Positions 1 to 64,000 of a DNA stretch of 64,000 nt are shown one piece after another. The first letter of the stretch is position 1; each line of letters begins with the position of its first letter. A model generated the notes under the pieces. That model did no database searches. It was not told the origin of the DNA and saw only the letters and a program-made list of their open reading frames with translations. The DNA is taken from contig NZ_CP156660.1 in NCBI RefSeq assembly GCF_039851975.1, positions 806,001-870,000 on the forward strand. The letters are read 5' to 3'. Source of the DNA: Desulfoscipio sp. XC116. Its GTDB lineage: Bacteria > Bacillota > Desulfotomaculia > Desulfotomaculales > Desulfallaceae. The position numbers were made by a program, and so were the translations under genes.

Positions 1-507
1 TTTATTACGTCACATTCCGTCAACGAATGGTTAGGTAGTTTAAGTAGTGTAACAGAAACCATTGAGAAAATGGGCATGGAACCTGGTATAAAATTACTTT
101 TCCAGGGAATTCAGTCTGACCCTGAAATCGGAAGAATATTGGGAGTTCAAGAGTTCTATGTAATTGAAAGATTACGATATGCGGATAGAGAACCTATTGC
201 GATTGAAAGAAATTACTATCCTTTAGAAATAGGGTTAAAGTTTAAAGAATACGATTTGAATAAGATTGCACTATATTCCGTTTTGGAAGAGCATGGAATA
301 CTTTACCAGGCAGAAGAATTAATTACTTCAAGTATGCCGACCGAAGAGGAAACGAAATTATTAGATATCTTGGATGGAACCGGAAATTCAAGCGTGTTAG
401 CTATTGAAAGAGTCACATCGGATTCAGCGGGGAACACCGTAGAGTATTACAAAGCTGTTTATCGTGCAGATCGGTATGCCTTTCATATAAAATTATTTAG
501 AAAATAA
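1..507 (+). CDS. GntR-family transcriptional regulator, C-terminal UTRA domain (5' end outside window)
   Basis: The reading frame is open from the first base, so the N-terminal winged-helix DNA-binding part lies upstream of the window and only about 168 residues are visible. The visible part looks like a UTRA (HutC-type) ligand-binding domain: a hydrophobic/arginine segment (VIERLRYADREPIAIERNYYP), an alternating helix-strand pattern and a C-terminal YYKAVYRADRYAF-type strand, which in the family closes the effector pocket. It reads towards the MFS-SDR-GRE cluster and is separated from it by a promoter region with a palindrome, so it is the probable local regulator that senses the substrate or a metabolite. 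Family assignment is fairly firm; ligand and target are inferred. Confidence 0.8.
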   Translation, partial: FITSHSVNEWLGSLSSVTETIEKMGMEPGIKLLFQGIQSDPEIGRILGVQEFYVIERLRYADREPIAIERNYYPLEIGLKFKEYDLNKIALYSVLEEHGILYQAEELITSSMPTEEETKLLDILDGTGNSSVLAIERVTSDSAGNTVEYYKAVYRADRYAFHIKLFRK

Positions 508-580
508 GAAAAACCTAATTTTTAGAAAAATTATTAAAATGTTGGGCTTCTAATCTTTGTGAAAAAAATAATATTCATCA

Positions 581-643
581 TTGACATTTCAATTAATAAC
601 AGATAGTATGAATTTAAGTTAACTGGTACGTACGTCATGACGT
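581..643 (+). promoter_or_regulatory. Sigma-A type promoter with downstream palindromic operator
   Basis: TTGACA (581-586), a 17-nt spacer and TAGTAT (604-609) form a good vegetative promoter for the catabolic cluster starting at 802. A perfect 12-bp palindrome, ACGTCATGACGT (632-643), lies about 20 bp after the expected start point, where a bound repressor would block transcription. It is the likely site for the GntR regulator encoded just upstream; binding itself is inferred. The rest of 508-801 is AT-rich leader with a strong ribosome-binding site (AAAAGGAGG) before 802. Confidence 0.6.
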
Positions 644-801
644 GTGGTAGTTTTTCTTTTTATTGGATCTCATAACCTTTAAAGCAGCTCATTTTGTGCA
701 TATGTTCACAAAGACACTTAGTTAAAGGAGGCAGGATAGTTTTCATAATTAATTAACTGAACTGAGCGCCTTTTATAACCGATAAAAAGGAGGTACAAAA
801 A

Positions 802-2226
802 ATGAGCAATTCTAAAATGGTAGAGGCCAATTTACTTTCAAGGTTAGATCGCCTTCCTATTACTAGAAGTATTGTTGGTATTATGGTAATGCTTGTTATA
901 GCGTGGATTGTTGAAGCTTTTGATATAGGAGTAGTTGGTCAGACAGTTCTTATCCTTAAAGAGTTATGGAATTTAGACCCAAGTAGTGTAGGTCTGTTGG
1001 GGACCTCCTCTACCGTTGGGGTTGTTATTGGCGTGTATTTCGCGGGCCGCTTAATGGACAAGTATGGACGTAAAAAAGTTCTTCTTATCGGCGTTGCCTG
1101 GTTCTGCTTCTTTACCCTAATCGGTGTCGTTTTCCCTAATCTCTATTGGATTGTTGCGATGAGGTTTATAGCTGGTTTAGGAGAAGGCGCGGTTTTTCCC
1201 ATCCCGTATCTTCTTATCTCCGAGTTTGTAGGAGCGAAAAGAAGAGGAACAGTAGTATGCTGGCTTAATGCCGGTTTGTGTGCGGCATATGTTCTTCCTA
1301 ATCTTGTAGGAGCATGGGCGATTTCCACTTTCCCTTTGGATTTTGCTTGGCGGGTTGCCTTTATCGTAGGTGGTATACCAATTGTATTTGTCATTTTGTA
1401 TAAGCTATGGCTTCCTGAATCGCCGCGTTGGCTTTTGCAGCAAGGACGTATTGAAGAAGTTAGAAAATTAGTCCACAAACTTGAAGATGAAGCCGGGTTA
1501 GCTCATGATGAAAAGATTGTCAACCAGGGAATTCTTCAATCCCTGCAAAGTGACGGGAGCAAGAAAAATAAGGTTGGAATAGCGGATCTCTTTAAGAAAC
1601 CATATCTTTCACGGAGCCTTATTGCCTGGGGATTATATACGGCAACAATGATCTGTTGGTATGCAATGCTTGTATATGCTCCGACAATATTTTCCACTAA
1701 AGGTTTTGCGATGGAAAATGCAGTTCTATTTACCGGGATAATGATGGTTATCGGTGGTATTGGAGAGGTCGTGATTGGTTATCTATCCGATAAATATGGC
1801 CGCAAACCCGTCTATTTCTTCTTCAGTATCTTTGCTGCTGTTGGATTGGTAGGGTTGGCACAGGTTACTTCCTTTACAGGACTGGTAGTTGCCGGATTCA
1901 TCGCTGCGTTCTTCGGCTTTGGTACCTTACCGGTAGCTAAAATTTACATGGCGGAACAATATCCCACCTCTATGCGTGGTGCGGGCAGCGGTATGGGAGA
2001 AGCAGTGGGAAGATTATTCGGTGGAGTTCTGGTAGCCTATTACATTTCCTACATTCTAGCTGCCGGCGGCGTCAAAGCGGTATTCTGGTTCGTGGCGGCG
2101 ACCTTCGTTGTTTTTGTAATCCCAATGATGCTTTGGGGACAGGAGACTGCCGGTCGAAGTGTTGAAGAGACTGGAGCAACGGCTCCTGCGGGGCTCCCGG
2201 AACAATCAAAAGGGCTTTTGGGGTAA
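802..2226 (+). CDS. MFS transporter (sugar/organic acid porter type)
   Basis: A 474-residue polytopic membrane protein with about 12 hydrophobic segments. Major-facilitator signatures are present: DKYGRKK after TM2, the repeated DKYGRKP after TM8, and PESPRWLL after TM6, typical of the sugar/aromatic-acid proton symporter branch. It is the first gene after the promoter and is followed by a dehydrogenase and a glycyl radical enzyme, so it probably imports the substrate of that pathway. If the pathway uses a sulfonate, this MFS importer would take the role that TRAP or ABC carriers have in better known sulfonate degraders. Start chosen by AAAAGGAGG eight bases upstream. Substrate is not determinable from sequence. 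Confidence 0.88.
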   Translation: MSNSKMVEANLLSRLDRLPITRSIVGIMVMLVIAWIVEAFDIGVVGQTVLILKELWNLDPSSVGLLGTSSTVGVVIGVYFAGRLMDKYGRKKVLLIGVAWFCFFTLIGVVFPNLYWIVAMRFIAGLGEGAVFPIPYLLISEFVGAKRRGTVVCWLNAGLCAAYVLPNLVGAWAISTFPLDFAWRVAFIVGGIPIVFVILYKLWLPESPRWLLQQGRIEEVRKLVHKLEDEAGLAHDEKIVNQGILQSLQSDGSKKNKVGIADLFKKPYLSRSLIAWGLYTATMICWYAMLVYAPTIFSTKGFAMENAVLFTGIMMVIGGIGEVVIGYLSDKYGRKPVYFFFSIFAAVGLVGLAQVTSFTGLVVAGFIAAFFGFGTLPVAKIYMAEQYPTSMRGAGSGMGEAVGRLFGGVLVAYYISYILAAGGVKAVFWFVAATFVVFVIPMMLWGQETAGRSVEETGATAPAGLPEQSKGLLG

Positions 2227-2290
2227 ATCAATTGAATCTTAAATAGTAAGTAGCCGATGTGATCATTATCTTCTGAGGAAGGGGAGCGAA

Positions 2291-3127
2291 ATGAAACTTA
2301 AAGACAAGGTTGCTCTTGTTACCGGTGGAAGTGCCGGATTGGGAAGAGGAATTGCTCTGGCATTTGCTCGTGAAGGAGCGAAAGTAGTAATCAGCGGGCG
2401 GAATGAGGAGAGACTTAATAAAGTTTTGAAAGAGTTGGAGGAAGTTGGAGCAGAGGCTTTAGCTGTTCGATCAGATGTTTCTTCCAGCCGGGAAGTTAAA
2501 GATATGTTTGCTAAGATTTTAGAACGGTTCGGTACCCTTGATATTTTAGTTAACAATGCCGGAATTTTTAGATCTGATGAAGCGGGAGTACAGGACCGGA
2601 AAAATCACCTTGATTTACTTACTACTTCAGTACCAAGACATTCCTTAAAAATAACAAGGAACATGAGCGATGAGAACTGGAAGAAGATGTTTGATGTTAA
2701 TGTTCACGGTCTTTTTTACTGTACCAGAGAGGCTCTGAATATCATGGAGGATAAGGGTTGGGGAAGGATCATAAATATTGCTTCTATTTCCGGTATTTCG
2801 GCCATTAGTTCACATAGCCCAAACTATTCCGCATCGAAAGGTGCAGTTGTCGCGTTTACTCGATCGGTAGCGCATGAAGTCGCTGGAGCAGGTGTTCGTG
2901 TGAATTGTATCGCCCCGGGCTACATTGATACGGATGAATTTATGCGTGGAATTAACAGCATGGAGCCTGAAAGAAGACAACGTTTCCTTATGCAGTTAAT
3001 TCCAGTTGGGAGAATCGGTAAAGTTGAGGAATATGCATCCCTTGCTGTATATCTTGCTTCAGATGATGCCGACTATATGGTTGGACAGATAATAAGCCCC
3101 AATGGTGGGTTAGTTATGGAATTCTAA
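2291..3127 (+). CDS. Short-chain dehydrogenase/reductase (SDR) with an extra internal segment
   Basis: Classical SDR of 278 residues: cofactor motif TGGSAGLG (11-18), NNAG (88-91), catalytic Ser near 168-170, and YSASK with Tyr179 and Lys183. An NAD(P)-dependent alcohol/carbonyl conversion is expected in the cytoplasm. Between NNAG and the next helix (DVNVHG, about 135-140) there is roughly 25-30 residues more than in a typical 250-residue SDR (about 93-123), which may shape substrate specificity. It sits between the importer and the glycyl radical enzyme, so it probably prepares the GRE substrate or reduces the carbonyl product (sulfoacetaldehyde, hydroxyacetone and acetaldehyde are candidates by analogy with sulfonate pathways). 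Exact reaction unknown. Confidence 0.88.
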   Translation: MKLKDKVALVTGGSAGLGRGIALAFAREGAKVVISGRNEERLNKVLKELEEVGAEALAVRSDVSSSREVKDMFAKILERFGTLDILVNNAGIFRSDEAGVQDRKNHLDLLTTSVPRHSLKITRNMSDENWKKMFDVNVHGLFYCTREALNIMEDKGWGRIINIASISGISAISSHSPNYSASKGAVVAFTRSVAHEVAGAGVRVNCIAPGYIDTDEFMRGINSMEPERRQRFLMQLIPVGRIGKVEEYASLAVYLASDDADYMVGQIISPNGGLVMEF

Positions 3128-3149
3128 AGAATTCTAAAATACTATCAGG

Positions 3150-3202
3150 GACTAACTTGCTACCATATTTAAACATATTTAAATATGGAGAGTAAGTTAG
3201 TC
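3150..3202 (+). other. Two-tier hairpin between SDR and GRE genes
   Basis: The outer arms GACTAACTT (3150-3158) and AAGTTAGTC (3194-3202) pair perfectly and enclose a second inverted repeat, CCATATTTA...TAAATATGG. No T-run follows, so it is not a classic terminator. It lies just before the GRE ribosome-binding site and could stabilise or process the downstream mRNA, or bind a regulator. Confidence 0.5.
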
Positions 3203-3228
3203 TAAAGATTGAGAAGGAGACGATAAGA

Positions 3229-5712
3229 ATGGCTATTGCAGAGGTTTTATCTCCTCAGGAATTACGGTTGGTTGCTGAAAAAGCAGAACAAAAATCCGGT
3301 GGTTTTTTAAGAGAACGAACCTCTAAGATTTACCGCTCGTTTGCTTTTTCAAAACCGCGGATTGATATTGAGCGGGCGAAATATTTTACCGAGTCTTTTA
3401 AGGCAACTGAGGGACAACCGCTCGTTCTCAGATGGGCAAAGGCACTCTATCATATTGCTGGAAATATACCGGTCTACATTGATGACTGCCAGCTGCTCGC
3501 GGGGAGAGTCGGTTGTCCGGGGAAACACGGTTTAATTTACCCGGAACTTGACGGCTGTTTTCTCGATAAAATATCTGAAAACGTAAAGAATCGAAAAAAT
3601 ACGCCTTTTGACCTTACCGATGAAGATGCTAAGATTATTGATAGTGAAATAGCGCCTTACTGGAAAGGCAAAAGCTTTTACGATGAATTAGCCTATTCAT
3701 TTCCCGAGGATGTTCTTAAAGTTACCTATAATCCTGAGAATATCTACGAAGCCCGCTTTATTGTGAACGAAACGGCATCAATGCGTTCAGCTCTTCAATG
3801 GGTGCATGACTATGAAAAACCCATCGCGAAAGGTTTTAAAGCTATTAAGGAAGATGCTGAGAAAGAGCTCGCGGCATTAGATCCCATGGAACCAACAGAT
3901 ATGGTTGATAAAGCTCCATTTCTGCAAGCTGTGATTATCGTTTCAGATGCTATTATTCTTTGGGCTAAACGTCATGCGCAATTAGCACGGGAAATGGCTG
4001 CCAAAGAAACGGACTCTATCCGTCGAGGCGAACTACAAACTATAGCCGAGATTTGTAGTCGAGTACCTGAATATCCGGCGCGTAATTTCCGTGAGGCATT
4101 ACAGTGCCAATGGTTTACCCAATCGTTTTCTCGCCTTGAGCAAAAAACAGGAGCAACAATTTCTAACGGGAGAATGGACCAATATCTTTATCCATATTAT
4201 AAAAAGGATTTGGATGCAGGCCTGATTGACGAAGAACAGGCTAAGGAACTTTTGGAATGCATGTGGCTTGGAATGGCACAATATTTAGATCTCTATATCA
4301 GTCCGGCCGGGGCTAACTTATATTCAGGAAGTGCACACTGGGAAGCCGTTACTATCGGTGGGGTTGATGAAAAAGGTGATGATGCGACAAATGAATTAAC
4401 CTATGTCTTCCTTCATTCAAAACGGGGATTTCCGTTCAATTATCCTGATTTAGCGGCGCGCGTTCACTCTTTGTCGCCGGAAAGATACCTCTATGAGGTT
4501 GCGGAAACGGTCAAAGATGGATCGGGCTTTCCTAAACTCATTAACGATGAAGAAGTTATTCCTTTCCTGTTGGCGAAAGGGGCTGACATTGCACAAGCCA
4601 ATACTTATGCCGTATCTGGCTGCACAGAGTCAAGAATGCCGAACCTTGATACCTTTACTACTCCTTGTCCCTATGTTAATCTGGGTGCAGCTCTTGAGCT
4701 GACGTTAAATAACGGGCGCATGAAGACCTATGGTGATGAACTGCTTACAATTGAAACAGGCGAATTAAAAGATTTCAAAACCTGGGAAGACTTTTGGCAG
4801 GCCTATTTGGCACAACAAGAGTACTTGCTGAAACAAGCTTTTAAGCAACTTTATATTATTATTAAATTGCGGGAAAAACACTTTGCATCACCCTTTGGTT
4901 CTTCACTGCATGAACTGTGCTTAAAAAATCATAAAGATTTGCATTCCGCTTATATTGATGGTGGCGTTGAAATTGGGTATTTCGATTTTATCGGTTATGG
5001 AACGGTCGTTGATTCGCTCTGTGCGATCAAAGAGACGGTCTTTGATAGGCAAAAACTAAGCCTGGAAAAATTGTGCGAAGTGTTGGACAAGAACTTTGAG
5101 GGATATGAAGATATTCGCCAGATGTTGATGAAGTCTCCGAAATATGGTAACAATGATTCTGTTGCCGATTCCATTGCCAAAGACATTGACCTGGAAGGGC
5201 TAAAATTTGCGCACAAATATTCAAAGAAAATGGGCTTTCATATTAACTTGCGCTATGTTCCGGTTACATCCCATATTCCTTTCGGAAAAATCGTTCATGC
5301 CACGCCAAATGGAAGAAAAGCTGGGATGTATCTATCCGACGGCTCATCTGCTGCTCATGGTGCCGATGTCAAAGGACCAACGGCAGTATTAATGTCAAAC
5401 TACAATTCAAAGAATCGTGGTTATCATGAACGGGCATCAAGGCTTTTAAACATTAAACTTACCCCGGCTTGTGTTGCAGGTGACGAGGGAACCCATAACT
5501 TAATGTCCTTTATCCGCGGTTGGTGTGACTTAAAATTATGGCACGTGCAGTTTAATATTATTAATCAATCAACCCTGTTAGCTGCGAAAAAGAATCCGGA
5601 ACAATATAGAGATCTGTTGGTTCGTGTTGCCGGCTATAGTGCCTACTTTGTCGATTTGTCACCGGAACTGCAAGACGATATTATTGCCAGAACGGCGCAT
5701 TCTGTCATCTGA
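3229..5712 (+). CDS. Glycyl radical enzyme, probable sulfonate C-S (sulfite) lyase
   Basis: An 827-residue pyruvate-formate-lyase-family enzyme. The C-terminal glycyl radical motif RVAGYSA carries the radical glycine at 802. The thiyl cysteine and adjacent acid are Cys465 and Glu467 in SGCTE. Arg186, Gln190, Trp371 and Arg675 are placed like the sulfonate-binding residues I recall for Bilophila isethionate sulfite-lyase (Arg189, Gln193, Trp374, Arg678, with Cys468, Glu470, Gly805): every position is offset by exactly three. Neither the pyruvate-formate-lyase CC pair nor a GCVE-type active site is present. The expected reaction is radical release of sulfite from isethionate or 2,3-dihydroxypropane-1-sulfonate; choice between them is open, and a propanediol/choline-type eliminase is a less likely alternative. 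The activase follows directly. The enzyme is oxygen-sensitive and cytoplasmic. Confidence 0.75.
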   Translation: MAIAEVLSPQELRLVAEKAEQKSGGFLRERTSKIYRSFAFSKPRIDIERAKYFTESFKATEGQPLVLRWAKALYHIAGNIPVYIDDCQLLAGRVGCPGKHGLIYPELDGCFLDKISENVKNRKNTPFDLTDEDAKIIDSEIAPYWKGKSFYDELAYSFPEDVLKVTYNPENIYEARFIVNETASMRSALQWVHDYEKPIAKGFKAIKEDAEKELAALDPMEPTDMVDKAPFLQAVIIVSDAIILWAKRHAQLAREMAAKETDSIRRGELQTIAEICSRVPEYPARNFREALQCQWFTQSFSRLEQKTGATISNGRMDQYLYPYYKKDLDAGLIDEEQAKELLECMWLGMAQYLDLYISPAGANLYSGSAHWEAVTIGGVDEKGDDATNELTYVFLHSKRGFPFNYPDLAARVHSLSPERYLYEVAETVKDGSGFPKLINDEEVIPFLLAKGADIAQANTYAVSGCTESRMPNLDTFTTPCPYVNLGAALELTLNNGRMKTYGDELLTIETGELKDFKTWEDFWQAYLAQQEYLLKQAFKQLYIIIKLREKHFASPFGSSLHELCLKNHKDLHSAYIDGGVEIGYFDFIGYGTVVDSLCAIKETVFDRQKLSLEKLCEVLDKNFEGYEDIRQMLMKSPKYGNNDSVADSIAKDIDLEGLKFAHKYSKKMGFHINLRYVPVTSHIPFGKIVHATPNGRKAGMYLSDGSSAAHGADVKGPTAVLMSNYNSKNRGYHERASRLLNIKLTPACVAGDEGTHNLMSFIRGWCDLKLWHVQFNIINQSTLLAAKKNPEQYRDLLVRVAGYSAYFVDLSPELQDDIIARTAHSVI

Positions 5713-5739
5713 GAATGTACCTAATTGGGGGATAGTTCA

Positions 5740-6660
5740 ATGAGTCTTGATAACAGAAAAGTTGGTACCGTCTTTAACATTCAAAAATTCTCGGTACATG
5801 ATGGACCTGGGATACGAACCATCGTGTTTCTTAAAGGATGTCCCTTAATCTGTGCTTGGTGTAGTAATCCGGAATCGCAAAGTTTTGCACCGGAACTTGC
5901 ATGGAGTGCAAGCCGGTGCATGGGCTGCCATCTCTGTAAGGAGTCTTGCCCGCGGCAGGCCATTAGTTTGGGAGAGCATGGTGAGATCAAGATTAATCGC
6001 GACTTGTGTAAAAAATGTTTCAAATGTACTGATCTTTGCCCAACTACAGCGCTTAGGGTATTTGGACAACAGATGAGTGTTGAGGAAGTGCTGCATGAGG
6101 TCGAAGCGGATAACGCCTTTTATAGACGGTCTAAAGGCGGGATGACATTAAGTGGCGGAGAGGCGCTTCAGCAGGGGGACTATGCCGTTAATCTATTAAA
6201 AGAAGCAAAGCGCCGCGGCATTAGAACAGCCGTTGAAACTTGCGGATTTGTACAATGGTCGGTGCTTGAAGAAGCTTGTCATTATTTGGACACTGTTATC
6301 TATGATATTAAATGTCTTGATTCAGCCAAACACAAACAGCATACGACGGTTGGCAATGAATTGATTCTAAGCAATTTCAAAGAGATGTGTTCTCGTTTTC
6401 CTTATTTGAGAGTTATTGCGAGGACACCGATCATTCCCGGCTTTAATGATACAGAAGAAGATGTTTTAGGGATTATTAATTTTATTGAACCCTTCTCTAA
6501 TGTTAACTATGAACTTCTGCCCTACCACCGCTTGGGAGAACCCAAATATATCTCGCTTGAGCGTGAATATCTAATGGGTGATGTGAAGCTTAACGAGGAA
6601 ACATTTAAAAAGCTCAAGGTTTTAGCAAAGCACCGGCTGGGACAAAGGTCAGTGGGTTAG
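5740..6660 (+). CDS. Glycyl radical enzyme activating enzyme (radical SAM)
   Basis: A 306-residue radical SAM protein. The SAM-cluster motif CxxxCxxC is at Cys34, Cys38 and Cys41 within KGCPLICAWC. Two further ferredoxin-like 4Fe-4S sites follow (Cys60/63/66/70 and Cys90/93/96/100), the arrangement of activases that serve non-PFL glycyl radical enzymes. It abstracts the hydrogen from Gly802 of the partner encoded 27 bp upstream. The ATG at 5740 is preferred because GGGGGAT lies correctly before it; the in-frame TTG at 5725 overlaps that site. Confidence 0.92.
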   Translation: MSLDNRKVGTVFNIQKFSVHDGPGIRTIVFLKGCPLICAWCSNPESQSFAPELAWSASRCMGCHLCKESCPRQAISLGEHGEIKINRDLCKKCFKCTDLCPTTALRVFGQQMSVEEVLHEVEADNAFYRRSKGGMTLSGGEALQQGDYAVNLLKEAKRRGIRTAVETCGFVQWSVLEEACHYLDTVIYDIKCLDSAKHKQHTTVGNELILSNFKEMCSRFPYLRVIARTPIIPGFNDTEEDVLGIINFIEPFSNVNYELLPYHRLGEPKYISLEREYLMGDVKLNEETFKKLKVLAKHRLGQRSVG

Positions 6661-6702
6661 CGTTTTTTACTTGAGTTGGATGAAGCCATGGTGGAATATT
6701 GA

Positions 6703-6733
6703 AGAGAGACTGATTTTTATTAGTCTCTCTTTC
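6703..6733 (+). terminator. Intrinsic terminator after GRE activase
   Basis: AGAGAGACT (6703-6711) and AGTCTCTCT (6722-6730) form a perfect 9-bp stem followed by a short T-rich stretch. It would end or weaken the transcript before the TauE-type gene. Confidence 0.6.
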
Positions 6734-6820
6734 TCCATCTGTTTTCGATACTCTGTTTCGATATTAATGCAGTAAGAATTACTTTGGCTAAAAGTGATGA
6801 AGAACAAGAAGGTTTTGCTA

Positions 6821-7540
6821 ATGAATATATTTGCCCTCATATTAATTGTATTTATTGCCTCAATTTTACAGACAGCGACTGGATTTGGATTCGCTATTAT
6901 GGCTGTTCCATGCCTTCTGGCAGTTTTTGAACCTCATGATGCCATAGAGTTAAATATCATTCTTTCCTTTCTAATCGCATTCTTTTTGAACTTAAAAATT
7001 TACGATAGAGTGGATAGAGAGACTCTAAAACGTTTGATAATCGGTAGTTTATTTGGAATACCACCGGGGCTCCTGATTTTTTTATATTTGGATGTGCGTC
7101 TTTTGAAAGTATTAGTTAGCATACTTATACTTTCATCAACTTGTTTATTGGTAGCAAAGGTTAAATTCCAGCAGAGTAAGATAAAAGAGTTGATTGTAGG
7201 TGTTTTTTCAGGTTTACTTACTACAAGTATCGGTATGCCCGGGCCTCCGTTAATGATTTATTATGCCGGCAATGAGGTTGATAAAGAAACGTTGCGGAGT
7301 ACGACGATAGCCTACTGTGTATTTGTAAATATTATTAGCTTCTTTCTTCAATTTTTCTTTTATCATACCTCTAAAATTGTTTGGGTATCGACATTATGGT
7401 CTATCCCCTTTATGCTGTTAGGCGTTTTTTTGGGACAGTTAATATTTGTTCGTTTGAATCAAGATTTTTTAAAAAGGATAGTTATTAACGTCTTATTATT
7501 TATAACGGGTATCTATTTGCTAATAACAACAATATATTAG
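6821..7540 (+). CDS. TauE/SafE-family membrane transporter (probable sulfite/sulfonate exporter)
   Basis: About 239 residues with 7-8 hydrophobic helices. The family's two conserved repeats are visible: ATGFGFAIM near the first helix and the SIGMPGPPLMIYY segment in the middle. TauE/SafE proteins are anion exporters often found next to sulfonate catabolism, where they remove sulfite or sulfoacetate. Its position right after a predicted sulfite-releasing enzyme supports that role and in turn supports the GRE assignment. Start 6821 is chosen for AGAAGG eight bases upstream; GTG 6794 and ATG 6797 are in frame but lack such a site. Confidence 0.8.
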   Translation: MNIFALILIVFIASILQTATGFGFAIMAVPCLLAVFEPHDAIELNIILSFLIAFFLNLKIYDRVDRETLKRLIIGSLFGIPPGLLIFLYLDVRLLKVLVSILILSSTCLLVAKVKFQQSKIKELIVGVFSGLLTTSIGMPGPPLMIYYAGNEVDKETLRSTTIAYCVFVNIISFFLQFFFYHTSKIVWVSTLWSIPFMLLGVFLGQLIFVRLNQDFLKRIVINVLLFITGIYLLITTIY

Positions 7541-7728
7541 AGTTTACCTCATATTAGAGTTTACCTCGAAATGTGAAATCCGGTCTTCCGGATTACAGAT
7601 CGTCACCCTCCTTGTCGTGCTAATCGCCGACCGCAGGCGTTAAATGCGGAACCACCTTAAGCTGTTTCAACAGTTTAAGGGGCCGTGGTAAAATCTCGGT
7701 ATGGTGAGGCACCCCAGAGCCGTTTTTT
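7541..7728. other. Non-coding stretch with direct repeat and hairpins
   Basis: No gene seen. An 18-bp unit containing TATTAGAGTTTACCTC is repeated in tandem at the start, partly inside the end of the TauE gene (about 7537-7568). AATCCGG/CCGGATT (7578-7595) and CCTTAA...TTAAGG (about 7653-7679) can form hairpins. It leads straight into a dispersed repeat copy. Confidence 0.5.
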
Positions 7729-7861
7729 GCACAACGGACTAAATAGTTCATAGTACGGCAGCCTTTTGTAAAAATACCGGATTATTATCGGAGTAATTGG
7801 CTGCATCTGGGAAAGGGAGGGTCGCTCACTACTCCAAGAAGTAGTTTTGCGACACTCCCTT
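7729..7861 (+). repeat. Dispersed structured repeat R1, copy a
   Basis: About 133 bp nearly identical to the reverse complement of 18710-18848 and, in its 3' two-thirds, to 45886-45965. It starts with GCACAACGGACTAAATAGTT and ends with a strong hairpin whose arms are GGGAG-N-GTCGC and GCGAC-A-CTCCC, with inner arms ACTACT/AGTAGT. It contains no credible reading frame. Likely a miniature mobile element or a structured RNA. Confidence 0.75.
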
Positions 7862-7902
7862 TTTGAATTTAACACAGTAATAATTTATAAATCTTAAATT
7901 TT

Positions 7903-9261
7903 TTATCGCAAATTCATTTTTTGCAAGGCTTGTTCAGAAGCTATGGTAATAGGTTCACGACTGGGCTCGGAAGAACAGTCGGGGTTTCCGGCACACATCA
8001 GAGTGGTCATTTGCTTTGCAGTCATTCCCCCTAGAATGAGAGCATTAATGGTATCTATTTCTTTTACAGGTGCCACAGTATTGCTGATAATTTGTCCGCC
8101 CAGCAGTTTTTGCGTGATTTTATCAAATACCAGTTTTAGCGTCCAAGACTCATTTCCCGGGATCATCCTATGCTTGCTGCTGGAATCGACCGTCACTCCC
8201 AAAGCGTTAAATCCTTCTTTTGCAGCCTGGTCTTCATTCAGCCCGGTGGCGCCGATATATTTATTAAAAATACGCACTGCTGAATTATTCAAAACCCCTG
8301 GAAAAGGAATATTATAGCCGGCAAGCCTTTTGGCAATAAGGCGCCCCTGGATAACTGCCGGTCCGCGCAATAAAGAGGGTGCTAACTTTTTAGTGATGAA
8401 ATGTTCCGTTTCGATAATATCCCCGCCCGCTAAGATATCGGGGTTGGAAGTTTCCAGGTATTCATTTACTTTAAGTCCGGTTTTTCCTATTTCTAATCCT
8501 GCTTCTCTGGCTAGTTCCAGGTTAGGGCGGGTACCTACGGAAAGCACCACCATATCCGCATCTAAAATTTCCCTATTGTCCAGTATTACACCGCTGACCG
8601 CTCCATTTTTCCCCATAATCTCCGTTACTTTTTGCTTTGTTTTTAGCTGAAAACCCTGCTCCTTTAAAAAATTAGTTGCAATTTGCCCCATTTCTTTGTC
8701 CAGCATGAGTGGAAGCGGGTGCTCTAACAGTTCAATAATCGTTATATCGTATACACCAGGATTTTCCTCGCTAAGAAGTGCAGCCAACTCAAGATTCAGG
8801 AAACCGGCTCCCACAAAAACCAGCTTTTGGGGATGTTTGTTTTGCAAATAATTTTGTATTTTTTGGGCGTCGGGAGCGTTGCGCAAAGTAAAAACACCCT
8901 GCAGTTCATTGCCCGGTATAGGAGGAACAAAGGGGCTGGCGCCGGTAGCAAGAACAAGTTTATCATAGGGTAATTTTCTTCCGGTAGAAATAGTTATATT
9001 TTTAGCGTTAACGTCCAAGGTGGTAACTCTGTCTATTATGAGATTAATTCCTGCGTCCGCAAACATCTTATCGGGATTTGTAATAGAATCGACAGTAGCC
9101 TGACCGGCCACCACATGGGGCAGAGCTCAACGGACAATAAAGCGTTCTTCCGCGCGAATAATGGTGACGTTAACATCCGGCATCAGTTTTTTAGCTAATA
9201 TTGCCGCAGGACCGCCCAATCCACCGCATCCAACAATAACCAACTGTTCACCTATTTGCAT
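7903..9261 (-). CDS. Selenocysteine-containing FAD/NAD(P)-dependent disulfide-type oxidoreductase
   Basis: One 452-residue protein read through an in-frame UGA (9127-9129) at codon 45. Without readthrough it would be two fragments that join exactly: the N-terminal dinucleotide motif VIVGCGGLGG (residues about 8-17) and the rest of a CoA-disulfide-reductase/NADH-oxidase fold with LATGASP, a second NAD motif VFVGAGFLNLELA and the FAD motif ILAGGDI. The UGA falls in RFIVR-U-ALPHVVAG, where the family has its redox-active cysteine, and a bacterial SECIS-like hairpin follows at 9095-9111. Near the C-terminus CAGNPDC could supply a partner thiol. Start 9261 has GGAGGGGG upstream. It is divergent from a MarR gene that may control it. 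Substrate unknown. Confidence 0.87.
9095..9129 (-). promoter_or_regulatory. UGA codon and bacterial SECIS-like hairpin
   Basis: Fifteen bases after the UGA, GTGGCC (9111-9106) pairs with GGCTAC (9100-9095) around the loop GGUCA. The stem length, the GU in the apical loop and the distance match the known formate dehydrogenase SECIS of E. coli. This supports selenocysteine insertion rather than a nonsense mutation. Confidence 0.75.
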
Positions 9262-9514
9262 TATTTCCCCCTCCTTTTGCATAACTATTAAATTCAATAT
9301 TATGATAATACGATATATTTTATAAAGCAATACCGGCCATTAAAAGATACTGTGTCTTATCGTTGATATTCTCATCTATACTAATCGTATCTCAATGTTA
9401 TGAAACCATGTTAAATAATATAGCTGCGGATAAATTTTGAAAGAGTTTAATCGGCCTTTTAGAATTCACTAAAAGCTTTGCCCCGCTATTCTTCCTCCAG
9501 GACCCTTTGAATAC

Positions 9515-9561
9515 TTGACTTTATGTTGTTAGCATGTTAACGTTATTGTTAGCATGCTAAC
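9515..9561 (+). promoter_or_regulatory. Tandem palindromic operators before the MarR gene
   Basis: GTTAGCATGTTAAC (9528-9541) and GTTAGCATGCTAAC (9548-9561) are two near-identical dyads centred 20 bp apart, so on the same DNA face. A TTGACT -35-like element precedes them at 9515. They fit MarR-family binding sites and suggest autoregulation and control of the divergent selenoprotein oxidoreductase gene. Confidence 0.65.
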
Positions 9562-10036
9562 ATATAGTATTGGGGGGATAAAAATAGAGCAAAACGAAGA
9601 TGCACTGGATCGCTACCTTTCAAAGCGCACGCTATATGAACTAAAAACGACTTGGGAAGCTATAGAGGATGTTTTTTCTATTCATTTTGCCCGTTACGGC
9701 CTTTCCTCGGCTAAATTCAACGCCCTGGTTCATCTGTACATGGCGGGTGATCATGGATTAACACAGTCGGAATTGGGTAAAAAGGTACTGGCCTCCCGGC
9801 CCACAATTTCAGGGCTTGTTGAACGATTGGAGAAAGAAGACCTTGTGGTTCGAAATACCGACCCCGCGGATAAAAGGGTGTTTCGGGTCTGCCTCACCAA
9901 CAGGGCTTTTGCGCTGATGCACGCCTTCCTGCCCGTACACAATGATTACATGCATAAAGTTATGTCCGTTCTTGACAGACATGGCAGGGAAGCATTGATT
10001 TCACTGCTGGAAAAAATAAAAAAAGGATTGGGTTGA
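9554..10036 (+). CDS. MarR-family transcriptional regulator
   Basis: Up to 160 residues with the MarR winged helix: ...SSAKFNALVHLYMAG, LTQSELGKKVLASRPTISGL as recognition helix, and the wing with DPADKRVFRVCLT. The only canonical in-frame start is ATG 9554, but it sits inside the second operator palindrome and lacks a ribosome-binding site. A GGGGGG run at about 9571-9576 suggests that translation could really begin a little later at a rare ATT/ATA codon near 9584, just before EQNEDALDRYL. Next to the divergent Sec-oxidoreductase and followed by a Fe-S protein gene, it may respond to redox or sulfur compounds; the ligand is unknown. Confidence 0.88.
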   Translation: MLTYSIGGIKIEQNEDALDRYLSKRTLYELKTTWEAIEDVFSIHFARYGLSSAKFNALVHLYMAGDHGLTQSELGKKVLASRPTISGLVERLEKEDLVVRNTDPADKRVFRVCLTNRAFALMHAFLPVHNDYMHKVMSVLDRHGREALISLLEKIKKGLG

Positions 10037-10068
10037 GTTAAACTGTATTTGAATTGGAGGTACTGCTT

Positions 10069-10869
10069 ATGTCGCAACTAAATAATCCATTGGAAATATA
10101 TAAGTTACTCCCGAAATCGAATTGCGGACATTGTCAAATGCCGACATGTTTGGCCTTTGCAGATGCGGTAATCAAGGGTGAAAAACGTCTTGATGGCTGT
10201 CCTCGTTTGGAAAAGAATATAGTTGAACGATTTAATGTGCGAGTTGTCAAACGAGTGCCTTATGAGCAGCAAATAGAGCAATTGCTGGAACAACTGAAAA
10301 GAGAAATGGCCACACGGGATTTCTATTCATCAGCGGAAAGATTGGGAGCATTGTTTACGGGAGATAAATTAAAAATTAAATGTTTAGGTAAAGACTTTTT
10401 TATCGATTTTAATGGAAATATCACATCTGATTGCCATGTGTTTTCATGGTTAACAATACCATTGCTTGACTATGTTATATCGTGTTCGGGAATCAATGTT
10501 TCCGGACAATGGGTTCCGTTTAGGGAACTAAAAAATGGGATGACATGGATTCCGCTTTTTGAGCCTTTATGCGAGAAACCTCTAAAGCAAATTGCTGATA
10601 TTCATACCGATCTTCTTGAAATTATTTTACACGTGTTTGGTGGAAAGCCGGCGACGATTAATTATTCTTCTGATTTCTCACTTGTTTTACATCCCCTGCC
10701 GAAAGTCCCTATTCTCATCTGCTATTCCAAGCCGGAAGAAGAATTTGAATCCAAACTCAATATTTTTTTCGATACAACTGCGGAAGATAATCTTAACATT
10801 CGATCAGTCTTTGGTATTACCTCGGGGCTTGTGAGGATGTTTGAAAAAATTTCTCTTAGGCATGGTTAA
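10069..10869 (+). CDS. DUF3786-type protein with N-terminal 4Fe-4S motif
   Basis: About 266 residues. The N-terminus has Cys residues spaced CGHCQMPTC plus a later Cys (DGCPRL), the four-cysteine Fe-S motif also found at the start of the corrinoid iron-sulfur protein and related domains. The remainder (about 85-260) resembles the DUF3786 domain common in anaerobes with tetrapyrrole or C1 metabolism, with WLTIPLLDYVI and WVPFRELKNG segments. ATG 10069 follows GGAGG at the right distance. It lies 32 bp after the MarR gene and may be cotranscribed. Function unknown. Confidence 0.75.
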   Translation: MSQLNNPLEIYKLLPKSNCGHCQMPTCLAFADAVIKGEKRLDGCPRLEKNIVERFNVRVVKRVPYEQQIEQLLEQLKREMATRDFYSSAERLGALFTGDKLKIKCLGKDFFIDFNGNITSDCHVFSWLTIPLLDYVISCSGINVSGQWVPFRELKNGMTWIPLFEPLCEKPLKQIADIHTDLLEIILHVFGGKPATINYSSDFSLVLHPLPKVPILICYSKPEEEFESKLNIFFDTTAEDNLNIRSVFGITSGLVRMFEKISLRHG

Positions 10870-10973
10870 GATACTAATTCCAAGCAATATTTCCCATGCT
10901 TCCCTCTCCTTCTCTTTCCTTTGCGGTGCTTTAAGAGATCTTCCAATTTCAAAAGAAAGGTTCTGAATGACGG

Positions 10974-11636
10974 GTGGATATAAATAAAAATTGTTTTATT
11001 TCATGGAGTGGTGGAAAGGATTCCTGTCTTGCTTTGTATAAAGCTTTAGAACAGGTATATAACCCCAAGAAACTGCTTACCATGTTCAGCATGGAAAATG
11101 GCATAAGCTCAGCCCACAGATTAAAGAAAGAAATCATTAAAGCTCAAGCCGGTGCAGTTGGTATTGAATGTTCAATAGGGGAAGCATTGTTTAATGATTA
11201 TGAAGAAGTATTTGTCACACACCTTAAGCTCTTTAAAGAGCAGGGCATAGACTATGGTATTTTCGGTGATATCGATCTAGATGAGCACAAGCAGTGGGAG
11301 GATAGAGTATGCAAAAGAGCCTCTATTGCTGCAGTGTTGCCTCTATGGCAAAAGGATAGAAAAGAATTGGTAAGGGAGTTTTTAAACGCGGGTTTCAAAG
11401 CAAAGATAGCAGTAGTTAATACAACAATGCTGGATAGCAGATTCTTGGGACAAGACTTGAGTTTCTCATTGATGGAAGAAATTGAAGCGTACGGCGCGGA
11501 CGTATGTGGGGAAAATGGTGAGTATCATACAGTGGTATATGATGGACCAATCTTTAAGAAGCCTGTTGATTTAAAATTCGGTACCGAGATAATTCCTGTA
11601 GCAGAGATGTGGGCTCAAATTGAGGTAAGTATTTAA
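10974..11636 (+). CDS. PP-loop ATP pyrophosphatase, Dph6/DUF71-like
   Basis: A 220-residue protein with the PP-loop SWSGGKDSCLALYKA (residues about 9-23), typical of enzymes that adenylate a substrate, and the downstream GIFGDIDL and GENGEYHT segments characteristic of the Dph6 (diphthine-ammonia ligase) family. Bacteria do not make diphthamide, so the bacterial substrate is unknown. GTG 10974 is the first in-frame start; its ribosome-binding site (AAAGAAAGG) is rather distant. Confidence 0.8.
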   Translation: MDINKNCFISWSGGKDSCLALYKALEQVYNPKKLLTMFSMENGISSAHRLKKEIIKAQAGAVGIECSIGEALFNDYEEVFVTHLKLFKEQGIDYGIFGDIDLDEHKQWEDRVCKRASIAAVLPLWQKDRKELVREFLNAGFKAKIAVVNTTMLDSRFLGQDLSFSLMEEIEAYGADVCGENGEYHTVVYDGPIFKKPVDLKFGTEIIPVAEMWAQIEVSI

Positions 11637-11669
11637 TAAAATATTGTTTTCATTTCAGGGGTGTTCGCC

Positions 11670-12824
11670 ATGACCATCATTCACGTTGATATGGATGCTT
11701 TTTTCGCCTCGGTGGAACAAAGGGACAACCCGGAACTGCGGGGCAGGCCCGTGGCCGTGGGCGGCAGTCCGGATCAAAGGGGTGTGGTGGCGGCCGCTTC
11801 GTACGAGGCGCGCCGGTTCGGCGTGCGGTCGGCGATGGCCATGGCTATTGCCGTAAAGCTTTGCCCCGGGTTGGTTATTGTGCCAACCAACCATAGAAGG
11901 TATAAGCAAGTATCCGATGTGGTGATGGAGATTTTCCGTTCTTATACGCCTGTGGTGGAGCCCCTTTCGCTGGATGAAGCGTTCCTGGACGTAACCGGAA
12001 GCGAGAAGCTGTTCGGATCGCCGGAGACTATCGGGATGGAGATCCAAAGGCGCATAGAGGAAGAACTGCAGCTATCCGCCTCGGTGGGCATCGGTCCCAA
12101 TAAGTTTATCGCCAAGCTGGCTTCGGATTACCAAAAGCCCGGCGGTTTTACGGTCATTCCGTCGGAGAAAGTGTTGGACTTTCTGACGCCGCTGCCGGTG
12201 GAAAAGATATGGGGTACCGGTGAGAAGACTGTGGACAGGTTAAAACGCGTTGGTATTAAGACTATTGGTCAGCTGCGGGAACTGTCCCTTGATTTTTTGG
12301 AGGGGAGTTTCGGCAGGTACGGCAGGGCGCTGTACGGTTTCGCCCGGGGCAAGGATGACAGGCCGGTGGAGCCGCACCGCGAAGCCAAGTCAATTGGCAA
12401 GGAGATCACTTTCCCAGAGGATGTTGGGAACATGGAGGAACTGCGGCAGACACTGCGCGCGCTGGCGGAAGAGGTCGGGCGCAGTCTGCGTCGTAAAGAC
12501 ATTAAATGCGGCTCGGTTACTCTAAAAATCAAATACCCCGATCGCCAACTGGTCACCCGTACCGAAAGGTTGCCCGAACCCACGAACCTGACCGGTATCA
12601 TTTATGGAACGGCCGGATTTTTACTGAATAAGCACTGCAAACCGCCGGTCAGGCTTATCGGCATAACATGCACCGGGCTGACCGGGGAACGGTTAATTAC
12701 CTTGTTTCGGGACGAAAAACAGGTCAGGGAGGAAAAAATCACGGCGACCCTGGATAAGCTGAAGGACCGTTACGGCGAAGATGTTGTCAGGGTGGCAAGT
12801 TTGTTTAAAAAACGCGAAAAATAA
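11670..12824 (+). CDS. dinB: DNA polymerase IV (Y-family)
   Basis: About 384 residues. It starts with IHVDMDAFFASVEQ, the Y-family metal-binding and steric-gate region, then YEARRFGVRSAM and the catalytic SLDEAFLDVT. The thumb region has SVGIGPNKFIAKLASDYQKP, and a little-finger domain follows to residue about 350. It performs error-prone translesion synthesis. ATG 11670 is preferred over GTG 11661, which overlaps the AGGGG ribosome-binding site. GC content is clearly higher than in the preceding genes. Confidence 0.95.
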   Translation: MTIIHVDMDAFFASVEQRDNPELRGRPVAVGGSPDQRGVVAAASYEARRFGVRSAMAMAIAVKLCPGLVIVPTNHRRYKQVSDVVMEIFRSYTPVVEPLSLDEAFLDVTGSEKLFGSPETIGMEIQRRIEEELQLSASVGIGPNKFIAKLASDYQKPGGFTVIPSEKVLDFLTPLPVEKIWGTGEKTVDRLKRVGIKTIGQLRELSLDFLEGSFGRYGRALYGFARGKDDRPVEPHREAKSIGKEITFPEDVGNMEELRQTLRALAEEVGRSLRRKDIKCGSVTLKIKYPDRQLVTRTERLPEPTNLTGIIYGTAGFLLNKHCKPPVRLIGITCTGLTGERLITLFRDEKQVREEKITATLDKLKDRYGEDVVRVASLFKKREK

Positions 12825-12967
12825 GGGGTGCGGATGAGGCTCAATGGATGATGGCTATAATTGTTATGACGCAGTCGCCTTTCACCGATGATGGATTCGG
12901 ACGGGCAAAACTGCTCCCGGCTAACCGATAAGCTTTTGGTTGCCTATTCCCGCGTAAGATGGTATAT

Positions 12968-13010
12968 AAAGCAAGGAGCTATTGACATTCAGGCAATAGC
13001 TCCTTGCTTT
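12968..13010 (+). terminator. Perfect 17-bp hairpin (probable terminator)
   Basis: AAAGCAAGGAGCTATTG (12968-12984) is followed after nine bases by its exact complement (12994-13010). Only a short T-run follows. It may end transcription of dinB and of the convergent c-di-GMP operon. Nothing else convincing is seen in 12825-13141. Confidence 0.6.
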
Positions 13011-13141
13011 ATATTAATGCTCAATATGGGTAACCGAAGGTTCGGTAACGAAGCCAATATTATGATCGGAATAGCTGAAAATAGCTGCCAGGGACATCTT
13101 AAAAAACAGTGTGAATAGGCGGGAAAATTAACAAGCCACAG

Positions 13142-13984
13142 TTAATCCGTTTCCACAATATAACTTTCATTAATCACTTTAGCTTTTGTAGAAGCTAAGC
13201 TTGCTTTGTTTATTAGATTTTCAACTACTTCATAACATTTTAATTCACTTCTGGCATACCTTCTTTGGCCACCACAAATACCGGCCGATACAGTAGCGGA
13301 AACTCCGGCCTTGGAGGTTTCAACAGCTATTAAATCAACTATAATTTTAACTAGTTTTTCAGTATTATTTATTTTTCTTAGAGAAATAAGGACGAATTCG
13401 TCACCGCCATATCTGCAAACAAAGTCACAGCTTGCTTGTATGGTATCTTTAAAAACTTTAACTATTTGTTTCAAACAATGATCGCCGTATACATGGCCGT
13501 ATTTTTTGTTCAATTGTCCAAAATTATTTACATCAAATAAAGCTACGGAAATTTCATGTCCTTCCGAAAGTAACTTTGAAGCAACCTGATATATATAACT
13601 GGCATTATATATGCCGGTTAATGGGTCATATAGTTGACCCATATGTTTCATTATTGTGGATTTGGTTATCATTCCGACTACTTTATTGTTTTTTAACACA
13701 GGCATACGTTCTATTTTATATTTATCTAACAGCTCCGCTGCTTCCCAAATTGTATCACCGGGTTCACATGAAATAACCGGGTTGCTCATTGAATCGGCCA
13801 CAATCCGGTTGGGGTGATGAAAACGTACATCTTTGGAAGTAATTATGCCAATTAAAGTTTCACCTTCTATAACCGGCAATCCGCCGACTTTATGTTCTTG
13901 CATATACTTGGCGGCTTGTGAGACACTTTCTCCGGAGGTAATTGAAAAAACAGGGCTACTCATTATGTACTCTATGTTATACAT
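13142..13984 (-). CDS. CBS-pair diguanylate cyclase (GGDEF)
   Basis: About 280 residues. Two CBS domains (about 5-55 and 65-120) precede a GGDEF domain with the canonical active site RYGGDEFVL, so it should synthesise c-di-GMP from GTP; CBS pairs usually sense adenine nucleotides. DPLTGIYNASYI marks the start of the cyclase domain. ATG 13984 overlaps the stop of the preceding gene, so translation is probably coupled. Third gene of an operon with an HD-GYP protein. Confidence 0.9.
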   Translation of the reverse strand: MYNIEYIMSSPVFSITSGESVSQAAKYMQEHKVGGLPVIEGETLIGIITSKDVRFHHPNRIVADSMSNPVISCEPGDTIWEAAELLDKYKIERMPVLKNNKVVGMITKSTIMKHMGQLYDPLTGIYNASYIYQVASKLLSEGHEISVALFDVNNFGQLNKKYGHVYGDHCLKQIVKVFKDTIQASCDFVCRYGGDEFVLISLRKINNTEKLVKIIVDLIAVETSKAGVSATVSAGICGGQRRYARSELKCYEVVENLINKASLASTKAKVINESYIVETD

Positions 13985-14339
13985 TAATATCAACTTCTTT
14001 AAATACTGAAACTGAGATTTCTAGTTTAGCTTTAATCAAGGATTGTGCGCTAGTTAATTTAATACCTTCTTCCAGTATGGTCTTGATCAGTGTATCTCTG
14101 GGTATCCAGTTAAATAAACTGGTTTTTACAGCTATGGCTTCAATATTGCTGTTTTCGATTAAAATAACCTCATATTGTCCGGGCGCCAAGGCGTTAATCA
14201 TTCTGCGAGTGGCTTCGGGACCGATTGGTGCGCGTTTGCCGATAAGTAATAAATCCTGCATAGGCGGGAGGTCAAATTCAGAAAAACGTATTTGTAAATT
14301 TGCCTTTTTGTTGCGAAAATTCTTATTATTAATGCTCAT
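13977..14339 (-). CDS. Unrecognised protein in c-di-GMP operon
   Basis: About 120 residues, basic N-terminus, no membrane segment, no motif that I recognise. The sequence contains GKRAPIGPEATRRM and an alternating strand pattern (QYEVILIENSNIEAIAVK). It lies between an HD-GYP phosphodiesterase gene (overlap or a few bases) and the CBS-GGDEF gene (8-base overlap), so it probably takes part in the same signalling function, perhaps as receptor or partner. Start 14339 chosen for GAGG upstream. Confidence 0.65.
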   Translation of the reverse strand: MSINNKNFRNKKANLQIRFSEFDLPPMQDLLLIGKRAPIGPEATRRMINALAPGQYEVILIENSNIEAIAVKTSLFNWIPRDTLIKTILEEGIKLTSAQSLIKAKLEISVSVFKEVDINV

Positions 14340-14367
14340 AAATATGCAACCTCTTTTCAATATTGTT

Positions 14368-14979
14368 TTATACAATATTGCTAAATGCTTTATGCCAGAA
14401 ATTAATATCGCTTGTTTTGAGAGGCGTCTTAATTAATTCTACAATACATAATTCAAATGCCTGGACTAAATCAGGGTCAAATTGCAGGCCTCTATTCCTG
14501 TTAAGTTCTGAAAGAGCATCATTTAGGGTTTTAGGCTTTTGATATGGCCTGGGGCTTGTCATTGCGTCAAATGCATCCGCTATGGCTACAATGCGTGCCG
14601 GTTCAGGTATATCCCTTCCTGACAAACCTTCGTAACCATTTCCATCCCAGTGCTCATGATGATAAAGGATAATTGGTAAAAGATTATTGCATTTTTCAAA
14701 AGAGGATATTATTTTGGTGCCTAACACTGTATGTTGTTTAATTATGGAAAATTCTTTTTCCGATAGTCTAGTGGGTTTATAAAGTATTCTTTCATCAATG
14801 CAGCTTTTACCGATATCGTGCAATAAAGCCCCCAATGTTATTTTTTTTATCTCTTTGTGTGTGTAACCGGCATATTGGGCCATTTTCTGAGCAAGGTAGC
14901 ATACATTTAAAGAATGCATCCTCAGGTCTTGAGGAAACTTCAGAAGCATGCTATTGACAGTTTCTATATTTAAATGCAA
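14368..14979 (-). CDS. HD-GYP domain phosphodiesterase
   Basis: A 203-residue single-domain HD-GYP protein. LLHDIGKSCID gives the HD metal ligands, HHEHWDGNGYEGLSG the downstream histidines and GYP-like loop (here GYEG), and ADAFDAM the last metal site. Such proteins hydrolyse c-di-GMP or related dinucleotides. The GYP triad is replaced by GYE, which is common and not necessarily inactivating. The start is a TTG with GGAGGG upstream. It heads an operon that also encodes the opposing cyclase. Confidence 0.87.
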   Translation of the reverse strand: MHLNIETVNSMLLKFPQDLRMHSLNVCYLAQKMAQYAGYTHKEIKKITLGALLHDIGKSCIDERILYKPTRLSEKEFSIIKQHTVLGTKIISSFEKCNNLLPIILYHHEHWDGNGYEGLSGRDIPEPARIVAIADAFDAMTSPRPYQKPKTLNDALSELNRNRGLQFDPDLVQAFELCIVELIKTPLKTSDINFWHKAFSNIV

Positions 14980-15264
14980 TTGCTATTGTCCCTCCACTTT
15001 GACAAAAGACATATTCATCGATAAGAGGGGGGAAAATATTAATATATCTTTTTAGTATCATTTTCTCCCGCAACCTGGCAATCATTGCGCTGCAGATAAT
15101 CTTAAGCGCTTTAGACCCATGGCTTTGCGCCCTAATCTTTCGATGTAGTTTGCCTTTGTGAAACAGATATTAAAAATAAATTAAGCATATTATATAACTA
15201 TAAGGTTACATATTTCAACAAAAATAAACCACTTGTATGCATCGTAAAAAATTGAGGTTTAGAA

Positions 15265-15600
15265 ATGATTAAAAAGGTTGTTGGCAAAAATATAAAGCTC
15301 TACAGGATTCAAAAAGGCTTTTCTCAAACGAAAGCGGCCTCTTTAGTTGGCATTACACCTGCCTATTGGGGGTACCTGGAAAGAGGACAGAAAAATCCTT
15401 CTGTAGAGCTCGTTGCTATAATATCGGAAGTCCTTGGTGTTAAAGCAAGCTTGCTTTTTGTTGAATCAGCAGAGAATTTATCAGAAGAGCTTATACTTTA
15501 CCTGCATATGGTAAATGACATGGGCAATCAACACATAGGTTTTATATTAACTATAATTAAAGCCTACGTTGACTTATGTAAAGGTCTATCTACGACATGA
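15265..15600 (+). CDS. XRE-family helix-turn-helix regulator
   Basis: A 111-residue protein. Residues about 5-65 form a Cro/CI-type helix-turn-helix (NIKLYRIQKGFSQTKAASLVG, GYLERGQKNPSVELVAIIS). The C-terminal 45 residues are helical and lack a known domain. It stands alone, downstream of an AT-rich 285-bp gap that carries the promoters of both this gene and the divergent c-di-GMP operon. Target unknown. Confidence 0.85.
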   Translation: MIKKVVGKNIKLYRIQKGFSQTKAASLVGITPAYWGYLERGQKNPSVELVAIISEVLGVKASLLFVESAENLSEELILYLHMVNDMGNQHIGFILTIIKAYVDLCKGLSTT

Positions 15601-15801
15601 ATTACAGCTCATGACTTGCAATAACTTTCTTAAGAAAGTTATTCTATTATCTATGGATATTATCAATTGCTGTTGTTCCGAATCATTTAATTCTCCCCAG
15701 TCTTTTCCGGACAGGGCTTTCTCAATAATAGATTCAATTTGCTGCCGGGAAAAACCAAGTGCTTTCATTTTTAATTTAATGTTGTTGAGTTCCTCATGCA
15801 C
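15586..15801 (-). CDS. Small helical protein, unrecognised
   Basis: A 71-residue charged protein (EELNNIKLKMKALGFSRQQI...) that ends in CNSCRR. It starts at GTG 15801 with AGGAGAG nine bases before it. Its 3' end overlaps the convergent XRE gene by 15 bp. Helical, without signal or membrane segment. It could be a small regulator or partner of the XRE protein. Confidence 0.55.
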   Translation of the reverse strand: MHEELNNIKLKMKALGFSRQQIESIIEKALSGKDWGELNDSEQQQLIISIDNRITFLRKLLQVMSCNSCRR

Positions 15802-15857
15802 TATAAATCACTCTCCTGCAATTCTAAAAAGGAGTTCCCGTAAAAGGAACTCCTTTT

Positions 15858-15933
15858 TGGTGGGCTATGAAGGAATCGAACCTTCAACCTGACGATTAAG
15901 AGTCGCCTGCTCTGCCAATTGAGCTAATAGCCC
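15858..15933 (-). tRNA. tRNA-Lys(CTT)
   Basis: Complete cloverleaf with encoded CCA: acceptor GGGCTAT/ATAGCCC, D-arm GCTC...GAGC, anticodon loop CTCTTAA (anticodon CTT), T-loop TTCGATT. A T-rich hairpin lies just downstream. Confidence 0.95.
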
Positions 15934-15952
15934 TTATGTGCCAAAGAAAAGC

Positions 15953-16029
15953 TGGCTGGGGCGGCTGGATTCGAACCAACGAAATGCCGAAGTCGCCAGC
16001 TCGGTGCCTTACCGCTTGGCGACGCCCCA
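15953..16029 (-). tRNA. tRNA-Gln-like tRNA with 8-nt anticodon loop (function uncertain)
   Basis: Acceptor TGGGGCG/CGCCCCA with discriminator G and encoded CCA, D-arm GCCAAGCGGTAAGGC and T-arm GTTGGTTCGAATCCAGC are almost identical to the normal tRNA-Gln(TTG) at 35861-35935. The anticodon arm differs. CCGAG (16004-16000) pairs with TTCGG (15991-15987) and leaves an 8-nt loop, CTGGCGAC, instead of 7 nt. Counting from U33 the triplet would be GGC (Ala codons), or a quadruplet GGCG. The variable loop also has six instead of five bases. It could be a frameshift-type tRNA, a recoding tRNA or a decaying copy. Confidence 0.7.
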
Positions 16030-16032
16030 GTA

Positions 16033-16128
16033 TGGAGGGGAGAAGTCGGAATTGAACCGGACTCCCACCTGGGTTGCAGGCAAGCCAACGGGTTTGCAGC
16101 CCGCGGGGGGACCATCCCCTTTCTCCCC
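16033..16128 (-). tRNA. Noncanonical tRNA-Cys(GCA) with SelC-like architecture
   Basis: A 96-nt tRNA. The acceptor stem is 8 bp (GGGGAGAA/TTCTCCCC) with discriminator U and encoded CCA. The D-arm is GGGGA-TGG-TCCCC with a tiny loop. The anticodon stem GCGGG/CCCGT carries loop CTGCAAA, anticodon GCA. A long variable arm of about eight pairs (CTTGCCTG/CAGGTGGG) follows, then a T-arm with loop TTCAATT and one bulged or mispaired base. Normal tRNA-Cys has a 7-bp acceptor and a short variable loop; 8-bp acceptor and long arm are features of tRNA-Sec. U73 and GCA are the main Cys identity elements. It is the first of three tRNAs in this minus-strand cluster. Confidence 0.8.
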
Positions 16129-16344
16129 GAAACATATTAACATAAAATTATTAAATAAATCAAATAAACAATTTTTATGAAGTTTGTTTAGGTGATAAAG
16201 ACGGTGTATTGGAGGAACACCTTTTGACGATTTTGCCTGGTAATTCTAATATCTTTGGGGAAATGCCTTCTTGGGGGCTTACCGTGCAAGAGAAGTGGTA
16301 TAATGAAAATATCAGTATAATATGGCTTAAGAAGGTGTATATAA

Positions 16345-16551
16345 ATGTTAACCAAGGATATGACTATCCTTGATTTGGCCGAGAAGCATCCCGAATCATT
16401 GCAAGTTTTTAAGGCTTACGACCACTGTTTAGATGTTTGTATTTGTTGTGAATCACTTTTTGAAACATTGGAGCGGGTATGTGACAAATACGGTATTGAT
16501 TTGGATAAATTGATGACGGAAATAGATGAGGCTATTCAACTTAACTCATGA
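16345..16551 (+). CDS. DUF1858-type small cysteine protein
   Basis: A 68-residue protein of the DUF1858 (hybrid-cluster-associated disulfide domain) type: TKDMTILDLAEKHPESLQVFKAYDHCLDVC, then a CICC pair and a distal Cys. The family is small, soluble and found in anaerobes, with conserved cysteines thought to form disulfides or bind metal. AAGAAGG precedes the ATG, and TATAATAT-like elements occur around 16300-16325. Physiological role unknown. Confidence 0.75.
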   Translation: MLTKDMTILDLAEKHPESLQVFKAYDHCLDVCICCESLFETLERVCDKYGIDLDKLMTEIDEAIQLNS

Positions 16552-16668
16552 ACCTATAGATTAAAAGATTTAGAGTCCTTTGCACTGGTTCCGGATCAAG
16601 TCGTATCCCCGCAGACCTTGGTTGTAGACCGTTAATAAATAAATATTGTTAAAAGAGGAGGTTTTTTT

Positions 16669-18471
16669 GTGAACGAAGGTTACCTGCCAACTCGCCAGGA
16701 AATCCCCGGTCAATATAAATGGCGGCTGGAGGATATTTACCCCGGCGACGACGCCTGGGATCAGGATTATCGTAAGGCGCTGGATCTGGCGGCTCGCGCG
16801 GAGTTATTTAAGGGCAGGCTGGGTTCATCGGCCCGGACATTGCTGGAAGCTTTTCAACTGCAGGAGCAGTTGGAAGCACTTAATGAAAAAATATATACCT
16901 ACGCCCGTATGCGGCGTGATGAGGATAACACCAATTCTGTTTACCAGGCACTGACCGACCGGGCGGATAGCCTAAGCGCCCGGGTGCAGGCTTCAGTTTC
17001 CTTTTATGTGCCTGAAATACTGGCGGTACCGGATGAGACCTTAAAACAGTTTCTGCAAGAAGAACCGGGCCTTGTTCCGTACCGGTTTATGCTGGAGGAA
17101 TTGGTGCGCCAAAAACCGCACATCTTATCCGCAGAGGAAGAGCAGATCATCGCCCGGGCGGAAGAAGTAACCCAGGCCTCCGCCAACATATTCAGGATGA
17201 TCAATAACGCCGACCTGACCTTTGACCCGGTGCGGGATGAGCGGGGCCGCGAGGTGGAGTTAACCCATGGCCGTTATTTGCAGTTTATGGAAAGCGGGGA
17301 TCGCCGGCTGCGTCGGGATGCCTTCGCTTCCCTGTATAGTTCATATTGTCGATTGCAAAACACTTTGGCCGCCACTTTGGGCGCCAGTGTAAAAAAAGAT
17401 GTGTTTTATGCCCGGATACGCAAGTATCCTTCAGCTCTTAAAGCCTCTCTTTTTGCCGATAATGTGTCTGTAGAGGTATATGACAACCTGATCCGCACGG
17501 TGCGTGAAAACCTGGAACCTTTTTACCGCTACATGCGGCTGCGCAAAAAATTGCTGGGGCTTGACAAACTGCATATGTACGATATTTATAACCCCGTGGT
17601 CCAAGATATAGACTGGAAGATCCCCTATCAGGAAGGGGTAAATGTGGTGCGGGACGGTCTGGTTCCGCTTGGTGATGCTTATGTGGAAACGATGGTGCGG
17701 GGAATTAACAGCGGTTGGGTGGACGTATACGAAAACAAGGGCAAAACCAGTGGTGCTTATTCCTGGGGCCCTTATGGCACACACCCCTATGTGCTGTTGA
17801 ACTATCAGGATAATTTGAATAATGTGTTTACTTTAGCTCATGAAATGGGTCATGCCATGCATTCTTACTATTCTTTTAAGACGCAGCCTTACGTTTACGC
17901 CCATTATAAAATATTTACCGCTGAAGTAGCCTCTACGGTTAATGAATCTTTGTTGATGCAGTACCTGCTGCAAACAGTTAAAGACCGGGGTAAGAAAATA
18001 TATTTGCTTAACCACTATCTGGAACAATTCCGTGGTACCGTATACAGGCAAACCATGTTTGCCGAGTTTGAAAAGGTCATTCATGAGCGGGTGGAAGCCG
18101 GTGAAGCGCTGACTCCCGAGTTGCTTTGCCGGATTTACCACGGGCTGAATGTTGACTATTACGGGCCGGACGTAATGGTGGATAGTGACGTGGACATGGA
18201 ATGGGCACGCATTCCCCACTTTTACAATGCGTTTTACGTTTACAAATACGCCACCGGTTTTTCGGCGGCTACCGCTCTGACGCGCCGCATTACCGAAGAA
18301 GGCGGCTCTGCCGTAGCCCGCTATATTGGTTTTTTACATCAAGGAGGCTCGGATTATCCCCTGAACCTGTTGGATTCCGCCGGGGTAGATATGACCACCC
18401 CGCAGCCGGTGCAAGAATGCCTGGCTGTATTTGCCCGCCTGGTAGCGGAGCTGGAAAGCCTAACTCTTTAG
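16669..18471 (+). CDS. pepF: Oligoendopeptidase F (M3 metallopeptidase)
   Basis: A 600-residue M3-family zinc peptidase, full length for PepF. The zinc motif HEMGH lies at about residues 391-395, followed by the distal glutamate in FTAEVASTVNE, and FYNAFYVYKYATGFSAA near the C-terminus is the usual substrate-binding helix. It degrades short peptides in the cytoplasm. GTG 16669 follows AAGAGGAGG. It stands alone, with a small-RNA-like region behind it. Confidence 0.95.
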   Translation: MNEGYLPTRQEIPGQYKWRLEDIYPGDDAWDQDYRKALDLAARAELFKGRLGSSARTLLEAFQLQEQLEALNEKIYTYARMRRDEDNTNSVYQALTDRADSLSARVQASVSFYVPEILAVPDETLKQFLQEEPGLVPYRFMLEELVRQKPHILSAEEEQIIARAEEVTQASANIFRMINNADLTFDPVRDERGREVELTHGRYLQFMESGDRRLRRDAFASLYSSYCRLQNTLAATLGASVKKDVFYARIRKYPSALKASLFADNVSVEVYDNLIRTVRENLEPFYRYMRLRKKLLGLDKLHMYDIYNPVVQDIDWKIPYQEGVNVVRDGLVPLGDAYVETMVRGINSGWVDVYENKGKTSGAYSWGPYGTHPYVLLNYQDNLNNVFTLAHEMGHAMHSYYSFKTQPYVYAHYKIFTAEVASTVNESLLMQYLLQTVKDRGKKIYLLNHYLEQFRGTVYRQTMFAEFEKVIHERVEAGEALTPELLCRIYHGLNVDYYGPDVMVDSDVDMEWARIPHFYNAFYVYKYATGFSAATALTRRITEEGGSAVARYIGFLHQGGSDYPLNLLDSAGVDMTTPQPVQECLAVFARLVAELESLTL

Positions 18472-18566
18472 AAAAGCAAGGGTACTGTTGTTCTACTAAT
18501 ATTCCATAGCTTTTATAAAAAACCTGCCTCTGAAAACCCACGGGCTCGTTCTGGAGGAGGTTCACC

Positions 18567-18611
18567 ATGTACCGCTTTGTTCTTGCGGTAAATAAAAAAG
18601 TTTTGTGGTAA
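18567..18611 (+). CDS. Possible 14-residue peptide with strong ribosome-binding site
   Basis: ATG 18567 is preceded by GGAGGAGG at ideal spacing and opens MYRFVLAVNKKVLW before TAA. A wobble-tolerant hairpin with AAAGGTTCA/TGAACCTTT arms follows at 18622-18661. This has the look of a tiny gene or a leader peptide; there is no other evidence that it is translated. Confidence 0.3.
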   Translation: MYRFVLAVNKKVLW

Positions 18612-18621
18612 CAGGTTGTTA

Positions 18622-18661
18622 AAAGGTTCAGCTATCGGCTATATGTGATAGTTGAACCTTT
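18622..18661 (+). terminator. Hairpin, probable terminator
   Basis: AAAGGTTCAGCTATC (18622-18636) pairs with GATAGTTGAACCTTT (18647-18661) with one G-U pair. The T-run is short. It closes the region after pepF and the possible small peptide. Confidence 0.5.
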
Positions 18662-18709
18662 CTGCGTTGTCCAATCCAAAGAAATTTGCTCGTTTTAAGC
18701 AAATTCCAA

Positions 18710-18848
18710 GGGGAGTGTCGCAAAACTACTTTCTTGGAGTAGTGAGCGACGCTCCCCTTCTCAGATGTAGCTAATTATTCCGATACTAATCCGGTATCTT
18801 TACAAAAGGCTGTCGCACTATGAACTATTTAGTCCGTTGTGCAACAGC
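18710..18848 (-). repeat. Dispersed structured repeat R1, copy b
   Basis: Inverted relative to copies a and c. It carries the full set of hairpins: the GGGGAGTGTCGC...GCGACGCTCCCC stem at one end and TGTCGCAC...GTGCAACA around GAACTATTTAGTC at the other. It directly abuts repeat R2 copy a. Confidence 0.75.
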
Positions 18849-18851
18849 TGC

Positions 18852-18926
18852 TCCTATTTTAACTTCAGGTGGGGTGGAATCCCATCTGAAGCTCGGATGT
18901 TCGGCTTTAGCTGAACGAGTTCACTA
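18852..18926 (+). repeat. Dispersed structured repeat R2, copy a (IS200/IS605 right-end or omega-RNA like)
   Basis: About 75 bp with two hairpins: ACTTCAGGTGGG/CCCATCTGAAG and TTCGGC-TTTA-GCTGAA, followed by CGAGTTCACTATT. Three other copies occur (26331, 36684, 45966), all on this strand. Two hairpins before a fixed 3' edge resemble the right ends of IS200/IS605-type elements, where TnpB guide RNA scaffolds lie; no transposase is present, so this is inference. Confidence 0.65.
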
Positions 18927-18973
18927 TTGACAAAACTGTTGCATACTGTGTATATTGTATATATACAGTATGC
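18927..18973 (+). promoter_or_regulatory. Promoter with inverted-repeat operator for GntR-ABC operon
   Basis: TTGACA (18927-18932), 18-nt spacer, TATATT (18951-18956). Perfect arms GCATACTGT (18941-18949) and ACAGTATGC (18965-18973) flank the -10 region with a 15-bp gap. A YtrA-type regulator bound here would autorepress the operon. The -35 element lies directly at the edge of repeat R2 copy a. Confidence 0.7.
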
Positions 18974-18999
18974 TCGGATGTTTGAAGGGATGTTTGGTT

Positions 19000-19374
19000 A
19001 TGCGTATTATTATTTCGAACTCTTCCAGTTTACCAATTTATGAGCAGATTGTTTCCCAAATAAAAGAAATGATTATGCAAGGTGAACTGTTGGAGGCCGA
19101 CCCCTTGCCATCAATCAGGAATCTGGCCAAAGAACTGCAAATCAGTGTCATTACTACAAAACGGGCCTATGACGAACTGGAAAAGGAAGGTTTCGTTGTT
19201 GCCGTACCGGGTAAAGGGTCTTATGTAGCGGCCGAAAACAAGGAACTTCTCCATGAAAAGAGGCTTAAAATTGTGGAAGAGAAGTTGATGGAAGCGGTGC
19301 TGGCCGCTAAATCCGTGCATTTATCCTTTGATCAATTACAACAAATGCTCAAACTGTTTTACGAGGAGGAATGA
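19000..19374 (+). CDS. GntR-family regulator, YtrA subgroup
   Basis: About 124 residues. An N-terminal winged helix (LPIYEQIVSQIKEMIMQGEL...LPSIRNLAKELQISVITTKRAYDELEKEGFV) is followed by only about 50 helical residues, the short form typical of YtrA regulators that control adjacent ABC transporters. ATG 19000 is chosen over upstream TTG 18955 because GAAGGGA lies before it and the upstream codons overlap the operator. Its stop overlaps the first possible start of the ABC ATPase gene. Confidence 0.9.
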   Translation: MRIIISNSSSLPIYEQIVSQIKEMIMQGELLEADPLPSIRNLAKELQISVITTKRAYDELEKEGFVVAVPGKGSYVAAENKELLHEKRLKIVEEKLMEAVLAAKSVHLSFDQLQQMLKLFYEEE

Positions 19375-19376
19375 TA

Positions 19377-20249
19377 ATGAAGCCTATTTTGGAGGTTAAA
19401 AATATCAGGAAAAATTTTAAGGGGTTTAGCTTAAAAGATATTAGCTTTACTATGGAAAAGGGCTGCATCATGGGTTTTATCGGTCCTAACGGCGCCGGTA
19501 AAAGCACTACGATAAAGCTGATTTTAAATTTGCTAAAAAAAGACGGCGGGGTTATCAACGTTTTCGGACTGGATAATCTGAAACATGAAATAGAAATTAA
19601 AAATAAGATCGGCTTTGTGTTTGATGAAAACCATTTTTATGAAGAGTTAACCATCCGGGAAATGAGTAAAATTATTGCCCCGCTGTATAAAGACTGGGAT
19701 AATCACGCCTTTGCCAAATATCTGGCTGATTTTGATCTGCCGCTCCAAAAGAAGATCAAGGATTTATCCAAGGGAATGAAAATGAAGTATTCTTTGGCGG
19801 TGGCTCTAAGTCATCATCCCGATCTGCTGATTATGGATGAACCAAGCGCAGGTCTGGACCCCGTGGCTAGAAATGAATTGCTGGAAATATTAACCTATAT
19901 CATGCAGGATGAGAATAAAGGTGTTTTCTTATCTACTCATATAACCTCGGATCTGGATAAAATAGCTGATTATATCACGTTTATCAATAACGGGCAAATC
20001 ATTTTCAGCACCGCCAAAGATGAACTGCTGGACGGGCACGGCTTGGTCAGAGGCGCCAGGGAGTTGCTGGATAACGATATCAGGAAAGAATTTATCGGCA
20101 TTAAAGAAAACCAGTTTGGCTTTGAAGGATTGGTAGAGGATCGGCGGCGGGCTCAATTACTTTTTAACAAACAGGTGCTTATTGAAAAACCGGCTTTGGA
20201 AGATATAATGCTCCATTACACAAAGGGGGCTGCAAAATGTATAATTTAA
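19377..20249 (+). CDS. ABC transporter ATP-binding protein
   Basis: About 290 residues. Walker A GPNGAGKST (about 34-42), signature LSKGMKMKYSLA, Walker B LLIMDEPSAGLD and the H-loop STHIT are all present. It resembles the YtrB/BcrA group that powers export of antibiotics or lipids, or repairs membrane stress. ATG 19377 fits the GGAGGA site better than ATG 19371. It overlaps the permease gene by 13 bp. Confidence 0.93.
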   Translation: MKPILEVKNIRKNFKGFSLKDISFTMEKGCIMGFIGPNGAGKSTTIKLILNLLKKDGGVINVFGLDNLKHEIEIKNKIGFVFDENHFYEELTIREMSKIIAPLYKDWDNHAFAKYLADFDLPLQKKIKDLSKGMKMKYSLAVALSHHPDLLIMDEPSAGLDPVARNELLEILTYIMQDENKGVFLSTHITSDLDKIADYITFINNGQIIFSTAKDELLDGHGLVRGARELLDNDIRKEFIGIKENQFGFEGLVEDRRRAQLLFNKQVLIEKPALEDIMLHYTKGAAKCII

Positions 20250-20896
20250 TATTAAAAGACATCTTAATTCAAAAGAAGATCCTCCTTTTGGGCTTCGCCT
20301 ATATCGTTTTTTTTGCCGTTGCCATGCAAGGGGTCGGAATGGTAATTTACCCAACGGCCCTGACCGCTATTACTTATATGCTGCTGCTAACCTCCTGCGC
20401 GTACGATGAAAAAAACAAAGCTGACGTAATGCTTAACAGCTTACCTCTAAAAAGAGCCGATATAGTATTGGCTAAATATTTATCTGTTATTGCTTATATT
20501 GTGATAGGGACTGTGGCCTACTGGTTGATAGCAACAGTGATAGCATTGACAGGTCTGCCTGTAAAAGTTCATCCGATTTCTCTGGAAGGTTTAGCCGGCG
20601 GCTTGTTGTCCATAGCTTTATTAAACGGTGTTTTTTTACCCCTTTATTTTAAATTCGGCTACATTAAAATCAAGTTCTTAAATCTTATTTTATTCTTCTT
20701 ATTATTTTTTGGACTGACAGGTGCGGTGAATTTTCTTTATGTGAATGGGGATGTTGGTTGGGTACGAAGTATCACGGGTCTTTTAAATTCTCTAACTGAT
20801 ATACAGATATTCACTGCAATTATGGTTGTGATATTAATTACACAGCTATTATCCTTTCTCCTATCTTTGAAGGTCTATCAAAGCAGGGACCTTTAG
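20237..20896 (+). CDS. ABC-2 type transporter permease
   Basis: A 219-residue membrane protein with six hydrophobic segments (first at about residues 14-32) and the cytoplasmic loop YDEKNKADVMLNSLPLKRADIVLAKYL, a hallmark of small ABC-2 permeases coupled to YtrA-type operons. It overlaps the ATPase gene, so the two should form one exporter. Substrate unknown. Confidence 0.9.
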   Translation: MYNLILKDILIQKKILLLGFAYIVFFAVAMQGVGMVIYPTALTAITYMLLLTSCAYDEKNKADVMLNSLPLKRADIVLAKYLSVIAYIVIGTVAYWLIATVIALTGLPVKVHPISLEGLAGGLLSIALLNGVFLPLYFKFGYIKIKFLNLILFFLLFFGLTGAVNFLYVNGDVGWVRSITGLLNSLTDIQIFTAIMVVILITQLLSFLLSLKVYQSRDL

Positions 20897-20966
20897 CATC
20901 AACATAATACCGGAACCTTATAGGGCCATTTTCTTATGCTGATTAGAGTAGGAAATTGAATTTGAA

Positions 20967-21018
20967 ATTTATTTATAATACCTATTGATAAATATAAGCT
21001 ATTTATTTATAATAAATA
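20967..21018 (+). promoter_or_regulatory. AT-rich repeated dyad before Sec-peroxiredoxin
   Basis: ATTTATTTATAAT occurs at 20967-20979 and again at 21001-21013. The second copy lies within a perfect 8-bp-arm dyad, TATTTATT-TAT-AATAAATA (21000-21018). Size and base composition resemble Fur/PerR-type boxes, which would suit a peroxide-defence gene, but AT-rich symmetry can arise by chance. Confidence 0.4.
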
Positions 21019-21046
21019 TCATAATACTTTCCAAGGGGGTTTTGAT

Positions 21047-21640
21047 GTGTTGGTAACTAAACAAGCACCGGCTTTCAAGGCTAAGGCATTTTACCAGGGT
21101 CAAGTAAGACAGGTAGCATTGGAAGATTACAAGGGAAAATGGGTAGTGCTTTGCTTCTACCCCGGGGATTTCACCTTCGTTTGACCTACTGAGATTTCGC
21201 ACATAGCCGTTGGCTATGATAAACTCAAGTCTCTGAATGTAGAGGTTTTGTCCTGCAGCACGGACAGCGTGTTCTCCCATAAAGTTTGGAATGAAACTGA
21301 ACTTTCTAAAATGGTGGGGGGCGATATCCCTTTCCCCATGTTGTCAGACCAAACGGGAGCGATTGGCAAATTGTATGGCGTTTATGATGAAGACGCAGGG
21401 GTAAATATCCGCGGCCGGTTTTTAATTGATCCGGAAGGCGTTATCCAGGCGGCGGAGATATTAAGCCCGCCCGTGGGCAGGAACCCGCAAGAGCTTATTC
21501 GTCAAGTCAAGGCTTATCAACATCATCAGAAAACCGGCGAGGTAATGCCTTCCGGGTGGGTTGAAGGCAGCCCAACCTTAAAGCCGTCAACTGACCGGGC
21601 GGGAAAAGTTTGGGAAGTATGGCAGCCCCCTAAAGAGTGA
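21047..21640 (+). CDS. Selenocysteine peroxiredoxin (AhpC/Prx1-like)
   Basis: About 197 residues read through UGA 21182-21184 (residue 46). The motif is DFTFV-U-PTEI, so selenocysteine replaces the peroxidatic cysteine of the canonical FVCPTEI site. A hairpin with a 7-bp stem and GUU loop follows at 21202-21218. The catalytic Thr and Arg context is intact ([19 protein letters not shown]). The resolving-cysteine motif near the C-terminus, normally VCP-x-W, reads VMPSGW, so the protein lacks the usual resolving cysteine and may use an external thiol. It reduces hydrogen peroxide or organic peroxides. GTG 21047 follows AAGGGGG and is the start in frame. Confidence 0.92.
21182..21218 (+). promoter_or_regulatory. 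UGA codon and SECIS-like hairpin (peroxiredoxin)
   Basis: Seventeen bases after UGA, CATAGCC (21202-21208) and GGCTATG (21212-21218) form a perfect 7-bp stem with loop GUU. The distance and the GU in the loop fit bacterial SECIS elements. Confidence 0.78.
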
Positions 21641-21737
21641 CTGCCGGCGGATGTATCGGTAAACATGAATTTCCGGGGTATGTAAGGTTAATGCGCACGG
21701 GTTGTAGCCCGTGCTGCTTCTTTTTATGGTCAAGCGG

Positions 21738-22385
21738 TTATGATAGCTTAGACCAGGTCATGTTGAGAACGATATTATATAATTCCAGCGGGTTACGGAT
21801 GAGCGCGTCGGGGTGGCAGCCGGCCAGCAGTTCTTCCGCATCATAGCCCCATGTTACGGCGATAATGCGCACCTTGTTTTTTTGACAGGCGCTAATGTCC
21901 CGGCATTCATCTCCCACATAAATTATATCTTTATTGTTTAATCGGTGTTTAGTTAAAAAACTTTTGATGGCTTTGTCTTTGCCAAACAGGCCGCCTGATG
22001 AAATGATATAGTCAAAAAAATTGATGTTGTTATGCGCTAAAAAAGCGTTGATATTTTCCGTCGAATTGGATGAAAGAATGCTGAGTGTCATTCCCCCGGC
22101 CTTGAGCTTGCCTAAAACTTCCTTGATGCCGTCGATGGCTTGCAAAGAAGCGGTGGCGCGCCTGTATTTTTTAGTTAAATCCATCTTTAGTATGGGCAGC
22201 TTGTAAAAAGGGAGATTAATGGCTTGACACCTTTGAGGGATGGATAGCGAACGCAGGTGTTCATACTCGCTTTCTTTGATTTTTCTAAGCTTATATTTAG
22301 GGGCCAGCTCGTTTAGCAATTCCACGGCCAGGTAGCGTGACTCCACAATGGTGCCATCAAAATCGAAAATAACATGTTTAGTCAT
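21738..22385 (-). CDS. HAD-superfamily hydrolase (phosphoglycolate phosphatase-like)
   Basis: About 215 residues. Motif I FDFDGTIVES with the nucleophile Asp, motif II LSSNS, motif III Lys in KDKAIKSF, and motif IV YVGDECRD are all visible. It should dephosphorylate a small phosphorylated metabolite. ATG 22385 has GAGGGGTGAT directly before it; the upstream in-frame TTG overlaps this site. The gene is convergent with the peroxiredoxin gene. Confidence 0.9.
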   Translation of the reverse strand: MTKHVIFDFDGTIVESRYLAVELLNELAPKYKLRKIKESEYEHLRSLSIPQRCQAINLPFYKLPILKMDLTKKYRRATASLQAIDGIKEVLGKLKAGGMTLSILSSNSTENINAFLAHNNINFFDYIISSGGLFGKDKAIKSFLTKHRLNNKDIIYVGDECRDISACQKNKVRIIAVTWGYDAEELLAGCHPDALIRNPLELYNIVLNMTWSKLS

Positions 22386-22470
22386 TTCATCACCCCTCAA
22401 CTGGAAGTTCGAACTTATTTTGGCTGTTAAGCTGTATTAAATAATGGCTGTTGGCAATATGACACGGCGG

Positions 22471-22520
22471 ACCGCTTTGGGCGTAACTTCTTGATTAGCC
22501 CAAGAGCGGTTTTGTTTTTT
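22471..22520 (+). terminator. Plus-strand intrinsic terminator without an obvious gene
   Basis: ACCGCTTTGGGC (22471-22482) pairs with GCCCAAGAGCGGT (22498-22510), followed by TTTGTTTTTT. No plus-strand gene ends nearby; the last one stops at 21640 and the HAD gene is on the other strand. It may end a short unseen RNA starting after 22385. The rest of 22386-22766 holds no gene I can support. Confidence 0.55.
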
Positions 22521-22766
22521 GGTTAGTGTTAGTTTATTTTATCATATTGCTTAACCTTAGTATTTAAATAAGCGGTAATACCGGGAAGTCAATTTTAACG
22601 TTACCTTAAGATTAAGGTTTCCGGCCGTTCACGGGATTGCAGATATTAACCCTGTTATTATCCCTGTCACAAAGACACAGATGACAAGACGGCTCACGCC
22701 ATAGTGAGTGTTCGGTAACAGCTGCTTGCAGGAGTAGATATTGCACCTGGCGAACTTCGAAGATAG

Positions 22767-24335
22767 ATGAATTCAGAGTGGTCTATAAGTCTATTTGATA
22801 TGTATGAAAGGACGGCCGAAGATATGGGGCACATGGCGGGCAAAGATGTATACCGCAAGCTGGGTGAAAAAATCGATAATCTTACCGTAAAGTCTCCGTG
22901 GAACGAAGCTTTGCACAGGTTGCTCAAGGAACTGTATACTGAGCAAGAAGCGGATTTAGTGGTGCAAATGCCCTACTTGCTATCCACCGTGAATCGAATT
23001 GCCCGCATAACCGGAGCCGACCCAAGCACTTTACAGGGCAGACTGGACGGTTTGGCGGAAAAGGGTTTAGTGTTGGATCTCTATCACGACGGTCGATATT
23101 ATTACATGCCTTCACCTATTATGGTAGGCATATTCGAATTTACTATGATGCGCAGTCGCGGTAATTTTGACCCCGGAGTTGCCGCGGGGCTCTTTCATGC
23201 TTACCTGACGGGCGGCGGCGACTTTTACCGGGCCAACGCCGGCGGCGGGCGGCAAATAGCCCTGGCCAGGGTTGTGCCTCACATGGATGCGGTGACCCCG
23301 GAAGATGTGGTGGAGATTTTGCCTTACGAAAAAGTCGAAGCCATTGTGGACAGTCACGACCGGTATGCCATTGGCACCTGTGCCTGCCGGCATGAGAAGC
23401 TGCACAGCGGTCATAAGAAATGCGCCGTCCCTCTGGATACCTGCACCTCCTTCGGCTACGCCGCCGATTACTTGATCAGACATCATCTGGCTGCCGAGGT
23501 CAGCCGCGGCCGGGTGATGGACAACCTGGCCCGCTGTAAGGAGCTGGGGCTGGTTTTTAGTGCCGATAACGTGCAGCGTAATATTACGTTTATTTGCTGC
23601 TGCTGTGCCTGCTGCTGTAACCTGCTCCAGGGTATTAATAAATTTGGTTATACCGGTTTTATTAAAACTTCCGGTTTTATTGCCGTGGCAGACGCTGAAA
23701 AATGTACGGGCTGCGGTAAGTGTATCGCAGTCTGCCCGGTAAATTGTATCCATTTAGCGCCTGTACAGGGTGGTGAACCAACCGGCTGTTCCGCAGTCGG
23801 ACCGGTGTCTGAGCAAGGTGACGGGGTGACTGTTTTACCGGCATCCGGGCCAGTGCTTGTACAAGATAAGGAAGCGGCGGTTGGATGCCTGGCTGGTCCG
23901 GTGCATGAGTCCAATAGCCAACCGACCAGCTTGCCGGTATTCGAACCGATGTCTGAGCTTGCTTCAGACGGTGCAAAAAAGGGAAAAAGGCTTGCACTGG
24001 TGGATGAAAGCATCTGTTTGGGCTGTGGGGTATGCGCCGATCAATGTGTTCGTGGGGCACTGCGGCTTAAAAAACGCCGGCAAAGAGTGCTGCCTCCGGA
24101 AAACACTTTTGAACGTAACATACTGGCCTGCCTGGAGAGGGGAACTCTGCCGAACTACATATTTGATGACCCTGGCGCTGTCACTCACCGGGTGATGCGG
24201 GGTATCCTGGGAGGAATTCTAAAACTGTCCCCGGTTAAAAGGGCATTGGTCGGGGATTTGTTTCGCTCTACTTTTCTTAACATTCTTACTGCCGGGGTCA
24301 AACTGTCCGGCAAGGGCTGGATAACTAAGCTGTAA
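22767..24335 (+). CDS. 4Fe-4S dicluster-type protein with long variable linker
   Basis: A 522-residue cytoplasmic protein. Residues 1-130 look like a helical, winged-helix-like region, followed by a cysteine motif (Cys205, Cys207, Cys219, Cys226), a dense cluster CCCCACCC at 277-284, and two ferredoxin motifs: CTGCGKCIAVCP (313-324) and CLGCGVCADQC (417-427). Between the two ferredoxin motifs lies a 75-residue low-complexity linker (about 332-407) with Pro, Val and Ser-rich repeats (GPVSE, GPVLV, GPVHE) that looks expanded compared with normal 2x[4Fe-4S] domains. Probably an electron-transfer or redox-sensing protein. The ribosome-binding site is weak. Confidence 0.75.
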   Translation: MNSEWSISLFDMYERTAEDMGHMAGKDVYRKLGEKIDNLTVKSPWNEALHRLLKELYTEQEADLVVQMPYLLSTVNRIARITGADPSTLQGRLDGLAEKGLVLDLYHDGRYYYMPSPIMVGIFEFTMMRSRGNFDPGVAAGLFHAYLTGGGDFYRANAGGGRQIALARVVPHMDAVTPEDVVEILPYEKVEAIVDSHDRYAIGTCACRHEKLHSGHKKCAVPLDTCTSFGYAADYLIRHHLAAEVSRGRVMDNLARCKELGLVFSADNVQRNITFICCCCACCCNLLQGINKFGYTGFIKTSGFIAVADAEKCTGCGKCIAVCPVNCIHLAPVQGGEPTGCSAVGPVSEQGDGVTVLPASGPVLVQDKEAAVGCLAGPVHESNSQPTSLPVFEPMSELASDGAKKGKRLALVDESICLGCGVCADQCVRGALRLKKRRQRVLPPENTFERNILACLERGTLPNYIFDDPGAVTHRVMRGILGGILKLSPVKRALVGDLFRSTFLNILTAGVKLSGKGWITKL

Positions 24336-24474
24336 GAGGTTGTTATGGATGTTTTTTTTTACGTCGCAACAATAAAGTCATGTAGTATAATAAAATATCG
24401 GAATTATTGAAAAAGTTATGTTTTTATGTTATTGTTTAAATAATTAGAAAGTTGCGGGAATTGCGTCTGATATA

Positions 24475-24494
24475 TTGAATGATTAATCATTCAA
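24475..24494 (+). promoter_or_regulatory. FadR (TetR-type)-like operator
   Basis: TTGAATGATTAATCATTCAA is a perfect 20-bp palindrome and matches the consensus I recall for Bacillus FadR, TGAATGAMTANTCATTCA. It lies just before an acyl-CoA ligase gene, the classic target of that repressor, which is released by long-chain acyl-CoA. No fadR gene is in the window. Confidence 0.8.
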
Positions 24495-24518
24495 TTGCAA
24501 AGGGGGTTTATCAAAAGT

Positions 24519-26210
24519 ATGATTAAGGAAGAGTTGTTTTGGTGTAAGCACTATCCCGAGGGGGTGCCTGAACGAATAGACATACCGGATGTGCCGCTTT
24601 ATCATTTTTTGGAACAGGCCGCCCAAAAATATCCGACTAACTTAGCTGCTGTTTTTATGGGACACAGGCTGACATTCAGCCGGCTTAAAGAACAGGTAGA
24701 TCGTTTTGCCACAGCCTTGCACGCACTGGGCGTAAAAAAAGGGGATCGGGTGGCCGTGATGTTGCCGAACTGTCCCCAGACGGTGATTGCTTACTATGCT
24801 GTCATCAGCATAGGGGCTGTGGCCGTAATGACCAATCCTCTTTATATGGAAAGAGAATTATCTCACCAGCTTAGGGATGCGCAAGTTCAAACATTAATTT
24901 ACTTGGATGCCCTTGGCCCAAAAGTGCTCAGTGTGCTGTCTCAGACTCCGGTTAAAAATTTAATTGTCACCGGGGTGCAGGATTACCTGCCTCTGCCGCT
25001 TAACCTGTTATATCCCATTAAGGCTAAAAAACAGGGCCAGGTGCTTGATGTGCCCGCTGATCGGGGTATTCTCCGGTTTAAGGAGCTTTTGCAAAAATAT
25101 TCCCCCCAACCGCCGAAGGTTACCATAGATACCTCCAAAGATTTGGCCCTGCTGCAGTACACAGGCGGTACCACCGGTTTATCCAAGGGAGCCATGTTGA
25201 CCCATAAAAACCTGGTGGCTAATGTCATGCAAGTGCGCTCATGGCTGCCCGACTGCCGGGAGGCGGGGGAAAGAACGCTGGGGGTCCTGCCTTTCTTTCA
25301 TGTGTTTGGTATGACTGTGGTAATGAACTTTTCCATATACTGTTGTTCGACAATGATATTGCTGCCCCGCTTCGAGATAGATACAGTATTAAAGCAGATT
25401 AATAAATACCGCCCCACCTTGTTCCCGGGAGCCCCCACCATGTATGTGGCGGTTATTTCCCATTCCGAGCTGGCTAAATATGATATTTCCTCTATCAAGG
25501 CTTGTATTAGCGGGGCGGCTCCCCTGCCGGTGGAGGTACAGGAAAAGTTTGAAAGTCTGACCGGCGGCAAGCTGGTGGAAGGCTATGGGCTGACGGAATC
25601 GTCTCCGGTTACGCACTGTAATCCCATTTATGGGACCCGGGTATCAGGCTCTATCGGGCAGCCCTTGCCCAATACCGAGGTGAAAATTATGGATATCGAA
25701 TTAGGCACCCGGGAAGTGCCCCCGGGTGAGGTCGGGGAACTTTGCGTCAGGGGTCCTCAGGTGATGCAAGGCTACTGGAATATGCCCGATGAAACGGCTA
25801 ATACCATTCGGGACGGCTGGCTGTATACCGGGGATATAGCCCGGATGGATGAACGTGGATTTACTTACGTGGTGGACCGGAAAAAAGATATGGTAATTGC
25901 CGGCGGATATAATATTTACCCCCGGGAAGTTGAAGAAGTGTTATATGAGCATGCCAAGGTGCGGGAAGCGGTGGTGGCCGGTGTACCCGACCCCTACCGG
26001 GGTGAAACCTTAAAGGCTTACGTTATCCTCAAAGAAGGTAAGCAGGCCACTGAAAAGGAGATCATCGAGTTCTGTACTAAACAATTGGCTAAATACAAAG
26101 TGCCCAAGAAGGTGGAGTTCAGGGATGAGCTGCCTAAAACAATGGTGGGTAAAATCTTGCGCCGTATCCTGGTAGAGGAGGAGAAGGCCAAGCTGGAGAA
26201 TAATAAGTAA
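24519..26210 (+). CDS. Long-chain fatty-acid-CoA ligase
   Basis: About 563 residues of the AMP-forming acyl-CoA synthetase family. The P-loop YTGGTTGLSKGAM, the GYGLTESSPVTH motif, YTGDIARMD and C-terminal catalytic Lys in KTMVGKILRR are all present. It activates fatty acids to acyl-CoA using ATP. ATG 24519 follows AAAGGGGG at a slightly long distance; an in-frame TTG at 24495 overlaps the operator. Probably FadR-controlled. Resembles Bacillus LcfA. Confidence 0.93.
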   Translation: MIKEELFWCKHYPEGVPERIDIPDVPLYHFLEQAAQKYPTNLAAVFMGHRLTFSRLKEQVDRFATALHALGVKKGDRVAVMLPNCPQTVIAYYAVISIGAVAVMTNPLYMERELSHQLRDAQVQTLIYLDALGPKVLSVLSQTPVKNLIVTGVQDYLPLPLNLLYPIKAKKQGQVLDVPADRGILRFKELLQKYSPQPPKVTIDTSKDLALLQYTGGTTGLSKGAMLTHKNLVANVMQVRSWLPDCREAGERTLGVLPFFHVFGMTVVMNFSIYCCSTMILLPRFEIDTVLKQINKYRPTLFPGAPTMYVAVISHSELAKYDISSIKACISGAAPLPVEVQEKFESLTGGKLVEGYGLTESSPVTHCNPIYGTRVSGSIGQPLPNTEVKIMDIELGTREVPPGEVGELCVRGPQVMQGYWNMPDETANTIRDGWLYTGDIARMDERGFTYVVDRKKDMVIAGGYNIYPREVEEVLYEHAKVREAVVAGVPDPYRGETLKAYVILKEGKQATEKEIIEFCTKQLAKYKVPKKVEFRDELPKTMVGKILRRILVEEEKAKLENNK

Positions 26211-26260
26211 CAGTTAGCACTATAGCACAAATTATTTTTTAAGCAAAGCTTTCGCTATTT

Positions 26261-26327
26261 GGCTAGGTGCCAGGTGTTAGAAGCTGAAAATCTAAGATTT
26301 TCAGCTTCTAACACCTGGCACCTAGCC
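26261..26327. repeat. Perfect 67-bp palindrome
   Basis: Two exact 33-bp arms (26261-26293 and 26295-26327) around a single A. The outer end is GGCTAGGTGCCAGGTGTTAG. Complementarity is complete, which suggests recent origin or selection. As RNA it would form one uninterrupted hairpin. No T-run follows. It sits directly before repeat R2 copy b, between two convergent genes. Confidence 0.85.
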
Positions 26328-26330
26328 CCC

Positions 26331-26404
26331 ATAATTTAGGCGTGGGGTAGAATCCCCATCTGAAGCCCCGATGTTCAGCTTTAGCTGAAACGAGTTCACT
26401 ATTT
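26331..26404 (+). repeat. Dispersed structured repeat R2, copy b
   Basis: Core GTGGGGTAGAATCCCCATCT, then GAAGCCCCGATG, the TTCAGC-TTTA-GCTGAA hairpin and ACGAGTTCACTATT. The left outer arm (TTTAGGC instead of CTTCAGG) has diverged, so the outer stem is weaker here. Its end touches the stop of the minus-strand DUF3231 gene. Confidence 0.65.
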
Positions 26405-26905
26405 TAAAGGCGGAGGAGTTAACCATCCTTTTAATTTGCCAAATTTGCACATGTCATCATATATTTCAATCTCTTTGCTGAGATTTTTTATTGCTATACC
26501 GCGTATGGCATCATTAGTTGTAAATGTGCGAACGGAATGGGTCAATGTAGTCATTAGATTTTCAACACCTGCCATAATGTCTCTAAACAGGTATCTGTCA
26601 TTCATTAATTCGGAGTTAACCTGTATAGAAGTGCTTTTGGGAGGACGGCAGGGCAGAGGCAGCTTATACATGTCCATTAGATGTTCCAGCTCATTAGCCT
26701 GCTGTTCTAAAGTATCTCCCAACTTCTTGGCAACCAAATATTTAAAATCGGGATCATGAATTAAATTTTGATATAGTTGTGTTTTTTCTATATTGTCATA
26801 TCTGGTAACAAGGTCATTCCATAATATAAATGCCTCACCGGCGTTCAAAATAGGAGTCTCTGCTTTATCCGCCCTTCCAATATGAAAGTTGAATAGCTGA
26901 ACCAT
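26399..26905 (-). CDS. DUF3231-like helical protein
   Basis: A 168-residue all-helical protein (FILWNDLVTRYDNIEKTQLYQNLIHD, LGDTLEQQANELEHLMDMY, LPLPCRPP, then two more long helices). The pattern of repeated helices separated by LPxPxRPP resembles the DUF3231 ferritin-like family of spore-forming Firmicutes, seen here as a single half repeat. No clear di-iron ligands. Ribosome-binding site GGGAGGATGG. Assignment moderate. Confidence 0.55.
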   Translation of the reverse strand: MVQLFNFHIGRADKAETPILNAGEAFILWNDLVTRYDNIEKTQLYQNLIHDPDFKYLVAKKLGDTLEQQANELEHLMDMYKLPLPCRPPKSTSIQVNSELMNDRYLFRDIMAGVENLMTTLTHSVRTFTTNDAIRGIAIKNLSKEIEIYDDMCKFGKLKGWLTPPPLK

Positions 26906-27151
26906 CTTTCACCATCCTCCCTCTAAAAGCTTTTTTTTATCTATAATAATTTACCCATAGTATTCCTTAAAAAACTAGGCAAACTAAGGAAAAAAGCAGA
27001 CATGAGCCGGGGTATGAGCAAGACTTTATATTTTTTAATTATAAACACTTATACCTTAAACTTTCTAACCGGAACTCCGGCAGGATAATCGGCCTTGGTA
27101 ATGAATTAGTTAGTGTAACTATAGTAGTAAAGAGAAAGGGAAGGGAGTATC

Positions 27152-27616
27152 ATGCCGGCGCAAATTGTACTGGCTGCCATAAATCGGGAGCAGCTGGCTG
27201 TTGTCGGCCGTATTGCGGCTGCGCAGGGGGTGGTTGTTTTCGGCACTATGGATGGCGTGTTGTTGGAAAAAATAAATATTGGCGGCGCGAGCGAAGATGT
27301 ACCTGTATATTTTTACGAGCCGGGCTGAGACTGGCCCCGTAAAGTGGTTGCCGTGGGCAAGCTGAAAGCTGTGTGGACCGATTTGCCGGATGCGGATGAT
27401 GAGGTGGCGTTTAAAAAGGAGTTTAACCGTTATTTCGGTGCTGATTGGGATAAGTTGCTGCTGGGGGCGGACAAGCCCTTTGACCATCACCGGTACTGGG
27501 ACGGTTATTGTGCCGTGGCGGATGTGCTGACCGGTCAGGTTTGCACCTTGCTTGACGTGACCGGGGCGGGCAGCGACGGTGTAAAGCCGCTGTGCTATAA
27601 TATGCTCGTGGTTTAA
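27152..27616 (+). CDS. Unrecognised selenoprotein candidate
   Basis: A 154-residue protein read through an in-frame UGA (27326-27328) at codon 59. Upstream and downstream parts are in the same frame and end at one stop. ATG 27152 follows GGAAGGGAG. The N-terminal half is strand-helix-strand (QIVLAAINREQLAVVGRIAAAQGVVVFGTMDGV), then VYFYEPG-U-DWPRKVVAVGKL. The C-terminal half has DHHRYWDGYCAVADVL and two more cysteines (GQVCTLL, PLCYNM). A SECIS-like hairpin follows the UGA. I do not recognise the family, and no redox motif such as CxxC or UxxC is seen. It lies 27 bp before a YkgJ-type cysteine-cluster gene and may be cotranscribed. Confidence 0.72.
27326..27360 (+). promoter_or_regulatory. 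UGA codon and SECIS-like hairpin (unknown selenoprotein)
   Basis: Nineteen bases after UGA, TTGCC (27348-27352) pairs with GGCAA (27356-27360) around a GUG loop. The surrounding GGUUGCC resembles the E. coli formate dehydrogenase SECIS (GGUUGC). The stem is shorter than in the peroxiredoxin case, so the support is moderate. Confidence 0.6.
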
Positions 27617-27643
27617 TATGCAATTAGGGAGAGGAGAACATCA

Positions 27644-28477
27644 ATGGTCTTGGACTTTCAGCGGGGGATAGCCGATAAGCTGGCTAATGATACCCTGGAA
27701 CAGCTCAATATGGAGGACAGTTTTACGTTTGCCTGCGGGCCGGACTGCATGGGCCGATGCTGTCAAAACATTACTATCTTGTTGGACCCGTGGGATGTGG
27801 AAGTGATGGCCCGGCACCTTAATCTGCCCGGCCAGCGGTTTTTTAAAGATTATTGTGCAATGGAGCCCGACCGGGATACCGGCTGGCCTGCGGTTTGGCT
27901 GGCTCATGCCGCCAACGGCCGCTGTGCGTTTATGCTGGAGGATGGCAGGTGTTCCATTTACCGGTCCCGGTCCCGGAACTGCCGCACTTTCCCCCTGGGA
28001 CGGGCGGTGCGCTATCACCGCGACGGTGATGTGTGCACTAAAGAGGACTGTATCTTCATGGTGGACCGCGAGCATATGCAGTTCTGCCTCGGCCACACAG
28101 CCGACCGGGTTTGGACGGTGCAAGAGTGGTACGATGACGCCGGTGCGGAGGATTATTACCGAATGTCCGACCAGTACACCGAACTGGTTGATTATGCGGC
28201 TCGGGTGCTGCAGTGCCGGGAGTGGATGAGCCCTAAAATAATGCAAATGCTGATGCCCTTTTTATTTGCCCCTGACCTGCTGCGCGTCAAGCTGGGTATA
28301 AGCGAGAAACAAATCGACCACCGGGAATTCCACCGCCGGCGCATGGAGGCCGTTAAGCTAATTCTTACCGATGTGGCTTTGGGCTGTGGCTGCGGGCCGC
28401 AGACCGATGTCGGCGCGGCTGCCTTTGCCGGCAGCCTGATGGACCGGGTGAAAAAAGTGATGACTGCCGGAGCTTAA
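27644..28477 (+). CDS. YkgJ-family cysteine cluster protein
   Basis: A 277-residue protein with the YkgJ (zinc/iron-chelating) pattern: CGPDCMGRCCQ near the N-terminus, then CAFML-x-C-IY and CRTFPLGR, plus a further pair (CTKEDC). These cysteines would coordinate a metal or Fe-S centre. C-terminal part ends in GCGCGPQTD, another Cys cluster. Starts at ATG 27644 with GGGAGAGGAG. It follows the selenoprotein candidate at short distance. Function unknown. Confidence 0.85.
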   Translation: MVLDFQRGIADKLANDTLEQLNMEDSFTFACGPDCMGRCCQNITILLDPWDVEVMARHLNLPGQRFFKDYCAMEPDRDTGWPAVWLAHAANGRCAFMLEDGRCSIYRSRSRNCRTFPLGRAVRYHRDGDVCTKEDCIFMVDREHMQFCLGHTADRVWTVQEWYDDAGAEDYYRMSDQYTELVDYAARVLQCREWMSPKIMQMLMPFLFAPDLLRVKLGISEKQIDHREFHRRRMEAVKLILTDVALGCGCGPQTDVGAAAFAGSLMDRVKKVMTAGA

Positions 28478-28663
28478 AATTGATCTTGTATGAGCGGCAC
28501 TGTCAGAAGGGTGGAAATTTAATTTTTGGCAATTAGTTATAAGGTTTGTCAGCCATCCCGGGTATTTAAATGTTCCCGGGTGGCTTTGGGTATTCTGGCA
28601 TATGTCTTGCATATTTACACTTTACATAAGTATTCAATAAATTATTTCATGGAGGGATGTATT

Positions 28664-29185
28664 TTGCCGTCGATAAAAAATATTGACGATATGACCAGAG
28701 AACAGCTAATTGATTTTATAGCAGATTTAAGTAAGCGCTGGCTTGCTCATGACGGTCTGTGGTTTCAGGCCGTAGAGAAAAAATACGGTATGGATAACGC
28801 TATTGAAGCCGATGCCGCGGCTTGGGAAAAGTTTACGGTCATTGAAGCCAAACGGATTAAACAGTTTCTCGGGCTGCCGGAACAGGGCGGGCTGGAGGCG
28901 TTGGAACTGGCCCTGCAGTTCCGGCTATATGCTTTCCTAAATAAACAGGAAATTATTCGCGAGTCCTCCCATAAGTTGATTTTCCGCATGAATTCCTGCC
29001 GGGTGCAAGCGGCTCGTGAACGCAAAAAAATGGACTTTTTCCCGTGCAAGCCGGTAGGTTTGGTGGAATACAGCGGCTTTGCCCGTGCCGTTGACCCGCG
29101 TATCAGTACCCGGTGTATTTGTTGCCCGCCGGATGAGCCTGAGGAAGGCTGCCACTGTGCTTGGGAGTTCACACTGGAGGGGTAA
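28664..29185 (+). CDS. Conserved cytosolic protein with C-terminal cysteine motif (DUF6125-like)
   Basis: About 173 residues. DDMTREQLIDFIADLSKRWLAHDGLWFQAVE and a helical middle part lead to MNSCRVQAARERKKMDFFPCKPVGLVEYSGFA and CICCPPDE..C-x-CAW. The conserved Cys pattern suggests metal binding. Family name from memory and uncertain. TTG 28664 is chosen because GGAGGG lies seven bases upstream; ATG 28649 overlaps that site. Confidence 0.6.
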   Translation: MPSIKNIDDMTREQLIDFIADLSKRWLAHDGLWFQAVEKKYGMDNAIEADAAAWEKFTVIEAKRIKQFLGLPEQGGLEALELALQFRLYAFLNKQEIIRESSHKLIFRMNSCRVQAARERKKMDFFPCKPVGLVEYSGFARAVDPRISTRCICCPPDEPEEGCHCAWEFTLEG

Positions 29186-29213
29186 ATTGTAAACAAAAGT
29201 AACCACATGATTT

Positions 29214-29256
29214 AAAGGGCCGGTAATAATGCCTTGGGGCATAACCGGCCTTTTCT
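29214..29256 (+). terminator. Intrinsic terminator
   Basis: AAAGGGCCGGT and ACCGGCCTTTT, with inner ATGCC/GGCAT pairing, form a GC-rich hairpin ending in T residues after the 28664-29185 gene. The following 29257-29498 contains no gene; it is AT-rich leader for the carboxyltransferase gene. Confidence 0.7.
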
Positions 29257-29498
29257 GTTTACAATATAGCCAGTTGCAACCATTGAGATACTACAGCGGC
29301 TGGTATTGTTCTTGCATCTTTTTTAAAATAAATAAGAATGAATTGTTAGGCAGGGGGTGATGGTTGCTATAACAGCGTGAATCTTGCCGTATAAGCACCT
29401 GGCGGCAGCCAAGTTTTAAAAATATCTAAATATTCAACCATTTAAAAATGTAAAAAAAATTTACACAAGTTAACAACAATTAATGGGGGGAATGAAAA

Positions 29499-31046
29499 AT
29501 GAGTGATAAAAATCTGCAAATGCTGGATCTGGAGTTAAATGAAAAGGCGTTATCGGTTAAAAAAGGCGGAGCTCCCAAGTATCATACCGGCAATGCTAAA
29601 AAAGGCAAGCTATTTGCCCGGGAAAGATTGGAGTTGCTGCTTGATCCCGGCTCCATCACAGTAGAGGACGGCCTGTGGGGCAATAACCTGGCCGAGGGGC
29701 TGCCGGCAGATGGTGTAGTTACAGCGGTGGGTAAAATCCACGGGCGTACTGTTTGTGTCATGGCCAATGATTCCACGGTAAAGGCGGGCTCCTGGGGCTG
29801 GCGTACGGTCGAAAAAATTATCCGTATTCAGGAAACGGCCATTAACATGCAAGTGCCCATGCTTTATTTGGTGGACTCCGCCGGAGCCAGAATTACGGAC
29901 CAGATTGAAATGTTCCCTGGTCGGCGGGGAGCGGGCCGCATTTTTATAAATGAAGTAAAAATGTCGGGCATGATACCGCAAATATGCCTGCTTTTCGGTC
30001 CCTCCGCTGCCGGCGGGGCGTATATTCCCGCTTTTTGCGATGTGGTGTTCATGGTGGACGGCAATGCCAGCATGTACCTGGGCTCGCCCCGCATGGCGGA
30101 GATGGTGATATTTGAGAAGGTTACCCTGGAGGAGATGGGCGGCGCCCGGATGCATTGCAGTGTCAGCGGGTGCGGGGACCTTTTGGCGGCTACGGAAAAA
30201 GAAGCTATTGAGGCTTGTCGCCGCTATCTTACTTACCTGCCCCGGAATTATAAGGAGAAAACCCCCTTGATTGAGGCGCTGCCTCCTGTCGAGGGGAGGG
30301 ATATTGAAGCAATAGTACCGCTGGAAGAAAACCGGGCCTTTGATATGTACGAGTTAATTAACCGGCTGATTGATCGGGACAGCTGGTTTGAAATTAAAAG
30401 ACTTTTTGCCCCGGAGCTAATTACCGGCTTGGCCCGCATTGGCGGCCGGGCGGTGGGTATACTGGCCAACCAGTCTATGGTCAAGGGCGGTGTGTTGTTT
30501 GTCGATTCGGCGGATAAGGCGGCCCGGTTTATGAATTTGTGCGATGCCTTCAATATACCGTTGCTGTTCTTGATGGATGTACCCGGGTTTATGATCGGTT
30601 CCGCCGTGGAACGCCAGGGTATTATCCGGCACGGGGCTAAGATGATTTCCGCTATGTCCGAGGCCACGGTGCCTAAAGTGTCCGTGGTGGTGCGCAAGGC
30701 TTATGGTGCGGGGCTGTACGCTATGTGCGGGCCGGCCTTTGAACCGGATTGCTGTATGGCTCTGCCTTCGGCGATGATTGCCGTGATGGGTCCCCAGGCG
30801 GCGGTGAACGCGGTGTATGAGAATAAAATCAACGCCCTGCCTCCCGAGGAACGGCCCGCCTTTGTGCAGCAAAAGCGCGCCGAATATGCCCGGGACGTGG
30901 ATATATACCGCCTGGCCTCGGAATTGGTGGTGGACCATATTGTCGGCGGTGGCGAACTGCGGGATGAGTTAATTAAACGGTTTGCCCTGTATGAATCCAA
31001 GGAAAAGAAATTTACCGAGCGCAAACACCCGGTGTACCCTGTGTAG
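29499..31046 (+). CDS. Acyl-CoA carboxyltransferase beta subunit (biotin-dependent)
   Basis: A 515-residue carboxyltransferase of the propionyl/methylcrotonyl-CoA carboxylase beta family, also the fold of methylmalonyl- and glutaconyl-CoA decarboxylase alpha subunits. Two crotonase-like halves are visible, with LVDSAGARI...FGPSAAGGAYIPAFCD and DVPGFMIGSAVERQGIIRHGAKM as acyl-CoA and biotin pocket motifs. No biotin carboxylase or biotin carrier gene is adjacent. The next genes (hydratase, HMG-CoA lyase) would follow 3-methylcrotonyl-CoA carboxylase in leucine breakdown. Alternatively it is the decarboxylating subunit of a sodium pump. SD GGGGGG. Confidence 0.88.
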   Translation: MSDKNLQMLDLELNEKALSVKKGGAPKYHTGNAKKGKLFARERLELLLDPGSITVEDGLWGNNLAEGLPADGVVTAVGKIHGRTVCVMANDSTVKAGSWGWRTVEKIIRIQETAINMQVPMLYLVDSAGARITDQIEMFPGRRGAGRIFINEVKMSGMIPQICLLFGPSAAGGAYIPAFCDVVFMVDGNASMYLGSPRMAEMVIFEKVTLEEMGGARMHCSVSGCGDLLAATEKEAIEACRRYLTYLPRNYKEKTPLIEALPPVEGRDIEAIVPLEENRAFDMYELINRLIDRDSWFEIKRLFAPELITGLARIGGRAVGILANQSMVKGGVLFVDSADKAARFMNLCDAFNIPLLFLMDVPGFMIGSAVERQGIIRHGAKMISAMSEATVPKVSVVVRKAYGAGLYAMCGPAFEPDCCMALPSAMIAVMGPQAAVNAVYENKINALPPEERPAFVQQKRAEYARDVDIYRLASELVVDHIVGGGELRDELIKRFALYESKEKKFTERKHPVYPV

Positions 31047-31090
31047 CGGAAGTTTCCATTAAATAGATTTTGCAAGGAGGGCAGCTTCAT

Positions 31091-31873
31091 ATGGAATATC
31101 AAAATATTAAGCTTATCAAAGAGGGCCACATTGCGATTATGTCTATTAACCGGCCGGAGGCGATGAACGCCTTAAGCACCGGGACCGCCCGGGAAATACT
31201 GGCCGCTTTGGAGGAAATGGAACTTGATGATGATGTATTTGCCGCGGTATTCACCGGCGAGGGCGACAAGGCCTTTTGTGTGGGAGCCGATTTAAAGGAA
31301 AGAAAGACGATGACCCGGGAGGAAATGAAAAGGCAGCGGGCGCTTTTCGTACGCGCTTTTACCGCGGTGGCCGAGTTTCCCAAACCGCTGGTAGCGGTGG
31401 TGAACGGCTTTGCGCTGGGGGGCGGTTGCGAATTTGCCCTGGGCTGTGATTTTATCATAGCCTCCGAAAAGGCTTCCTTTGGTTTGCCCGAAGTCGGCCT
31501 GGCTATTATACCAGGCGGGGGCGGCACTCAGCTTATGCCCCGGGTAATCGGGCGCAGCCGGGCCAAGGAGTTGATTTTTACCGGACGGCGCATTAGTGCT
31601 CAGGATGCATATAAGCTTGGTCTGGTCAACTATGTTGTGCCGCCCGAGCAACTGATGGAAAAGACTATACAAGTTATGCGGGAAATTGTCAAGAACGGTC
31701 CTGTGGCCCTGCGGCAGGCCAAGCGTTCCATCAACCTGGGGGTGGAGCTGGAACTGAATACCGCTCTGGCTTTGGAAGCTGAGTGCTACAACGTTTGCCT
31801 GGCTACCGAAGACCGGGACGAAGGTTTGCTGGCCTTTAATGAAAAGCGTAAGCCGGTTTATAAGGGCAGGTAG
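31091..31873 (+). CDS. Enoyl-CoA hydratase/isomerase (crotonase)
   Basis: About 260 residues. The crotonase oxyanion and acid/base region NGFALGGGCEFALGCDFIIAS and FGLPEVGLAIIPGGGGTQ is intact, including both catalytic glutamates. In this cluster it would hydrate 3-methylglutaconyl-CoA, crotonyl-CoA or a related enoyl-CoA. ATG 31091 follows AAGGAGG; an earlier in-frame TTG lies in the ribosome-binding site. Confidence 0.93.
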   Translation: MEYQNIKLIKEGHIAIMSINRPEAMNALSTGTAREILAALEEMELDDDVFAAVFTGEGDKAFCVGADLKERKTMTREEMKRQRALFVRAFTAVAEFPKPLVAVVNGFALGGGCEFALGCDFIIASEKASFGLPEVGLAIIPGGGGTQLMPRVIGRSRAKELIFTGRRISAQDAYKLGLVNYVVPPEQLMEKTIQVMREIVKNGPVALRQAKRSINLGVELELNTALALEAECYNVCLATEDRDEGLLAFNEKRKPVYKGR

Positions 31874-31979
31874 CTCAAAGGCCGGTTGCCTATGACCGCG
31901 CATATTTCCCCGGGCCTTGGCAATCTCTTTAAGATATTCTTAGCTGTATTATCTTAACTAAATGACAAGGAGGTAAGCA

Positions 31980-32996
31980 ATGTTTGAACTGCAATATCCT
32001 AAAAAAGTAATAATCGGTGACATAACTGTACGGGATGGTTTTCAGCATGAGGAAATTGTTGTGCCCACCAACGCCAAACTATGGGTTCTGGAGGAGTTAA
32101 TACTGGCCGGTTTTAAGGAAGTTGAGATAACCAACTTGGGTAATCCCAAAGGCATGCCTCAGTTTGCCGACGCCGATGAGCTTTTCTATAAGCTATATAA
32201 CTCCAAAAGGGTGAAGGATAAACTGCCGGATGTTGAACTAACCGCCATTACCATCAGGGAAAAGGCCGTGGAGCGGGCTATTGAATTAAAACAAAGGGGA
32301 TACGGGCCCACTCGTATTTTACAGATGGTTTCCACATCGGCCTCGCACATGGTAAAAAACTCCGGCCTGGATCATCAAAGCTACTGGAAGATGACCGAAG
32401 AATCAATTAAAAAAGCTCATGATGCAGGTATAAAAGTGAACGGCACGGTGAGTACCATTTGGGGGTGCCCTATGGAAGGCCCTACTGAGTTAAAGGACGC
32501 GGTGGAGTTTACGAAAAGATATTTGGAATTGGGGGCTGATGATATTGAGCACGCCGATCACGACGGGTCCGCCCCGCCCAATAAGGTATACGAGTATTTC
32601 TCCATGATTCTGGATGCTATGCCCGATCCCAATTTGCACGTGGCCCACTTTCATGTTACCCGGGGCTGGGGACTGGCCAATGTTTTGGCGGCCCTGCAAG
32701 CCGGTATAACCCGCTTTGAATGCACAATGGGCGGTACGGGAGGACAGCCCGCCAATTTTGTAGGCGGCTGTCCTGTTTCGGGTACCGGTTCATACTATTA
32801 CCAGGACCCCAATATAGTTGGTCTGGTGTCCACTGAAGATATGGTGGTTATGATGGACGAAATGGGTATTGACACGGGAGTGGATGTGGACCGGGTGCTG
32901 GAAATAGGTCGCGTGATGGAAAAAATTCTAGGCCGCCGGCTGCGCAGCGAATGTATTAAGACGGGACGAATTCCCAAGAAAGCCACCGGTTTTTAA
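31980..32996 (+). CDS. HMG-CoA-lyase-like (HMGL family) carbon-carbon lyase
   Basis: A 338-residue TIM-barrel enzyme of the HMGL-like family. The first strand has DITVRDGFQHEE (metal-binding Asp and Arg), strand 7 HVAHFHVTRGWGLANVL, and a catalytic loop TMGGTGGQPANFVGGCP, comparable to GGLGGCPFAPGA of true HMG-CoA lyase but divergent. Probably an aldol-type lyase or synthase on an acyl-CoA or keto acid; the exact substrate is open. It is 10 bp upstream of a second, typical HMG-CoA lyase. Confidence 0.82.
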   Translation: MFELQYPKKVIIGDITVRDGFQHEEIVVPTNAKLWVLEELILAGFKEVEITNLGNPKGMPQFADADELFYKLYNSKRVKDKLPDVELTAITIREKAVERAIELKQRGYGPTRILQMVSTSASHMVKNSGLDHQSYWKMTEESIKKAHDAGIKVNGTVSTIWGCPMEGPTELKDAVEFTKRYLELGADDIEHADHDGSAPPNKVYEYFSMILDAMPDPNLHVAHFHVTRGWGLANVLAALQAGITRFECTMGGTGGQPANFVGGCPVSGTGSYYYQDPNIVGLVSTEDMVVMMDEMGIDTGVDVDRVLEIGRVMEKILGRRLRSECIKTGRIPKKATGF

Positions 32997-33006
32997 AGGG
33001 AAAGCG

Positions 33007-33888
33007 ATGCATTGGCCCGAGAAGGTTTTAATTCGCGAGGTTGGTCCCCGGGATGGGCTGCAAAATGAAAAAACAAAGGTGTCGACGGAAGATAAAATTG
33101 TATTGATTAAACAGCTTGCCGGTGCCGGTATCACTGCTATAGAGGCCACTTCGTTTGTGCATCCCCGGGCCGTGCCTCAGTTAAACGACGCTGAGGCTGT
33201 TTTAAGCGGCCTGGGTGATCTTGGCCGGGGAGTAACTGTCAGCGCTCTGGTGGGCAATATCAGGGGAGTCGAAAGGGCGCTTGCTGTGAGCCATACTTGT
33301 TTGCGTGAAATAGTAGTGGTTGTTTCCGCCAGCGAGGCGCATAACCGGGCCAACTTAAATTGCTCGATAGCCCATGCGCTGCGGGAGTTGAAGGAAATTG
33401 ACCGTTCGGCCGGAGGGGTTTTGCAGGTGCGGGGTACGGTAGCCACTGCTTTCGGCTGTTCTTACCAGGGGGACATTAACAGCAGTGATGTTTTTAAAGT
33501 CGTCGAGGGCATGCGGACAGCAGGTATTCGGCGGATTGGTCTGGCCGATACTGCGGGGCTGGGTAACCCCCGGCAGGTGTATAACTTGGTGCGGGAGGCA
33601 GCGGTACGTTACCCCGGTACCAGCTGGGGGCTGCACCTGCACGATACCCGGGGGTGGGGATTGGCCTGCGCCATAACCGGCATGCTGGCCGGAGTGAGCG
33701 CGTTGGAGTCATCGATTGGCGGATTGGGCGGATGTCCATTTTCGCCGGGGGCGGCCGGTAACCTGGCTACCGGTAGTCTGGTGCGGGTGCTGAAAAGTAT
33801 GGGCATTCACACCGGTGTTGACTCCCGGCGGCTGGATCATTGTGTTCGGTTTGCAGAAAAGTGTCTGGGGCGGTATTTGTTGTTATAG
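33007..33888 (+). CDS. mvaB: Hydroxymethylglutaryl-CoA lyase
   Basis: A 293-residue HMG-CoA lyase: EVGPRDGLQNEK with the catalytic Arg-Asp, LHLHDTRGWGLA with metal-binding histidines, and the signature GGLGGCPFSPGAAGN including the catalytic cysteine. It cleaves HMG-CoA to acetyl-CoA and acetoacetate. In context it is the last step of a leucine/isovalerate-type route with the carboxyltransferase and hydratase. Immediately downstream of the first HMGL gene. Confidence 0.9.
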   Translation: MHWPEKVLIREVGPRDGLQNEKTKVSTEDKIVLIKQLAGAGITAIEATSFVHPRAVPQLNDAEAVLSGLGDLGRGVTVSALVGNIRGVERALAVSHTCLREIVVVVSASEAHNRANLNCSIAHALRELKEIDRSAGGVLQVRGTVATAFGCSYQGDINSSDVFKVVEGMRTAGIRRIGLADTAGLGNPRQVYNLVREAAVRYPGTSWGLHLHDTRGWGLACAITGMLAGVSALESSIGGLGGCPFSPGAAGNLATGSLVRVLKSMGIHTGVDSRRLDHCVRFAEKCLGRYLLL

Positions 33889-34055
33889 GGCTAAAACGAT
33901 ACAGTGCGGCATTTTCAGCACAATTATTTAGTTGCTTTGTAAAAATTTCTATAGACGTAACGGTTAGGGTTTTGTACAATTAAATTAACCGGTTGTACAA
34001 TCGGCAAATAAGGGGTAATGCCCCGGATTACTGGAGAGAGGGAGGTCATAAAAAT

Positions 34056-34244
34056 ATGTTCATGGTGCAAATCGATCCTGATAAATGTGAAGGTTGCGGC
34101 GAATGCGCATCGTCCTGTCCGGCTGAAATCCTGGAAATGGATGGCGATAAAGCTGTTGTTGCCGGCGATCCCAGCGATTGCCTGGGTTGCGAGACCTGTA
34201 TAAGCGTTTGTCCGAATGGCGCTGTTACTCTTACTGAATCATAA
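34056..34244 (+). CDS. 2x[4Fe-4S] ferredoxin
   Basis: A 62-residue ferredoxin with two classic motifs, CEGCGECASSCP and CLGCETCISVCP. A low-potential electron carrier for the anaerobic metabolism of this cell. ATG 34056 is preceded by GGGAGG. Followed by an intrinsic terminator. Confidence 0.93.
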   Translation: MFMVQIDPDKCEGCGECASSCPAEILEMDGDKAVVAGDPSDCLGCETCISVCPNGAVTLTES

Positions 34245-34267
34245 TATTAACTTAAATATGGTCGCAT

Positions 34268-34305
34268 AATAAGCCCATATCCAGCTGGATGTGGGCTTAT
34301 TTTCA
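34268..34305 (+). terminator. Intrinsic terminator after ferredoxin
   Basis: AATAAGCCCATATCC and GGATGTGGGCTTATT pair almost perfectly around AGCT, followed by TTTT. It can work on both strands but fits the ferredoxin gene. Confidence 0.75.
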
Positions 34306-34425
34306 GTACATCCAATCTTTTGCGAATTTTGTCCGGACCGTCGTTAAATGAAGCCAGAAAGCGACATTATAAATCGTTGTTGCCCGCAGTAAAAACATTT
34401 ATCATAAATATTGGAGGTGAACAGC

Positions 34426-35106
34426 TTGTATTACATCGCGGGGGTAACTAAAGACGGCATGGAAATGTGCTGTGATTTTGGGTTTGACATGATTGAGCGA
34501 ATAGTACTGGATGATGTCCTTATGGATATTCCCCAAAAGGTAATGGATGAGTTGGATATTGCAAAGAGGTTTTCCTATTTTGGGGATAAACCAGATGTCA
34601 ATGTTGTTGATTTGGTGGGCCAAAAAGCACAGAGGCTGCAAATAAAATATGGTATTGATGTTTTGCGCGAACATTGCCAGTCGGTAATAGTAGAGAGAAA
34701 GCCCTTGCTGGCAATATTGAAAAGAATGTGGATTAAGCTCAGGAACGTGCCGGGCTGGCAGTGTGGATTAAAGATTATGCCCACCGAGCTTTTTAAGCAT
34801 ATAGTGCTTTATCACCCTCAACTGCTGCGCAGTCTGCTGGGCAAAGAAAAATACGGGGTTTGGAACCATGCGGATGATCGTGTGCGTGCTATTGGCGTGC
34901 TGAATAAATTTATTGATTTTTTGGAACATAACGACAACTTGCGACAGATTGCGATTTATAATGAATTGACTTGCCCGCATTGGGATGCTTCGGGTGAAAT
35001 GCGATTTAACAGCAGTGGCCGGCTGGTTGCCTTTAATTATTTCGGCAGGGGTAATGGCCAGTCTTATAAATATTATTCACAGCTGGAAGTGTGGCAAAGA
35101 ACCTAA
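34426..35106 (+). CDS. Unrecognised protein, about 226 residues
   Basis: No known domain recognised. Mixed alpha/beta, soluble, with GVTKDGMEMCCDFGFDMIERI at the N-terminus, PGWQCGLKIMPTELFKHIVLY in the middle and an aromatic C-terminus (FNYFGRGNGQSYKYYSQLEVW). Three cysteines in the N-terminal two-thirds. TTG 34426 is preceded by GGAGGTGA at five bases. It is a single gene between two transcription units. Confidence 0.6.
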   Translation: MYYIAGVTKDGMEMCCDFGFDMIERIVLDDVLMDIPQKVMDELDIAKRFSYFGDKPDVNVVDLVGQKAQRLQIKYGIDVLREHCQSVIVERKPLLAILKRMWIKLRNVPGWQCGLKIMPTELFKHIVLYHPQLLRSLLGKEKYGVWNHADDRVRAIGVLNKFIDFLEHNDNLRQIAIYNELTCPHWDASGEMRFNSSGRLVAFNYFGRGNGQSYKYYSQLEVWQRT

Positions 35107-35185
35107 TCCCGCAGGATTTGCCCTTTTTTTCAAGAAAGATATAGATATATTTAATGCAAAAGAAAAGACGCGGGGGGCATGCGAT

Positions 35186-35674
35186 ATGGACAGGCTTTGG
35201 GCGCCGTGGCGTGGTGTCTATATTGGTAAAGAACATGATGCAGAGTGTATATTTTGTGAAAAATTAAATGCCGGTGTTGATAAAGATCGGGAAAATTATG
35301 TGCTGTATCGTGGCGACAAAGTGTTTGTAATACTGAATATATATCCTTACAACAATGGTCATTTACTGGTGGCACCCAAGCGACACGTAGGTGATATTGA
35401 GGCACTGACCGTTGATGAAATGCAGGAATTGTTTACTGTTACACAGCGTATGGTCGGAATGCAGCGCGGCGCTTTTAACCCTGATGGCTTTAACGTCGGG
35501 ATAAATTTGGGTAAGATAGCGGGGGCCGGTATACCGGGTCATCTACACATACATATTGTGCCCCGCTGGGGTGGTGATACTAACTTTATGCCTGTGCTTG
35601 GTGATGTGCGGGTAATCTCGGAGGCTTTGGAGACAACTTATACAAAGCTAAAGCAAGCATTGGAATGTGAATAG
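35186..35674 (+). CDS. HIT-family hydrolase (AP4A phosphorylase-like)
   Basis: A 162-residue histidine-triad protein. The N-terminal WAPWRGVYI and CIFCEK zinc-type motif, the middle YNNGHLLVAPKRHVGDI and the histidine triad GHLHIHIVPRW are diagnostic. It should hydrolyse or phosphorolyse nucleoside phosphates such as AP4A. Confidence 0.92.
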   Translation: MDRLWAPWRGVYIGKEHDAECIFCEKLNAGVDKDRENYVLYRGDKVFVILNIYPYNNGHLLVAPKRHVGDIEALTVDEMQELFTVTQRMVGMQRGAFNPDGFNVGINLGKIAGAGIPGHLHIHIVPRWGGDTNFMPVLGDVRVISEALETTYTKLKQALECE

Positions 35675-35710
35675 TAATGCTTAATGGTTAATATTACAAA
35701 AAAACGTTTC

Positions 35711-35739
35711 TTGACTTGAAACAGTGATTATGATAAGAT
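35711..35739 (+). promoter_or_regulatory. Promoter of tRNA-His/Gln/Lys operon
   Basis: TTGACT (35711-35716), exactly 17 bases, TAAGAT (35734-35739), about 38 bp before the first tRNA. Confidence 0.75.
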
Positions 35740-35776
35740 TGTTCTTGCGTTAAGGAAACGACATAAAAAATAATGT

Positions 35777-35854
35777 GGTGGGTGTAGCTCAGCTGGTTAG
35801 AGTACCAGATTGTGGCTCTGGGGGTCGTGGGTTCAAGTCCCATCATCCACCCCA
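35777..35854 (+). tRNA. tRNA-His(GTG)
   Basis: Acceptor GTGGGTG/CATCCAC with the extra 5' G at -1 typical of tRNA-His, anticodon loop TTGTGGC (GTG), T-loop TTCAAGT and encoded CCA. Confidence 0.95.
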
Positions 35855-35860
35855 GTCTTT

Positions 35861-35935
35861 TGGGGCGTTGCCAAGCGGTAAGGCAACGGGCTTTGGTCCC
35901 GTCATTCGTTGGTTCGAATCCAGCCGCCCCAGCCA
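35861..35935 (+). tRNA. tRNA-Gln(TTG)
   Basis: Acceptor TGGGGCG/CGCCCCA, anticodon stem ACGGG/CCCGT with loop CTTTGGT (TTG), T-arm GTTGGTTCGAATCCAGC and CCA. It is the normal relative of the odd tRNA at 15953-16029. Confidence 0.96.
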
Positions 35936-35960
35936 AAACGGTCGCTTTGTGGCCGTATAT

Positions 35961-36036
35961 GACCTATTAGCTCAGTTGGTAGAGCACCTGACTTTTAATC
36001 AGGGTGTCCCGCGTTCGAGTCGCGGATGGGTCACCA
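35961..36036 (+). tRNA. tRNA-Lys(TTT)
   Basis: Acceptor GACCTAT/ATGGGTC, anticodon loop CTTTTAA (TTT), T-loop TTCGAGT, encoded CCA. Last tRNA of the operon. Confidence 0.95.
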
Positions 36037-36049
36037 AAACCAATAATAG

Positions 36050-36092
36050 CAAGGAGTTTAGCCTTATTAGCAGGTTAGACTCCTTGTTTTTT
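36050..36092 (+). terminator. Terminator of tRNA operon
   Basis: CAAGGAGTTTAG pairs with TTAGACTCCTTG (one G-U) and is followed by TTTTTT. Confidence 0.85.
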
Positions 36093-36319
36093 GTATTGCC
36101 GCCGGATTAAGCAAGTTACGGGGCACAAGACTAGGTTTATTTTTGCGGATTGTTAATAATTAATTAATGTTAAGTTAATTATAACCAAGTTGTATAATAG
36201 CAGTCAGGTTTTTTTGTTCCTTTGTCGCTAAATAGTGTCACACATACTCATTGTTATAAAGGGCACTATAAAGATACCACCGGAAAACAAAAAAATAATT
36301 GATGAGGAGGTTTATTCTG

Positions 36320-36574
36320 ATGGCACAAGGACAAAACAGGAACAGAAAACTGATACCGCAGGCAGGCAATGCAATGGATCAATTTAAATATGAAACCGCA
36401 GCGGAATTAGGTATTCAAAACTACCAGGGTTATCTTGGCGACTTACCCTCAAGGGTTAACGGGGCAGTTGGCGGCAACATGGTCAAAAAAATGATTGCTG
36501 CCTACGAGCAAAGCCTGGCTCAGGGACAACAGCCTCCTACTCCGCAGGTAACCAACCAGCAGCCGACTCCTTAA
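36320..36574 (+). CDS. Small acid-soluble spore protein, alpha/beta type
   Basis: An 84-residue SASP: FKYETAAELGIQNYQGYLGDLPSRVNGAVGGNMVKKMI carries the conserved E-x-A-x-E-x-G and GGxMV-K-K-MI DNA-binding regions. The tail is rich in Gln and Pro. Such proteins coat DNA in dormant spores and are cleaved by GPR protease at the conserved Glu. Sporulation-specific (sigma G) expression is expected. ATG 36320 follows GAGGAGG. Confidence 0.95.
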   Translation: MAQGQNRNRKLIPQAGNAMDQFKYETAAELGIQNYQGYLGDLPSRVNGAVGGNMVKKMIAAYEQSLAQGQQPPTPQVTNQQPTP

Positions 36575-36584
36575 AAAAGACCTT

Positions 36585-36625
36585 AATAAGACTACCGGCC
36601 TTAGCAGGGCCGGTAGTCTTATTTT
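36585..36625 (+). terminator. Terminator of SASP gene
   Basis: AATAAGACTACCGGCC and GGCCGGTAGTCTTATT form a strong stem with a short loop, followed by TTTCT. Confidence 0.85.
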
Positions 36626-36683
36626 CTACCGGTGCCGCTTTGCTTTATCAAATTTCAAGACTCCCATTTCTATAAGCGGAAGT

Positions 36684-36760
36684 TCCTATCTTTACTTCAG
36701 GTAGGGTGGAATACCCATCTGAAGTCCTGTTGTTCGGCTTTAGCTGAACGAGTTTACTTT
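36684..36760 (+). repeat. Dispersed structured repeat R2, copy c
   Basis: TTACTTCAGGTAGGGTGGAA, then TACCCATCTGAAG and the TTCGGC-TTTA-GCTGAA hairpin, ending CGAGTTTACTTTG. A compensatory change in the inner stem (GTAGGG with TACCC) keeps the base pairing, which suggests that the fold matters. Confidence 0.7.
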
Positions 36761-37260
36761 GTGTCTGCCGGATTCTTCAGTTAGGATTTAATTTAAAGAA
36801 AAGCCGTTCACTGTCCTGTTGGCTTAAGTCTGATTGACTGCGGTTGCCTGACAGTATTTTCTTCATTAGTCTGAGTTTTATGCATAGCGGAAATATTTTT
36901 AGCTCATCGTAAGGAGGAGCGATTGCGAGTGCGGCCTCATTTTAATAAAACGAGGGTAACAATAGATTGTTTTTGTTATCGTTTGCGACAATGCTTTTGG
37001 TTTCGAATTGTTCATTAATATAGAGAAGACGTAAAATCTATATGACGAGTGGGAAATATGCGTTCCGTCCGACAACCTGACAGTTATTATGTTGCTGTAT
37101 AGGCATTTTTGCCTGATATTGGCGTTTAATATGTTAATAGAAAAATAGCTGTTTTAATATGAAGATCCTGCACCTGTTCAGGGTTTTATTTTTTGCAGTT
37201 AAATAATAAGAATAATTGAGTTGAAAAAGTTTTAATTAATTTTGTTTTTGTGTTAATATT
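36761..37260. other. Long non-coding stretch
   Basis: About 500 bp without a credible gene. A good AAGGAGG at 36910 precedes a TTG-initiated 31-codon frame (36923-37018), too weak to call. AT-rich, with a T-run at about 37185-37195 after a weak hairpin. Confidence 0.5.
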
Positions 37261-37303
37261 TTAATGTGTATCTATAGGCAGGAAGTCTATAGATACACAT
37301 TAA
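37261..37303 (+). promoter_or_regulatory. Perfect 17-bp inverted repeat before 37353
   Basis: TTAATGTGTATCTATAG (37261-37277) and its exact complement (37287-37303) around nine bases. No T-run follows and the next gene starts 50 bp later, so it may be an operator or a leader hairpin rather than a terminator. Confidence 0.6.
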
Positions 37304-37352
37304 AGGCAATAAATAAAATAGTAGTATATTATTAATACGGGAGGTATTAAAT

Positions 37353-37658
37353 ATGGCGTTTGAGGTTTATAAACCAAGATCATCTAAAGAGAATGTGGTT
37401 GCCTTTACAAAACATCATATTAGGTTGGGAGTGAAGCTGGCCGCTAAGCTAAAAAGTGATCGTGTGGAAGTGGCGTATGATAGGGAAACCCAACAACTAA
37501 GGATTAAAGCGGTGGATGAAGGTGGGCTGCTGCTCAACAAAAATAAAATCGGCGCCCGGGGAATATTTAAGTTTTTTGACCTTGATGGTAAGAGAGGCGG
37601 TTTTGAGGCCAGGTTTGATCCGCAGGAAGAAGCTATTTTCGTAAATATGGCTGAATAA
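37353..37658 (+). CDS. Small conserved-looking protein, unrecognised
   Basis: A 101-residue soluble basic/acidic protein (MAFEVYKPRSSKENVVAFTKHHIRLGVKLAAKLKSD...). Predicted as strands and one helix, and it contains KIGARGIFKFFDLDGKRGG and a terminal FDPQEEAIFVNM strand. Good RBS (GGGAGG). Preceded by a perfect inverted repeat. I see no motif to assign a function. Confidence 0.6.
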   Translation: MAFEVYKPRSSKENVVAFTKHHIRLGVKLAAKLKSDRVEVAYDRETQQLRIKAVDEGGLLLNKNKIGARGIFKFFDLDGKRGGFEARFDPQEEAIFVNMAE

Positions 37659-37737
37659 TAATCATTATTACTCACATTGACATAGCAATTCCGGTAGGTA
37701 TACAATGTCTCAAACAACCGTTTGGGGAGATGAGATA

Positions 37738-38838
37738 ATGCGTACCGGCATAGCAAATTTACCTTTACACGGGCATCGTTGCCCCCGGTGGCTTTTCAAT
37801 CGGATGGTGCGTCTTAGCGCGGCTATTGTGGAGGCTGTGGTGGAGGAGTTCGGGGCGCGGGAAGTGCTGCGCCGTATGTCGGATCCCTTTTGGTTTCAGG
37901 CTTTTGGTTGTGTAGTGGGCTTTGACTGGCATTCTTCCGGATTAACCACAGTGCTTTGCGGCGCCCTAAAGCAAGGTATGGCCGACCGGCAAAAAGATGC
38001 CGGTGTATTCTTTGCCGGGGGGAAGGCAATGACTTCCCGTAAAACACCTCATGAAATTGCCGATTATACCGACCGGTATGCTTTGCCGGACAACGTGGCT
38101 GATTTGCAATATGCCAGCCGGATGTGCGCCAAGGTGGATTCGGCAGCGGTGCAGGACGGCTATCAGATCTATCAGCATTTCTTTGTTTTTACAGGTGATG
38201 GCAGCTGGGCGGTGGTTCAGCAGGGCATGGATGGTCAAAATGGTTGGGCCAGGCGTTACCATTGGCTGAGCGATAATTTACATAGCTATGTGAAGGAGCC
38301 TCACTCTGCTGTTTGTGGTCAAAGGGGGCTGAATGTGCTAAATATGGTTTCGCAAGCCAGCGGGCAAGCTCGTAATGTATCGGTTTTTCAGACCCGTGAA
38401 CAGCCGGAAAAAATTATCACTGCGCTTAAAAAAATTGCTGCCCTGCCGCAGGAACAAATTGCCAGGTTGCATTTGCCTGCCGCTCACCCGGTGCCTCAGG
38501 CGGGCCGGATTGAAAAGGCTTTACGTCGTCTTTATGAGCTGGCACCGGAAAATTATGAGCAACTGCTGGCTGTCGAGGGGGTTGGACCGGCCGCCGTGCG
38601 GGCTTTTGCCTTGGTGGGTGAAGTGGTGTACGGGGTGCGGGCCAGTTTTCAGGACCCGGTGCGCTACTCCTTTGCTCACGGGGGTAAAGATGGTCACCCC
38701 TACCCGGTGGATAGAAAGAATTATGACCGTTCTATAGATATGCTGGAAACGGCACTGCGGCGGGTGCGGGTTGGACAGAGGGACAAACTGGATGCGCTTA
38801 GCCGCCTTGCTGCTTTGCAAAAGGGTTTTAGCCATTGA
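37738..38838 (+). CDS. DUF763 family protein
   Basis: About 366 residues. The start MRTGIANLPLHGHRCPRWLF and the internal FWFQAFGCVVGFDWHSSGLTT match the DUF763 family, widespread in archaea and anaerobic thermophiles, with unknown function. A helix-hairpin-helix-like LLAVEGVGPAAVRAFALV near residue 280 suggests contact with nucleic acid. ATG 37738 gives the family-like N-terminus and has GGGGAGATGA upstream; ATG 37705 would add eleven residues. Confidence 0.8.
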   Translation: MRTGIANLPLHGHRCPRWLFNRMVRLSAAIVEAVVEEFGAREVLRRMSDPFWFQAFGCVVGFDWHSSGLTTVLCGALKQGMADRQKDAGVFFAGGKAMTSRKTPHEIADYTDRYALPDNVADLQYASRMCAKVDSAAVQDGYQIYQHFFVFTGDGSWAVVQQGMDGQNGWARRYHWLSDNLHSYVKEPHSAVCGQRGLNVLNMVSQASGQARNVSVFQTREQPEKIITALKKIAALPQEQIARLHLPAAHPVPQAGRIEKALRRLYELAPENYEQLLAVEGVGPAAVRAFALVGEVVYGVRASFQDPVRYSFAHGGKDGHPYPVDRKNYDRSIDMLETALRRVRVGQRDKLDALSRLAALQKGFSH

Positions 38839-38848
38839 AGCAAGTTCT

Positions 38849-38885
38849 AAAATTCAGGGGGGAGAGTCAGCTCCCTCTGAATTTT
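38849..38885 (+). terminator. Intrinsic terminator after DUF763 gene
   Basis: AAAATTCAGGGGGGAG and CTCCCTCTGAATTTT form a strong stem, ending in TTTT. Confidence 0.75.
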
Positions 38886-38908
38886 GAACTGCAAAACGTA
38901 TGATTTGG

Positions 38909-38953
38909 TTGGCGTTGCACTCCCACTTCTGTAAAATGGGGATGCAACGCCAA
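38909..38953 (+). promoter_or_regulatory. Inverted repeat upstream of pyrE
   Basis: Perfect 11-bp arms TTGGCGTTGCA (38909-38919) and TGCAACGCCAA (38943-38953), with a second inner pairing TCCC/GGGGA. It lies 28 bp before pyrE. Possible attenuator or operator; no classic PyrR site recognised. Confidence 0.5.
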
Positions 38954-38981
38954 GTTAGTTATTTAAACTGGAGGTCGCTTA

Positions 38982-39524
38982 ATGAATAATCGTGAGATTT
39001 TAAAAGAATTATTGGATGCCCGGGCTTTTGAACGCCGGACCGTAGTGCTTTCTTCCGGTAAAACCAGCCATTATTATTTTGATGGCCGGAAGGTTTCCCT
39101 GAATCCCCAGGGGGCTTATTTAATTGCCCAAATTATCTGCGATATGCTTATGAATGAAAATGTAGACGCGGTAGGTGGGCTAACCATGGGAGCCGACCCC
39201 ATTGTCGGAGCTTTGGGACCGGTGGCCTATCAGCGAGGCCTTAATCTGTCTTTATTTATTGTTCGTAAAGAAGCAAAAAAACACGGTACCAGGCAGCAAA
39301 TAGAGGGACCTCCTCTTTTGCCGGGACAGCGCGTGGTTATTGTGGACGATGTCATTACCACCGGGGGATCGGTGATTAAAGCGGTGCAAGCCGTGCGGGA
39401 GATTGGCTGCGAAGTGGTCAAGGCTATTGCTTTAGTGGACAGGCTGGAGGGCGGCACTAAAAACCTGGAAGAAATGGGCGTACGTGTGGAGTCAATGTTT
39501 ACCGCGGCTGATTTTGGCCTTTAG
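38982..39524 (+). CDS. pyrE: Orotate phosphoribosyltransferase
   Basis: A 180-residue type I phosphoribosyltransferase. The PRPP-binding motif VVIVDDVITTGGS and the orotate-side GGLTMGADPIVGAL are present, with FIVRKEAKKHGTRQ as the flexible loop. It makes OMP in UMP biosynthesis. It stands alone here, away from other pyr genes. Confidence 0.93.
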   Translation: MNNREILKELLDARAFERRTVVLSSGKTSHYYFDGRKVSLNPQGAYLIAQIICDMLMNENVDAVGGLTMGADPIVGALGPVAYQRGLNLSLFIVRKEAKKHGTRQQIEGPPLLPGQRVVIVDDVITTGGSVIKAVQAVREIGCEVVKAIALVDRLEGGTKNLEEMGVRVESMFTAADFGL

Positions 39525-39713
39525 TTCGATAATAATTAACCCGGCAGTACGTTTTTATCTTTCGACCAATAACTTATTAATTGGCTAAATAGGGCTGTGA
39601 TTATGTTATAAAACGAGATATTTTGGCAGAATGACCATTTAGTTGTTTGACTATCTAAAATCAAAGGCATAAAATAACATGGTAAGCCTTATTAAGGGAG
39701 GCGCATAAAAATT

Positions 39714-39836
39714 TTGTCACCGAATTCCCGTTGTGGGAAACGGGGGAACCACTTTGGGGGTGAAATGCAAATTTGCATGGGGCTAACACTTCGGTCCCAA
39801 CCCGTCAGCTAACCTCGTAGGTGTGGAAAGTGAGGC
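39714..39836 (+). ncRNA. c-di-AMP riboswitch (ydaO/yuaA type)
   Basis: The region carries the conserved features of the ydaO motif: CGGGGGAACC, GGGGGTGAAAT, GGGGCTAACACTTCGGTCCC and AACCCGTCAGCTAACCTCGTAG before GTGTGGAAAGTGAG. It ends four bases before a cell-wall hydrolase gene, the commonest target class of this riboswitch. The longest conserved block is quoted in two parts only by description; identity is recognised by pattern. Confidence 0.85.
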
Positions 39837-39839
39837 ATC

Positions 39840-40493
39840 ATGTCCAAGGCAAAAGTATTTATTACTTCACTTGCGCTGGGTGTATCCTTGTTCATGTTAC
39901 CGGGACAATCTTTCGCCGATACTTATTACACGGTTAACAAAGGAGATTCTCTCTGGACAATTTCTCGTATGTACGACACTACGGTAGAAAAAATTGTGTC
40001 ACTGAATGGTCTGGGATCTATTACTATTTACCCCGGTCAAAAATTGTTGGTTACGTCCGCGGGCAATAATTCACAGGCTCAAAAAACTAACCAAGTCAAT
40101 CCAATAAGTCAGGTATCGCGAAGCAGTGACCGCATTGGGGAAATTCTTGATTACGCGCGTTCGTTTCAAGGAGTGCCTTATGCTGCGGCAGGTGGATCAC
40201 CCAGTGGTTTTGATTGTTCGGGCTTCACAAAATTTGTGTATGCTCGATTTGGCTTAAGTTTACCCCGTACCGCCGGTGAGCAGTATGCTATGGGACAAGC
40301 TGTATCGTCAAGTGAAGCTAAACCCGGTGATTTAGTGGCTTTTAAAACCGGCAGTTACATATCTCACATTGGCATTTATATGGGCAGTGGAAAGTTCATC
40401 AGTGCCACTTCCAGTCAGGGGGTTGATATCACTTCGGTTTACGGTTCCTACTGGAAAGATCATTTCTTGGGCTTTTCCAGGATCATACCCTAA
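39840..40493 (+). CDS. Secreted LysM-NlpC/P60 peptidoglycan hydrolase
   Basis: A 217-residue exported protein: signal peptide (residues 1-26, cleavage after SFA), one LysM domain (about 28-72, YYTVNKGDSLWTISRMY), linker, then NlpC/P60 domain with catalytic Cys in FDCSGF, His in YISHIGIYMG. It binds and cuts peptidoglycan stem peptides. Controlled by the c-di-AMP riboswitch directly upstream, linking wall turnover to c-di-AMP, and ended by a strong bidirectional terminator. Confidence 0.95.
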   Translation: MSKAKVFITSLALGVSLFMLPGQSFADTYYTVNKGDSLWTISRMYDTTVEKIVSLNGLGSITIYPGQKLLVTSAGNNSQAQKTNQVNPISQVSRSSDRIGEILDYARSFQGVPYAAAGGSPSGFDCSGFTKFVYARFGLSLPRTAGEQYAMGQAVSSSEAKPGDLVAFKTGSYISHIGIYMGSGKFISATSSQGVDITSVYGSYWKDHFLGFSRIIP

Positions 40494-40500
40494 AAATCAA

Positions 40501-40548
40501 CAGACCAATAATAAAGCCCGCCTGCAGGCGGGCTTTATTATTGGTCTG
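40501..40548. terminator. Bidirectional terminator, perfect palindrome
   Basis: A 48-bp perfect palindrome with arms beginning CAGACCAATAATAAAGCCCG and a TGCA centre. It separates two convergent genes; A/T-rich arms give both strands a U-tract. Confidence 0.85.
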
Positions 40549-40549
40549 T

Positions 40550-40849
40550 CTACGCTTTGTTGTCTAACAATTGTTGTCTGACTACCTTGCCTGATGCAGT
40601 GCGGGGAATGTCTCTAAAAACGAAGTCGATGTGTAATTCACTCGTCCAATCGCTGTTAAGTAACTCCCTGATACTTTCGGGTGTGGGCGGAGGGGGGCCT
40701 CCCGGTTCGACAAATGCTTTAATTTGGGTTCCGGATGATGTGTTAAATGATATAACCACTGCGTCGGCTACGTGGGGGTGTCTATTTATAGCCCGTTCCA
40801 ATTTTCGCAGGTGCATAACCAGGTCGTTGGGGGAGAGTGTGTTAAGCAT
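40550..40849 (-). CDS. Stand-alone C-terminal domain of AMP-binding acyl-CoA synthetase
   Basis: About 99 residues that match only the mobile C-terminal subdomain of acyl-CoA synthetases: HPHVADAVVISF, IKAFVEPGG, IRELL, HIDFVFRDIPRTASGKVVRQQL with the catalytic Lys context. The large N-terminal adenylation domain is missing both here and in the flanks. It has its own start (ATG 40849) and AAGGAGTG, so it may be a real single-domain gene or the remains of a longer one. Confidence 0.75.
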   Translation of the reverse strand: MLNTLSPNDLVMHLRKLERAINRHPHVADAVVISFNTSSGTQIKAFVEPGGPPPPTPESIRELLNSDWTSELHIDFVFRDIPRTASGKVVRQQLLDNKA

Positions 40850-41144
40850 GAAAGTCACTCCTTGCAACTTAACAGAATATTTATAATATTAATACTATTA
40901 AATAACCTATAAAGCAATATCTTTTTGCTAAACGGTCATTATTTGAAGCGAATTGACAACGGTAAATGTTTTTTGGATAGAGATAGTTCGTTAATTGGTT
41001 ATTGAATTATCTATGTTGCTATGATATCTTGTTCACACAAGGGATGGTTTGTGAATATAAAGACAGGGGTAAAGTAACCGGTTGTGCCAGTGAATATCAA
41101 GCCTTTACGGCAGGAATTTTTTCTTTGAAGGGAATGGGTAAACG

Positions 41145-42848
41145 ATGACAGAGAGAAATGCTGTATTCAATAATTTCGGTCAGGATACTGGCCTGGTAAA
41201 GGTTCATATATCTGGTGCGGGGGCTTTGGAAGTGCCCCGTGGTACTTCGCTGCTGGAGCTGCTTAAATATGATGGAGCCTGCCGCAGATCTCCTGTGGTT
41301 GCCGCATTGGTAAATAACGTGTTGATAGGAGTGCGCTCGGATATTCAGCAGGACAGCACTATTGAGTTTGTGGATTTGGAATCGGACGACGGTATGCGTG
41401 TATACACACGCAGTCTGGTCATGCTGCTGGTGCGGGCTGCCAGTGAAGTTTTGCCGGGGTGCAAGGTTAGGATGGAGCATACCTTGGGTAATGGCGTATA
41501 TGGTGAAATTGACTACCGGCGCCGCTTGCACAAAACAGATGTGGAACAAATTGAGGCACGTATGCGGTCAATTGTGCAGGCGGGCGAACCCGTAATTATA
41601 AAACGGATATCTAAAGAAGATGTGGAAGCGTTCTTTAAAATATCCGACCAGGCGGAAAAGTTGGATTTGTTGCGTTATCGTAAATCATCTGCCGTTTGGG
41701 TGCATACTTGCGGCTGGTTTAATGATTTTACTTACGGAAACATGGTCCCCGATACGGGCTGTCTTAATGTTTTTCGCTTGCGGTATTACATGCCCGGTTT
41801 TATTTTGGAATTGCCCCGTAAGGAAGACCCGCAGGTAATACCGGAGTATGTGGAACAGGGGAAATTGGCTAATATTTATTATGAGTCGGAAAAATGGAGC
41901 CGTATTTTAGAAGCGCATAATTTGGTGGAGCTTAATGGACTTCTGGAAAAAGGCGGGGGCGGTAACTTAATTCGGGTGGCCGAGGCTTTCCATGAGAAAA
42001 AGATCGGAGAAATAGCCGACCAAATCGCTAAAAATTCGGATTTAATTCGCATTGTTTTGATCGCCGGTCCATCCTCCTCCGGTAAGACCACCTTTGCCCA
42101 GCGTCTGGGAGTGCAGCTGCGTATTCACGGTATCAGGCCGGTGCCCATTTCTCTGGACGACTATTTTGTAGACCGGGAACTGACTCCCCGGGATGACAAA
42201 GGAGAATATGACTTTGAATGCCTTGATGCTATCGACAGGGAATTGTTTAATGAGCATTTAATTAGTCTGATCCAGGGTGAAGAAGTGCAAATGCCTACCT
42301 ATGATTTTTTGTCCGGCAAGCGTAGTGACCAGGTTAAAACTTTAAAACTGGGCAGCCGCGACTTGCTTATTGTGGAAGGTATTCACGGATTGAATGATCG
42401 GTTGACTGCTTCCATTCCCAAAGGTCGGAAGTTTAAAATATATGTCAGTGCTTTGACTCAAATCAATCTGGATAACCATAATTGGATTCCCACTACTTAC
42501 TTGCGGATATTGCGCAGAACGGTGCGGGATTATCATTGCCGCGGCTATTCCGCCACGGAAACTATTCGCCGCTGGCCATCGGTGAGGCTTGGTGAAGAAC
42601 GGCATATTTTCCCCTTTCAAGAGGGTGCGGATGTGATGTTTAACTCGGCACTGATATATGAATTGGCGGTGCTCAAGAACTATGTAGAACCGATATTGAA
42701 CATGGTGGGGCGTGATAGCCGTGAATATGCGATGGTGCGACGATTAAAACGCTTTTTAGGCTATTTTGCGACCTTATCGGCGGAAGAGGTGCCTTCAAAT
42801 TCTATTATCAGGGAATTTATAGGAGAAAGCTGTTTTAGCGGTCATTAA
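41145..42848 (+). CDS. TGS-domain uridine kinase / phosphoribulokinase family protein
   Basis: A 567-residue protein: N-terminal TGS-like domain (about 15-80) and a threonyl-tRNA-synthetase-like second domain (about 85-260), then a P-loop kinase domain from about 300. This has Walker A GPSSSGKTTFA, the PISLDDYFVDRE substrate loop and the VEGIHGLN Walker B of uridine kinases. Similar fusions are common in Firmicutes. It probably phosphorylates a nucleoside or similar sugar; the exact substrate is not clear. Confidence 0.88.
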   Translation: MTERNAVFNNFGQDTGLVKVHISGAGALEVPRGTSLLELLKYDGACRRSPVVAALVNNVLIGVRSDIQQDSTIEFVDLESDDGMRVYTRSLVMLLVRAASEVLPGCKVRMEHTLGNGVYGEIDYRRRLHKTDVEQIEARMRSIVQAGEPVIIKRISKEDVEAFFKISDQAEKLDLLRYRKSSAVWVHTCGWFNDFTYGNMVPDTGCLNVFRLRYYMPGFILELPRKEDPQVIPEYVEQGKLANIYYESEKWSRILEAHNLVELNGLLEKGGGGNLIRVAEAFHEKKIGEIADQIAKNSDLIRIVLIAGPSSSGKTTFAQRLGVQLRIHGIRPVPISLDDYFVDRELTPRDDKGEYDFECLDAIDRELFNEHLISLIQGEEVQMPTYDFLSGKRSDQVKTLKLGSRDLLIVEGIHGLNDRLTASIPKGRKFKIYVSALTQINLDNHNWIPTTYLRILRRTVRDYHCRGYSATETIRRWPSVRLGEERHIFPFQEGADVMFNSALIYELAVLKNYVEPILNMVGRDSREYAMVRRLKRFLGYFATLSAEEVPSNSIIREFIGESCFSGH

Positions 42849-42996
42849 TTAAACAATAATTAGGTGTAGATTTGCCGCTATTACGCTGCAAGCGGATAGT
42901 TGATGCTTTTATATTTTTTTCCAGTAGAGGGGCAGGAAATACAGTCTGCCAAGTAGTAAGTAATATTACAAATATAATTCGGGGGGAGGAATTATA

Positions 42997-43350
42997 ATGT
43001 ACGCCGATATAGATGGAATATTAACCGAAGACCTGGAAAAAACAGGTAAATTAAACTTTCAATTAAACGACGCACATGTATTTGATGAACAGGTTAAAGA
43101 TGTAACTATATTTTACAAGCTGGTGGGCGAGTCACGTTTTAAATGCTTTCGCAGCAATTTATTCGAGCTGGTTTTTGTGCATTTGACCGAAGATTGGATG
43201 CGCCAGGCCAGGGTGGATTTAAAAAGTATTAATTGTGCAGCTGGTGTTGATGTGCTTTTAGCCTGGGATGAAAACGCGGATACTCTTTCAGTAAAAGGTG
43301 CGCAAGACAGGGATTATATTGTAGTCACAGCCATGCAGATTGATAATTGA
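42997..43350 (+). CDS. Unrecognised 117-residue protein
   Basis: Soluble, acidic (MYADIDGILTEDLEKTGKLNFQ...), with alternating strands and FKCFRSNLFELVFVHLTEDWMRQARVDL. Strong RBS (GGGGGGAGG). Its last 26 bases overlap a convergent small gene. No motif recognised. Confidence 0.55.
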   Translation: MYADIDGILTEDLEKTGKLNFQLNDAHVFDEQVKDVTIFYKLVGESRFKCFRSNLFELVFVHLTEDWMRQARVDLKSINCAAGVDVLLAWDENADTLSVKGAQDRDYIVVTAMQIDN

Positions 43351-43645
43351 ATGGTATCTTTATCTTCCTGATTGTTTTTGGCTCAGGGGCGTTAATTATT
43401 ACTTCCACTACCAAGTAATTGTAAGATTTTTTTATGGCGGTAGCCAGGCCGAATGTGCGCAGTCCGTATTTATCCAAAGTTTGTACTAAGTTGCCGTATA
43501 TAGAGGCTTCGAGCATTAAACGATCGTTTAGCTCGGTATAGCTGACGCCTGCCAATGCCTGCCGGACATAATCGCTGAATTCATCTAAAGCGGGTGTAAG
43601 GGGCGAAGTATCATATTTGGTGTAATCTTCCACTATATCGATCAT
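43325..43645 (-). CDS. Unrecognised 106-residue protein
   Basis: Acidic N-terminus (MIDIVEDYTKYDTSPLTPALDEFSDYV), a helical central region (LNDRLMLEASIYGNLVQTLDKYG) and a strand-rich C-terminus. RBS GGGAGATGG. Convergent and overlapping with the preceding gene at the 3' end. No function can be given. Confidence 0.55.
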   Translation of the reverse strand: MIDIVEDYTKYDTSPLTPALDEFSDYVRQALAGVSYTELNDRLMLEASIYGNLVQTLDKYGLRTFGLATAIKKSYNYLVVEVIINAPEPKTIRKIKIPFNYQSAWL

Positions 43646-43724
43646 CTAACCATCTCCCAGAATTATTTGTAATATATTACCATATTTAAAAATAAATATC
43701 CAGTGCAAAATAACATAGAAATCA

Positions 43725-43759
43725 AACCCCTATTGATTATTTAATCAGTGGGGGTTTTT
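43725..43759 (+). terminator. Intrinsic terminator
   Basis: AACCCCTATTGATTA and TAATCAGTGGGGGTT pair with one mismatch around TT, followed by TTTA. It lies on the plus strand in the 43646-43915 gap, without an obvious plus-strand gene directly upstream. Confidence 0.6.
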
Positions 43760-43915
43760 ATGTAATCCGGCGACGGATGGGATGTGCATGGGCACGATAC
43801 AATCATAAAGACTGTTGTGTTATTATAAAGGGTATGCAAGGTGCTAACCGGGGATGATATATTTAAAGAAGGATAACGGCAGGAAACGAAAGGCAAACTA
43901 GTAAAAAGGTGAGCT

Positions 43916-44164
43916 ATGTATTACGTTTATATGGTAGCTTGTGCTGATGGAACCTATTATACCGGATATACTACGGACCTGGCCAAGCGAGTGCGGAAAC
44001 ATAACCTGGGTCAGGCCAGTAAATATACCAGATCCCGTTTGCCGGTAAAATTAGTGTACTATGAGGTGCAGACAGACAAAAGAAGTGCATTGCAAAGGGA
44101 AATAGCCATAAAAAAACTATCCAGGCACGAAAAAGAAGCACTGGTTGATGATATGCTATGTTGA
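43916..44164 (+). CDS. GIY-YIG nuclease-domain protein (UPF0213/YhbQ type)
   Basis: An 82-residue single GIY-YIG domain: YYVYMVACADGTYYTGYTTDL has the YVY...YTG motif, then Arg in KRVRKHN, and Glu in QREIAIKKL. It may cut branched or damaged DNA. SD AAAAAGGTGA. Confidence 0.93.
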   Translation: MYYVYMVACADGTYYTGYTTDLAKRVRKHNLGQASKYTRSRLPVKLVYYEVQTDKRSALQREIAIKKLSRHEKEALVDDMLC

Positions 44165-44221
44165 AGGTATTAATCTTTAGGCTAAGGGAAAGTAAACGTT
44201 TAAGGAAGAAAGGTGAATGCT

Positions 44222-44701
44222 GTGTTAATCATCAGTGCCTGTCTGGTTGGGGAAAAGTGTCGCTACTTGGGTGATGGATTTGATTACCCCGCATTGCGCA
44301 AGCTGGTGGAAACGGGTAAAGCCGTGCCTGTTTGTCCCGAGGTATTGGGTGGTCTGCCTGTGCCCAGAGATCCCAATGAAATAGTGGGCGGCAATGGCTT
44401 TGATGTGCTTGATGGCAGGGCCAAAGTGATAACCAACCGGGGTGTTGATAAAACAGCTGCTTTTATGCGGGGGGCGGTCGAGGTGCTGGATGCGGCTCGG
44501 AAGAACGGTGCCCGCATGGCTATATTAAAGGAGCGCAGTCCATCCTGCGGGAGTACGATGATTTACGACGGCACATTTACAGGCCGGAAGATCTGCGGTT
44601 ATGGCTGTACCGCTGCTTTGTTAACCAGGGAAGGTATTCAAGTGTACTCGGAGGAAAATTATAAAAAATGCAAGGAAATTGAGAATATATGTTCTGACTG
44701 A
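44222..44701 (+). CDS. DUF523 family protein
   Basis: About 159 residues: ISACLVGEKCRYLG at the start, VPVCPEVLGGLPVPR, LKERSPSCGS and IYDG in the middle are conserved DUF523 features with three or more cysteines likely to bind a metal or sulfur. GTG 44222 follows AAAGGTGA; GTG 44213 would be inside that site. Function unknown; some relatives act on sulfur metabolites such as thiouracil. Confidence 0.87.
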   Translation: MLIISACLVGEKCRYLGDGFDYPALRKLVETGKAVPVCPEVLGGLPVPRDPNEIVGGNGFDVLDGRAKVITNRGVDKTAAFMRGAVEVLDAARKNGARMAILKERSPSCGSTMIYDGTFTGRKICGYGCTAALLTREGIQVYSEENYKKCKEIENICSD

Positions 44702-44787
44702 GGAGATTCTCTTGACGTTGCGCGGCCTGTGGCGTATAATATTTACAAACAACTGTTCTCTTTCTATGTAGGGCCGGGGGTGTGATT

Positions 44788-45078
44788 ATGCGAATTGGTT
44801 CAGGCGCGCAGCGAACATGTGGTCAAACAATGGCCGTAGCCGGGCTTAAAACCGGTTTGGTAATGGATCTTAACAATGAGGTAATGACAAATAGTAAAAC
44901 GGGTCCGGCTATAAATAATAGGACGGGCAGCAAATTAAAATCTAAAATTAGCTTTATAGATGCAGTAATGGACTGTCTGGAAAAGGAGGAAACACTGCTC
45001 GAACAACTGATTGGTTACGGTATTTGCGCTCTAACCGTACTGTACTTGTTAGGCAGCCTGGCTCGAGTGGTCTTTTGA
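44788..45078 (+). CDS. Small protein with C-terminal membrane segment
   Basis: About 96 residues: a Thr/Asn-rich N-terminus, an acidic helix (FIDAVMDCLEKEETLLEQL) and a hydrophobic C-terminal segment (IGYGICALTVLYLLGSLARVVF) that should anchor it in the membrane. No family recognised. It lies 38 bp before the next gene, so they may form a unit. Confidence 0.55.
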   Translation: MRIGSGAQRTCGQTMAVAGLKTGLVMDLNNEVMTNSKTGPAINNRTGSKLKSKISFIDAVMDCLEKEETLLEQLIGYGICALTVLYLLGSLARVVF

Positions 45079-45116
45079 TTTTTATTCTAACCAGCCATAG
45101 AGAGGAAGAGTTATAT

Positions 45117-45869
45117 ATGTGTGGTATTAATGACAAATTAGCTATAGAGGAAATACGGGACAAACAGATGATTGATGAACGGCAGATTACTGAAAAGCCT
45201 TGGTTAGCCACGCAATGGGCCGGGCGGGCGGAGTCCCCCGGGCTTCTAGATGAAAGGGCCGATCTTTTGCTATCTCTGGCACGGCTGCCCTTAAAAAAAC
45301 AGGCGGTGGCTATAAGCAGGTGTGCCGACCGGGATAAACTGGTGGAACATTTATTAGTCCGGGAGGAATTTGGTGCTGCTCTTAACTTATTACACGGCGA
45401 CCTATCCAGGTGGTTACCGGATGTTAGTGAATTTAGTGATTTAAAGTGGCTGCTGGCTGTGCTGCTGCAGGTGAAAACACAATCGGCAGGTAAAAAGGCC
45501 CGAGTGGTTTGGCAAACTTCATCCGGTGTCCAGATACGGGAAAGTGCCGCTATGCTGGAGGCGTTTATGGAGGATGCGCTCGCTGCCGCCGCTGCCGCCT
45601 GGGTGCGCTGTTTATGCGGACCCGGTGGTGATCACCAGGTGTTGGAGATGCCTCTGGTCATGGCTGACCCGGAACTGGGAGAGGCGATTATAAGTGAACT
45701 GGCTCGGGACCCGCGGGCTTTGGCCCTGTTGGTGGAAGAAGTAAGACTGCGGCCGGCGGGTGTCGGTCTGTCCCGGCAGCGGTTACCGGTGTTGCTGCAA
45801 AAGGGTGCTCAGGCGGCCCGGTATTGTTATGATACTATTACTGCCGGATTAAGTGATATGGGTGCGTAA
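45117..45869 (+). CDS. Unrecognised protein, 250 residues
   Basis: Mostly helical with many Leu-rich helices (LLSLARLPLKKQAVAISRC, LKWLLAVLLQVKTQS). It has no membrane segment and no clear domain. Alanine-rich run (EDALAAAAAAWVRCLCG) near residue 160. AGAGGAAGAG precedes the ATG. It may be paired with the small membrane protein upstream. Confidence 0.6.
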   Translation: MCGINDKLAIEEIRDKQMIDERQITEKPWLATQWAGRAESPGLLDERADLLLSLARLPLKKQAVAISRCADRDKLVEHLLVREEFGAALNLLHGDLSRWLPDVSEFSDLKWLLAVLLQVKTQSAGKKARVVWQTSSGVQIRESAAMLEAFMEDALAAAAAAWVRCLCGPGGDHQVLEMPLVMADPELGEAIISELARDPRALALLVEEVRLRPAGVGLSRQRLPVLLQKGAQAARYCYDTITAGLSDMGA

Positions 45870-45885
45870 TGATCAATATATAATT

Positions 45886-45965
45886 ATTATTGGAATAATT
45901 GGCTGAACCTGGGAAGGGGAGCGTCGCTCACTACTTTAAGAAAGTAGTTTTGCGACACTCCCTTT
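45886..45965 (+). repeat. Dispersed structured repeat R1, copy c (5'-truncated)
   Basis: Contains only the GGAATAATTGGCTGAACCTGGGAAGGGGAGCGTCGC part (first 20 bases GGAATAATTGGCTGAACCTG) and the strong closing hairpin with AAAGTAGT/ACTACTTT inner arms. The first hairpin of copies a and b is missing. Directly followed by repeat R2 copy d. Confidence 0.7.
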
Positions 45966-46036
45966 ATTTTTACTTTTAGGAGGGGTGGAATCCCCATTTG
46001 AAGCCTCGATGTTCGGCTTTAGCTGAGCAAGTTCAT
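45966..46036 (+). repeat. Dispersed structured repeat R2, copy d
   Basis: GGAGGGGTGGAATCCCCATT, TGAAGCCTCGATG and the TTCGGC-TTTA-GCTGAG hairpin, then CAAGTTCATTTTG. All four R2 copies are on the plus strand. Confidence 0.65.
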
Positions 46037-46212
46037 TTTGTCGGCTAGGCGATAATAATTATGTCGGCCGGCTGATAATAATTTTACATATTCTCAAAAT
46101 TTTATTGTTATGCCTTATGATAAATGGTATTATATATATAAAAATGCAGCAATGGTTTAATTTGTATTGCGGCAGAGGAGTTTGTTTAAGGAAGCGAGGG
46201 GTAGAAAAAAAG

Positions 46213-47025
46213 ATGCTTCCCATAAAAATGGCGGCCTGTGAACCCTTGTATAAGACAGAAGACATTTTCAATATCGTGGAGGTTAAAAGGATAACTACCA
46301 GGTTCCTGGAACAAGCGGTTTTAGTGTTATACGATGAAAAGTCCGATATGCAAGTGTTATGTGGGCCATGCTGCAGTAAGACGTGTGCCATAGCGCCTTC
46401 GATCTGTAATATTATACGCATGATAAGTGATAACAAAGTATTATTTAAGGAAGCTTTAGTGGTGCATAATCATCCCAAATTGCCCTGGCATGGTGAGGTT
46501 ATCCCATCGGAAGACGATATTGCTTCCACGGAGTTATTAAAATGGCAACTGGCGTTACTGGGTATTAAATTGCGGGATCATGTCATTATTACCGGCCATA
46601 AAAAACGTACTTTGGCGGAAATGGGTCTTTGTGTGGACAGGTGTTTGCATGTCAATGGTGTGGAAATTAAGCGATTTTTGTATTGTTTTTTAATGCAAAT
46701 AAGTGCGGTGCTGGAACATGATGAAGCGCTGGACGAATTAAATGATTTATTGGCTCAAAATTTGGCGTTTCTAAGCTGGTATTATGATAAACACTGTTTA
46801 GCCCGGGTTTTTGCATTTAAACCCGTGGATGTTAATTTTGTGGCCTGGTTAACCAAATTACGCACCAAGGATAATTTACTGAGCTATTTGGTTGAAGCTT
46901 TGGCTAGCTTGCAGGATGGCAAAAAAATAAAGTTGCACCCGGAAAACATTATCCCGCATGGTAAGGAATTTCAAAAGCGCATAATATCAGGTAAATATAA
47001 AATCAGCTGTTCGTCAGTTGGTTAG
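46213..47025 (+). CDS. RadC/JAB-like metal-dependent domain protein
   Basis: About 270 residues. The central VVHNHP (85-88) with PSEDDIAST (98-106) and LGIKLRDHVIIT reproduce the RadC/JAB1-MPN metal site (two His, Ser, Asp). A cysteine cluster (CGPCCSKTC, about 50-58, plus Cys65) precedes it, unusual for RadC. The last 100 residues are helical and not recognised. It is isolated between a repeat cluster and typA. Upstream in-frame starts exist; ATG 46213 is preferred because GAGGGGT precedes it, though at a long distance. Confidence 0.65.
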   Translation: MLPIKMAACEPLYKTEDIFNIVEVKRITTRFLEQAVLVLYDEKSDMQVLCGPCCSKTCAIAPSICNIIRMISDNKVLFKEALVVHNHPKLPWHGEVIPSEDDIASTELLKWQLALLGIKLRDHVIITGHKKRTLAEMGLCVDRCLHVNGVEIKRFLYCFLMQISAVLEHDEALDELNDLLAQNLAFLSWYYDKHCLARVFAFKPVDVNFVAWLTKLRTKDNLLSYLVEALASLQDGKKIKLHPENIIPHGKEFQKRIISGKYKISCSSVG

Positions 47026-47156
47026 AATGTGACTTCCCCTGATGGTATTGCGTTAACGGCATGGGCGGCTGCTATCCACTAGTAGATGATTGATAATTAA
47101 TAAAGCAACCGGGCCGCCCGGATAAGCCAACAGCCCGGTCATTGAACGGAAATTAT

Positions 47157-48935
47157 TTAGTCCGATTGTTTACGCATGCGCAGTGATTTGGGGGTCACCT
47201 CCAGCAGTTCGTCATCGGCGATAAACTCCATGCACTGTTCCAGACTCATTGGCCGGGGAGGGGTAAGCTTGGCCGAAACTTCGGAGGTGGAACTGCGCAT
47301 GTTGGATAATTGCTTCTTCTTGCAAACGTTAATGACCAGGTCTCCCGGCCGGGCGTGTTCGCCTACCAGCATACCCCGGTATATCGGTACCCCGGGCCCG
47401 ACAAACAGTTCGCCCCGTTCTTGAGCATTTTCCAGTCCGTATGTGGTGGAATCACCGTTCTCGAAGGCTATCAGCGAACCTCTGGAGCGGGTATGGATAT
47501 CTCCCTGATAAGGCGCGTAATGATGGAAAGCGTGGTGCATAATGCCGAGCCCTTTGGTATCGGTCATAAATTCGGAGCGGTAGCCGAACAGGCCCCGGGT
47601 GGGTATGTGGAAGATCAGACGCATTAGGCTGTCGTTTTTATGTTGCATGTTAATGAGCTCGCTTTTACGGGGCCCCAGGCGTTCCATGACGATGCCTACA
47701 TATTCTTCCGGTATTTCCAGAGTTAATTCCTCCACCGGCTCACTTCTGACTCCGTCAATAACCCGTTCCACCACCTGCGGGCGGGATATTTCAAATTCAT
47801 AACCCTCCCGGCGCAAGTTTTCTATCAGGATGGACAAGTGCAATTCGCCGCGTCCCGATACCAAAAATGTATCCGGTGTTTCGGAGTTGGCCACGCGCAA
47901 GCTGACATCCGATTCCAGTTCCCGAAACAGCCTTTCACTCAATTTGCGGGAGGTAACGTAAGTGCCCTCCTGCCCGGCAAAGGGGCTTTTGTTAACGTGA
48001 AAAGCCACGGCCATAGTGGGTTCGTCAATACTGACAAAACTCAATGGCAGCGGGTTTTCCGGGTCGGCAACGGTGTTGCCCACGTTAATATCCAAAAGGC
48101 CGGTTACTACTACTATATCTCCTGTAGTGGCTTCCTCCACGGACATTTTTTTAAGCCCGCTGAAAACGAACAGGCCGGTTACTCGCTGGCGCTGCATTTC
48201 GTTGCCGGCTTTCAGCACGGCCACTTCCTGCTTGACCCTGATTATGCCGTTATGGATACGCCCTATGGCCTGTCGGCCCAGGTAAGTATCGTAATCAATC
48301 AAGGTAACACCCAACTGCAGGGGGGCCTGTGGCTCTCCGCCGGGTGCGGGTATTCTTTGCACAATCATGTCAAATAGCGGTTTTAAGTCCGACCCCGGTG
48401 TGCCGGGGTCTAAAGTGGCCGTGCCGGTGCGGGCATTGGTATAAATGACCGGGAAATCCAGCTGCGCATCGCTGGCCTCCAGCTCAATAAATAAATCCAG
48501 CACTTCATCAATTACTTCTTTAGGCCGTGCGTGCAGACGGTCGATCTTATTAATTACTACAATAGGCGCCAGTCCGGCTTCCAGCGCTTTGCGCAATACA
48601 AAGCGAGTCTGGGGCATGGGACCCTCGAATGCGTCCACCAATAGCAGTACTCCATCCACCATTTGGACAATGCGTTCCACTTCACCGCCAAAGTCGGCAT
48701 GGCCTGGAGTGTCTACTATGTTTAGCTTGTGCTGGCCGTATTGCACCGCTGTATTTTTGGCCATGATGGTGATGCCCCGCTCTCGTTCCAAATCATTGCG
48801 GTCCATGACGCGCTCTTCAATAACTTGCTTGGCATGGAATACGCCGCTTTGTTTGAGCATGCCGTCCACCAGAGTGGTTTTGCCGTGGTCAACGTGGGCT
48901 ATAATGGCTAGATTGCGAATCATGTTTTTATCCAT
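47157..48935 (-). CDS. typA: Ribosome-associated GTPase TypA/BipA
   Basis: About 592 residues, full length. G1 AHVDHGKTTL, G2 RGITI, G3 DTPGHADFGGEVER, G4 NKID, then the EF-G-like domains and the BipA-specific C-terminal domain. It assists ribosome assembly and translation under stress. ATG 48935 is used because AAAGGAA precedes it; an in-frame ATG lies seven codons earlier. Confidence 0.96.
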   Translation of the reverse strand: MDKNMIRNLAIIAHVDHGKTTLVDGMLKQSGVFHAKQVIEERVMDRNDLERERGITIMAKNTAVQYGQHKLNIVDTPGHADFGGEVERIVQMVDGVLLLVDAFEGPMPQTRFVLRKALEAGLAPIVVINKIDRLHARPKEVIDEVLDLFIELEASDAQLDFPVIYTNARTGTATLDPGTPGSDLKPLFDMIVQRIPAPGGEPQAPLQLGVTLIDYDTYLGRQAIGRIHNGIIRVKQEVAVLKAGNEMQRQRVTGLFVFSGLKKMSVEEATTGDIVVVTGLLDINVGNTVADPENPLPLSFVSIDEPTMAVAFHVNKSPFAGQEGTYVTSRKLSERLFRELESDVSLRVANSETPDTFLVSGRGELHLSILIENLRREGYEFEISRPQVVERVIDGVRSEPVEELTLEIPEEYVGIVMERLGPRKSELINMQHKNDSLMRLIFHIPTRGLFGYRSEFMTDTKGLGIMHHAFHHYAPYQGDIHTRSRGSLIAFENGDSTTYGLENAQERGELFVGPGVPIYRGMLVGEHARPGDLVINVCKKKQLSNMRSSTSEVSAKLTPPRPMSLEQCMEFIADDELLEVTPKSLRMRKQSD

Positions 48936-49011
48936 GTTATATTCCTTTCCGGGCATCCTGCGTTGTTATTTACCTACATGATATTACTCTTTTTTAGCGT
49001 TTTTTTCAACT

Positions 49012-49054
49012 AATAAGCCCTTGAAGTTGCGATAATCACCTTCAAGGGCTTATT
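49012..49054. terminator. Inverted repeat upstream of typA
   Basis: Exact 15-bp arms AATAAGCCCTTGAAG (49012-49026) and CTTCAAGGGCTTATT (49040-49054). Possibly a terminator for an upstream minus-strand transcript, or a leader structure of typA. Confidence 0.5.
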
Positions 49055-49124
49055 GTGCATTTTCATTTTCTATGGTGTCATAATGAGATATATCATATAT
49101 TCGTGTAAAATGTCGCACATATGA

Positions 49125-49158
49125 CATAGTTAATGTCGGTGTGCTGACATTAACTATG
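49125..49158. promoter_or_regulatory. Inverted repeat in typA-chemoreceptor gap
   Basis: CATAGTTAATGTC (49125-49137) and its exact complement (49146-49158) around eight bases. It may be an operator for either divergent gene. The remainder of 49159-49365 is leader sequence without a recognised riboswitch. Confidence 0.5.
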
Positions 49159-49365
49159 GTAAATATTTGATAGTTTCATGCTAGTGGTAACATGTGATTT
49201 TTTTGTCGAGAAGTAATTTTAAGGCAAAGGGGGGAACGGTGAGATTAAGTAGCTTTTGCTCCCGGTACTTATAGTAGTACATAATATGATGGCTGACAGT
49301 TTAGTACCGCGGCACCAGCCTTATGCAGTCTTCTGATGTCTTTTTTATCAGGTTAGGGGGGTAAA

Positions 49366-51246
49366 ATGGGAAATAGTATCCGTTTAAAAATTATAGCACC
49401 GGTAACAATAATTATTTCACTGGTATTAATTCTTATAGTATATCAGGATTATAAAAACAAAGTGGAGATGCAGTTAGATCAGGAAAACCAAAAGTATGAA
49501 CTGGTGGCGCAGCGGGTTTTGGCCGATATGGATAATGTTTTCAACCAGGCCAGGCTGGGCTTGGAAGCGGTGGCCGCCAATCCGGAAATTCAAAAAGCTT
49601 TTGCCGAACGAGATCGCGAAAGGCTGCTTGCCTTAACTTTGCCGATATGGGAGATGGCCAGTCAGGAAGGTATAGAACAATTTCAATTCCACCTTGCTCC
49701 GGCCATGTCTTTTTTGCGGCTGCATCAGCCGGAAAAATACGATGATGATTTGTCCTCTTTTCGCTTTACGGTAGTAGAGTGCAATGATACCGGTAAGACG
49801 GTACAGGGACTGGAAGAAGGCAAGGCCGGCTTTGGCTTCCGGGTGGTAATGCCGGTAATGTACCAAGGTGAACAAGTGGGCAGCGTGGAATATGGCCCCG
49901 GGCTGAACGCTACCTTGTTGGAAAAGTGGCAAAAACAAATGGGCGGGGATTATTACATATACGGCAAGGGTAGTTCCGGAGTATCCTGGGAGGGCCAGGA
50001 GGGTTTGCTTGTAGCTACCGCCAAAGAAGACCATTATTCAATAAAGGAAGATAATATTAACGCGGTATTGTCCGCTAAAAAGGCTAAAACCTTTTATGTA
50101 GATGACGAGCGCAAGGCGGCGCTTGTGGTACCGTTGGAGGATTATAGCGGCAAGCCGGTCGGTTTTATTAAGATAATTAACGACCGTTCCGAAATAATCA
50201 GTGAATTAGCTGGTGAATTAAAGTTTGCACAGGTACAGGCTGTTGCTTCGGTGTTGGTAGTACTGCTTTCCACCTTAATAATTACCACTATCATCATTAA
50301 GCCTTTAATCAGGCTTAGTACAGTAGTGGGGGCTGTAGCCCGGGGAGATCTGACTCAGCAAGTTGAAACAACCAAGAGCAATGATGAGGTGGGTGTTCTG
50401 GCTGGTGCGGTGGCCACTATGGTGCATAATTTAAGAGAAATTATCGCGGATATCAAGGTTTATTCACAGCGGCTGTCTGAATATAGTCATGAATTAGTTT
50501 CCTCCAGTGAAGAGGTGAGCGCTTCCATTGAAGAAGTAGCCAACACTACAAGTCAAGTTTCGTCAATATCGGACCGATGTTCGAAGGATTTGGTTGAAGT
50601 GTCCACGGAATCCGAACAAATGCGTCAGATAGCTGAAGACGGCAATCAAGCTGTTCAAAAAACCGTGGACAAGATAAATGCTATTGATACCGCATCTCAA
50701 AATGTCTATCAAACTGTGCATAAACTTAATGAACAATCCAGCCGGATTGGAGAGATTATCAGCACCATCACCAATATCGCCGATCGGACTAATCTTTTAG
50801 CCTTAAATGCAGCTATTGAGGCTGCCCGGGCCGGGGAGCAAGGCCGGGGATTCGCAGTGGTGGCGGAAGATGTGCGTAAACTGGCGGAACAATCAGCCGG
50901 TGCCGCCCACGAGATTACGGTATTGATTAAAGATATCCAATTGGGGGTTGGGGAAGCTGTAAAAGCCATTGAACGCGGAAGCGATGAAGTTAGCGGAGGC
51001 GTACAATTGGCGGAACAGACCGGTGCCTCTTTAAGCCATATTATCGGGGCTGTGGAAAAGAATACGGATATGCTTAAACAAGCTGTCACCGGTGCCGAAC
51101 AGGCCAGCGAGGGCACAAAGCAGCTTAGCGGTGCCGGGGATCAGGTCGCCAGGGCTATTCAGCAGGTAGCCGGCGCCGCCCAAAATCTTGCTGATTTGGC
51201 GGACGAACTGCAGCAAGGGATAATTAAATTTAAGACTGAAGATTAA
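49366..51246 (+). CDS. Methyl-accepting chemotaxis protein with Cache-type sensor
   Basis: A 626-residue receptor: TM1 (about 7-25), extracellular Cache-like ligand domain (about 30-285, with [18 protein letters not shown] and [18 protein letters not shown]), TM2 (about 288-310), HAMP (about 312-365) and a signalling domain with the conserved hairpin tip [20 protein letters not shown]. It should signal through CheA/CheW to control motility. The FHLAPA...P-E-K-Y pattern is typical of dCache-like sensors; ligand unknown. Confidence 0.92.
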
Positions 51247-51404
51247 CACTTAATATTTTTCAAAGTGAAATTTATCAGGGTGTTTAAAATGGCTTAACCC
51301 ATTATTCTTATATGGGGCAGGCCATTTTTTTTGCTGTTAAAAAGCATTTTCCCCGTTGTGTGACATAAAATATCATAACTGTCATGTTAAAGGAGGGAAA
51401 GACT

Positions 51405-52505
51405 GTGCCTGTTTATTTAATTAAAGACGGCGATACCCCGTCTCGGATAGCCGGCCGGTATAATATACCCGAACGGTGGCTCTATAAAGCTAATGATTAC
51501 TACGACTTTGACGATTTTCGTCCCGGGCGGCACGTATACATTCCCGACTATGAATACGACTATTATGACTATCCCAGGCAATGGGGCAGGTACAAGTATT
51601 ATGATGGGATGCGTTACGATATTCGGACTGGTCGCAAGCATTTTCGCCGCGGGGAAAAAGTGCCCATTATATTCAGTTATTGCAACCTTTCCGATGTGCC
51701 CAGAAGGTTTCGCTATGACGACGCCCGTTTATTTGACTTTGAATGCCGGCGTGGCGGAAAGGATATCTGGTGCTGGTCCGAAAAGAACAAATACGATCGC
51801 GGCAGCCGTAGTATGCTGCTTAAGCCCGGTGAATGCCGTACTCACAGGGGCGAGTGGGATCTGTACGACCGGTGGGGTGATTATGTGCACCACGGTCCGT
51901 ATATACTAAGGGCCTACGATCGGTCGCGTGAGTTAAGGAAGAACTATGTGGATACGGGGATTGAACTGCTAAAACAACCTGATGATAAACAGAATGTTAT
52001 CATATCAGACATTGACGGTTGTTCCAAGTCCAATATGCTGGTTAATCCCGGCCTTGATAGGTGGGTCGACAGCTACACCCCGGCAGGGTGGTCGGCCCAA
52101 AACGTTAACAGGTCCGCCCTGGAGCGTTCCGGCAGGTATGCGGCGGAGATGGGCACCCGGTCTTTGGACCAGGCACTGCTGGCACAAACAACTGGCGCTG
52201 CTTCCGGCCGGTCTTACCGGGTGGGGTTTTGGACTATGGAAAGCGCACGTGCCGGCCGGGATAGCAAATTTGACCTGGAGGTTACGGTGCACCCCCTGGA
52301 TCAGCAGGGCCGTCAGATTGGCCGGGTGGGTCCGGTTTTTAAACCCGGCCGGCTGTCCGATAGTGCTTATCGGCAGTACCTTTTTACAACCGATGCGCTG
52401 CCCGCGGGTACAAAGGGCCTGCAGCTGCGGTTTGTATTCCGGCCCCGGTCCGGTAATGCAAGTAGAGTAAAAATAGATGATGTCGGGTTGGCCTGCATCA
52501 GTTAA
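51405..52505 (+). CDS. LysM-BsuPI-domain protein with C-terminal jelly-roll-like module
   Basis: About 366 residues. A degenerate LysM (1-48, YLIKDGDTPSRIAGRYNIP...VYIP) is followed by a Tyr/Asp-rich stretch, a BsuPI-like domain (about 60-165, related to an intracellular proteinase inhibitor, with VPIIFSYCNLSDVPRRFRYDD and IWCWSE), and a final beta-rich module (about 205-366, NPGLDRWVDSYTPAGW...VKIDDVGLACIS). No signal peptide is seen. GTG 51405 follows AAAGGAGGG. Such combinations fit a spore or cell-surface role. Ends at a strong terminator. Confidence 0.75.
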   Translation: MPVYLIKDGDTPSRIAGRYNIPERWLYKANDYYDFDDFRPGRHVYIPDYEYDYYDYPRQWGRYKYYDGMRYDIRTGRKHFRRGEKVPIIFSYCNLSDVPRRFRYDDARLFDFECRRGGKDIWCWSEKNKYDRGSRSMLLKPGECRTHRGEWDLYDRWGDYVHHGPYILRAYDRSRELRKNYVDTGIELLKQPDDKQNVIISDIDGCSKSNMLVNPGLDRWVDSYTPAGWSAQNVNRSALERSGRYAAEMGTRSLDQALLAQTTGAASGRSYRVGFWTMESARAGRDSKFDLEVTVHPLDQQGRQIGRVGPVFKPGRLSDSAYRQYLFTTDALPAGTKGLQLRFVFRPRSGNASRVKIDDVGLACIS

Positions 52506-52584
52506 TCGTTCTAACAGTTGTATGCTGTGCAAAAACCGGTTGTTAAATAGCCGGCAACTTCTTGCTTTCCATGATTACTTGTCA

Positions 52585-52640
52585 CCCCATTGGCACGGTG
52601 CTTATCCTATTTATAAGCACCGTGCCAATGGGGGATTTTT
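52585..52640 (+). terminator. Strong intrinsic terminator
   Basis: Exact 21-bp arms starting CCCCATTGGCACGGTGCTTA (52585) and ending at 52633, followed by ATTTTT. Confidence 0.88.
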
Positions 52641-52855
52641 AACGGTTCTACTTATGCCCTCGGTTATCCTAAGGAGGAAAATTTGAACAAATATTTTTTA
52701 TATTATGAAGGATAATAATTTATTTTGTAGAATTTGTTCGTATAAAGTATTGTTTAACATATCCTGGGTAAAGAGGGTAAATTCCCCAGCGGGGTATGAA
52801 AATTAATTACTCGTTGGTGAGTTATCCTTAATAATCATATAACGGGGGCGTTATT

Positions 52856-54457
52856 ATGAAATTAAACATTAAGGGAAAAATTTTATTTGGTTTCGGAATC
52901 GTTATATTGTTGCTGCTCGGTTCTTGTCTATACCTTATTGCCGAAATGAAAAAAATGGATGATAACTATAGTGCGCTGATAAACGAAAAAGCCTATGGTT
53001 ATGTCTATGCGGAATCAGCCAGGGCGGAGTTTAACATGTCGGCCGTTAACGTTAGGGGTTACATTATAGATGGTAATTCCGATAGTCCGGCTAAAATTCA
53101 AGCATCTTTAGATAAGAGCATTAAGCTGCTTGACAAGATTGCCTCCTTAATATCGACTGACGAGGGGGAACGATTAATCAATGACTATAAAGCTAAAGCC
53201 GATGCCTACAAGAAGCTAATGCTAGACCAATTGGTTCCTTTGGTAAGCGCCCGCGATTTAGCTCAAGGGGAAGAAGAATGGGCTATGGCCGATAAAAATG
53301 TGATGGATTTCTTTGCCGCCAACCAAAAAACAATTGATGGATTAAATACCGCCGCTAATGCTTTAAGTGAATATGAGTCAACCTTGCTTGAAGAAGGCGG
53401 CAGTAAAAACACCGATGATGTCAATAAAATAATTATGACCTCAAACATAATAGTAATAATAACGATAATTTTAGGTTTAATTATTGCTTTCCTTATTGCT
53501 CGAATGATTGCCAATCCTGTAAGTTTGGTCGATACCGAAGCGGCTAAGATAGCTGCCGGCGACCTTACAGGAGAAGAGATCAAAGTGCGAACAAAGGATG
53601 AAGTGGGACATTTAGCCGAGTCTTTTAACAATATGTTGCATAATCTTAAAGATGTTGCCAGGCAGCTTCAGGAAAAGTCGCATTATGTTGCATCGTCTGC
53701 GGCTGAATTGTCCGCTAGTGCTGAGAATGTATCAGCGGCAGCTACAGAGACCGCTTCCACCGTTGGCGAAGTCGCCTCTACTGTGGAGCAGGTTGCCGCC
53801 AATGCTAAACATATCTCCGATGTTTCCACCCAGGCTGCCGCTCACGCTAAAGAAGGGAATGAAGGCCTGAATAGCGTTGTTGCTCAAATGGACGTTATAC
53901 AAAAAACGACGGATAGCAGCGGAAAAGTTGTTAGCGGCTTAAGTGAGTCCGCCGGCAAAATTACGCAAATTGTTGAGCTTATTACCAGCATAGCCGACCA
54001 GACTAATTTGCTGGCTTTAAATGCGGCCATAGAGTCGGCTCGCGCAGGTGAACACGGTCGGGGTTTTGCGGTGGTGGCCGATGAAGTGAGGAAGTTAGCT
54101 GAACAGTCCGCCGGGGCGGCCAAGGAAATCCACTCTCTTATAACCTCTATCCAGTATGAATCCCAAAAGGCTGTTGAAAGTATGCAGCAAAGCGGAGCCC
54201 AGGTGGAAACCGGGGCACAGGTGGTGCGGGAAGTGAAAGTAACCATAGAAAGAATTATTGGCGCTGTTCAAAGTATGGCGGATGATATACAGTCAGTGGC
54301 AGCGGCAATTGAGCAGATGAATTCAGGAGTGCAAAACGTGGCCGCGGCAACTGAAGAGCAAACAGCCACTATGGAGGAGGTTGCCTCTACTACGCAGAGT
54401 CTGGCTGGTCTAGCCGGTGAACTGGATGAGCTATCCAAACGATTTAAGCTGGTTTAA
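52856..54457 (+). CDS. Methyl-accepting chemotaxis protein with four-helix-bundle sensor
   Basis: A 533-residue receptor: TM1 (about 8-28), helical periplasmic 4HB-MCP-type region (about 35-185), TM2 (about 196-218), HAMP and signalling domain with the tip [20 protein letters not shown]. It differs from the receptor at 49366 in its sensor. Good RBS (GGGGGCG is weak, but AACGGGGG fits). Ligand unknown. Confidence 0.92.
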
Positions 54458-54499
54458 AAATAAAAAACCAATAAATCTGTAAATATGAGGTGGATGTTT

Positions 54500-55795
54500 A
54501 TGAGGAGTAGGTTAATAAAAAGAAAAACTTTGGCAATCTTGGTTTTAGCCGTTATCTTGTGTTTTGGCTTTACCTTTGCCGTCCTGGCCGCCACCGTGTC
54601 TCCCAAAGATCTGGTGCTGACCGCCATTGACAATATGGATTTTGAACCTGCTCGGAAGCTCCACAACCACTTGTCCGGCAACGCAACTTTAACGATCGAC
54701 AGGCTCGAAGGCAACAGCCTGGAGGAATTTAGCATCCCCATCGGCACCAGTCTGGGCTGCGATTATAAACTGGACGTACCCGGCAAAAAAGCCGGTGTGG
54801 ACCTGAATTTAAAATACGATAACAAAGATTACCGGGGGCAGATATACCTGTCCGACGACAAGCTTATCTTTAGCAAAAGTTTTGTTACCGCTTTACAGGA
54901 ACTGGCGCCCCAAAGCGACATGGGTCTCCCGGACCAATACCCGGAATACCTTTACCAGAGCGTCCCGGAAATTAGCGAAATCTGGCCGTCGTTGCTTAAT
55001 TACCAAAACAACGAGATGAACCGAATCAACCAAATCAACGCGGAAATCAAGGCGCTGATTAAATTCCTCGTGGAGGCGATACCCGCGGAATACTTTTCCG
55101 TCTCCGGCAGCACAGTTACGCTGGAGCTGGACCAAGACGGTCTCATAACCACAGTGAACGCCGTTCTGCAAAAAGTAAAGGACGAAAAAACGCGTTTTGC
55201 CGACATCATTGCCAACATTGCCGTCGTATATGACACTGCCGACGCTGCGGATAACCAGGCGCAAATAAAGGCCGAAATAATCGCAGATATTCATGGCGCC
55301 GTCAAAAATGGGACTTGGCCCACTGAAGACCAGGTTAAAATGATTGGCAACTTCATTCAGGTAGAACAATTTAAGTGGCAAACCTCGATCATCCCAGGCG
55401 GCCAAAAAAGTTTAGATGCGTCCATAGCCCTGAAGCCGGAATCTAGTTTGACCGGCCAAATTGATATCAACTCGGAGTCCGCCGGCAAAGCGGATAACCT
55501 GACTGGCACATATGATTTAAAACTTAGTTTTACCGAACCGGACGGTATCTCTTTTAACGGAGCGATTGAAAGCGACATGACGATTAAGGGCGAAAAAACA
55601 ACCCGGAACACAGACCTTTCCGCTACATCCAAAACTGCCGGGGTGGTGGAATTCGATATGGCGGCATCCTTTAAATTAACACAACAAGTGGACGATGGTA
55701 CCATCGTCAGCGTGCCGGCCCTGACGGAGTCAAACAGTCTCAATGTCGATAAGCTTCCCAATGCGCCGGAACCCACGCCGGAGCCGCTCAGATAA
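54500..55795 (+). CDS. Secreted or membrane-anchored protein, unrecognised
   Basis: About 431 residues with an N-terminal signal sequence (KRKTLAILVLAVILCFGFTFAVLAA) and a long beta-rich extracellular part. Segments such as GNATLTIDRLEG, VDLNLKYDNKDYRGQIYLSD, SVSGSTVTLELDQDGL and SLTGQIDINSES suggest repeated strands of a lipid-binding or fibre-like fold. No cysteine in the mature part except one near residue 75. ATG 54500 has GAGGTGGAT before it; ATG 54485 overlaps that site. Located 42 bp after a chemoreceptor gene. Confidence 0.65.
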   Translation: MRSRLIKRKTLAILVLAVILCFGFTFAVLAATVSPKDLVLTAIDNMDFEPARKLHNHLSGNATLTIDRLEGNSLEEFSIPIGTSLGCDYKLDVPGKKAGVDLNLKYDNKDYRGQIYLSDDKLIFSKSFVTALQELAPQSDMGLPDQYPEYLYQSVPEISEIWPSLLNYQNNEMNRINQINAEIKALIKFLVEAIPAEYFSVSGSTVTLELDQDGLITTVNAVLQKVKDEKTRFADIIANIAVVYDTADAADNQAQIKAEIIADIHGAVKNGTWPTEDQVKMIGNFIQVEQFKWQTSIIPGGQKSLDASIALKPESSLTGQIDINSESAGKADNLTGTYDLKLSFTEPDGISFNGAIESDMTIKGEKTTRNTDLSATSKTAGVVEFDMAASFKLTQQVDDGTIVSVPALTESNSLNVDKLPNAPEPTPEPLR

Positions 55796-56148
55796 TTTCC
55801 GGGCAAGCAAAAAAGAACAGCTGATCCACGCCACGTCCCGGAAACCGCCGCCGGGCTGCGGGCGGTTGCTATCCTCCCTCAGAAACTCGCCGGTCGCTGT
55901 TCAAGTATTCGCTTGACTATGCATCTAAGATTGAGGCTGTCTAAAGAGTCAAAGATATCATCGTGCTGCTGCCGGGATAGCTGGAAACAGCAGCCTCTTA
56001 CAAACGCAAATACATTACCCGGGGCAGCCTGCTGAAAGTAAAGAATGCCGCTGCTTAAAGCGGCTGGTGCGGGAAGTGATGGTGCGCGACCGGCGCTAAA
56101 TAGAAGGGGAAGCAGCCGAGCCGATTCGCAGCTTCCCCCGGTAAACCA
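55796..56148. other. GC-rich non-coding stretch, possibly decayed coding DNA
   Basis: No gene called. Short frames such as RKYITRGSLLKVKNAAA and RLVREVMVRDRR suggest old coding remains, but no family can be named. At 56107-56139 GGGGAAGC and GCTTCCCC form a hairpin that suits a terminator for the minus-strand SPOCS gene. Confidence 0.45.
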
Positions 56149-57393
56149 TTATGTTATTAGTCCCATACACTCCAACCTAACATTGTTAATAACCACGGCG
56201 CTGGTATTAACGGGTGTGCTCGGCGGCGGTGGGCTTGGCGGTGGCACACACGGTGGCGACGGTTCGCACGGCGGTGACGGCGGTATACACGGAGGCGGTA
56301 TACATGGAGGTGGTAACGGTTTGCACGGCGGTGGACATGGTGGCGGTAGGTGACCTCTAGTGCTGTTCCCTGTCGGATTTATAGGTTCAAAACTAAAGCG
56401 GACCAGCGCTTCCCTGGCTTCCTCCGGTACTGTGCCGTTGAAACAAAAATTAGCAGATCTATCGTCTGGTATCTGGCTGGCTGTGTAACTTCTCGATTCG
56501 CTGCCAACCACGTTGCCATACTCGTTAAAAAGTATAACTTCCGCTGTAAGAGTATAGGATGCCGTTCCTGACGGTGCTTTTTTGTAGTCGGGTATTTCTT
56601 TTGCATCAAAGCACAGGCGAAACCGGCTGGCGGGCGCAACATACGGGTAAGACCGGGTAATGGTTTGGAATAAAACAGCTGCCTCGTCGGGGTCAGCCCC
56701 CAGTAGTACGCTGCTGTACCGCATGATGTTGCTGCCTTGCCAAAATATGGGGACGGTGTCGGTGCCCCAGGCTGTGAAGTTACCGTCTCTAAGGAGGTTA
56801 ACTCCTCCGGGACACCTCTCGTCAAGCTGCGGGCAGACCTGCACAAAAATTTGCCTTTCTTCTACGACCTTAACCTGGAAAATCATTACTCCGGTTTGCT
56901 GCAGCCTGGAGCTTCGCCTCAAGTTCCAGCGCATATCGATTTTTTTGTGATGCAGTTGAACAAATACGTCATTCTCGTTTACAACGGGCTGGGCTACATC
57001 CAGGGTTACATCCTTGGCAAAGGGTATGTCTTCGCCAACATGCTTTACATGGTCATTCTTATCAACATAATAAATCTGTTTATGCAGCGTGCCACTGACC
57101 AATACTTTTTTCACCACGGGCTGACGGTGTTCAGTCCGATGCCAGCCGAATCTTTCCCAGCCTTCCTCTTCTATCACGCTAATCCACTGGTCGCCGTTTT
57201 CGTGTATGAAAACCGGTCTGGCATCAAAGTCCTGCAGTCGTGCGTCAATATGGTCAATTTTTTGGGCCACTTCGGGCAAAGTGGCTATGTTGTCAACAAT
57301 AACTTGCACTTCTTCTTCTGCCAGAACCACAGGGACTTTAATCTTGACGCATAAGACATTGTCAGGCTCGCTGTATAAATATTGAATGGGCAT
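56149..57393 (-). CDS. SPOCS-domain (DUF3794) spore protein with Pro/Cys-rich tail
   Basis: A 414-residue protein. Residues about 90-185 form a SPOCS domain (KKVLVSGTLHKQIYYVDKND...VFVQLHHKKIDM), typical of spore coat and cortex-associated proteins. A beta-rich module (about 190-345, LLRDGNFTAWGTDTVPIFWQG) follows, then a low-complexity tail of about 45 residues with repeats of PPC (PPCPPPCKPLPPPCIPPPC) and a last strand AVVINNVRLECMG. The cysteines could crosslink by disulfides, as in spore coats. Start with GGAAAGGGGGAT upstream. The tail splits the module from its last strand, an odd insertion. Confidence 0.8.
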   Translation of the reverse strand: MPIQYLYSEPDNVLCVKIKVPVVLAEEEVQVIVDNIATLPEVAQKIDHIDARLQDFDARPVFIHENGDQWISVIEEEGWERFGWHRTEHRQPVVKKVLVSGTLHKQIYYVDKNDHVKHVGEDIPFAKDVTLDVAQPVVNENDVFVQLHHKKIDMRWNLRRSSRLQQTGVMIFQVKVVEERQIFVQVCPQLDERCPGGVNLLRDGNFTAWGTDTVPIFWQGSNIMRYSSVLLGADPDEAAVLFQTITRSYPYVAPASRFRLCFDAKEIPDYKKAPSGTASYTLTAEVILFNEYGNVVGSESRSYTASQIPDDRSANFCFNGTVPEEAREALVRFSFEPINPTGNSTRGHLPPPCPPPCKPLPPPCIPPPCIPPSPPCEPSPPCVPPPSPPPPSTPVNTSAVVINNVRLECMGLIT

Positions 57394-57707
57394 ATTTTTA
57401 CAATCCCCCTTTCCTCTAAATTTGTAAATTTAACCTTTATTCTAAAGGTCACCAGGCCGGAGGTGTTTTTCCCGGACCTGTAATAGAACAGCTCCTTGCT
57501 CCAGGGTTTTAGCACTTAACAAAAAATGAGCTTAATCAAATATATGCTTGACAAGTGAAAAAAGTGAGAAAATTGTTCATAGACATTCATGCCGCTATGC
57601 GGTTTGGGATTGCTTTGCTTGCGCCCGCAATGACAGTTGCCATTTTACCTAAACGCTTGCGTTATATAAAAGCTTGCAATATAATAAAAAAAACCAAATA
57701 TTTATTA

Positions 57708-57853
57708 GCGCTAGGGGTGCCCGGAAAGTCCGGGCTGAGAGGGGCCGCACTGAGAAGAGGCCTAAACCCTTGAACCTGACCTGGATAATACCAGCGGAGG
57801 AAAGCGGCAGAAATTGCACTTATCCCTTCCAACCTGGAAGGGATTTTAGTTTA
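57708..57853 (+). ncRNA. TPP riboswitch with terminator platform
   Basis: The thi-box aptamer has TAGGGGTGCCCGG, CCGGGCTGAGAGG, CCTTGAACCTGACCTGGATA and ATACCAGCGGAGGAAAG in order. ATCCCTTCC (57822-57830) and GGAAGGGAT (57836-57844) followed by TTT form the terminator. It lies 127 bp before thiC and should switch it off when thiamine pyrophosphate is plentiful. The region 57394-57707 holds no gene. Confidence 0.95.
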
Positions 57854-57979
57854 AGGGCAAAGCCGTCTGCCTTCTGTGGTTGGCGGTTTTTTATCGATTG
57901 GGCGGGTTAATTAAGTGATCGTGGTTATCAATATAATTTTATAAAATAACTAGTTGGAAAAACAAAGGAGGTTTTTTTA

Positions 57980-59278
57980 ATGGCTGCACTAACCCAGTAC
58001 ACTAGAGCATTGCAAGGTGAAATTACGGAGGAAATGCGTTCAGTTGCCACACAAGAGGGGCGGGGTGCCGAAGAAATACTGCAGGGGATAGCTCAAGGAA
58101 CCATAGTTATCCCTGTCAATAACCTGCGCCCGAGAGGACAATATTGTGGCATTGGGGCGGGCTTAAAAACCAAGGTTAATGCTAATATAGGCACTTCAAG
58201 GAGCTATTCCGATATTAGCGAAGAAAAGCTAAAACTGGCTGTCAGTATAGAATCCGGAGCCGACGCCGTGATGGATTTAAGTACCGGCTCCAACATTGAT
58301 CGGGTTCGGCAGGAGCTAATCAAGGATTGCCAGATTGCCTTTGGCACGGTACCTATTTACCAGGCAGCGGTGGAGGCCGTAGCCAAAAGAGGTGGCGTGG
58401 TGCATATGGAGCCTGCCGAAATACTGGCTGCTATTAAAAAACAAGCCGAAGACGGGGTGGATTTTATGACCGTTCATGCGGGTCTCACCCTGGCCACTCT
58501 GGAAAGATTGCAAAAGGACCCTCGCATTACCGACGTGGTTTCCAGGGGCGGCTCCTTCTTGTTGGGCTGGATGCTGCAAAACGAAAAGGAAAATCCCTTT
58601 TACGAATATTTTGATGACATTCTAGCTATTGCCGGTCGCTATGATGTCACTTTAAGCCTTGGTGATGCTTTGCGGCCGGGCTGTGTTGCCGATGCTACCG
58701 ATCGCTCCCAAATCCATGAGTTGATTATCCTGGGTGAATTGGTGGATCGCTGCCGCGATGCCGGGGTGCAGGTTATTGTGGAGGGCCCGGGTCATGTGCC
58801 CCTGGATCAGGTGGCAACCAATATCAAGCTGCAAAAAAGGCTTTGTCACAATGCCCCCTTTTACGTTCTAGGCCCGCTGGTCACAGATGTGGCTCCGGGT
58901 TACGATCATATTACCGCGGCTATTGGTGGCGCTATAGCGGCCGCCGCGGGAGCCGACTTTCTATGCTATGTCACACCGGCTGAGCATTTGGGCCTGCCGG
59001 ATGAAGAGGCGGTGCGCCAAGGTATTATGGCGTCGCGCATTGCCGGTCACGCGGCGGACGTTGTTAAGGGCGTGCAGGGCGCCGGTGAATGGGACCTGGC
59101 TATGGCCAAGGCTCGCAAAGATCTGAACTGGGCCGAGCAAAAACGGCTGGCTATAGACCCGCGCACATTTGAACAATATACCAAGCATCGGGATGAAACC
59201 GGCTGTTCCATGTGCGGCCCGTATTGCTCTATGAAGATTGTCAGCCGGTACCTGGGCCGCAAAACCGGGCCTTGTTAG
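57980..59278 (+). CDS. thiC: Phosphomethylpyrimidine synthase ThiC (short form)
   Basis: A 432-residue radical SAM enzyme of the short clostridial/archaeal type. The C-terminal CSMCGPYC cluster motif, VPIYQAAVEAVAKRGG, GPGHVPLDQ and YVTPAEHLGLP are conserved. It converts aminoimidazole ribotide to hydroxymethylpyrimidine phosphate for thiamine. GGAGG precedes the start. TPP-riboswitch controlled. Confidence 0.96.
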   Translation: MAALTQYTRALQGEITEEMRSVATQEGRGAEEILQGIAQGTIVIPVNNLRPRGQYCGIGAGLKTKVNANIGTSRSYSDISEEKLKLAVSIESGADAVMDLSTGSNIDRVRQELIKDCQIAFGTVPIYQAAVEAVAKRGGVVHMEPAEILAAIKKQAEDGVDFMTVHAGLTLATLERLQKDPRITDVVSRGGSFLLGWMLQNEKENPFYEYFDDILAIAGRYDVTLSLGDALRPGCVADATDRSQIHELIILGELVDRCRDAGVQVIVEGPGHVPLDQVATNIKLQKRLCHNAPFYVLGPLVTDVAPGYDHITAAIGGAIAAAAGADFLCYVTPAEHLGLPDEEAVRQGIMASRIAGHAADVVKGVQGAGEWDLAMAKARKDLNWAEQKRLAIDPRTFEQYTKHRDETGCSMCGPYCSMKIVSRYLGRKTGPC

Positions 59279-59379
59279 CCAGCGGTAATTTATAGTCGGA
59301 TGATGTAATTGCTAAAGAATGTAAGAGGGTGAGTCGGTGCAGAAATAAGCTAGGAGACAGTTTAATATTGGGGCAGCCT

Positions 59380-59571
59380 TCAAGGATGAAAGATTAATGG
59401 TGTAATAATGGTGTAAGAGTCTAAATTGGCGGCCATGTGGTACATTACTATGTACCTATCCAGCTCTTGGCTGGCCATGATTAAATCGTCATTATTTGTG
59501 CCTGCGTCGACCAGATCATACATTCTGGCACGCAGGCGTTCTATTTCTGCAATTATTTCCTCCCGGGACAT
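59380..59571 (-). CDS. Spo0E-like sporulation phosphatase
   Basis: A 63-residue Spo0E-type protein: two helices, IERLRARMYDLVDAG and LIMASQELDRYIVMYH, with the S-Q-E-L-D signature that binds and dephosphorylates Spo0A-P. It would delay entry to sporulation. ATG 59571 is used because GAGGTGAT lies directly upstream; the longer frame upstream is not protein-like. Confidence 0.88.
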   Translation of the reverse strand: MSREEIIAEIERLRARMYDLVDAGTNNDDLIMASQELDRYIVMYHMAANLDSYTIITPLIFHP

Positions 59572-59824
59572 GCGTATCACCTCGGGAATATACAATTCTT
59601 GATGAGCAGTGGCATTTCCTGCAAAATAATGCCAAAAACATTGTCGGTTTATATAATAAGTTGCGTTAAGAAATATTAATTGTTTGGGTGGCTTTGAGGT
59701 TGGTGGAATCATAATGAAAACAATTATATAATGGTTATAGCAGTTAGAAGTATTAAGCAGGTGGCCAGCGAACATGCAATACCGGTATTATTGGTGGAGA
59801 ATATAGTGCTGGGGGGAAATTGCA

Positions 59825-60283
59825 ATGAAAATAATCAACAACCAAAATATTATCACCAACAAACAAATAGAGGGCATCATCAAGCTTTTAGGTAAAGATT
59901 ATAAACCGCGTAGTATTGTGGTTTATGAAACAAGGCTGGATATCATTAAATTCTACCCCCTGTGCTTTAATTTCGCTCTGGATGAGTTTGGTGGTGAGTT
60001 GGAAGGAATTTACGACGAATCTAACGATGCGGTGTATATCTTTATTTTTGTGCAGACTGATGACGGGGATGATGTGCATAGCAAACAGTTGTATTCGCTG
60101 CATGCTTTGGTGCATGAACTCAGGCATCGGTATCAGGCTGCCACAAGTTTCTTGACCAGTGATGATGAAAGATCGGAAAAGGACGCCGACCAGTTTGCCA
60201 CCAATTTCATTAACCGTAATTCACGTAAGATCAGTCAAATTATGAACTGGGATGAAGAATGGACCGTTGAAGAGGGAGAATGA
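59825..60283 (+). CDS. Small HExxH zinc-peptidase-like protein
   Basis: A 152-residue protein with HELRH at residues 97-101 and downstream EKDADQFATNF, giving the third ligand (Glu) seen in zincins. Overall like ImmA/IrrE-type or Wss1-like minimal metalloproteases, but the family is not certain. No signal peptide. GGGGGG RBS. It lies just before the rRNA operon; function unknown. Confidence 0.6.
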   Translation: MKIINNQNIITNKQIEGIIKLLGKDYKPRSIVVYETRLDIIKFYPLCFNFALDEFGGELEGIYDESNDAVYIFIFVQTDDGDDVHSKQLYSLHALVHELRHRYQAATSFLTSDDERSEKDADQFATNFINRNSRKISQIMNWDEEWTVEEGE

Positions 60284-60447
60284 TCTGGGATGCATGTTTT
60301 TGATATTGTTATAAAATACCTGTTGCAAAATACTATTTTAGGTGGTATTATTACAAATGTCGCTGCTACAGCGGCGGTGTAAAAAACCAAGCCAGTGCAA
60401 TACTGGTAAGGCGATAAATAAATCGCCGGGGCAACCACAAATTGCCT

Positions 60448-60476
60448 TTGACACAAGCCGATCAAAGTGATACAAT
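60448..60476 (+). promoter_or_regulatory. rRNA operon promoter
   Basis: TTGACA (60448-60453), exactly 17 bases, TACAAT (60471-60476): a near-consensus strong promoter 315 bp before the 16S gene. Confidence 0.85.
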
Positions 60477-60790
60477 ACAATTCCGGTCGCCAAACGACGA
60501 CCGCCCGGTCCTTGAAAACTAAACAGTGCAAAGAGATGGAAACGGACGCCGGACGTGGTTGGTTATTAATAACCGAGCCAAGCGACGGCGGCCAATCAAA
60601 CCTCGTCAAACGAAGCTAAAAGCCAAAGCCAAACAGCAGCGGTTTTTAGCAAACGAATAAACGAGTAAATCATAAAACGAGCAGATTAAACTCACTTAAA
60701 AAGCAAACGGGCACAAGCTGCTATAAAGTCATCCAGCCCAATAAGGCTGGGCAGCCTAAAGCAGACCAAACCCGCTTAGCATAAACTTTT
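60477..60790 (+). other. Pre-16S rRNA leader
   Basis: Transcribed leader without genes. It contains CCTTGAAAACTAAACAG (about 60511), closely repeated in the 16S-23S spacer as CCTTGAAAACTGCACAG (about 62551); such repeats belong to rRNA processing or antitermination signals. Confidence 0.65.

Positions 60791-64000
<3,210 letters not shown>

Follow-up and report, generated by a model that had tools for sequence, protein, structure and literature searches.

The in-frame UGA at codon 45 of a flavoprotein gene in Desulfoscipio sp. XC116 is, we are near certain, decoded as selenocysteine (Sec). The gene lies in the window, the 64,000-nucleotide stretch of DNA analysed here. In its full form, to which we give a probability of about 0.93, our reading is that the product is a genuine selenoprotein, an FAD/NAD(P)H flavoenzyme of a separate subfamily, in which UGA 45 is read as Sec by way of SelB, tRNA-Sec and a hairpin downstream of the codon (Table 1). 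The selenoprotein subfamily gained in this way is well supported, and standard annotation would cut its genes short or label them pseudogenes.

Table 1. Coordinates of the flavoprotein gene, its elements and the neighbouring regulator in the window.
Feature	Position	Strand	Remarks
Flavoprotein gene	7903..9261	-	452 codons, ATG at 9261, one internal UGA, stop TAA 7905-7903
In-frame UGA, codon 45	9127..9129 (9129-9127)	-	at the catalytic Cys column; read as selenocysteine
SECIS-like hairpin	9092..9114	-	9 bp, loop GGUCA at 9105-9101
C423-x5-C429 segment	7975..7995	-	replaces the LAYAPP Tyr motif of canonical relatives
MarR-type regulator	9554..10036	+	divergent, 292 bp from the flavoprotein gene; start codon uncertain
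Two 14-bp palindromes, GTTAGCATG(T/C)TAAC	9528..9561		20 bp apart, one perfect, at the marR start

The initial annotation placed an in-frame UGA at the family's catalytic cysteine and held the frame to be intact on either side of it. Both points stand: the gene is a single minus-strand frame with one TGA, preceded by a ribosome-binding-like stretch upstream of its ATG, and all 16 aligned orthologues have either Cys or UGA in column 45. Pfam models Pyr_redox_2, Pyr_redox and Pyr_redox_dim match the translation, with PF07992 (176.9 bits) and PF02852 (41.7 bits) over cut-off, and the protein is a member of the pyridine nucleotide-disulfide oxidoreductase superfamily with FAD and NAD folds, where we place it in the single-Cys branch of CoA-disulfide/persulfide reductases. 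An AlphaFold2 model based on an alignment of 16 orthologues reaches a mean pLDDT of 87.1, and in it residue 45 sits where a helix (44-51) begins. The closest solved structures found with this model by Foldseek are 6pfz (E 3.9e-46), 5l1n and 4fx9, with full-length TMq of 0.86-0.90. Residue 45 falls on the catalytic Cys of CoA-disulfide/persulfide reductases whose structures are known. A plain open reading frame listing (table 11) gives only a 403-residue ORF at 7903-9114 and a stub before the UGA, as would be expected if the UGA were a true stop or a sequencing error, and the gene either a pseudogene or the source of a 403-residue product begun at GTG 9114. We regard this as very improbable. 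A start at GTG 9114 would cut off the active site along with the first FAD-binding strand, and the same UGA recurs in seven further orthologues from different genomes, which are 53-66% identical to the window protein, conserved on both sides of the UGA and intact in their N-terminal FAD-binding motif. On these seven genes we reject a pseudogene, a sequencing error and a downstream start alike.

Alignment with Cys-containing homologues had been named beforehand as a check, and at position 45 it holds only Cys or UGA. Among 200 related genomes, one (G066) has an orthologue-grade match, a Cys form at 43% identity; the remaining matches listed for this set are about 30-39% identical. A scan of contigs gave nine loci, seven of them with a full or nearly full gene: UGA stands at the same codon in two Deltaproteobacterial loci (66% and 63-64% identity), and Cys in five, namely four archaeal metagenome-assembled genomes (MAGs) and a Desulfotomaculum MAG, the same as G066. 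When 395 genomes from the phylum of one contig-scan genome were searched at E ≤ 1e-80, ten had matches, six with UGA and four with Cys. A ‘TAG’ flagged inside the match in G501 proved to be that gene's own terminal stop, with Cys at the site. With L066 and L033 counted once as one locus, likewise L003 and L037, and the Cys forms L034, L039 and L040 left out of the alignment, the 16 distinct orthologues divide into eight with UGA (the window included) and eight with Cys, and no other residue is seen. The motif at Sec is UALP in the window and six other Sec forms, and USLP in L075, a gene whose contig stops at residue 259 and which was therefore excluded from the tree and the codon score. All 43 rows of the wider family, which were picked for having the motif, carry Cys or UGA in the catalytic column. 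The closest Cys gene, L070, is 57% identical to the window protein, and natural Sec/Cys pairs such as L070 and its Sec relatives could reveal what selenium buys a single-thiol flavoenzyme.

The initial annotation had made its proposal depend on sel genes being present in the genome, and they are. In the window's genome (G000), selA (C1:1704817-1706199, 615 bits) is adjoined by selB (C1:1702898-1704781, 386 bits), and a tRNA-Sec gene with anticodon TCA, UCA in the RNA, lies at C1:1688923-1689017 (67 bits). There are also two selD genes (C1:1148662-1149579 and C1:112214-113134), each with one in-frame TGA, so that both are probably selenoproteins themselves. Among the eight Sec-form genomes, selA is found in six (not in G201 or G556) and selB over cut-off in six (not in G314 or G556); at least one of the two is present in every Sec-form genome except G556, a 1.3-Mb assembly. 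The close Cys relative G501 has both selA and selB, and its Cys is thus not explained by loss of the machinery. Near-cognate suppression, in which Trp or Cys rather than Sec would be inserted at the UGA, is given next to no weight: the genome has the full Sec machinery, every relative without the UGA has Cys in column 45, and at SECIS distance there is a hairpin with frozen codons. For decoding as Sec, the alternation of UGA and Cys together with the frozen hairpin codons makes the UGA at 45 more than a chance event.

That hairpin, first noticed for its GGUCA loop at SECIS distance from the UGA, withstands closer analysis. Its stem starts 12 nt and its loop 21 nt past the UGA, and a scan for terminator-like sites picked up the same structure (9114-9092) independently. 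In seven of eight Sec genes the best local hairpin places its 5-nt loop exactly 21 nt past the UGA; in L069 a different hairpin scores best. Loop letters are GGUCU in five Sec genes, GGUCA in the window, GGGCU in one and GGUGU in one; GGUCU also occurs in the SECIS loop of E. coli fdhF. The bases invariant in all eight UGA genes are GTGGCCGG. When the 9-bp stem is placed on the eight genes, 88.9% of 72 cells are paired, against 24-64% when it is slid. The strongest test for constraint on the hairpin is codon use. In the seven full-length Sec genes, 150 codon columns keep their residue, and the commonest codon averages 57%; a single codon is used in just three of these 150 columns, two of which are codons +6 and +7, within the stem. 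The most codon-frozen five-codon stretch of the Sec gene runs from +4 to +8 after the UGA, and the Cys relative L070 has GTT and TCC at +6 and +7. Codons frozen exactly over the hairpin make this gene a clean test case for SECIS prediction.

Folding energies say less. The best hairpins of the eight Sec genes range from -7.8 to -15.1 kcal/mol, compared with -4.0 kcal/mol for L070 and 0 to -9.5 kcal/mol for the other seven Cys genes. Of 300 synonymous-codon versions of each Sec gene, those folding as well numbered 13 for the window, 1 for L032, 3 for L067, 101 for L033, 34 for L068, 78 for L069, 189 for L071 and 41 for L075, so that the hairpin energy lies at or below 5% of synonymous versions in only three of the eight, and the window's own is by itself weakly unusual. 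Base-pair covariation in the stem is not significant, its score being matched by 56 of 500 shuffles. For the window copy, the minimum free energy fold over 66 nt takes a shape other than the SECIS hairpin (z +1.17), and unrestricted 66-nt folding was replaced by the local, geometry-limited hairpin test. The window gene carries a SECIS-like hairpin with a small, G-bearing apical loop, for which energy and covariation alone are weak evidence. As the gene sits in a Bacillota genome and its nearest relatives found are Deltaproteobacterial, the hairpin would need to function with SelB from two phyla.

The protein was initially described as CoA-disulfide-reductase-like, and likeness is as far as this goes: judged by curated models and active-site motifs, it is not a CoA-disulfide reductase (CoADR) proper. 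Its best NCBIfam model is TIGR03385 (CoA-disulfide reductase) at 254.4 bits, under the curated cut-off of 578.8, and NF007123 gives 233.5 bits where the cut-off is 458. The canonical motifs are absent, with U-A-L-P for C-G-x-P and no C-terminal LAYAPP-type Tyr motif. In a tree of 43 rows (seven of 50, L006, L009, L011, L012, L015, L026 and L031, were dropped for a missing N-terminal motif), the Sec (UALP) proteins and L070 form one clade with support 100/99, within which the placement of L070 relative to the Sec rows is not firm (78/87). Its sister is a clade of archaeal and bacterial Cys proteins with an R-C-x-P motif (100/98), and canonical CoADRs are parted from both by a branch with support 100/99. 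On this tree Cys and Sec must have replaced one another at least twice, in a direction that cannot be told because the root was not inferred. The Cys-form sister subfamily, 42-45% identical to the window protein, occurs in MAGs of Methanophagales, Methanosarcinales and Syntrophoarchaeum, in one Desulfotomaculum MAG and in three genomes of the phylum to which G201 belongs; it has the conserved CAGQPE C-terminus in common with the window's subfamily, and differs in having Cys for Sec and the second C-terminal Cys in none of seven rows. Two canonical Cys relatives are encoded in the window's own genome (C1:2184901 and C1:3062300).

Selenocysteine has been listed in this superfamily before. The tables of PMC13188914 and PMC9312934 contain a UGxP-type Sec protein named FAD-dependent oxidoreductase (CoA-disulfide reductase, NADH oxidase; WP_011365774.1), those of PMC1794560 a ‘NADH oxidase’ selenoprotein of Geobacter metallireducens; another Sec FAD oxidoreductase, of COG1252, is listed in PMC12013277. 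Our flavoprotein could simply belong to the listed UGxP family: superfamily and catalytic column are the same, the same Cys position being, by motif, replaced by Sec in both, and TIGR03385, its best model, is the one under which the review tables place the Sec form. We think this improbable, as the score falls far short of the cut-off, UALP stands where UGxP would, and the LAYAPP Tyr is replaced. The tree also argues against it, judged on stand-ins of the UGIP type. A search with the canonical CoADR motif plus a UGA pattern found hits in two of 395 genomes, drawn from the phylum of G201; both are open CoADR-type frames with U-G-I-P (L088 and L089) and may represent the previously listed UGxP type, which their motif fits. 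They are long branches, 28-30% identical to the window protein, and sit among canonical relatives in the other half of the tree, beyond the 100/99 branch. The UALP subfamily appears to be new as a selenoprotein, within a superfamily and at a Sec position that were already known. Neither the literature searched, which lies mostly outside subscription journals, nor the passages cited above mention a subfamily of the UALP type. That literature also yielded nothing linking a selenoprotein with persulfide reductase, or Tyr419 with CoADR, and nothing on horizontally acquired selenocysteine genes in Desulfoscipio.

Among characterized enzymes, the window protein shares its full-length fold, catalytic Cys column and FAD and NAD domains both with the NAD-dependent persulfide reductase of Archaeoglobus fulgidus (6pfz) and with the enzymes by which Pyrococcus horikoshii reduces CoA disulfide and persulfide/polysulfide (5l1n, 4fx9). 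It differs from all three in sequence (about 30-32% identity), in Sec for Cys and in lacking the LAYAPP Tyr motif, and it has no rhodanese domain (452 residues against 541 for 6pfz). The C-terminal CxxxxxC-type pair pointed out at the start consists of C423 and C429. Within the subfamily that contains the UALP proteins, the column of the LAYAPP Tyr is Gly in 14 of 15 rows and Cys in L071; C423 precedes this column by two positions, again in 14 of 15 rows. C429 is present in six of seven full-length Sec forms and in none of eight Cys forms; the Sec form L071 lacks both cysteines. In S. aureus CoADR, Y361 and Y419 are catalytic and supplied by the partner subunit, and we take these tyrosines to match the LAYAPP Tyr. 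In relatives, the segment corresponding to the one that bears C429 probably reaches the partner subunit's active site. Mutant forms of the S. aureus enzyme altered at Y361 and Y419 have solved structures, as their titles state, and canonical relatives work with a single active-site thiol, bound CoA and partner-subunit residues in the active site, according to PMC6026696.

By analogy with these relatives, the flavoprotein most likely reduces per-/polysulfides or disulfides at the expense of NAD(P)H; action on sulfur or selenium compounds, as first suggested, is putative. Hydride would pass from NAD(P)H to FAD and on to Sec45, whose selenolate would attack the S-S (or S-Se) bond of a per-/polysulfide or disulfide, and the flavin would then re-reduce the selenenylsulfide product. 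Re-reduction might be aided by C423 and C429 of the partner subunit, thiols that perhaps stand in for CoA or for the LAYAPP Tyr; any use of CoA is putative. A bolder idea, which we put forward tentatively and consider rather unlikely, is that Sec arose independently, at one and the same position close to the flavin, in two subfamilies of single-Cys disulfide reductases and is here paired with C429 in a thioredoxin reductase-like, CoA-independent Sec-thiol relay.

The genomic surroundings say little about function. The MarR regulator reported next to the gene is indeed its neighbour, and control of the flavoprotein by it is putative. The palindromes at the marR start are likely the MarR operator; they adjoin marR, with 267 bp separating them from the start of the flavoprotein gene, and MarR may therefore regulate its own gene only. 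Because the listed ATG at 9554 falls inside a palindrome, the true MarR start is probably downstream, with probably no obvious ATG, GTG or TTG. The flavoprotein gene is alone on its strand, between the divergent marR and a convergent TauE-like gene (6794-7540). Upstream of the latter are genes that score over cut-off as (2S)-3-sulfopropanediol dehydratase and its activase, and the stretch 3229-7540, with dehydratase, activase and TauE-type exporter, is probably a sulfonate-using cluster. A search of the first 20 kb of the window, of 10 further stretches and of six contig loci brought up no operon conserved in the Sec clade. The partner genes seen were of disparate kinds (NuoF, NifU, acyl-CoA dehydratase activase, TmcC-like, release factor 3). 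A CGGC-domain-like neighbour occurs at two loci, Sec L033/L076 (by Pfam, L076:106-480) and Cys L003 (by eye). Canonical-type CoADR paralogues, 64% identical to each other, lie directly downstream of the Sec gene in two Sec-form genomes, at L078:3350-4690 and L081:8814-10208. In three archaeal MAGs (L034, L035 and L038) the Cys-form gene adjoins an McrA-like gene (coenzyme-B sulfoethylthiotransferase, alpha subunit), the L035 copy of which scores 627 bits, below the cut-off of 767.75.

The Sec gene sits in a Desulfotomaculum-related Bacillota genome, and the nearest relatives found are Deltaproteobacterial. An orthologue-grade match is absent from six other genomes of the genus and nine of the family, and together these distributions suggest that the gene was acquired by horizontal transfer. 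Base composition does not mark the gene out (44.4% GC, window 45.8%), and megablast found no plasmid match. Elsewhere the window holds c-di-GMP-I (15066-15164), c-di-AMP (39708-39839) and TPP (57703-57819) riboswitches, and rRNA genes from 60788 on.

Follow-up and report, generated by a model that had tools for sequence, protein, structure and literature searches.

A selC*-type tRNA-Cys (tRNA-ReC) in Desulfoscipio sp. XC116 and its candidate operator in common with selenium genes

What is the role of a tRNA which is built like tRNA-Sec but carries the anticodon and the discriminator base of tRNA-Cys? Such a gene was located at 16033..16128 on the minus strand of the window, the whole 64-kb stretch of DNA analysed here, which belongs to a 4.26-Mb genome (G000). 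ARAGORN called it as tRNA-Cys(GCA) with boundaries of exactly 16033-16128 on the minus strand; the identification as a tRNA-ReC (selC*-type tRNA-Cys) was made together with Rfam, an alignment with covariation and a family covariance model. The GCA anticodon is located at 16097-16095, U73 at 16036 and the encoded CCA at 16035-16033, all on the minus strand. The best Rfam model for the short stretch was tRNA-Sec (43.8 bits, E 9.8e-8, slightly below its gathering score of 47), and the general tRNA model was not preferred. The original prediction had described a SelC-like build (8-bp acceptor stem, long variable arm and very small D-loop) combined with a GCA anticodon and a discriminator U as Cys identity elements; its coordinates and description were right, and ARAGORN, the Rfam tRNA-Sec model and covariation agree with that build.

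The acceptor stem is composed of 8 bp (GGGGAGAA/UUCUCCCC), the D-stem of 4-5 bp enclosing a very small D-loop, UGG(U), and the variable arm of 8 bp (CUUGCCUG/CAGGUGGG). The anticodon arm, GCGGG-CUGCAAA-CCCGU, contains a 5-bp stem ending in a terminal G-U pair, and the T-stem, GU[C]CGG/CCGAC, comprises five pairs and one bulged C, the bulge being kept in homologues. By free energy, acceptor stems of 8 bp and 7 bp were hardly separable (-40.4 vs -39.5 kcal/mol), and the stability of the fold was not unusual against expectation (z -1.4). Covariation did separate them. Through an alignment of 36 sequences, found with the window tRNA as the query, 97.3% of the cells were paired under the drawn structure, a figure that is favoured because the window sequence itself served as the template for the drawing; this does not explain the double-sided changes, found in 56 cells over 18 pairs compared with 13.2 (sd 4.3) in shuffles. 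Pairing fell to about 62% when the partner column was shifted by one. Among the homologues, A-U, G-C and U-A are all seen at the eighth acceptor pair. The 8-bp acceptor is therefore preferred, the canonical 7/5 cloverleaf is not the better fold, and the covariation shows that the structure is under selection.

The window tRNA is a member of the selC* tRNA-Cys class, alias tRNA-ReC, a name reportedly given by Vargas-Rodriguez et al. in 2018 along with tRNA-ReU for a UCA derivative of Pelotomaculum. One member belongs to Desulfotomaculum nigrificans, which is placed in the same order as the window organism. The gene has the 8-bp acceptor, long variable arm, single bulged T-stem base, U73 and GCA of the class, and coexists with canonical selC and tRNA-Cys. 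A canonical tRNA-Cys would have a 7-bp acceptor, an unbulged 5-bp T-stem and a short variable loop, and none of these was found. From bacterial tRNA-Sec (selC), with which it has the 8-bp acceptor, the very small D-loop and the long variable arm in common, it differs by GCA and U73 instead of UCA and G73, by the T-stem bulge and by the score below gathering.

That Cys-anticodon, SelC-like tRNAs had been noted in surveys was stated correctly in the original prediction: the passages of a review that treat the selC* class of Mukai et al. (NAR 2017) give this tRNA-Cys a SelC-like structure, U73, GCA and a one-base T-stem bulge, in Firmicutes and others (PMC7609411). The same passages describe a T-stem of four pairs with a bulged A51a, an occurrence in anaerobes and some members with UCA (PMC7609411), whereas the window T-stem has five pairs and a bulged C. 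The allo-tRNAs, as outlined there from the same survey (Mukai et al. 2017), are also characterized by a non-7/5 acceptor domain and a long variable arm, but their acceptor domain measures 12 bp and their identity is that of Ser, not Cys.

The tRNA-ReC of D. nigrificans is likewise a tRNA-Cys with GCA and a tRNA-Sec-like structure in a Sec-using host. In the account given by PMC11415595, which cites Vargas-Rodriguez et al. (RNA Biol 2018), it is delivered by SelB and decodes the Sec UGA with Cys; that account also reports it as not interacting with EF-Tu. The decoding activity was reported for that member, whereas the window copy is known here from its sequence and is likened by description. 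The function had been called unsettled in the original prediction, which proposed delivery of Cys or Sec at Cys codons, perhaps through SelB. With the activity on record for the relative (PMC11415595), the function is not wholly unsettled; the SelB route is plausible and in line with the reported delivery, but Sec UGA rather than Cys codons is probably what the tRNA reads, because the D. nigrificans member was reported to decode Sec UGA with Cys.

Both ordinary counterparts, a canonical selC (UCA, G73) and a canonical 7/5 tRNA-Cys, were found elsewhere in the genome. SelB was revealed in one copy over the cut-off (G000:C1:1702898), not near the tRNA, and SelD is itself a selenoprotein with an in-frame Sec UGA within SGUAAKI. 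From SelB and this selD we conclude that the organism uses selenocysteine, as had been predicted. No second selB was found beside the tRNA, in contrast to the delta-proteobacterial selC*-selB*-cysS* operon of Syntrophobacterales/Desulfobacterales, and no second CysRS without anticodon-binding domain was evident among the ORFs adjoining the tRNA.

With the family covariance model, 71 of the order's 113 genomes were found to have a copy of at least 68 bits, with no more than three in any one genome, and roughly eight other families in the phylum also have copies; most of the weaker matches were canonical selC. A scan of named genomes with a GGTCC pattern (most copies have AGTCC) gave five records, including Peptococcaceae relatives and Desulfovirgula thermocuniculi, which shares its order with the window organism. 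Four sister species (G002-G005) contained no copy, so the tRNA is dispensable. Every tRNA-bearing genome found in a phylum sample has SelB, compared with 262 of 398 overall, an association that is suggestive only and weak when counted by about nine independent families. SelB is nearly universal within the order.

The genomic contexts were read from 88 copies with flanks. Directly upstream of yedE, the putative selenium transporter gene (TIGR04112), we found 23 copies in 22 genomes, at a distance of 19 to 240 nt and in the same orientation, usually with yedF following; one copy, in a genome of another order, is arranged as yedE-tRNA-yedF. The yedE genes commonly end in a TGA stop, for which read-through was entertained but discarded, because this TGA sits inside the overlapping yedF start. 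In family f7 the gene directly upstream of the tRNA encodes a LysR protein of the "selenium metabolism-associated" family. Between saoC, the product of which ends in Cys-Cys, and saoX lie six copies, all of family f8; five of the six have UCA and A73 and coexist with canonical selC, and the remaining one has GCA and U73. In the third setting, which is that of the window, tRNA-Lys(CTT) comes after the copy, in some cases together with a small conserved ORF. Some copies adjoin a double-cubane-cluster reductase gene and that of its activase, and some adjoin genes resembling, by eye only, hdrA and mvhD.

In the window organism itself, a decayed ReC-like tRNA was detected just upstream of yedE (G000:C1:1109200-1109330; L191:3223-3321). 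It scored 27.4 bits with the family model and contained many broken pairs and no intact 3' end; an intact counterpart exists at the same place in a sister species. The window copy scored 110 bits with all helices intact and stands in a tRNA cluster far from yedE. As a role confined to yedE in cis predicts the opposite, this argues for a tRNA acting in trans.

The Cys identity elements and the CCA are invariant across all GCA/ACA copies. U33 is not strict, with C33 in five copies (L083, L112, L126, L145 and L161) and A33 in L143, and two copies (L084 and L089) have the anticodon ACA; an absent U33 and an ACA anticodon are unusual for tRNAs decoding on the ribosome. Relatives with UCA and A73 or G73 (L098, L148, L154, L156, L163, L147 and L150), which we take to be probably of the published tRNA-ReU type, are mostly inside the sao cluster. 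Their genomes also carry canonical selC, and the encoded CCA is not strictly kept in them.

Upstream of the window copy, a likely -10 box (TAATAT) was read at 16134..16139, five bases upstream of the tRNA start, and a candidate operator, CTTCATAAAAATTGTTTATTTGATTTATTTAA, is located at 16151..16182 with its core ATAA-N7-TTAT at 16178-16164, all on the minus strand. This operator was the top-scoring site of the whole 64-kb window, and its core is common to most ReC copies, yedE genes and the organism's own selD. A small DUF1858 / hybrid-cluster-protein-associated redox disulfide protein is encoded divergently from the tRNA at 16345-16551 (plus strand), and its gene may share the promoter region with the tRNA.

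Downstream, and also on the minus strand, the second tRNA of the cluster (15953..16029, ARAGORN) resembles tRNA-Gln in its body, with U1-A72 and G73, and has an anticodon loop of 8 bases (CUGGCGAC); ARAGORN gives the anticodon as ggcg. Its counterpart in a same-genus genome (G006) keeps the 8-base loop but has a shortened T-arm, so the gene is probably a decaying tRNA-Gln. It is followed by the tRNA-Lys(CTT) at 15858..15933 (ARAGORN and homologue flanks), a recurrent neighbour of ReC copies in this context, and by an inverted repeat, AAAAAGGAGTTCC...GGAACTCCTTTTT, read from the sequence at 15828..15859 and likely the terminator of the tRNA cluster. The small ORF of 71 aa at 15586..15801 is conserved downstream of ReC and tRNA-Lys in the genomes of several relatives and matched no family of Pfam or NCBIfam. 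The window further contains riboswitches for c-di-GMP (15066-15164), c-di-AMP (39708-39839) and TPP (57703-57819).

The operator motif, ATAA-N7-TTAT-N7-ATWA, was found by expectation-maximisation in the upstream regions (110 nt each) of 77 non-redundant copies, with a log-likelihood ratio of 502 at width 32 compared with about 105 in shuffled sets. When each copy was scored against its own shuffles with its own family left out of training, 69 of 83 copies reached p <= 0.05, the window copy among them. The window site (16182-16151) scored 15.7, while the upstream regions of 55 other tRNAs of the genome scored at most 5.5 and those of three canonical selC genes below zero. The sao-cluster copies are without the motif, as expected for copies inside an operon. 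In an independent test, the motif was carried at p <= 0.02 by 14 of 20 yedE genes which are unlinked to the tRNA and were outside the training.

The genome of the window organism was scanned with a simple pattern instead of the full motif. The genome gave 15 matches and the control 8, so that an isolated site carries little weight unless it belongs to selD or DUF169. One match precedes selD by about 240 nt, and two that overlap each other lie ahead of a DUF169 gene in the vicinity of yedE. Between operator and start codon, the selD leader (L239:1260-1530, minus strand) includes further repeats beside a strong hairpin, TTCTAAAATTCA...TGAATTTTAGAA, and is possibly a regulatory leader.

Which regulator might read this operator? 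On the basis of gene context, Lin et al. (2015) put forward YedE and a LysR_Se regulator, listed DUF169 among the yedE associates, and described the archaeal orthologue HrsM as repressing Cys-isoform hydrogenase genes when selenium is available (PMC5322559). LysR_Se is therefore the natural candidate, and two LysR_Se genes were found in the genome, at G000:C1:1556511 and G000:C1:3496032. Judging from the adjacency in family f7 and the LysR-like shape of the site, LysR_Se probably reads the candidate operator; the motif precedes LysR genes in only a few genomes. As the window tRNA has the operator motif of selenium genes, we lean somewhat towards placing the ReC genes in a selenium regulon, in which a LysR sensor would control the tRNA, yedE and selD, and the meaning of the Sec UGA would shift between Sec and Cys with the selenium supply.

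Taken as a whole, we hold with good confidence that tRNA-ReC is charged by CysRS, carried by SelB and inserts Cys at Sec UGA codons, acting in trans under an operator common to selenium genes and with expression following selenium. It is likely to serve as a safeguard that responds to selenium and places Cys at Sec-UGA codons. By analogy with the D. nigrificans relative, CysRS would recognise the window copy by U73 and the GCA anticodon and attach Cys to it; the 8-bp acceptor and the long acceptor/T domain would exclude EF-Tu and allow SelB, which would carry Cys-tRNA-ReC to SECIS-bearing Sec UGA codons, where Cys would be inserted despite the G34-A3 mismatch. SelD and other selenoproteins would be made in Cys form when Sec-tRNA is short, and an operator common to yedE and selD, probably read by the selenium-associated LysR, would let expression follow selenium status; the identity of the regulator, the sign of its control and the physiological role are what we infer. 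Counting against decoding, GCA does not pair properly with UGA, and C33 or A33 and the two ACA anticodons are odd for a decoder.

The same anticodons would suit an extra tRNA-Cys isoacceptor reading UGU/UGC codons through EF-Tu (or SelB), perhaps for Cys-rich selenium proteins: GCA goes with U73, the two ACA homologues still read Cys codons, and the products of genes neighbouring the ReC copies are Cys-rich. We regard this as unlikely, since an ordinary tRNA-Cys is already in the genome, the D. nigrificans member is reported, in the account cited above, without EF-Tu interaction (PMC11415595), and the anticodon variants do not follow how the neighbouring genes use UGU and UGC. Conversion to Sec-tRNA and insertion of Sec at Cys codons has a precedent in Aeromonas salmonicida, where a SelC-like tRNA-Sec bearing the GCA anticodon is described as delivering Sec at Cys codons (PMC11415595), and the tRNA here has a SelC-like shape. 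That tRNA is a true tRNA-Sec which carries Sec, but the window tRNA has Cys identity elements, and as its discriminator is U73 instead of G73, it is an unlikely substrate for SerRS and, in consequence, for SelA; this explanation is hardly credible.

The yedE-linked copies, by their position and orientation, and the loose U33 could also fit a tRNA-like leader controlling the gene behind it in cis, or a tRNA with a role outside translation. The window copy, however, has its own promoter in a tRNA cluster far from yedE, the yedE-linked copy of this genome is the decayed one, and the identity elements and CCA do not vary among GCA/ACA copies, which makes such a role quite improbable. The relic before yedE, the lack of a copy in G002-G005 and the decayed look of the neighbouring tRNA-Gln-like gene might suggest that the window gene is a non-expressed pseudogene as well, but its helices, identity elements, CCA, operator and -10-like box are all intact, it scores far above the relic, and the spread of the family through the order and the selection on its structure speak for a functional gene; we consider a pseudogene very improbable.

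The reading as a Cys-inserting tRNA under selenium control is thus preferred. The tRNA class and its basic activity are already published. A literature search found no link between selC*/ReC and yedE; as far as checked, the selenium-operon context of the ReC genes and the operator common to selenium genes are new, though part of this may already appear in the original class papers of 2017 and 2018. Neither was visible to the original prediction, which was drawn from one window. The shared motif and the gene neighbours make it directly testable when and why the class is used. If the model is true, selenium starvation would change the level of the tRNA and the Cys/Sec ratio at the UGA codons of selenoproteins, and a coding change set by a nutrient, with a mismatch between codon and anticodon, would offer a clean example of conditional recoding in nature.

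What the first reader, a model, noticed from the sequence alone, without database searches (positions are those of the whole stretch)
27152..27616. Unrecognised selenoprotein candidate next to a YkgJ-type gene
Two in-frame halves are joined by one UGA (codon 59) with strong RBS upstream and a SECIS-like GUG-loop hairpin downstream; I cannot place the protein in a known selenoprotein family. Other clear selenoproteins in the window show that UGA decoding is in use here. The neighbouring cysteine-cluster protein could be its partner.
Basis: partly seen in the sequence, partly recalled or inferred. Interest (0 to 1): 0.85.

Follow-up and report, generated by a model that had tools for sequence, protein, structure and literature searches.

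The report
New clostridial selenoprotein family, UGA-encoded
This gene encodes a small protein that very probably carries the rare amino acid selenocysteine at one fixed site; the same protein, with the same UGA codon, occurs in at least 46 related anaerobic bacteria, matches no family that was searched, and was never found with an ordinary cysteine at that site, which is why homology-based searches would miss it.

Summary
Window 27152-27616 (+) is a 154-codon frame with one in-frame UGA (codon 59, 27326-27328) after a good ribosome-binding site. Homologues occur in 46 of 113 genomes of the order (30 of 55 genera). Of 48 aligned members, 46 have UGA at the same position, down to about 25% identity; the two exceptions (Ile, Ala) are second copies in genomes that also hold a UGA copy. 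No Cys, Trp or Arg form was found. Purifying selection is equally strong on both sides of the UGA. A G-loop hairpin lies at fixed spacing after it, 96% paired over 40 sequences with many compensatory changes: a covarying bacterial SECIS. selA, selB and tRNA-Sec are in the genome. No Pfam, NCBIfam or PHROGs model matches, and a May 2026 review of 119 families does not appear to list it. It is very probably a new selenoprotein family, largely inherited vertically, found only in this order among 398 genomes sampled across the phylum. The CxxCxxCC/YkgJ neighbour is a plausible but not universal partner: adjacent in 13 of 48 loci and co-occurring (35 genomes with both; Fisher p = 6e-10, not corrected for phylogeny). 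Fold and reaction remain unknown.

The parts
27141..27147 (+). ribosome-binding site AAGGGAG
   Evidence: sequence
27152..27616 (+). selenoprotein gene, 154 codons, ATG to TAA, one in-frame UGA
   Evidence: homologues in 46 of 113 genomes of the order
27326..27328 (+). Sec codon UGA (codon 59) in motif VYFYEPG-U-DWPRKVVAVG
   Evidence: aligned to UGA in 46 of 48 homologues
27346..27362 (+). bacterial SECIS hairpin GGTTGCC-GTG-GGCAAGC; apical loop begins 24 nt after the UGA
   Evidence: 96.4% paired over 40 relatives, 26 double-changed cells, 0/500 shuffles; fits the published bSECIS geometry
27644..28477 (+). CxxCxxCC/YkgJ-type metal-binding protein (PF03692), 277 aa, Cys motif CX3CX3CC at residues 31-40; likely partner, same operon
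   Evidence: Pfam E = 5.4e-9; adjacent in 13 loci; co-occurrence p = 6e-10
28526..29185 (+). DUF6125 protein (PF19620), third gene of the cluster in this genus only; membership doubtful
   Evidence: Pfam E = 4.3e-80; cluster 20, 3 loci of genus g1

Best explanation
The gene encodes a small, probably cytosolic selenoprotein of a previously unrecognised family. During translation UGA-59 is read as selenocysteine by SelB and tRNA-Sec, directed by the hairpin 20-36 nt downstream (inferred from conservation and covariation; decoding itself not shown here). The protein is made as one 154-residue chain. Its Sec sits after a predicted strand, in the motif VYFYExG-U-xxxR, and is the reactive residue: conserved together with Arg or His four residues later and with the invariant Ala67, Gly69 and Trp99. 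There is no conserved resolving cysteine, so the Sec probably works as a single selenol (nucleophile, one-Sec reductant or metal ligand) recycled by another protein or a thiol, rather than forming an internal selenenylsulphide. In family f1 and two other lineages it is encoded beside a CxxCxxCC/YkgJ protein, so I propose that the two act together as a redox pair, the selenol exchanging electrons or a ligand with the partner's Fe-S or metal centre. Shown: conserved UGA, selection on both sides, covarying SECIS, Sec machinery, gene pairing. Inferred: Sec insertion itself, single-Sec chemistry, partnership. The confidence given is for the core claim (new selenoprotein family); I put the YkgJ partnership alone at about 0.5, so the first two rivals are variants of it and not exclusive of the core claim.
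For: UGA at one column in 46 of 48 homologues of as little as ~25% identity. dN/dS 0.1-0.4 before and 0.1-0.3 after the UGA in 11 close pairs, with no conserved restart codon after the UGA. SECIS: 96.4% cells paired against 87.5% in shuffles, 26 against 6.3 double-changed cells; GCC is invariant for Ala67 in 40 of 40 and GGC for Gly69 in 38 of 40; more stable than synonymous shuffles (mean z -1.07 +/- 0.15 at the UGA, about -0.65 to 0 elsewhere); 45 of 46 have a G-loop hairpin, nearly all at one of two fixed spacings (24 or 17 nt), and 29 of 46 pass an MFE cut-off passed by 7% of control positions. selA-selB and tRNA-Sec(UCA) in the genome. No conserved second Cys; Arg/His at U+4 in 47 of 48. 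YkgJ adjacent in 13 loci, in both gene orders, and co-occurring, p = 6e-10; both absent together from four congeneric genomes. A related CX4CX3CC motif in FliB binds a [4Fe-4S] cluster (PMC8598068).
Against: No 75Se or mass-spectrometry evidence. Partnership with YkgJ is not universal: 11 of 46 genomes lack it and most loci outside f1/f5 have other neighbours; the Fisher p ignores shared ancestry. Two paralogues replace Sec by Ile or Ala, so the scaffold can persist without Sec.
Confidence: 0.9

Rival explanations
1. A real selenoprotein, but acting alone or with other partners (for example a one-Sec peroxide or sulphur-species reductase, or a metal-binding regulator); the YkgJ adjacency reflects co-regulation only.
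For: 11 of 46 genomes with the selenoprotein lack a YkgJ orthologue; neighbours vary widely outside f1, f5 and f14.
Against: Adjacency occurs in different gene orders in f1 and f5, and with a divergent CxxCxxCC protein in f14; co-occurrence and joint absence within the window's genus.
Confidence: 0.45
2. A Sec-containing member of the EVE/PUA-like domain superfamily that binds a modified nucleotide or small ligand, with Sec in the ligand pocket.
For: By eye the order of motifs (NREQL..GVVVFG..L..V.VYFY..G...VVAVG.L) resembles PH1033-type EVE proteins; one of 48 members hits PF01878 at E = 0.17; the best hhalign segment aligns VYFYE.GC..VVAVG with an EVE strand pair.
Against: Profile comparisons are not above unrelated controls or column-shuffled profiles.
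Confidence: 0.15
3. UGA is a genuine stop: the gene makes a 58-residue peptide, or two separate half-genes, or UGA is read as Trp or another residue by a suppressor tRNA.
For: The standard code stops there; no protein evidence is held.
Against: Selection as strong after as before the UGA and no conserved restart codon; covarying SECIS at fixed spacing; no homologue with Trp, Arg or Cys; Sec machinery present.
Confidence: 0.03

Closest known systems
Bacterial selenoproteins (119 families/subfamilies tabulated in PMC13188914)
   Same: In-frame UGA, downstream bSECIS with G-loop at 16-37 nt, Sec machinery in the genome
   Different: No match of any of 48 members to NCBIfam 20.0, which carries models for many of the tabulated families; no listed motif seen to match VYFYExG-U-xxxR; no Cys homologue found, whereas the review states that nearly all selenoproteins have them
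Hypothetical selenoproteins DG, DW, DF (deep-Sep, PMC12013277)
   Same: Domain-less hypothetical selenoproteins
   Different: Those all have Cys homologues and come from Desulfosarcina/Desulfosediminicola; DG and DF have NCBIfam models (NF049953, NF049942) that our proteins do not match; the authors state that their method may miss selenoproteins without Cys homologues
EVE domain (PF01878; PH1033 1wmm, MJECL36 2p5d)
   Same: Similar length and a loosely similar motif order by eye
   Different: No significant sequence or profile match
FliB [4Fe-4S] flagellin lysine methyltransferase / YkgJ (PF03692), for the neighbour gene
   Same: Neighbour has the CxxCxxCC domain above Pfam's cut-off; motif spacing CX3CX3CC close to FliB's CX4CX3CC
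   Different: NCBIfam FliB model scores 26 bits against a cut-off of 85: not a FliB

Membership tests
Bacterial selenoprotein (UGA-decoded) | In-frame UGA conserved at one site in homologues | tested here: met
   46 of 48
Bacterial selenoprotein (UGA-decoded) | Coding constraint continues after the UGA | tested here: met
   dN/dS similar on both sides
Bacterial selenoprotein (UGA-decoded) | bSECIS: 4-16 bp stem, 3-9 nt loop with early G, loop 16-37 nt from UGA | tested here: met
   geometry met in 45 of 46; covariation; minimal-stem MFE <= -7.5 kcal/mol met in 29 of 46, not by the window copy
Bacterial selenoprotein (UGA-decoded) | selA, selB, tRNA-Sec in the genome | tested here: met
   (selA recognised by its sequence; selD not looked up)
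Bacterial selenoprotein (UGA-decoded) | Cys-containing homologues at the Sec site (usual, not strictly defining) | tested here: not met
   None in 113 genomes of the order, 398 sampled in the phylum, or plasmids; other phyla not searched with the profile
Bacterial selenoprotein (UGA-decoded) | Selenium shown in the protein | not testable with these tools
   needs 75Se labelling or mass spectrometry
Any NCBIfam-modelled selenoprotein family | Match above the model's cut-off | tested here: not met
   48 members scanned, best E = 0.02 to unrelated models
EVE domain (PF01878) | Profile match above the gathering score or significant profile-profile match | tested here: not met
EVE domain (PF01878) | PUA-like fold | tested here: inconclusive
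   models of pLDDT 44 and 41 only
CxxCxxCC / YkgJ (neighbour 27644-28477) | PF03692 match above cut-off | tested here: met
   37.1 bits against 23

The most novel reading that the evidence does not exclude
A Sec-obligate protein family: in every single-copy member found the site is Sec, never Cys, over an order-wide span of divergence, with no known fold, in which the lone selenol serves the Fe-S or metal centre of a CxxCxxCC partner (as ligand or electron relay), a chemistry that sulphur cannot replace.
Probability: 0.25. Interest if true: 0.85.

Novelty: new member of a known kind. Interest (0 to 1): 0.72.

Why it matters
Selenoprotein finding relies on Cys homologues; the deep-Sep authors say their method may miss families without them (PMC12013277). 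This family is such a case: found in about 40% of the genomes of an order of well-known anaerobes, probably annotated as truncated or missed (inferred), and seemingly intolerant of Cys. It gives a clear candidate for what Sec does that Cys cannot, and suggests that more Sec-only families are hidden. The genome carries it beside a testable partner gene.

Tried and rejected
EVE/PUA-like membership: suggested by eye, one hit at E = 0.17, but hhalign scores no better than controls or shuffled columns. Pfam, PHROGs and NCBIfam on all 48 members, and Pfam on consensus sequences: nothing. PDB profile search: only chance hits. Viral contigs and plasmids: no relatives. Co-occurrence with selB is uninformative because selB is over its cut-off in 109 of 113 genomes. 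UGA as mutation, error or true stop: rejected by conservation and selection. Paper searches for the motif and for selenoproteins of Desulfotomaculum/Pelotomaculum: the 2006 list for D. reducens does not include it; the motif search found nothing relevant.

Full report
Observation. Window 27152-27616 (+) reads ATG to TAA as 154 codons with one UGA at codon 59 (27326-27328); AAGGGAG precedes the ATG. The protein has no Pfam, NCBIfam or PHROGs match, nor does any of 47 relatives.

Relatives. A search of 113 genomes of the order found the gene in 46 (30 of 55 genera), and repeating it with a 48-row profile gave the same 46. A sample of 398 genomes across the phylum gave hits only inside the order. 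The UGA aligns at one column in 46 of 48 members; identity to the window copy falls to about 25%. The two exceptions are extra copies: G007 (Ile, L042, sister to that genome's own Sec copy L047) and G008 (Ala, L046; its Sec copy L078 belongs to the other subfamily). The tree follows host families closely (16 label changes, minimum 14, shuffled mean 32.8), as expected of mainly vertical descent.

Is the part after the UGA translated? In 11 close pairs for which both could be computed, dN/dS is about 0.1-0.4 before and about 0.1-0.3 after the UGA; start codons after the UGA are not conserved.

SECIS. After the UGA 40 members share a hairpin at offsets 20-36 with a GTN-type loop: 96.4% of cells paired, 26 cells with both sides changed, 13 further pair types, and 0 of 500 shuffles as high in paired cells, double-changed cells, further types or covariation score (59 of 500 for the count of pairs with a double change); sliding the partner destroys it. 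The codons that form it are frozen: GCC in 40 of 40 for Ala67, GGC in 38 of 40 for Gly69. The smaller subfamily (L040, L041, L043, L044, L047) keeps a hairpin of another sequence 7 nt nearer, with GGTN or CGTG loops; it is weaker or not found in the MFE folds of the two Sec-less copies (read by eye). The geometry agrees with the published bSECIS model (PMC13188914). Caveat: the window's own stem has a mismatch and by itself does not reach the -7.5 kcal/mol cut-off.

Decoding machinery. tRNA-Sec(UCA) lies at G000:C1:1688923-1689017, selB at C1:1702898-1704781 with selA directly beside it (identified by its sequence). A peroxiredoxin and a flavin disulphide oxidoreductase in the same window also bridge UGA codons.

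Anatomy. Strongly conserved features: FGTMDG, VYFYExG-U, Arg or His at U+4 (47 of 48), invariant Ala67, Gly69 and Trp99. The commonest other Cys is present in only 19 of 48 and four proteins have no other Cys, so no internal Sec-Cys pair is conserved. No export signal is apparent by eye.

Context. A CxxCxxCC (PF03692) protein is the next gene in 11 of 12 family-f1 genomes and the preceding gene in both f5 genomes; a divergent PF03692 protein follows in one f14 genome. Orthologues of the neighbour occur in 47 of 113 genomes, 35 of them with the selenoprotein (Fisher p = 6e-10; not corrected for phylogeny). Within the window's genus three species have both and four have neither. In FliB a similar motif binds a [4Fe-4S] cluster (PMC8598068); the neighbour itself is not FliB by NCBIfam's cut-off.

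Interpretation. A selenoprotein is about as well supported as sequence alone allows. Function is inferred: a single reactive selenol without a resolving Cys, plausibly serving the neighbour's metal centre. I put the partnership at roughly even odds. Fold unknown; the EVE/PUA idea did not survive testing.

Literature. The May 2026 review lists 119 families and I could not match this one to any. deep-Sep's authors state the limit of their method for families without Cys homologues (PMC12013277). Supplementary tables of papers were not readable here, so an unnamed earlier mention cannot be excluded.

Noticed in passing
window 21047-21640 (+): Peroxiredoxin (AhpC/TSA plus 1-cysPrx_C) with in-frame UGA at 21182, motif TFVUPTE: a known kind of selenoprotein.
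   Followed up: partly
window 7906-9330 (-): Pyridine nucleotide-disulphide oxidoreductase with UGA at 9129, motif VRUALPHVVAG, like Sec-containing CoA-disulphide reductases.
   Followed up: partly
window 16033-16128 (-): 96-nt tRNA-Cys(GCA) with a long variable arm that scores 43.8 bits with the Rfam tRNA-Sec model (gathering 47); next to an odd tRNA at 15953-16029 called with a four-base anticodon.
   Followed up: no
L042 and L046: Paralogues of the selenoprotein that lost Sec twice independently, to Ile and to Ala, with the hairpin apparently weakened: a natural control for the SECIS.
   Followed up: partly
L036, about 7635-7820 on the reverse complement (G072:C252:4799-4942): A degenerate partial second copy of the selenoprotein gene with two UGAs.
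   Followed up: no
window 39708-39839 (+), 57703-57819 (+), 15066-15164 (-): c-di-AMP, TPP and c-di-GMP-I riboswitches (Rfam).
   Followed up: no
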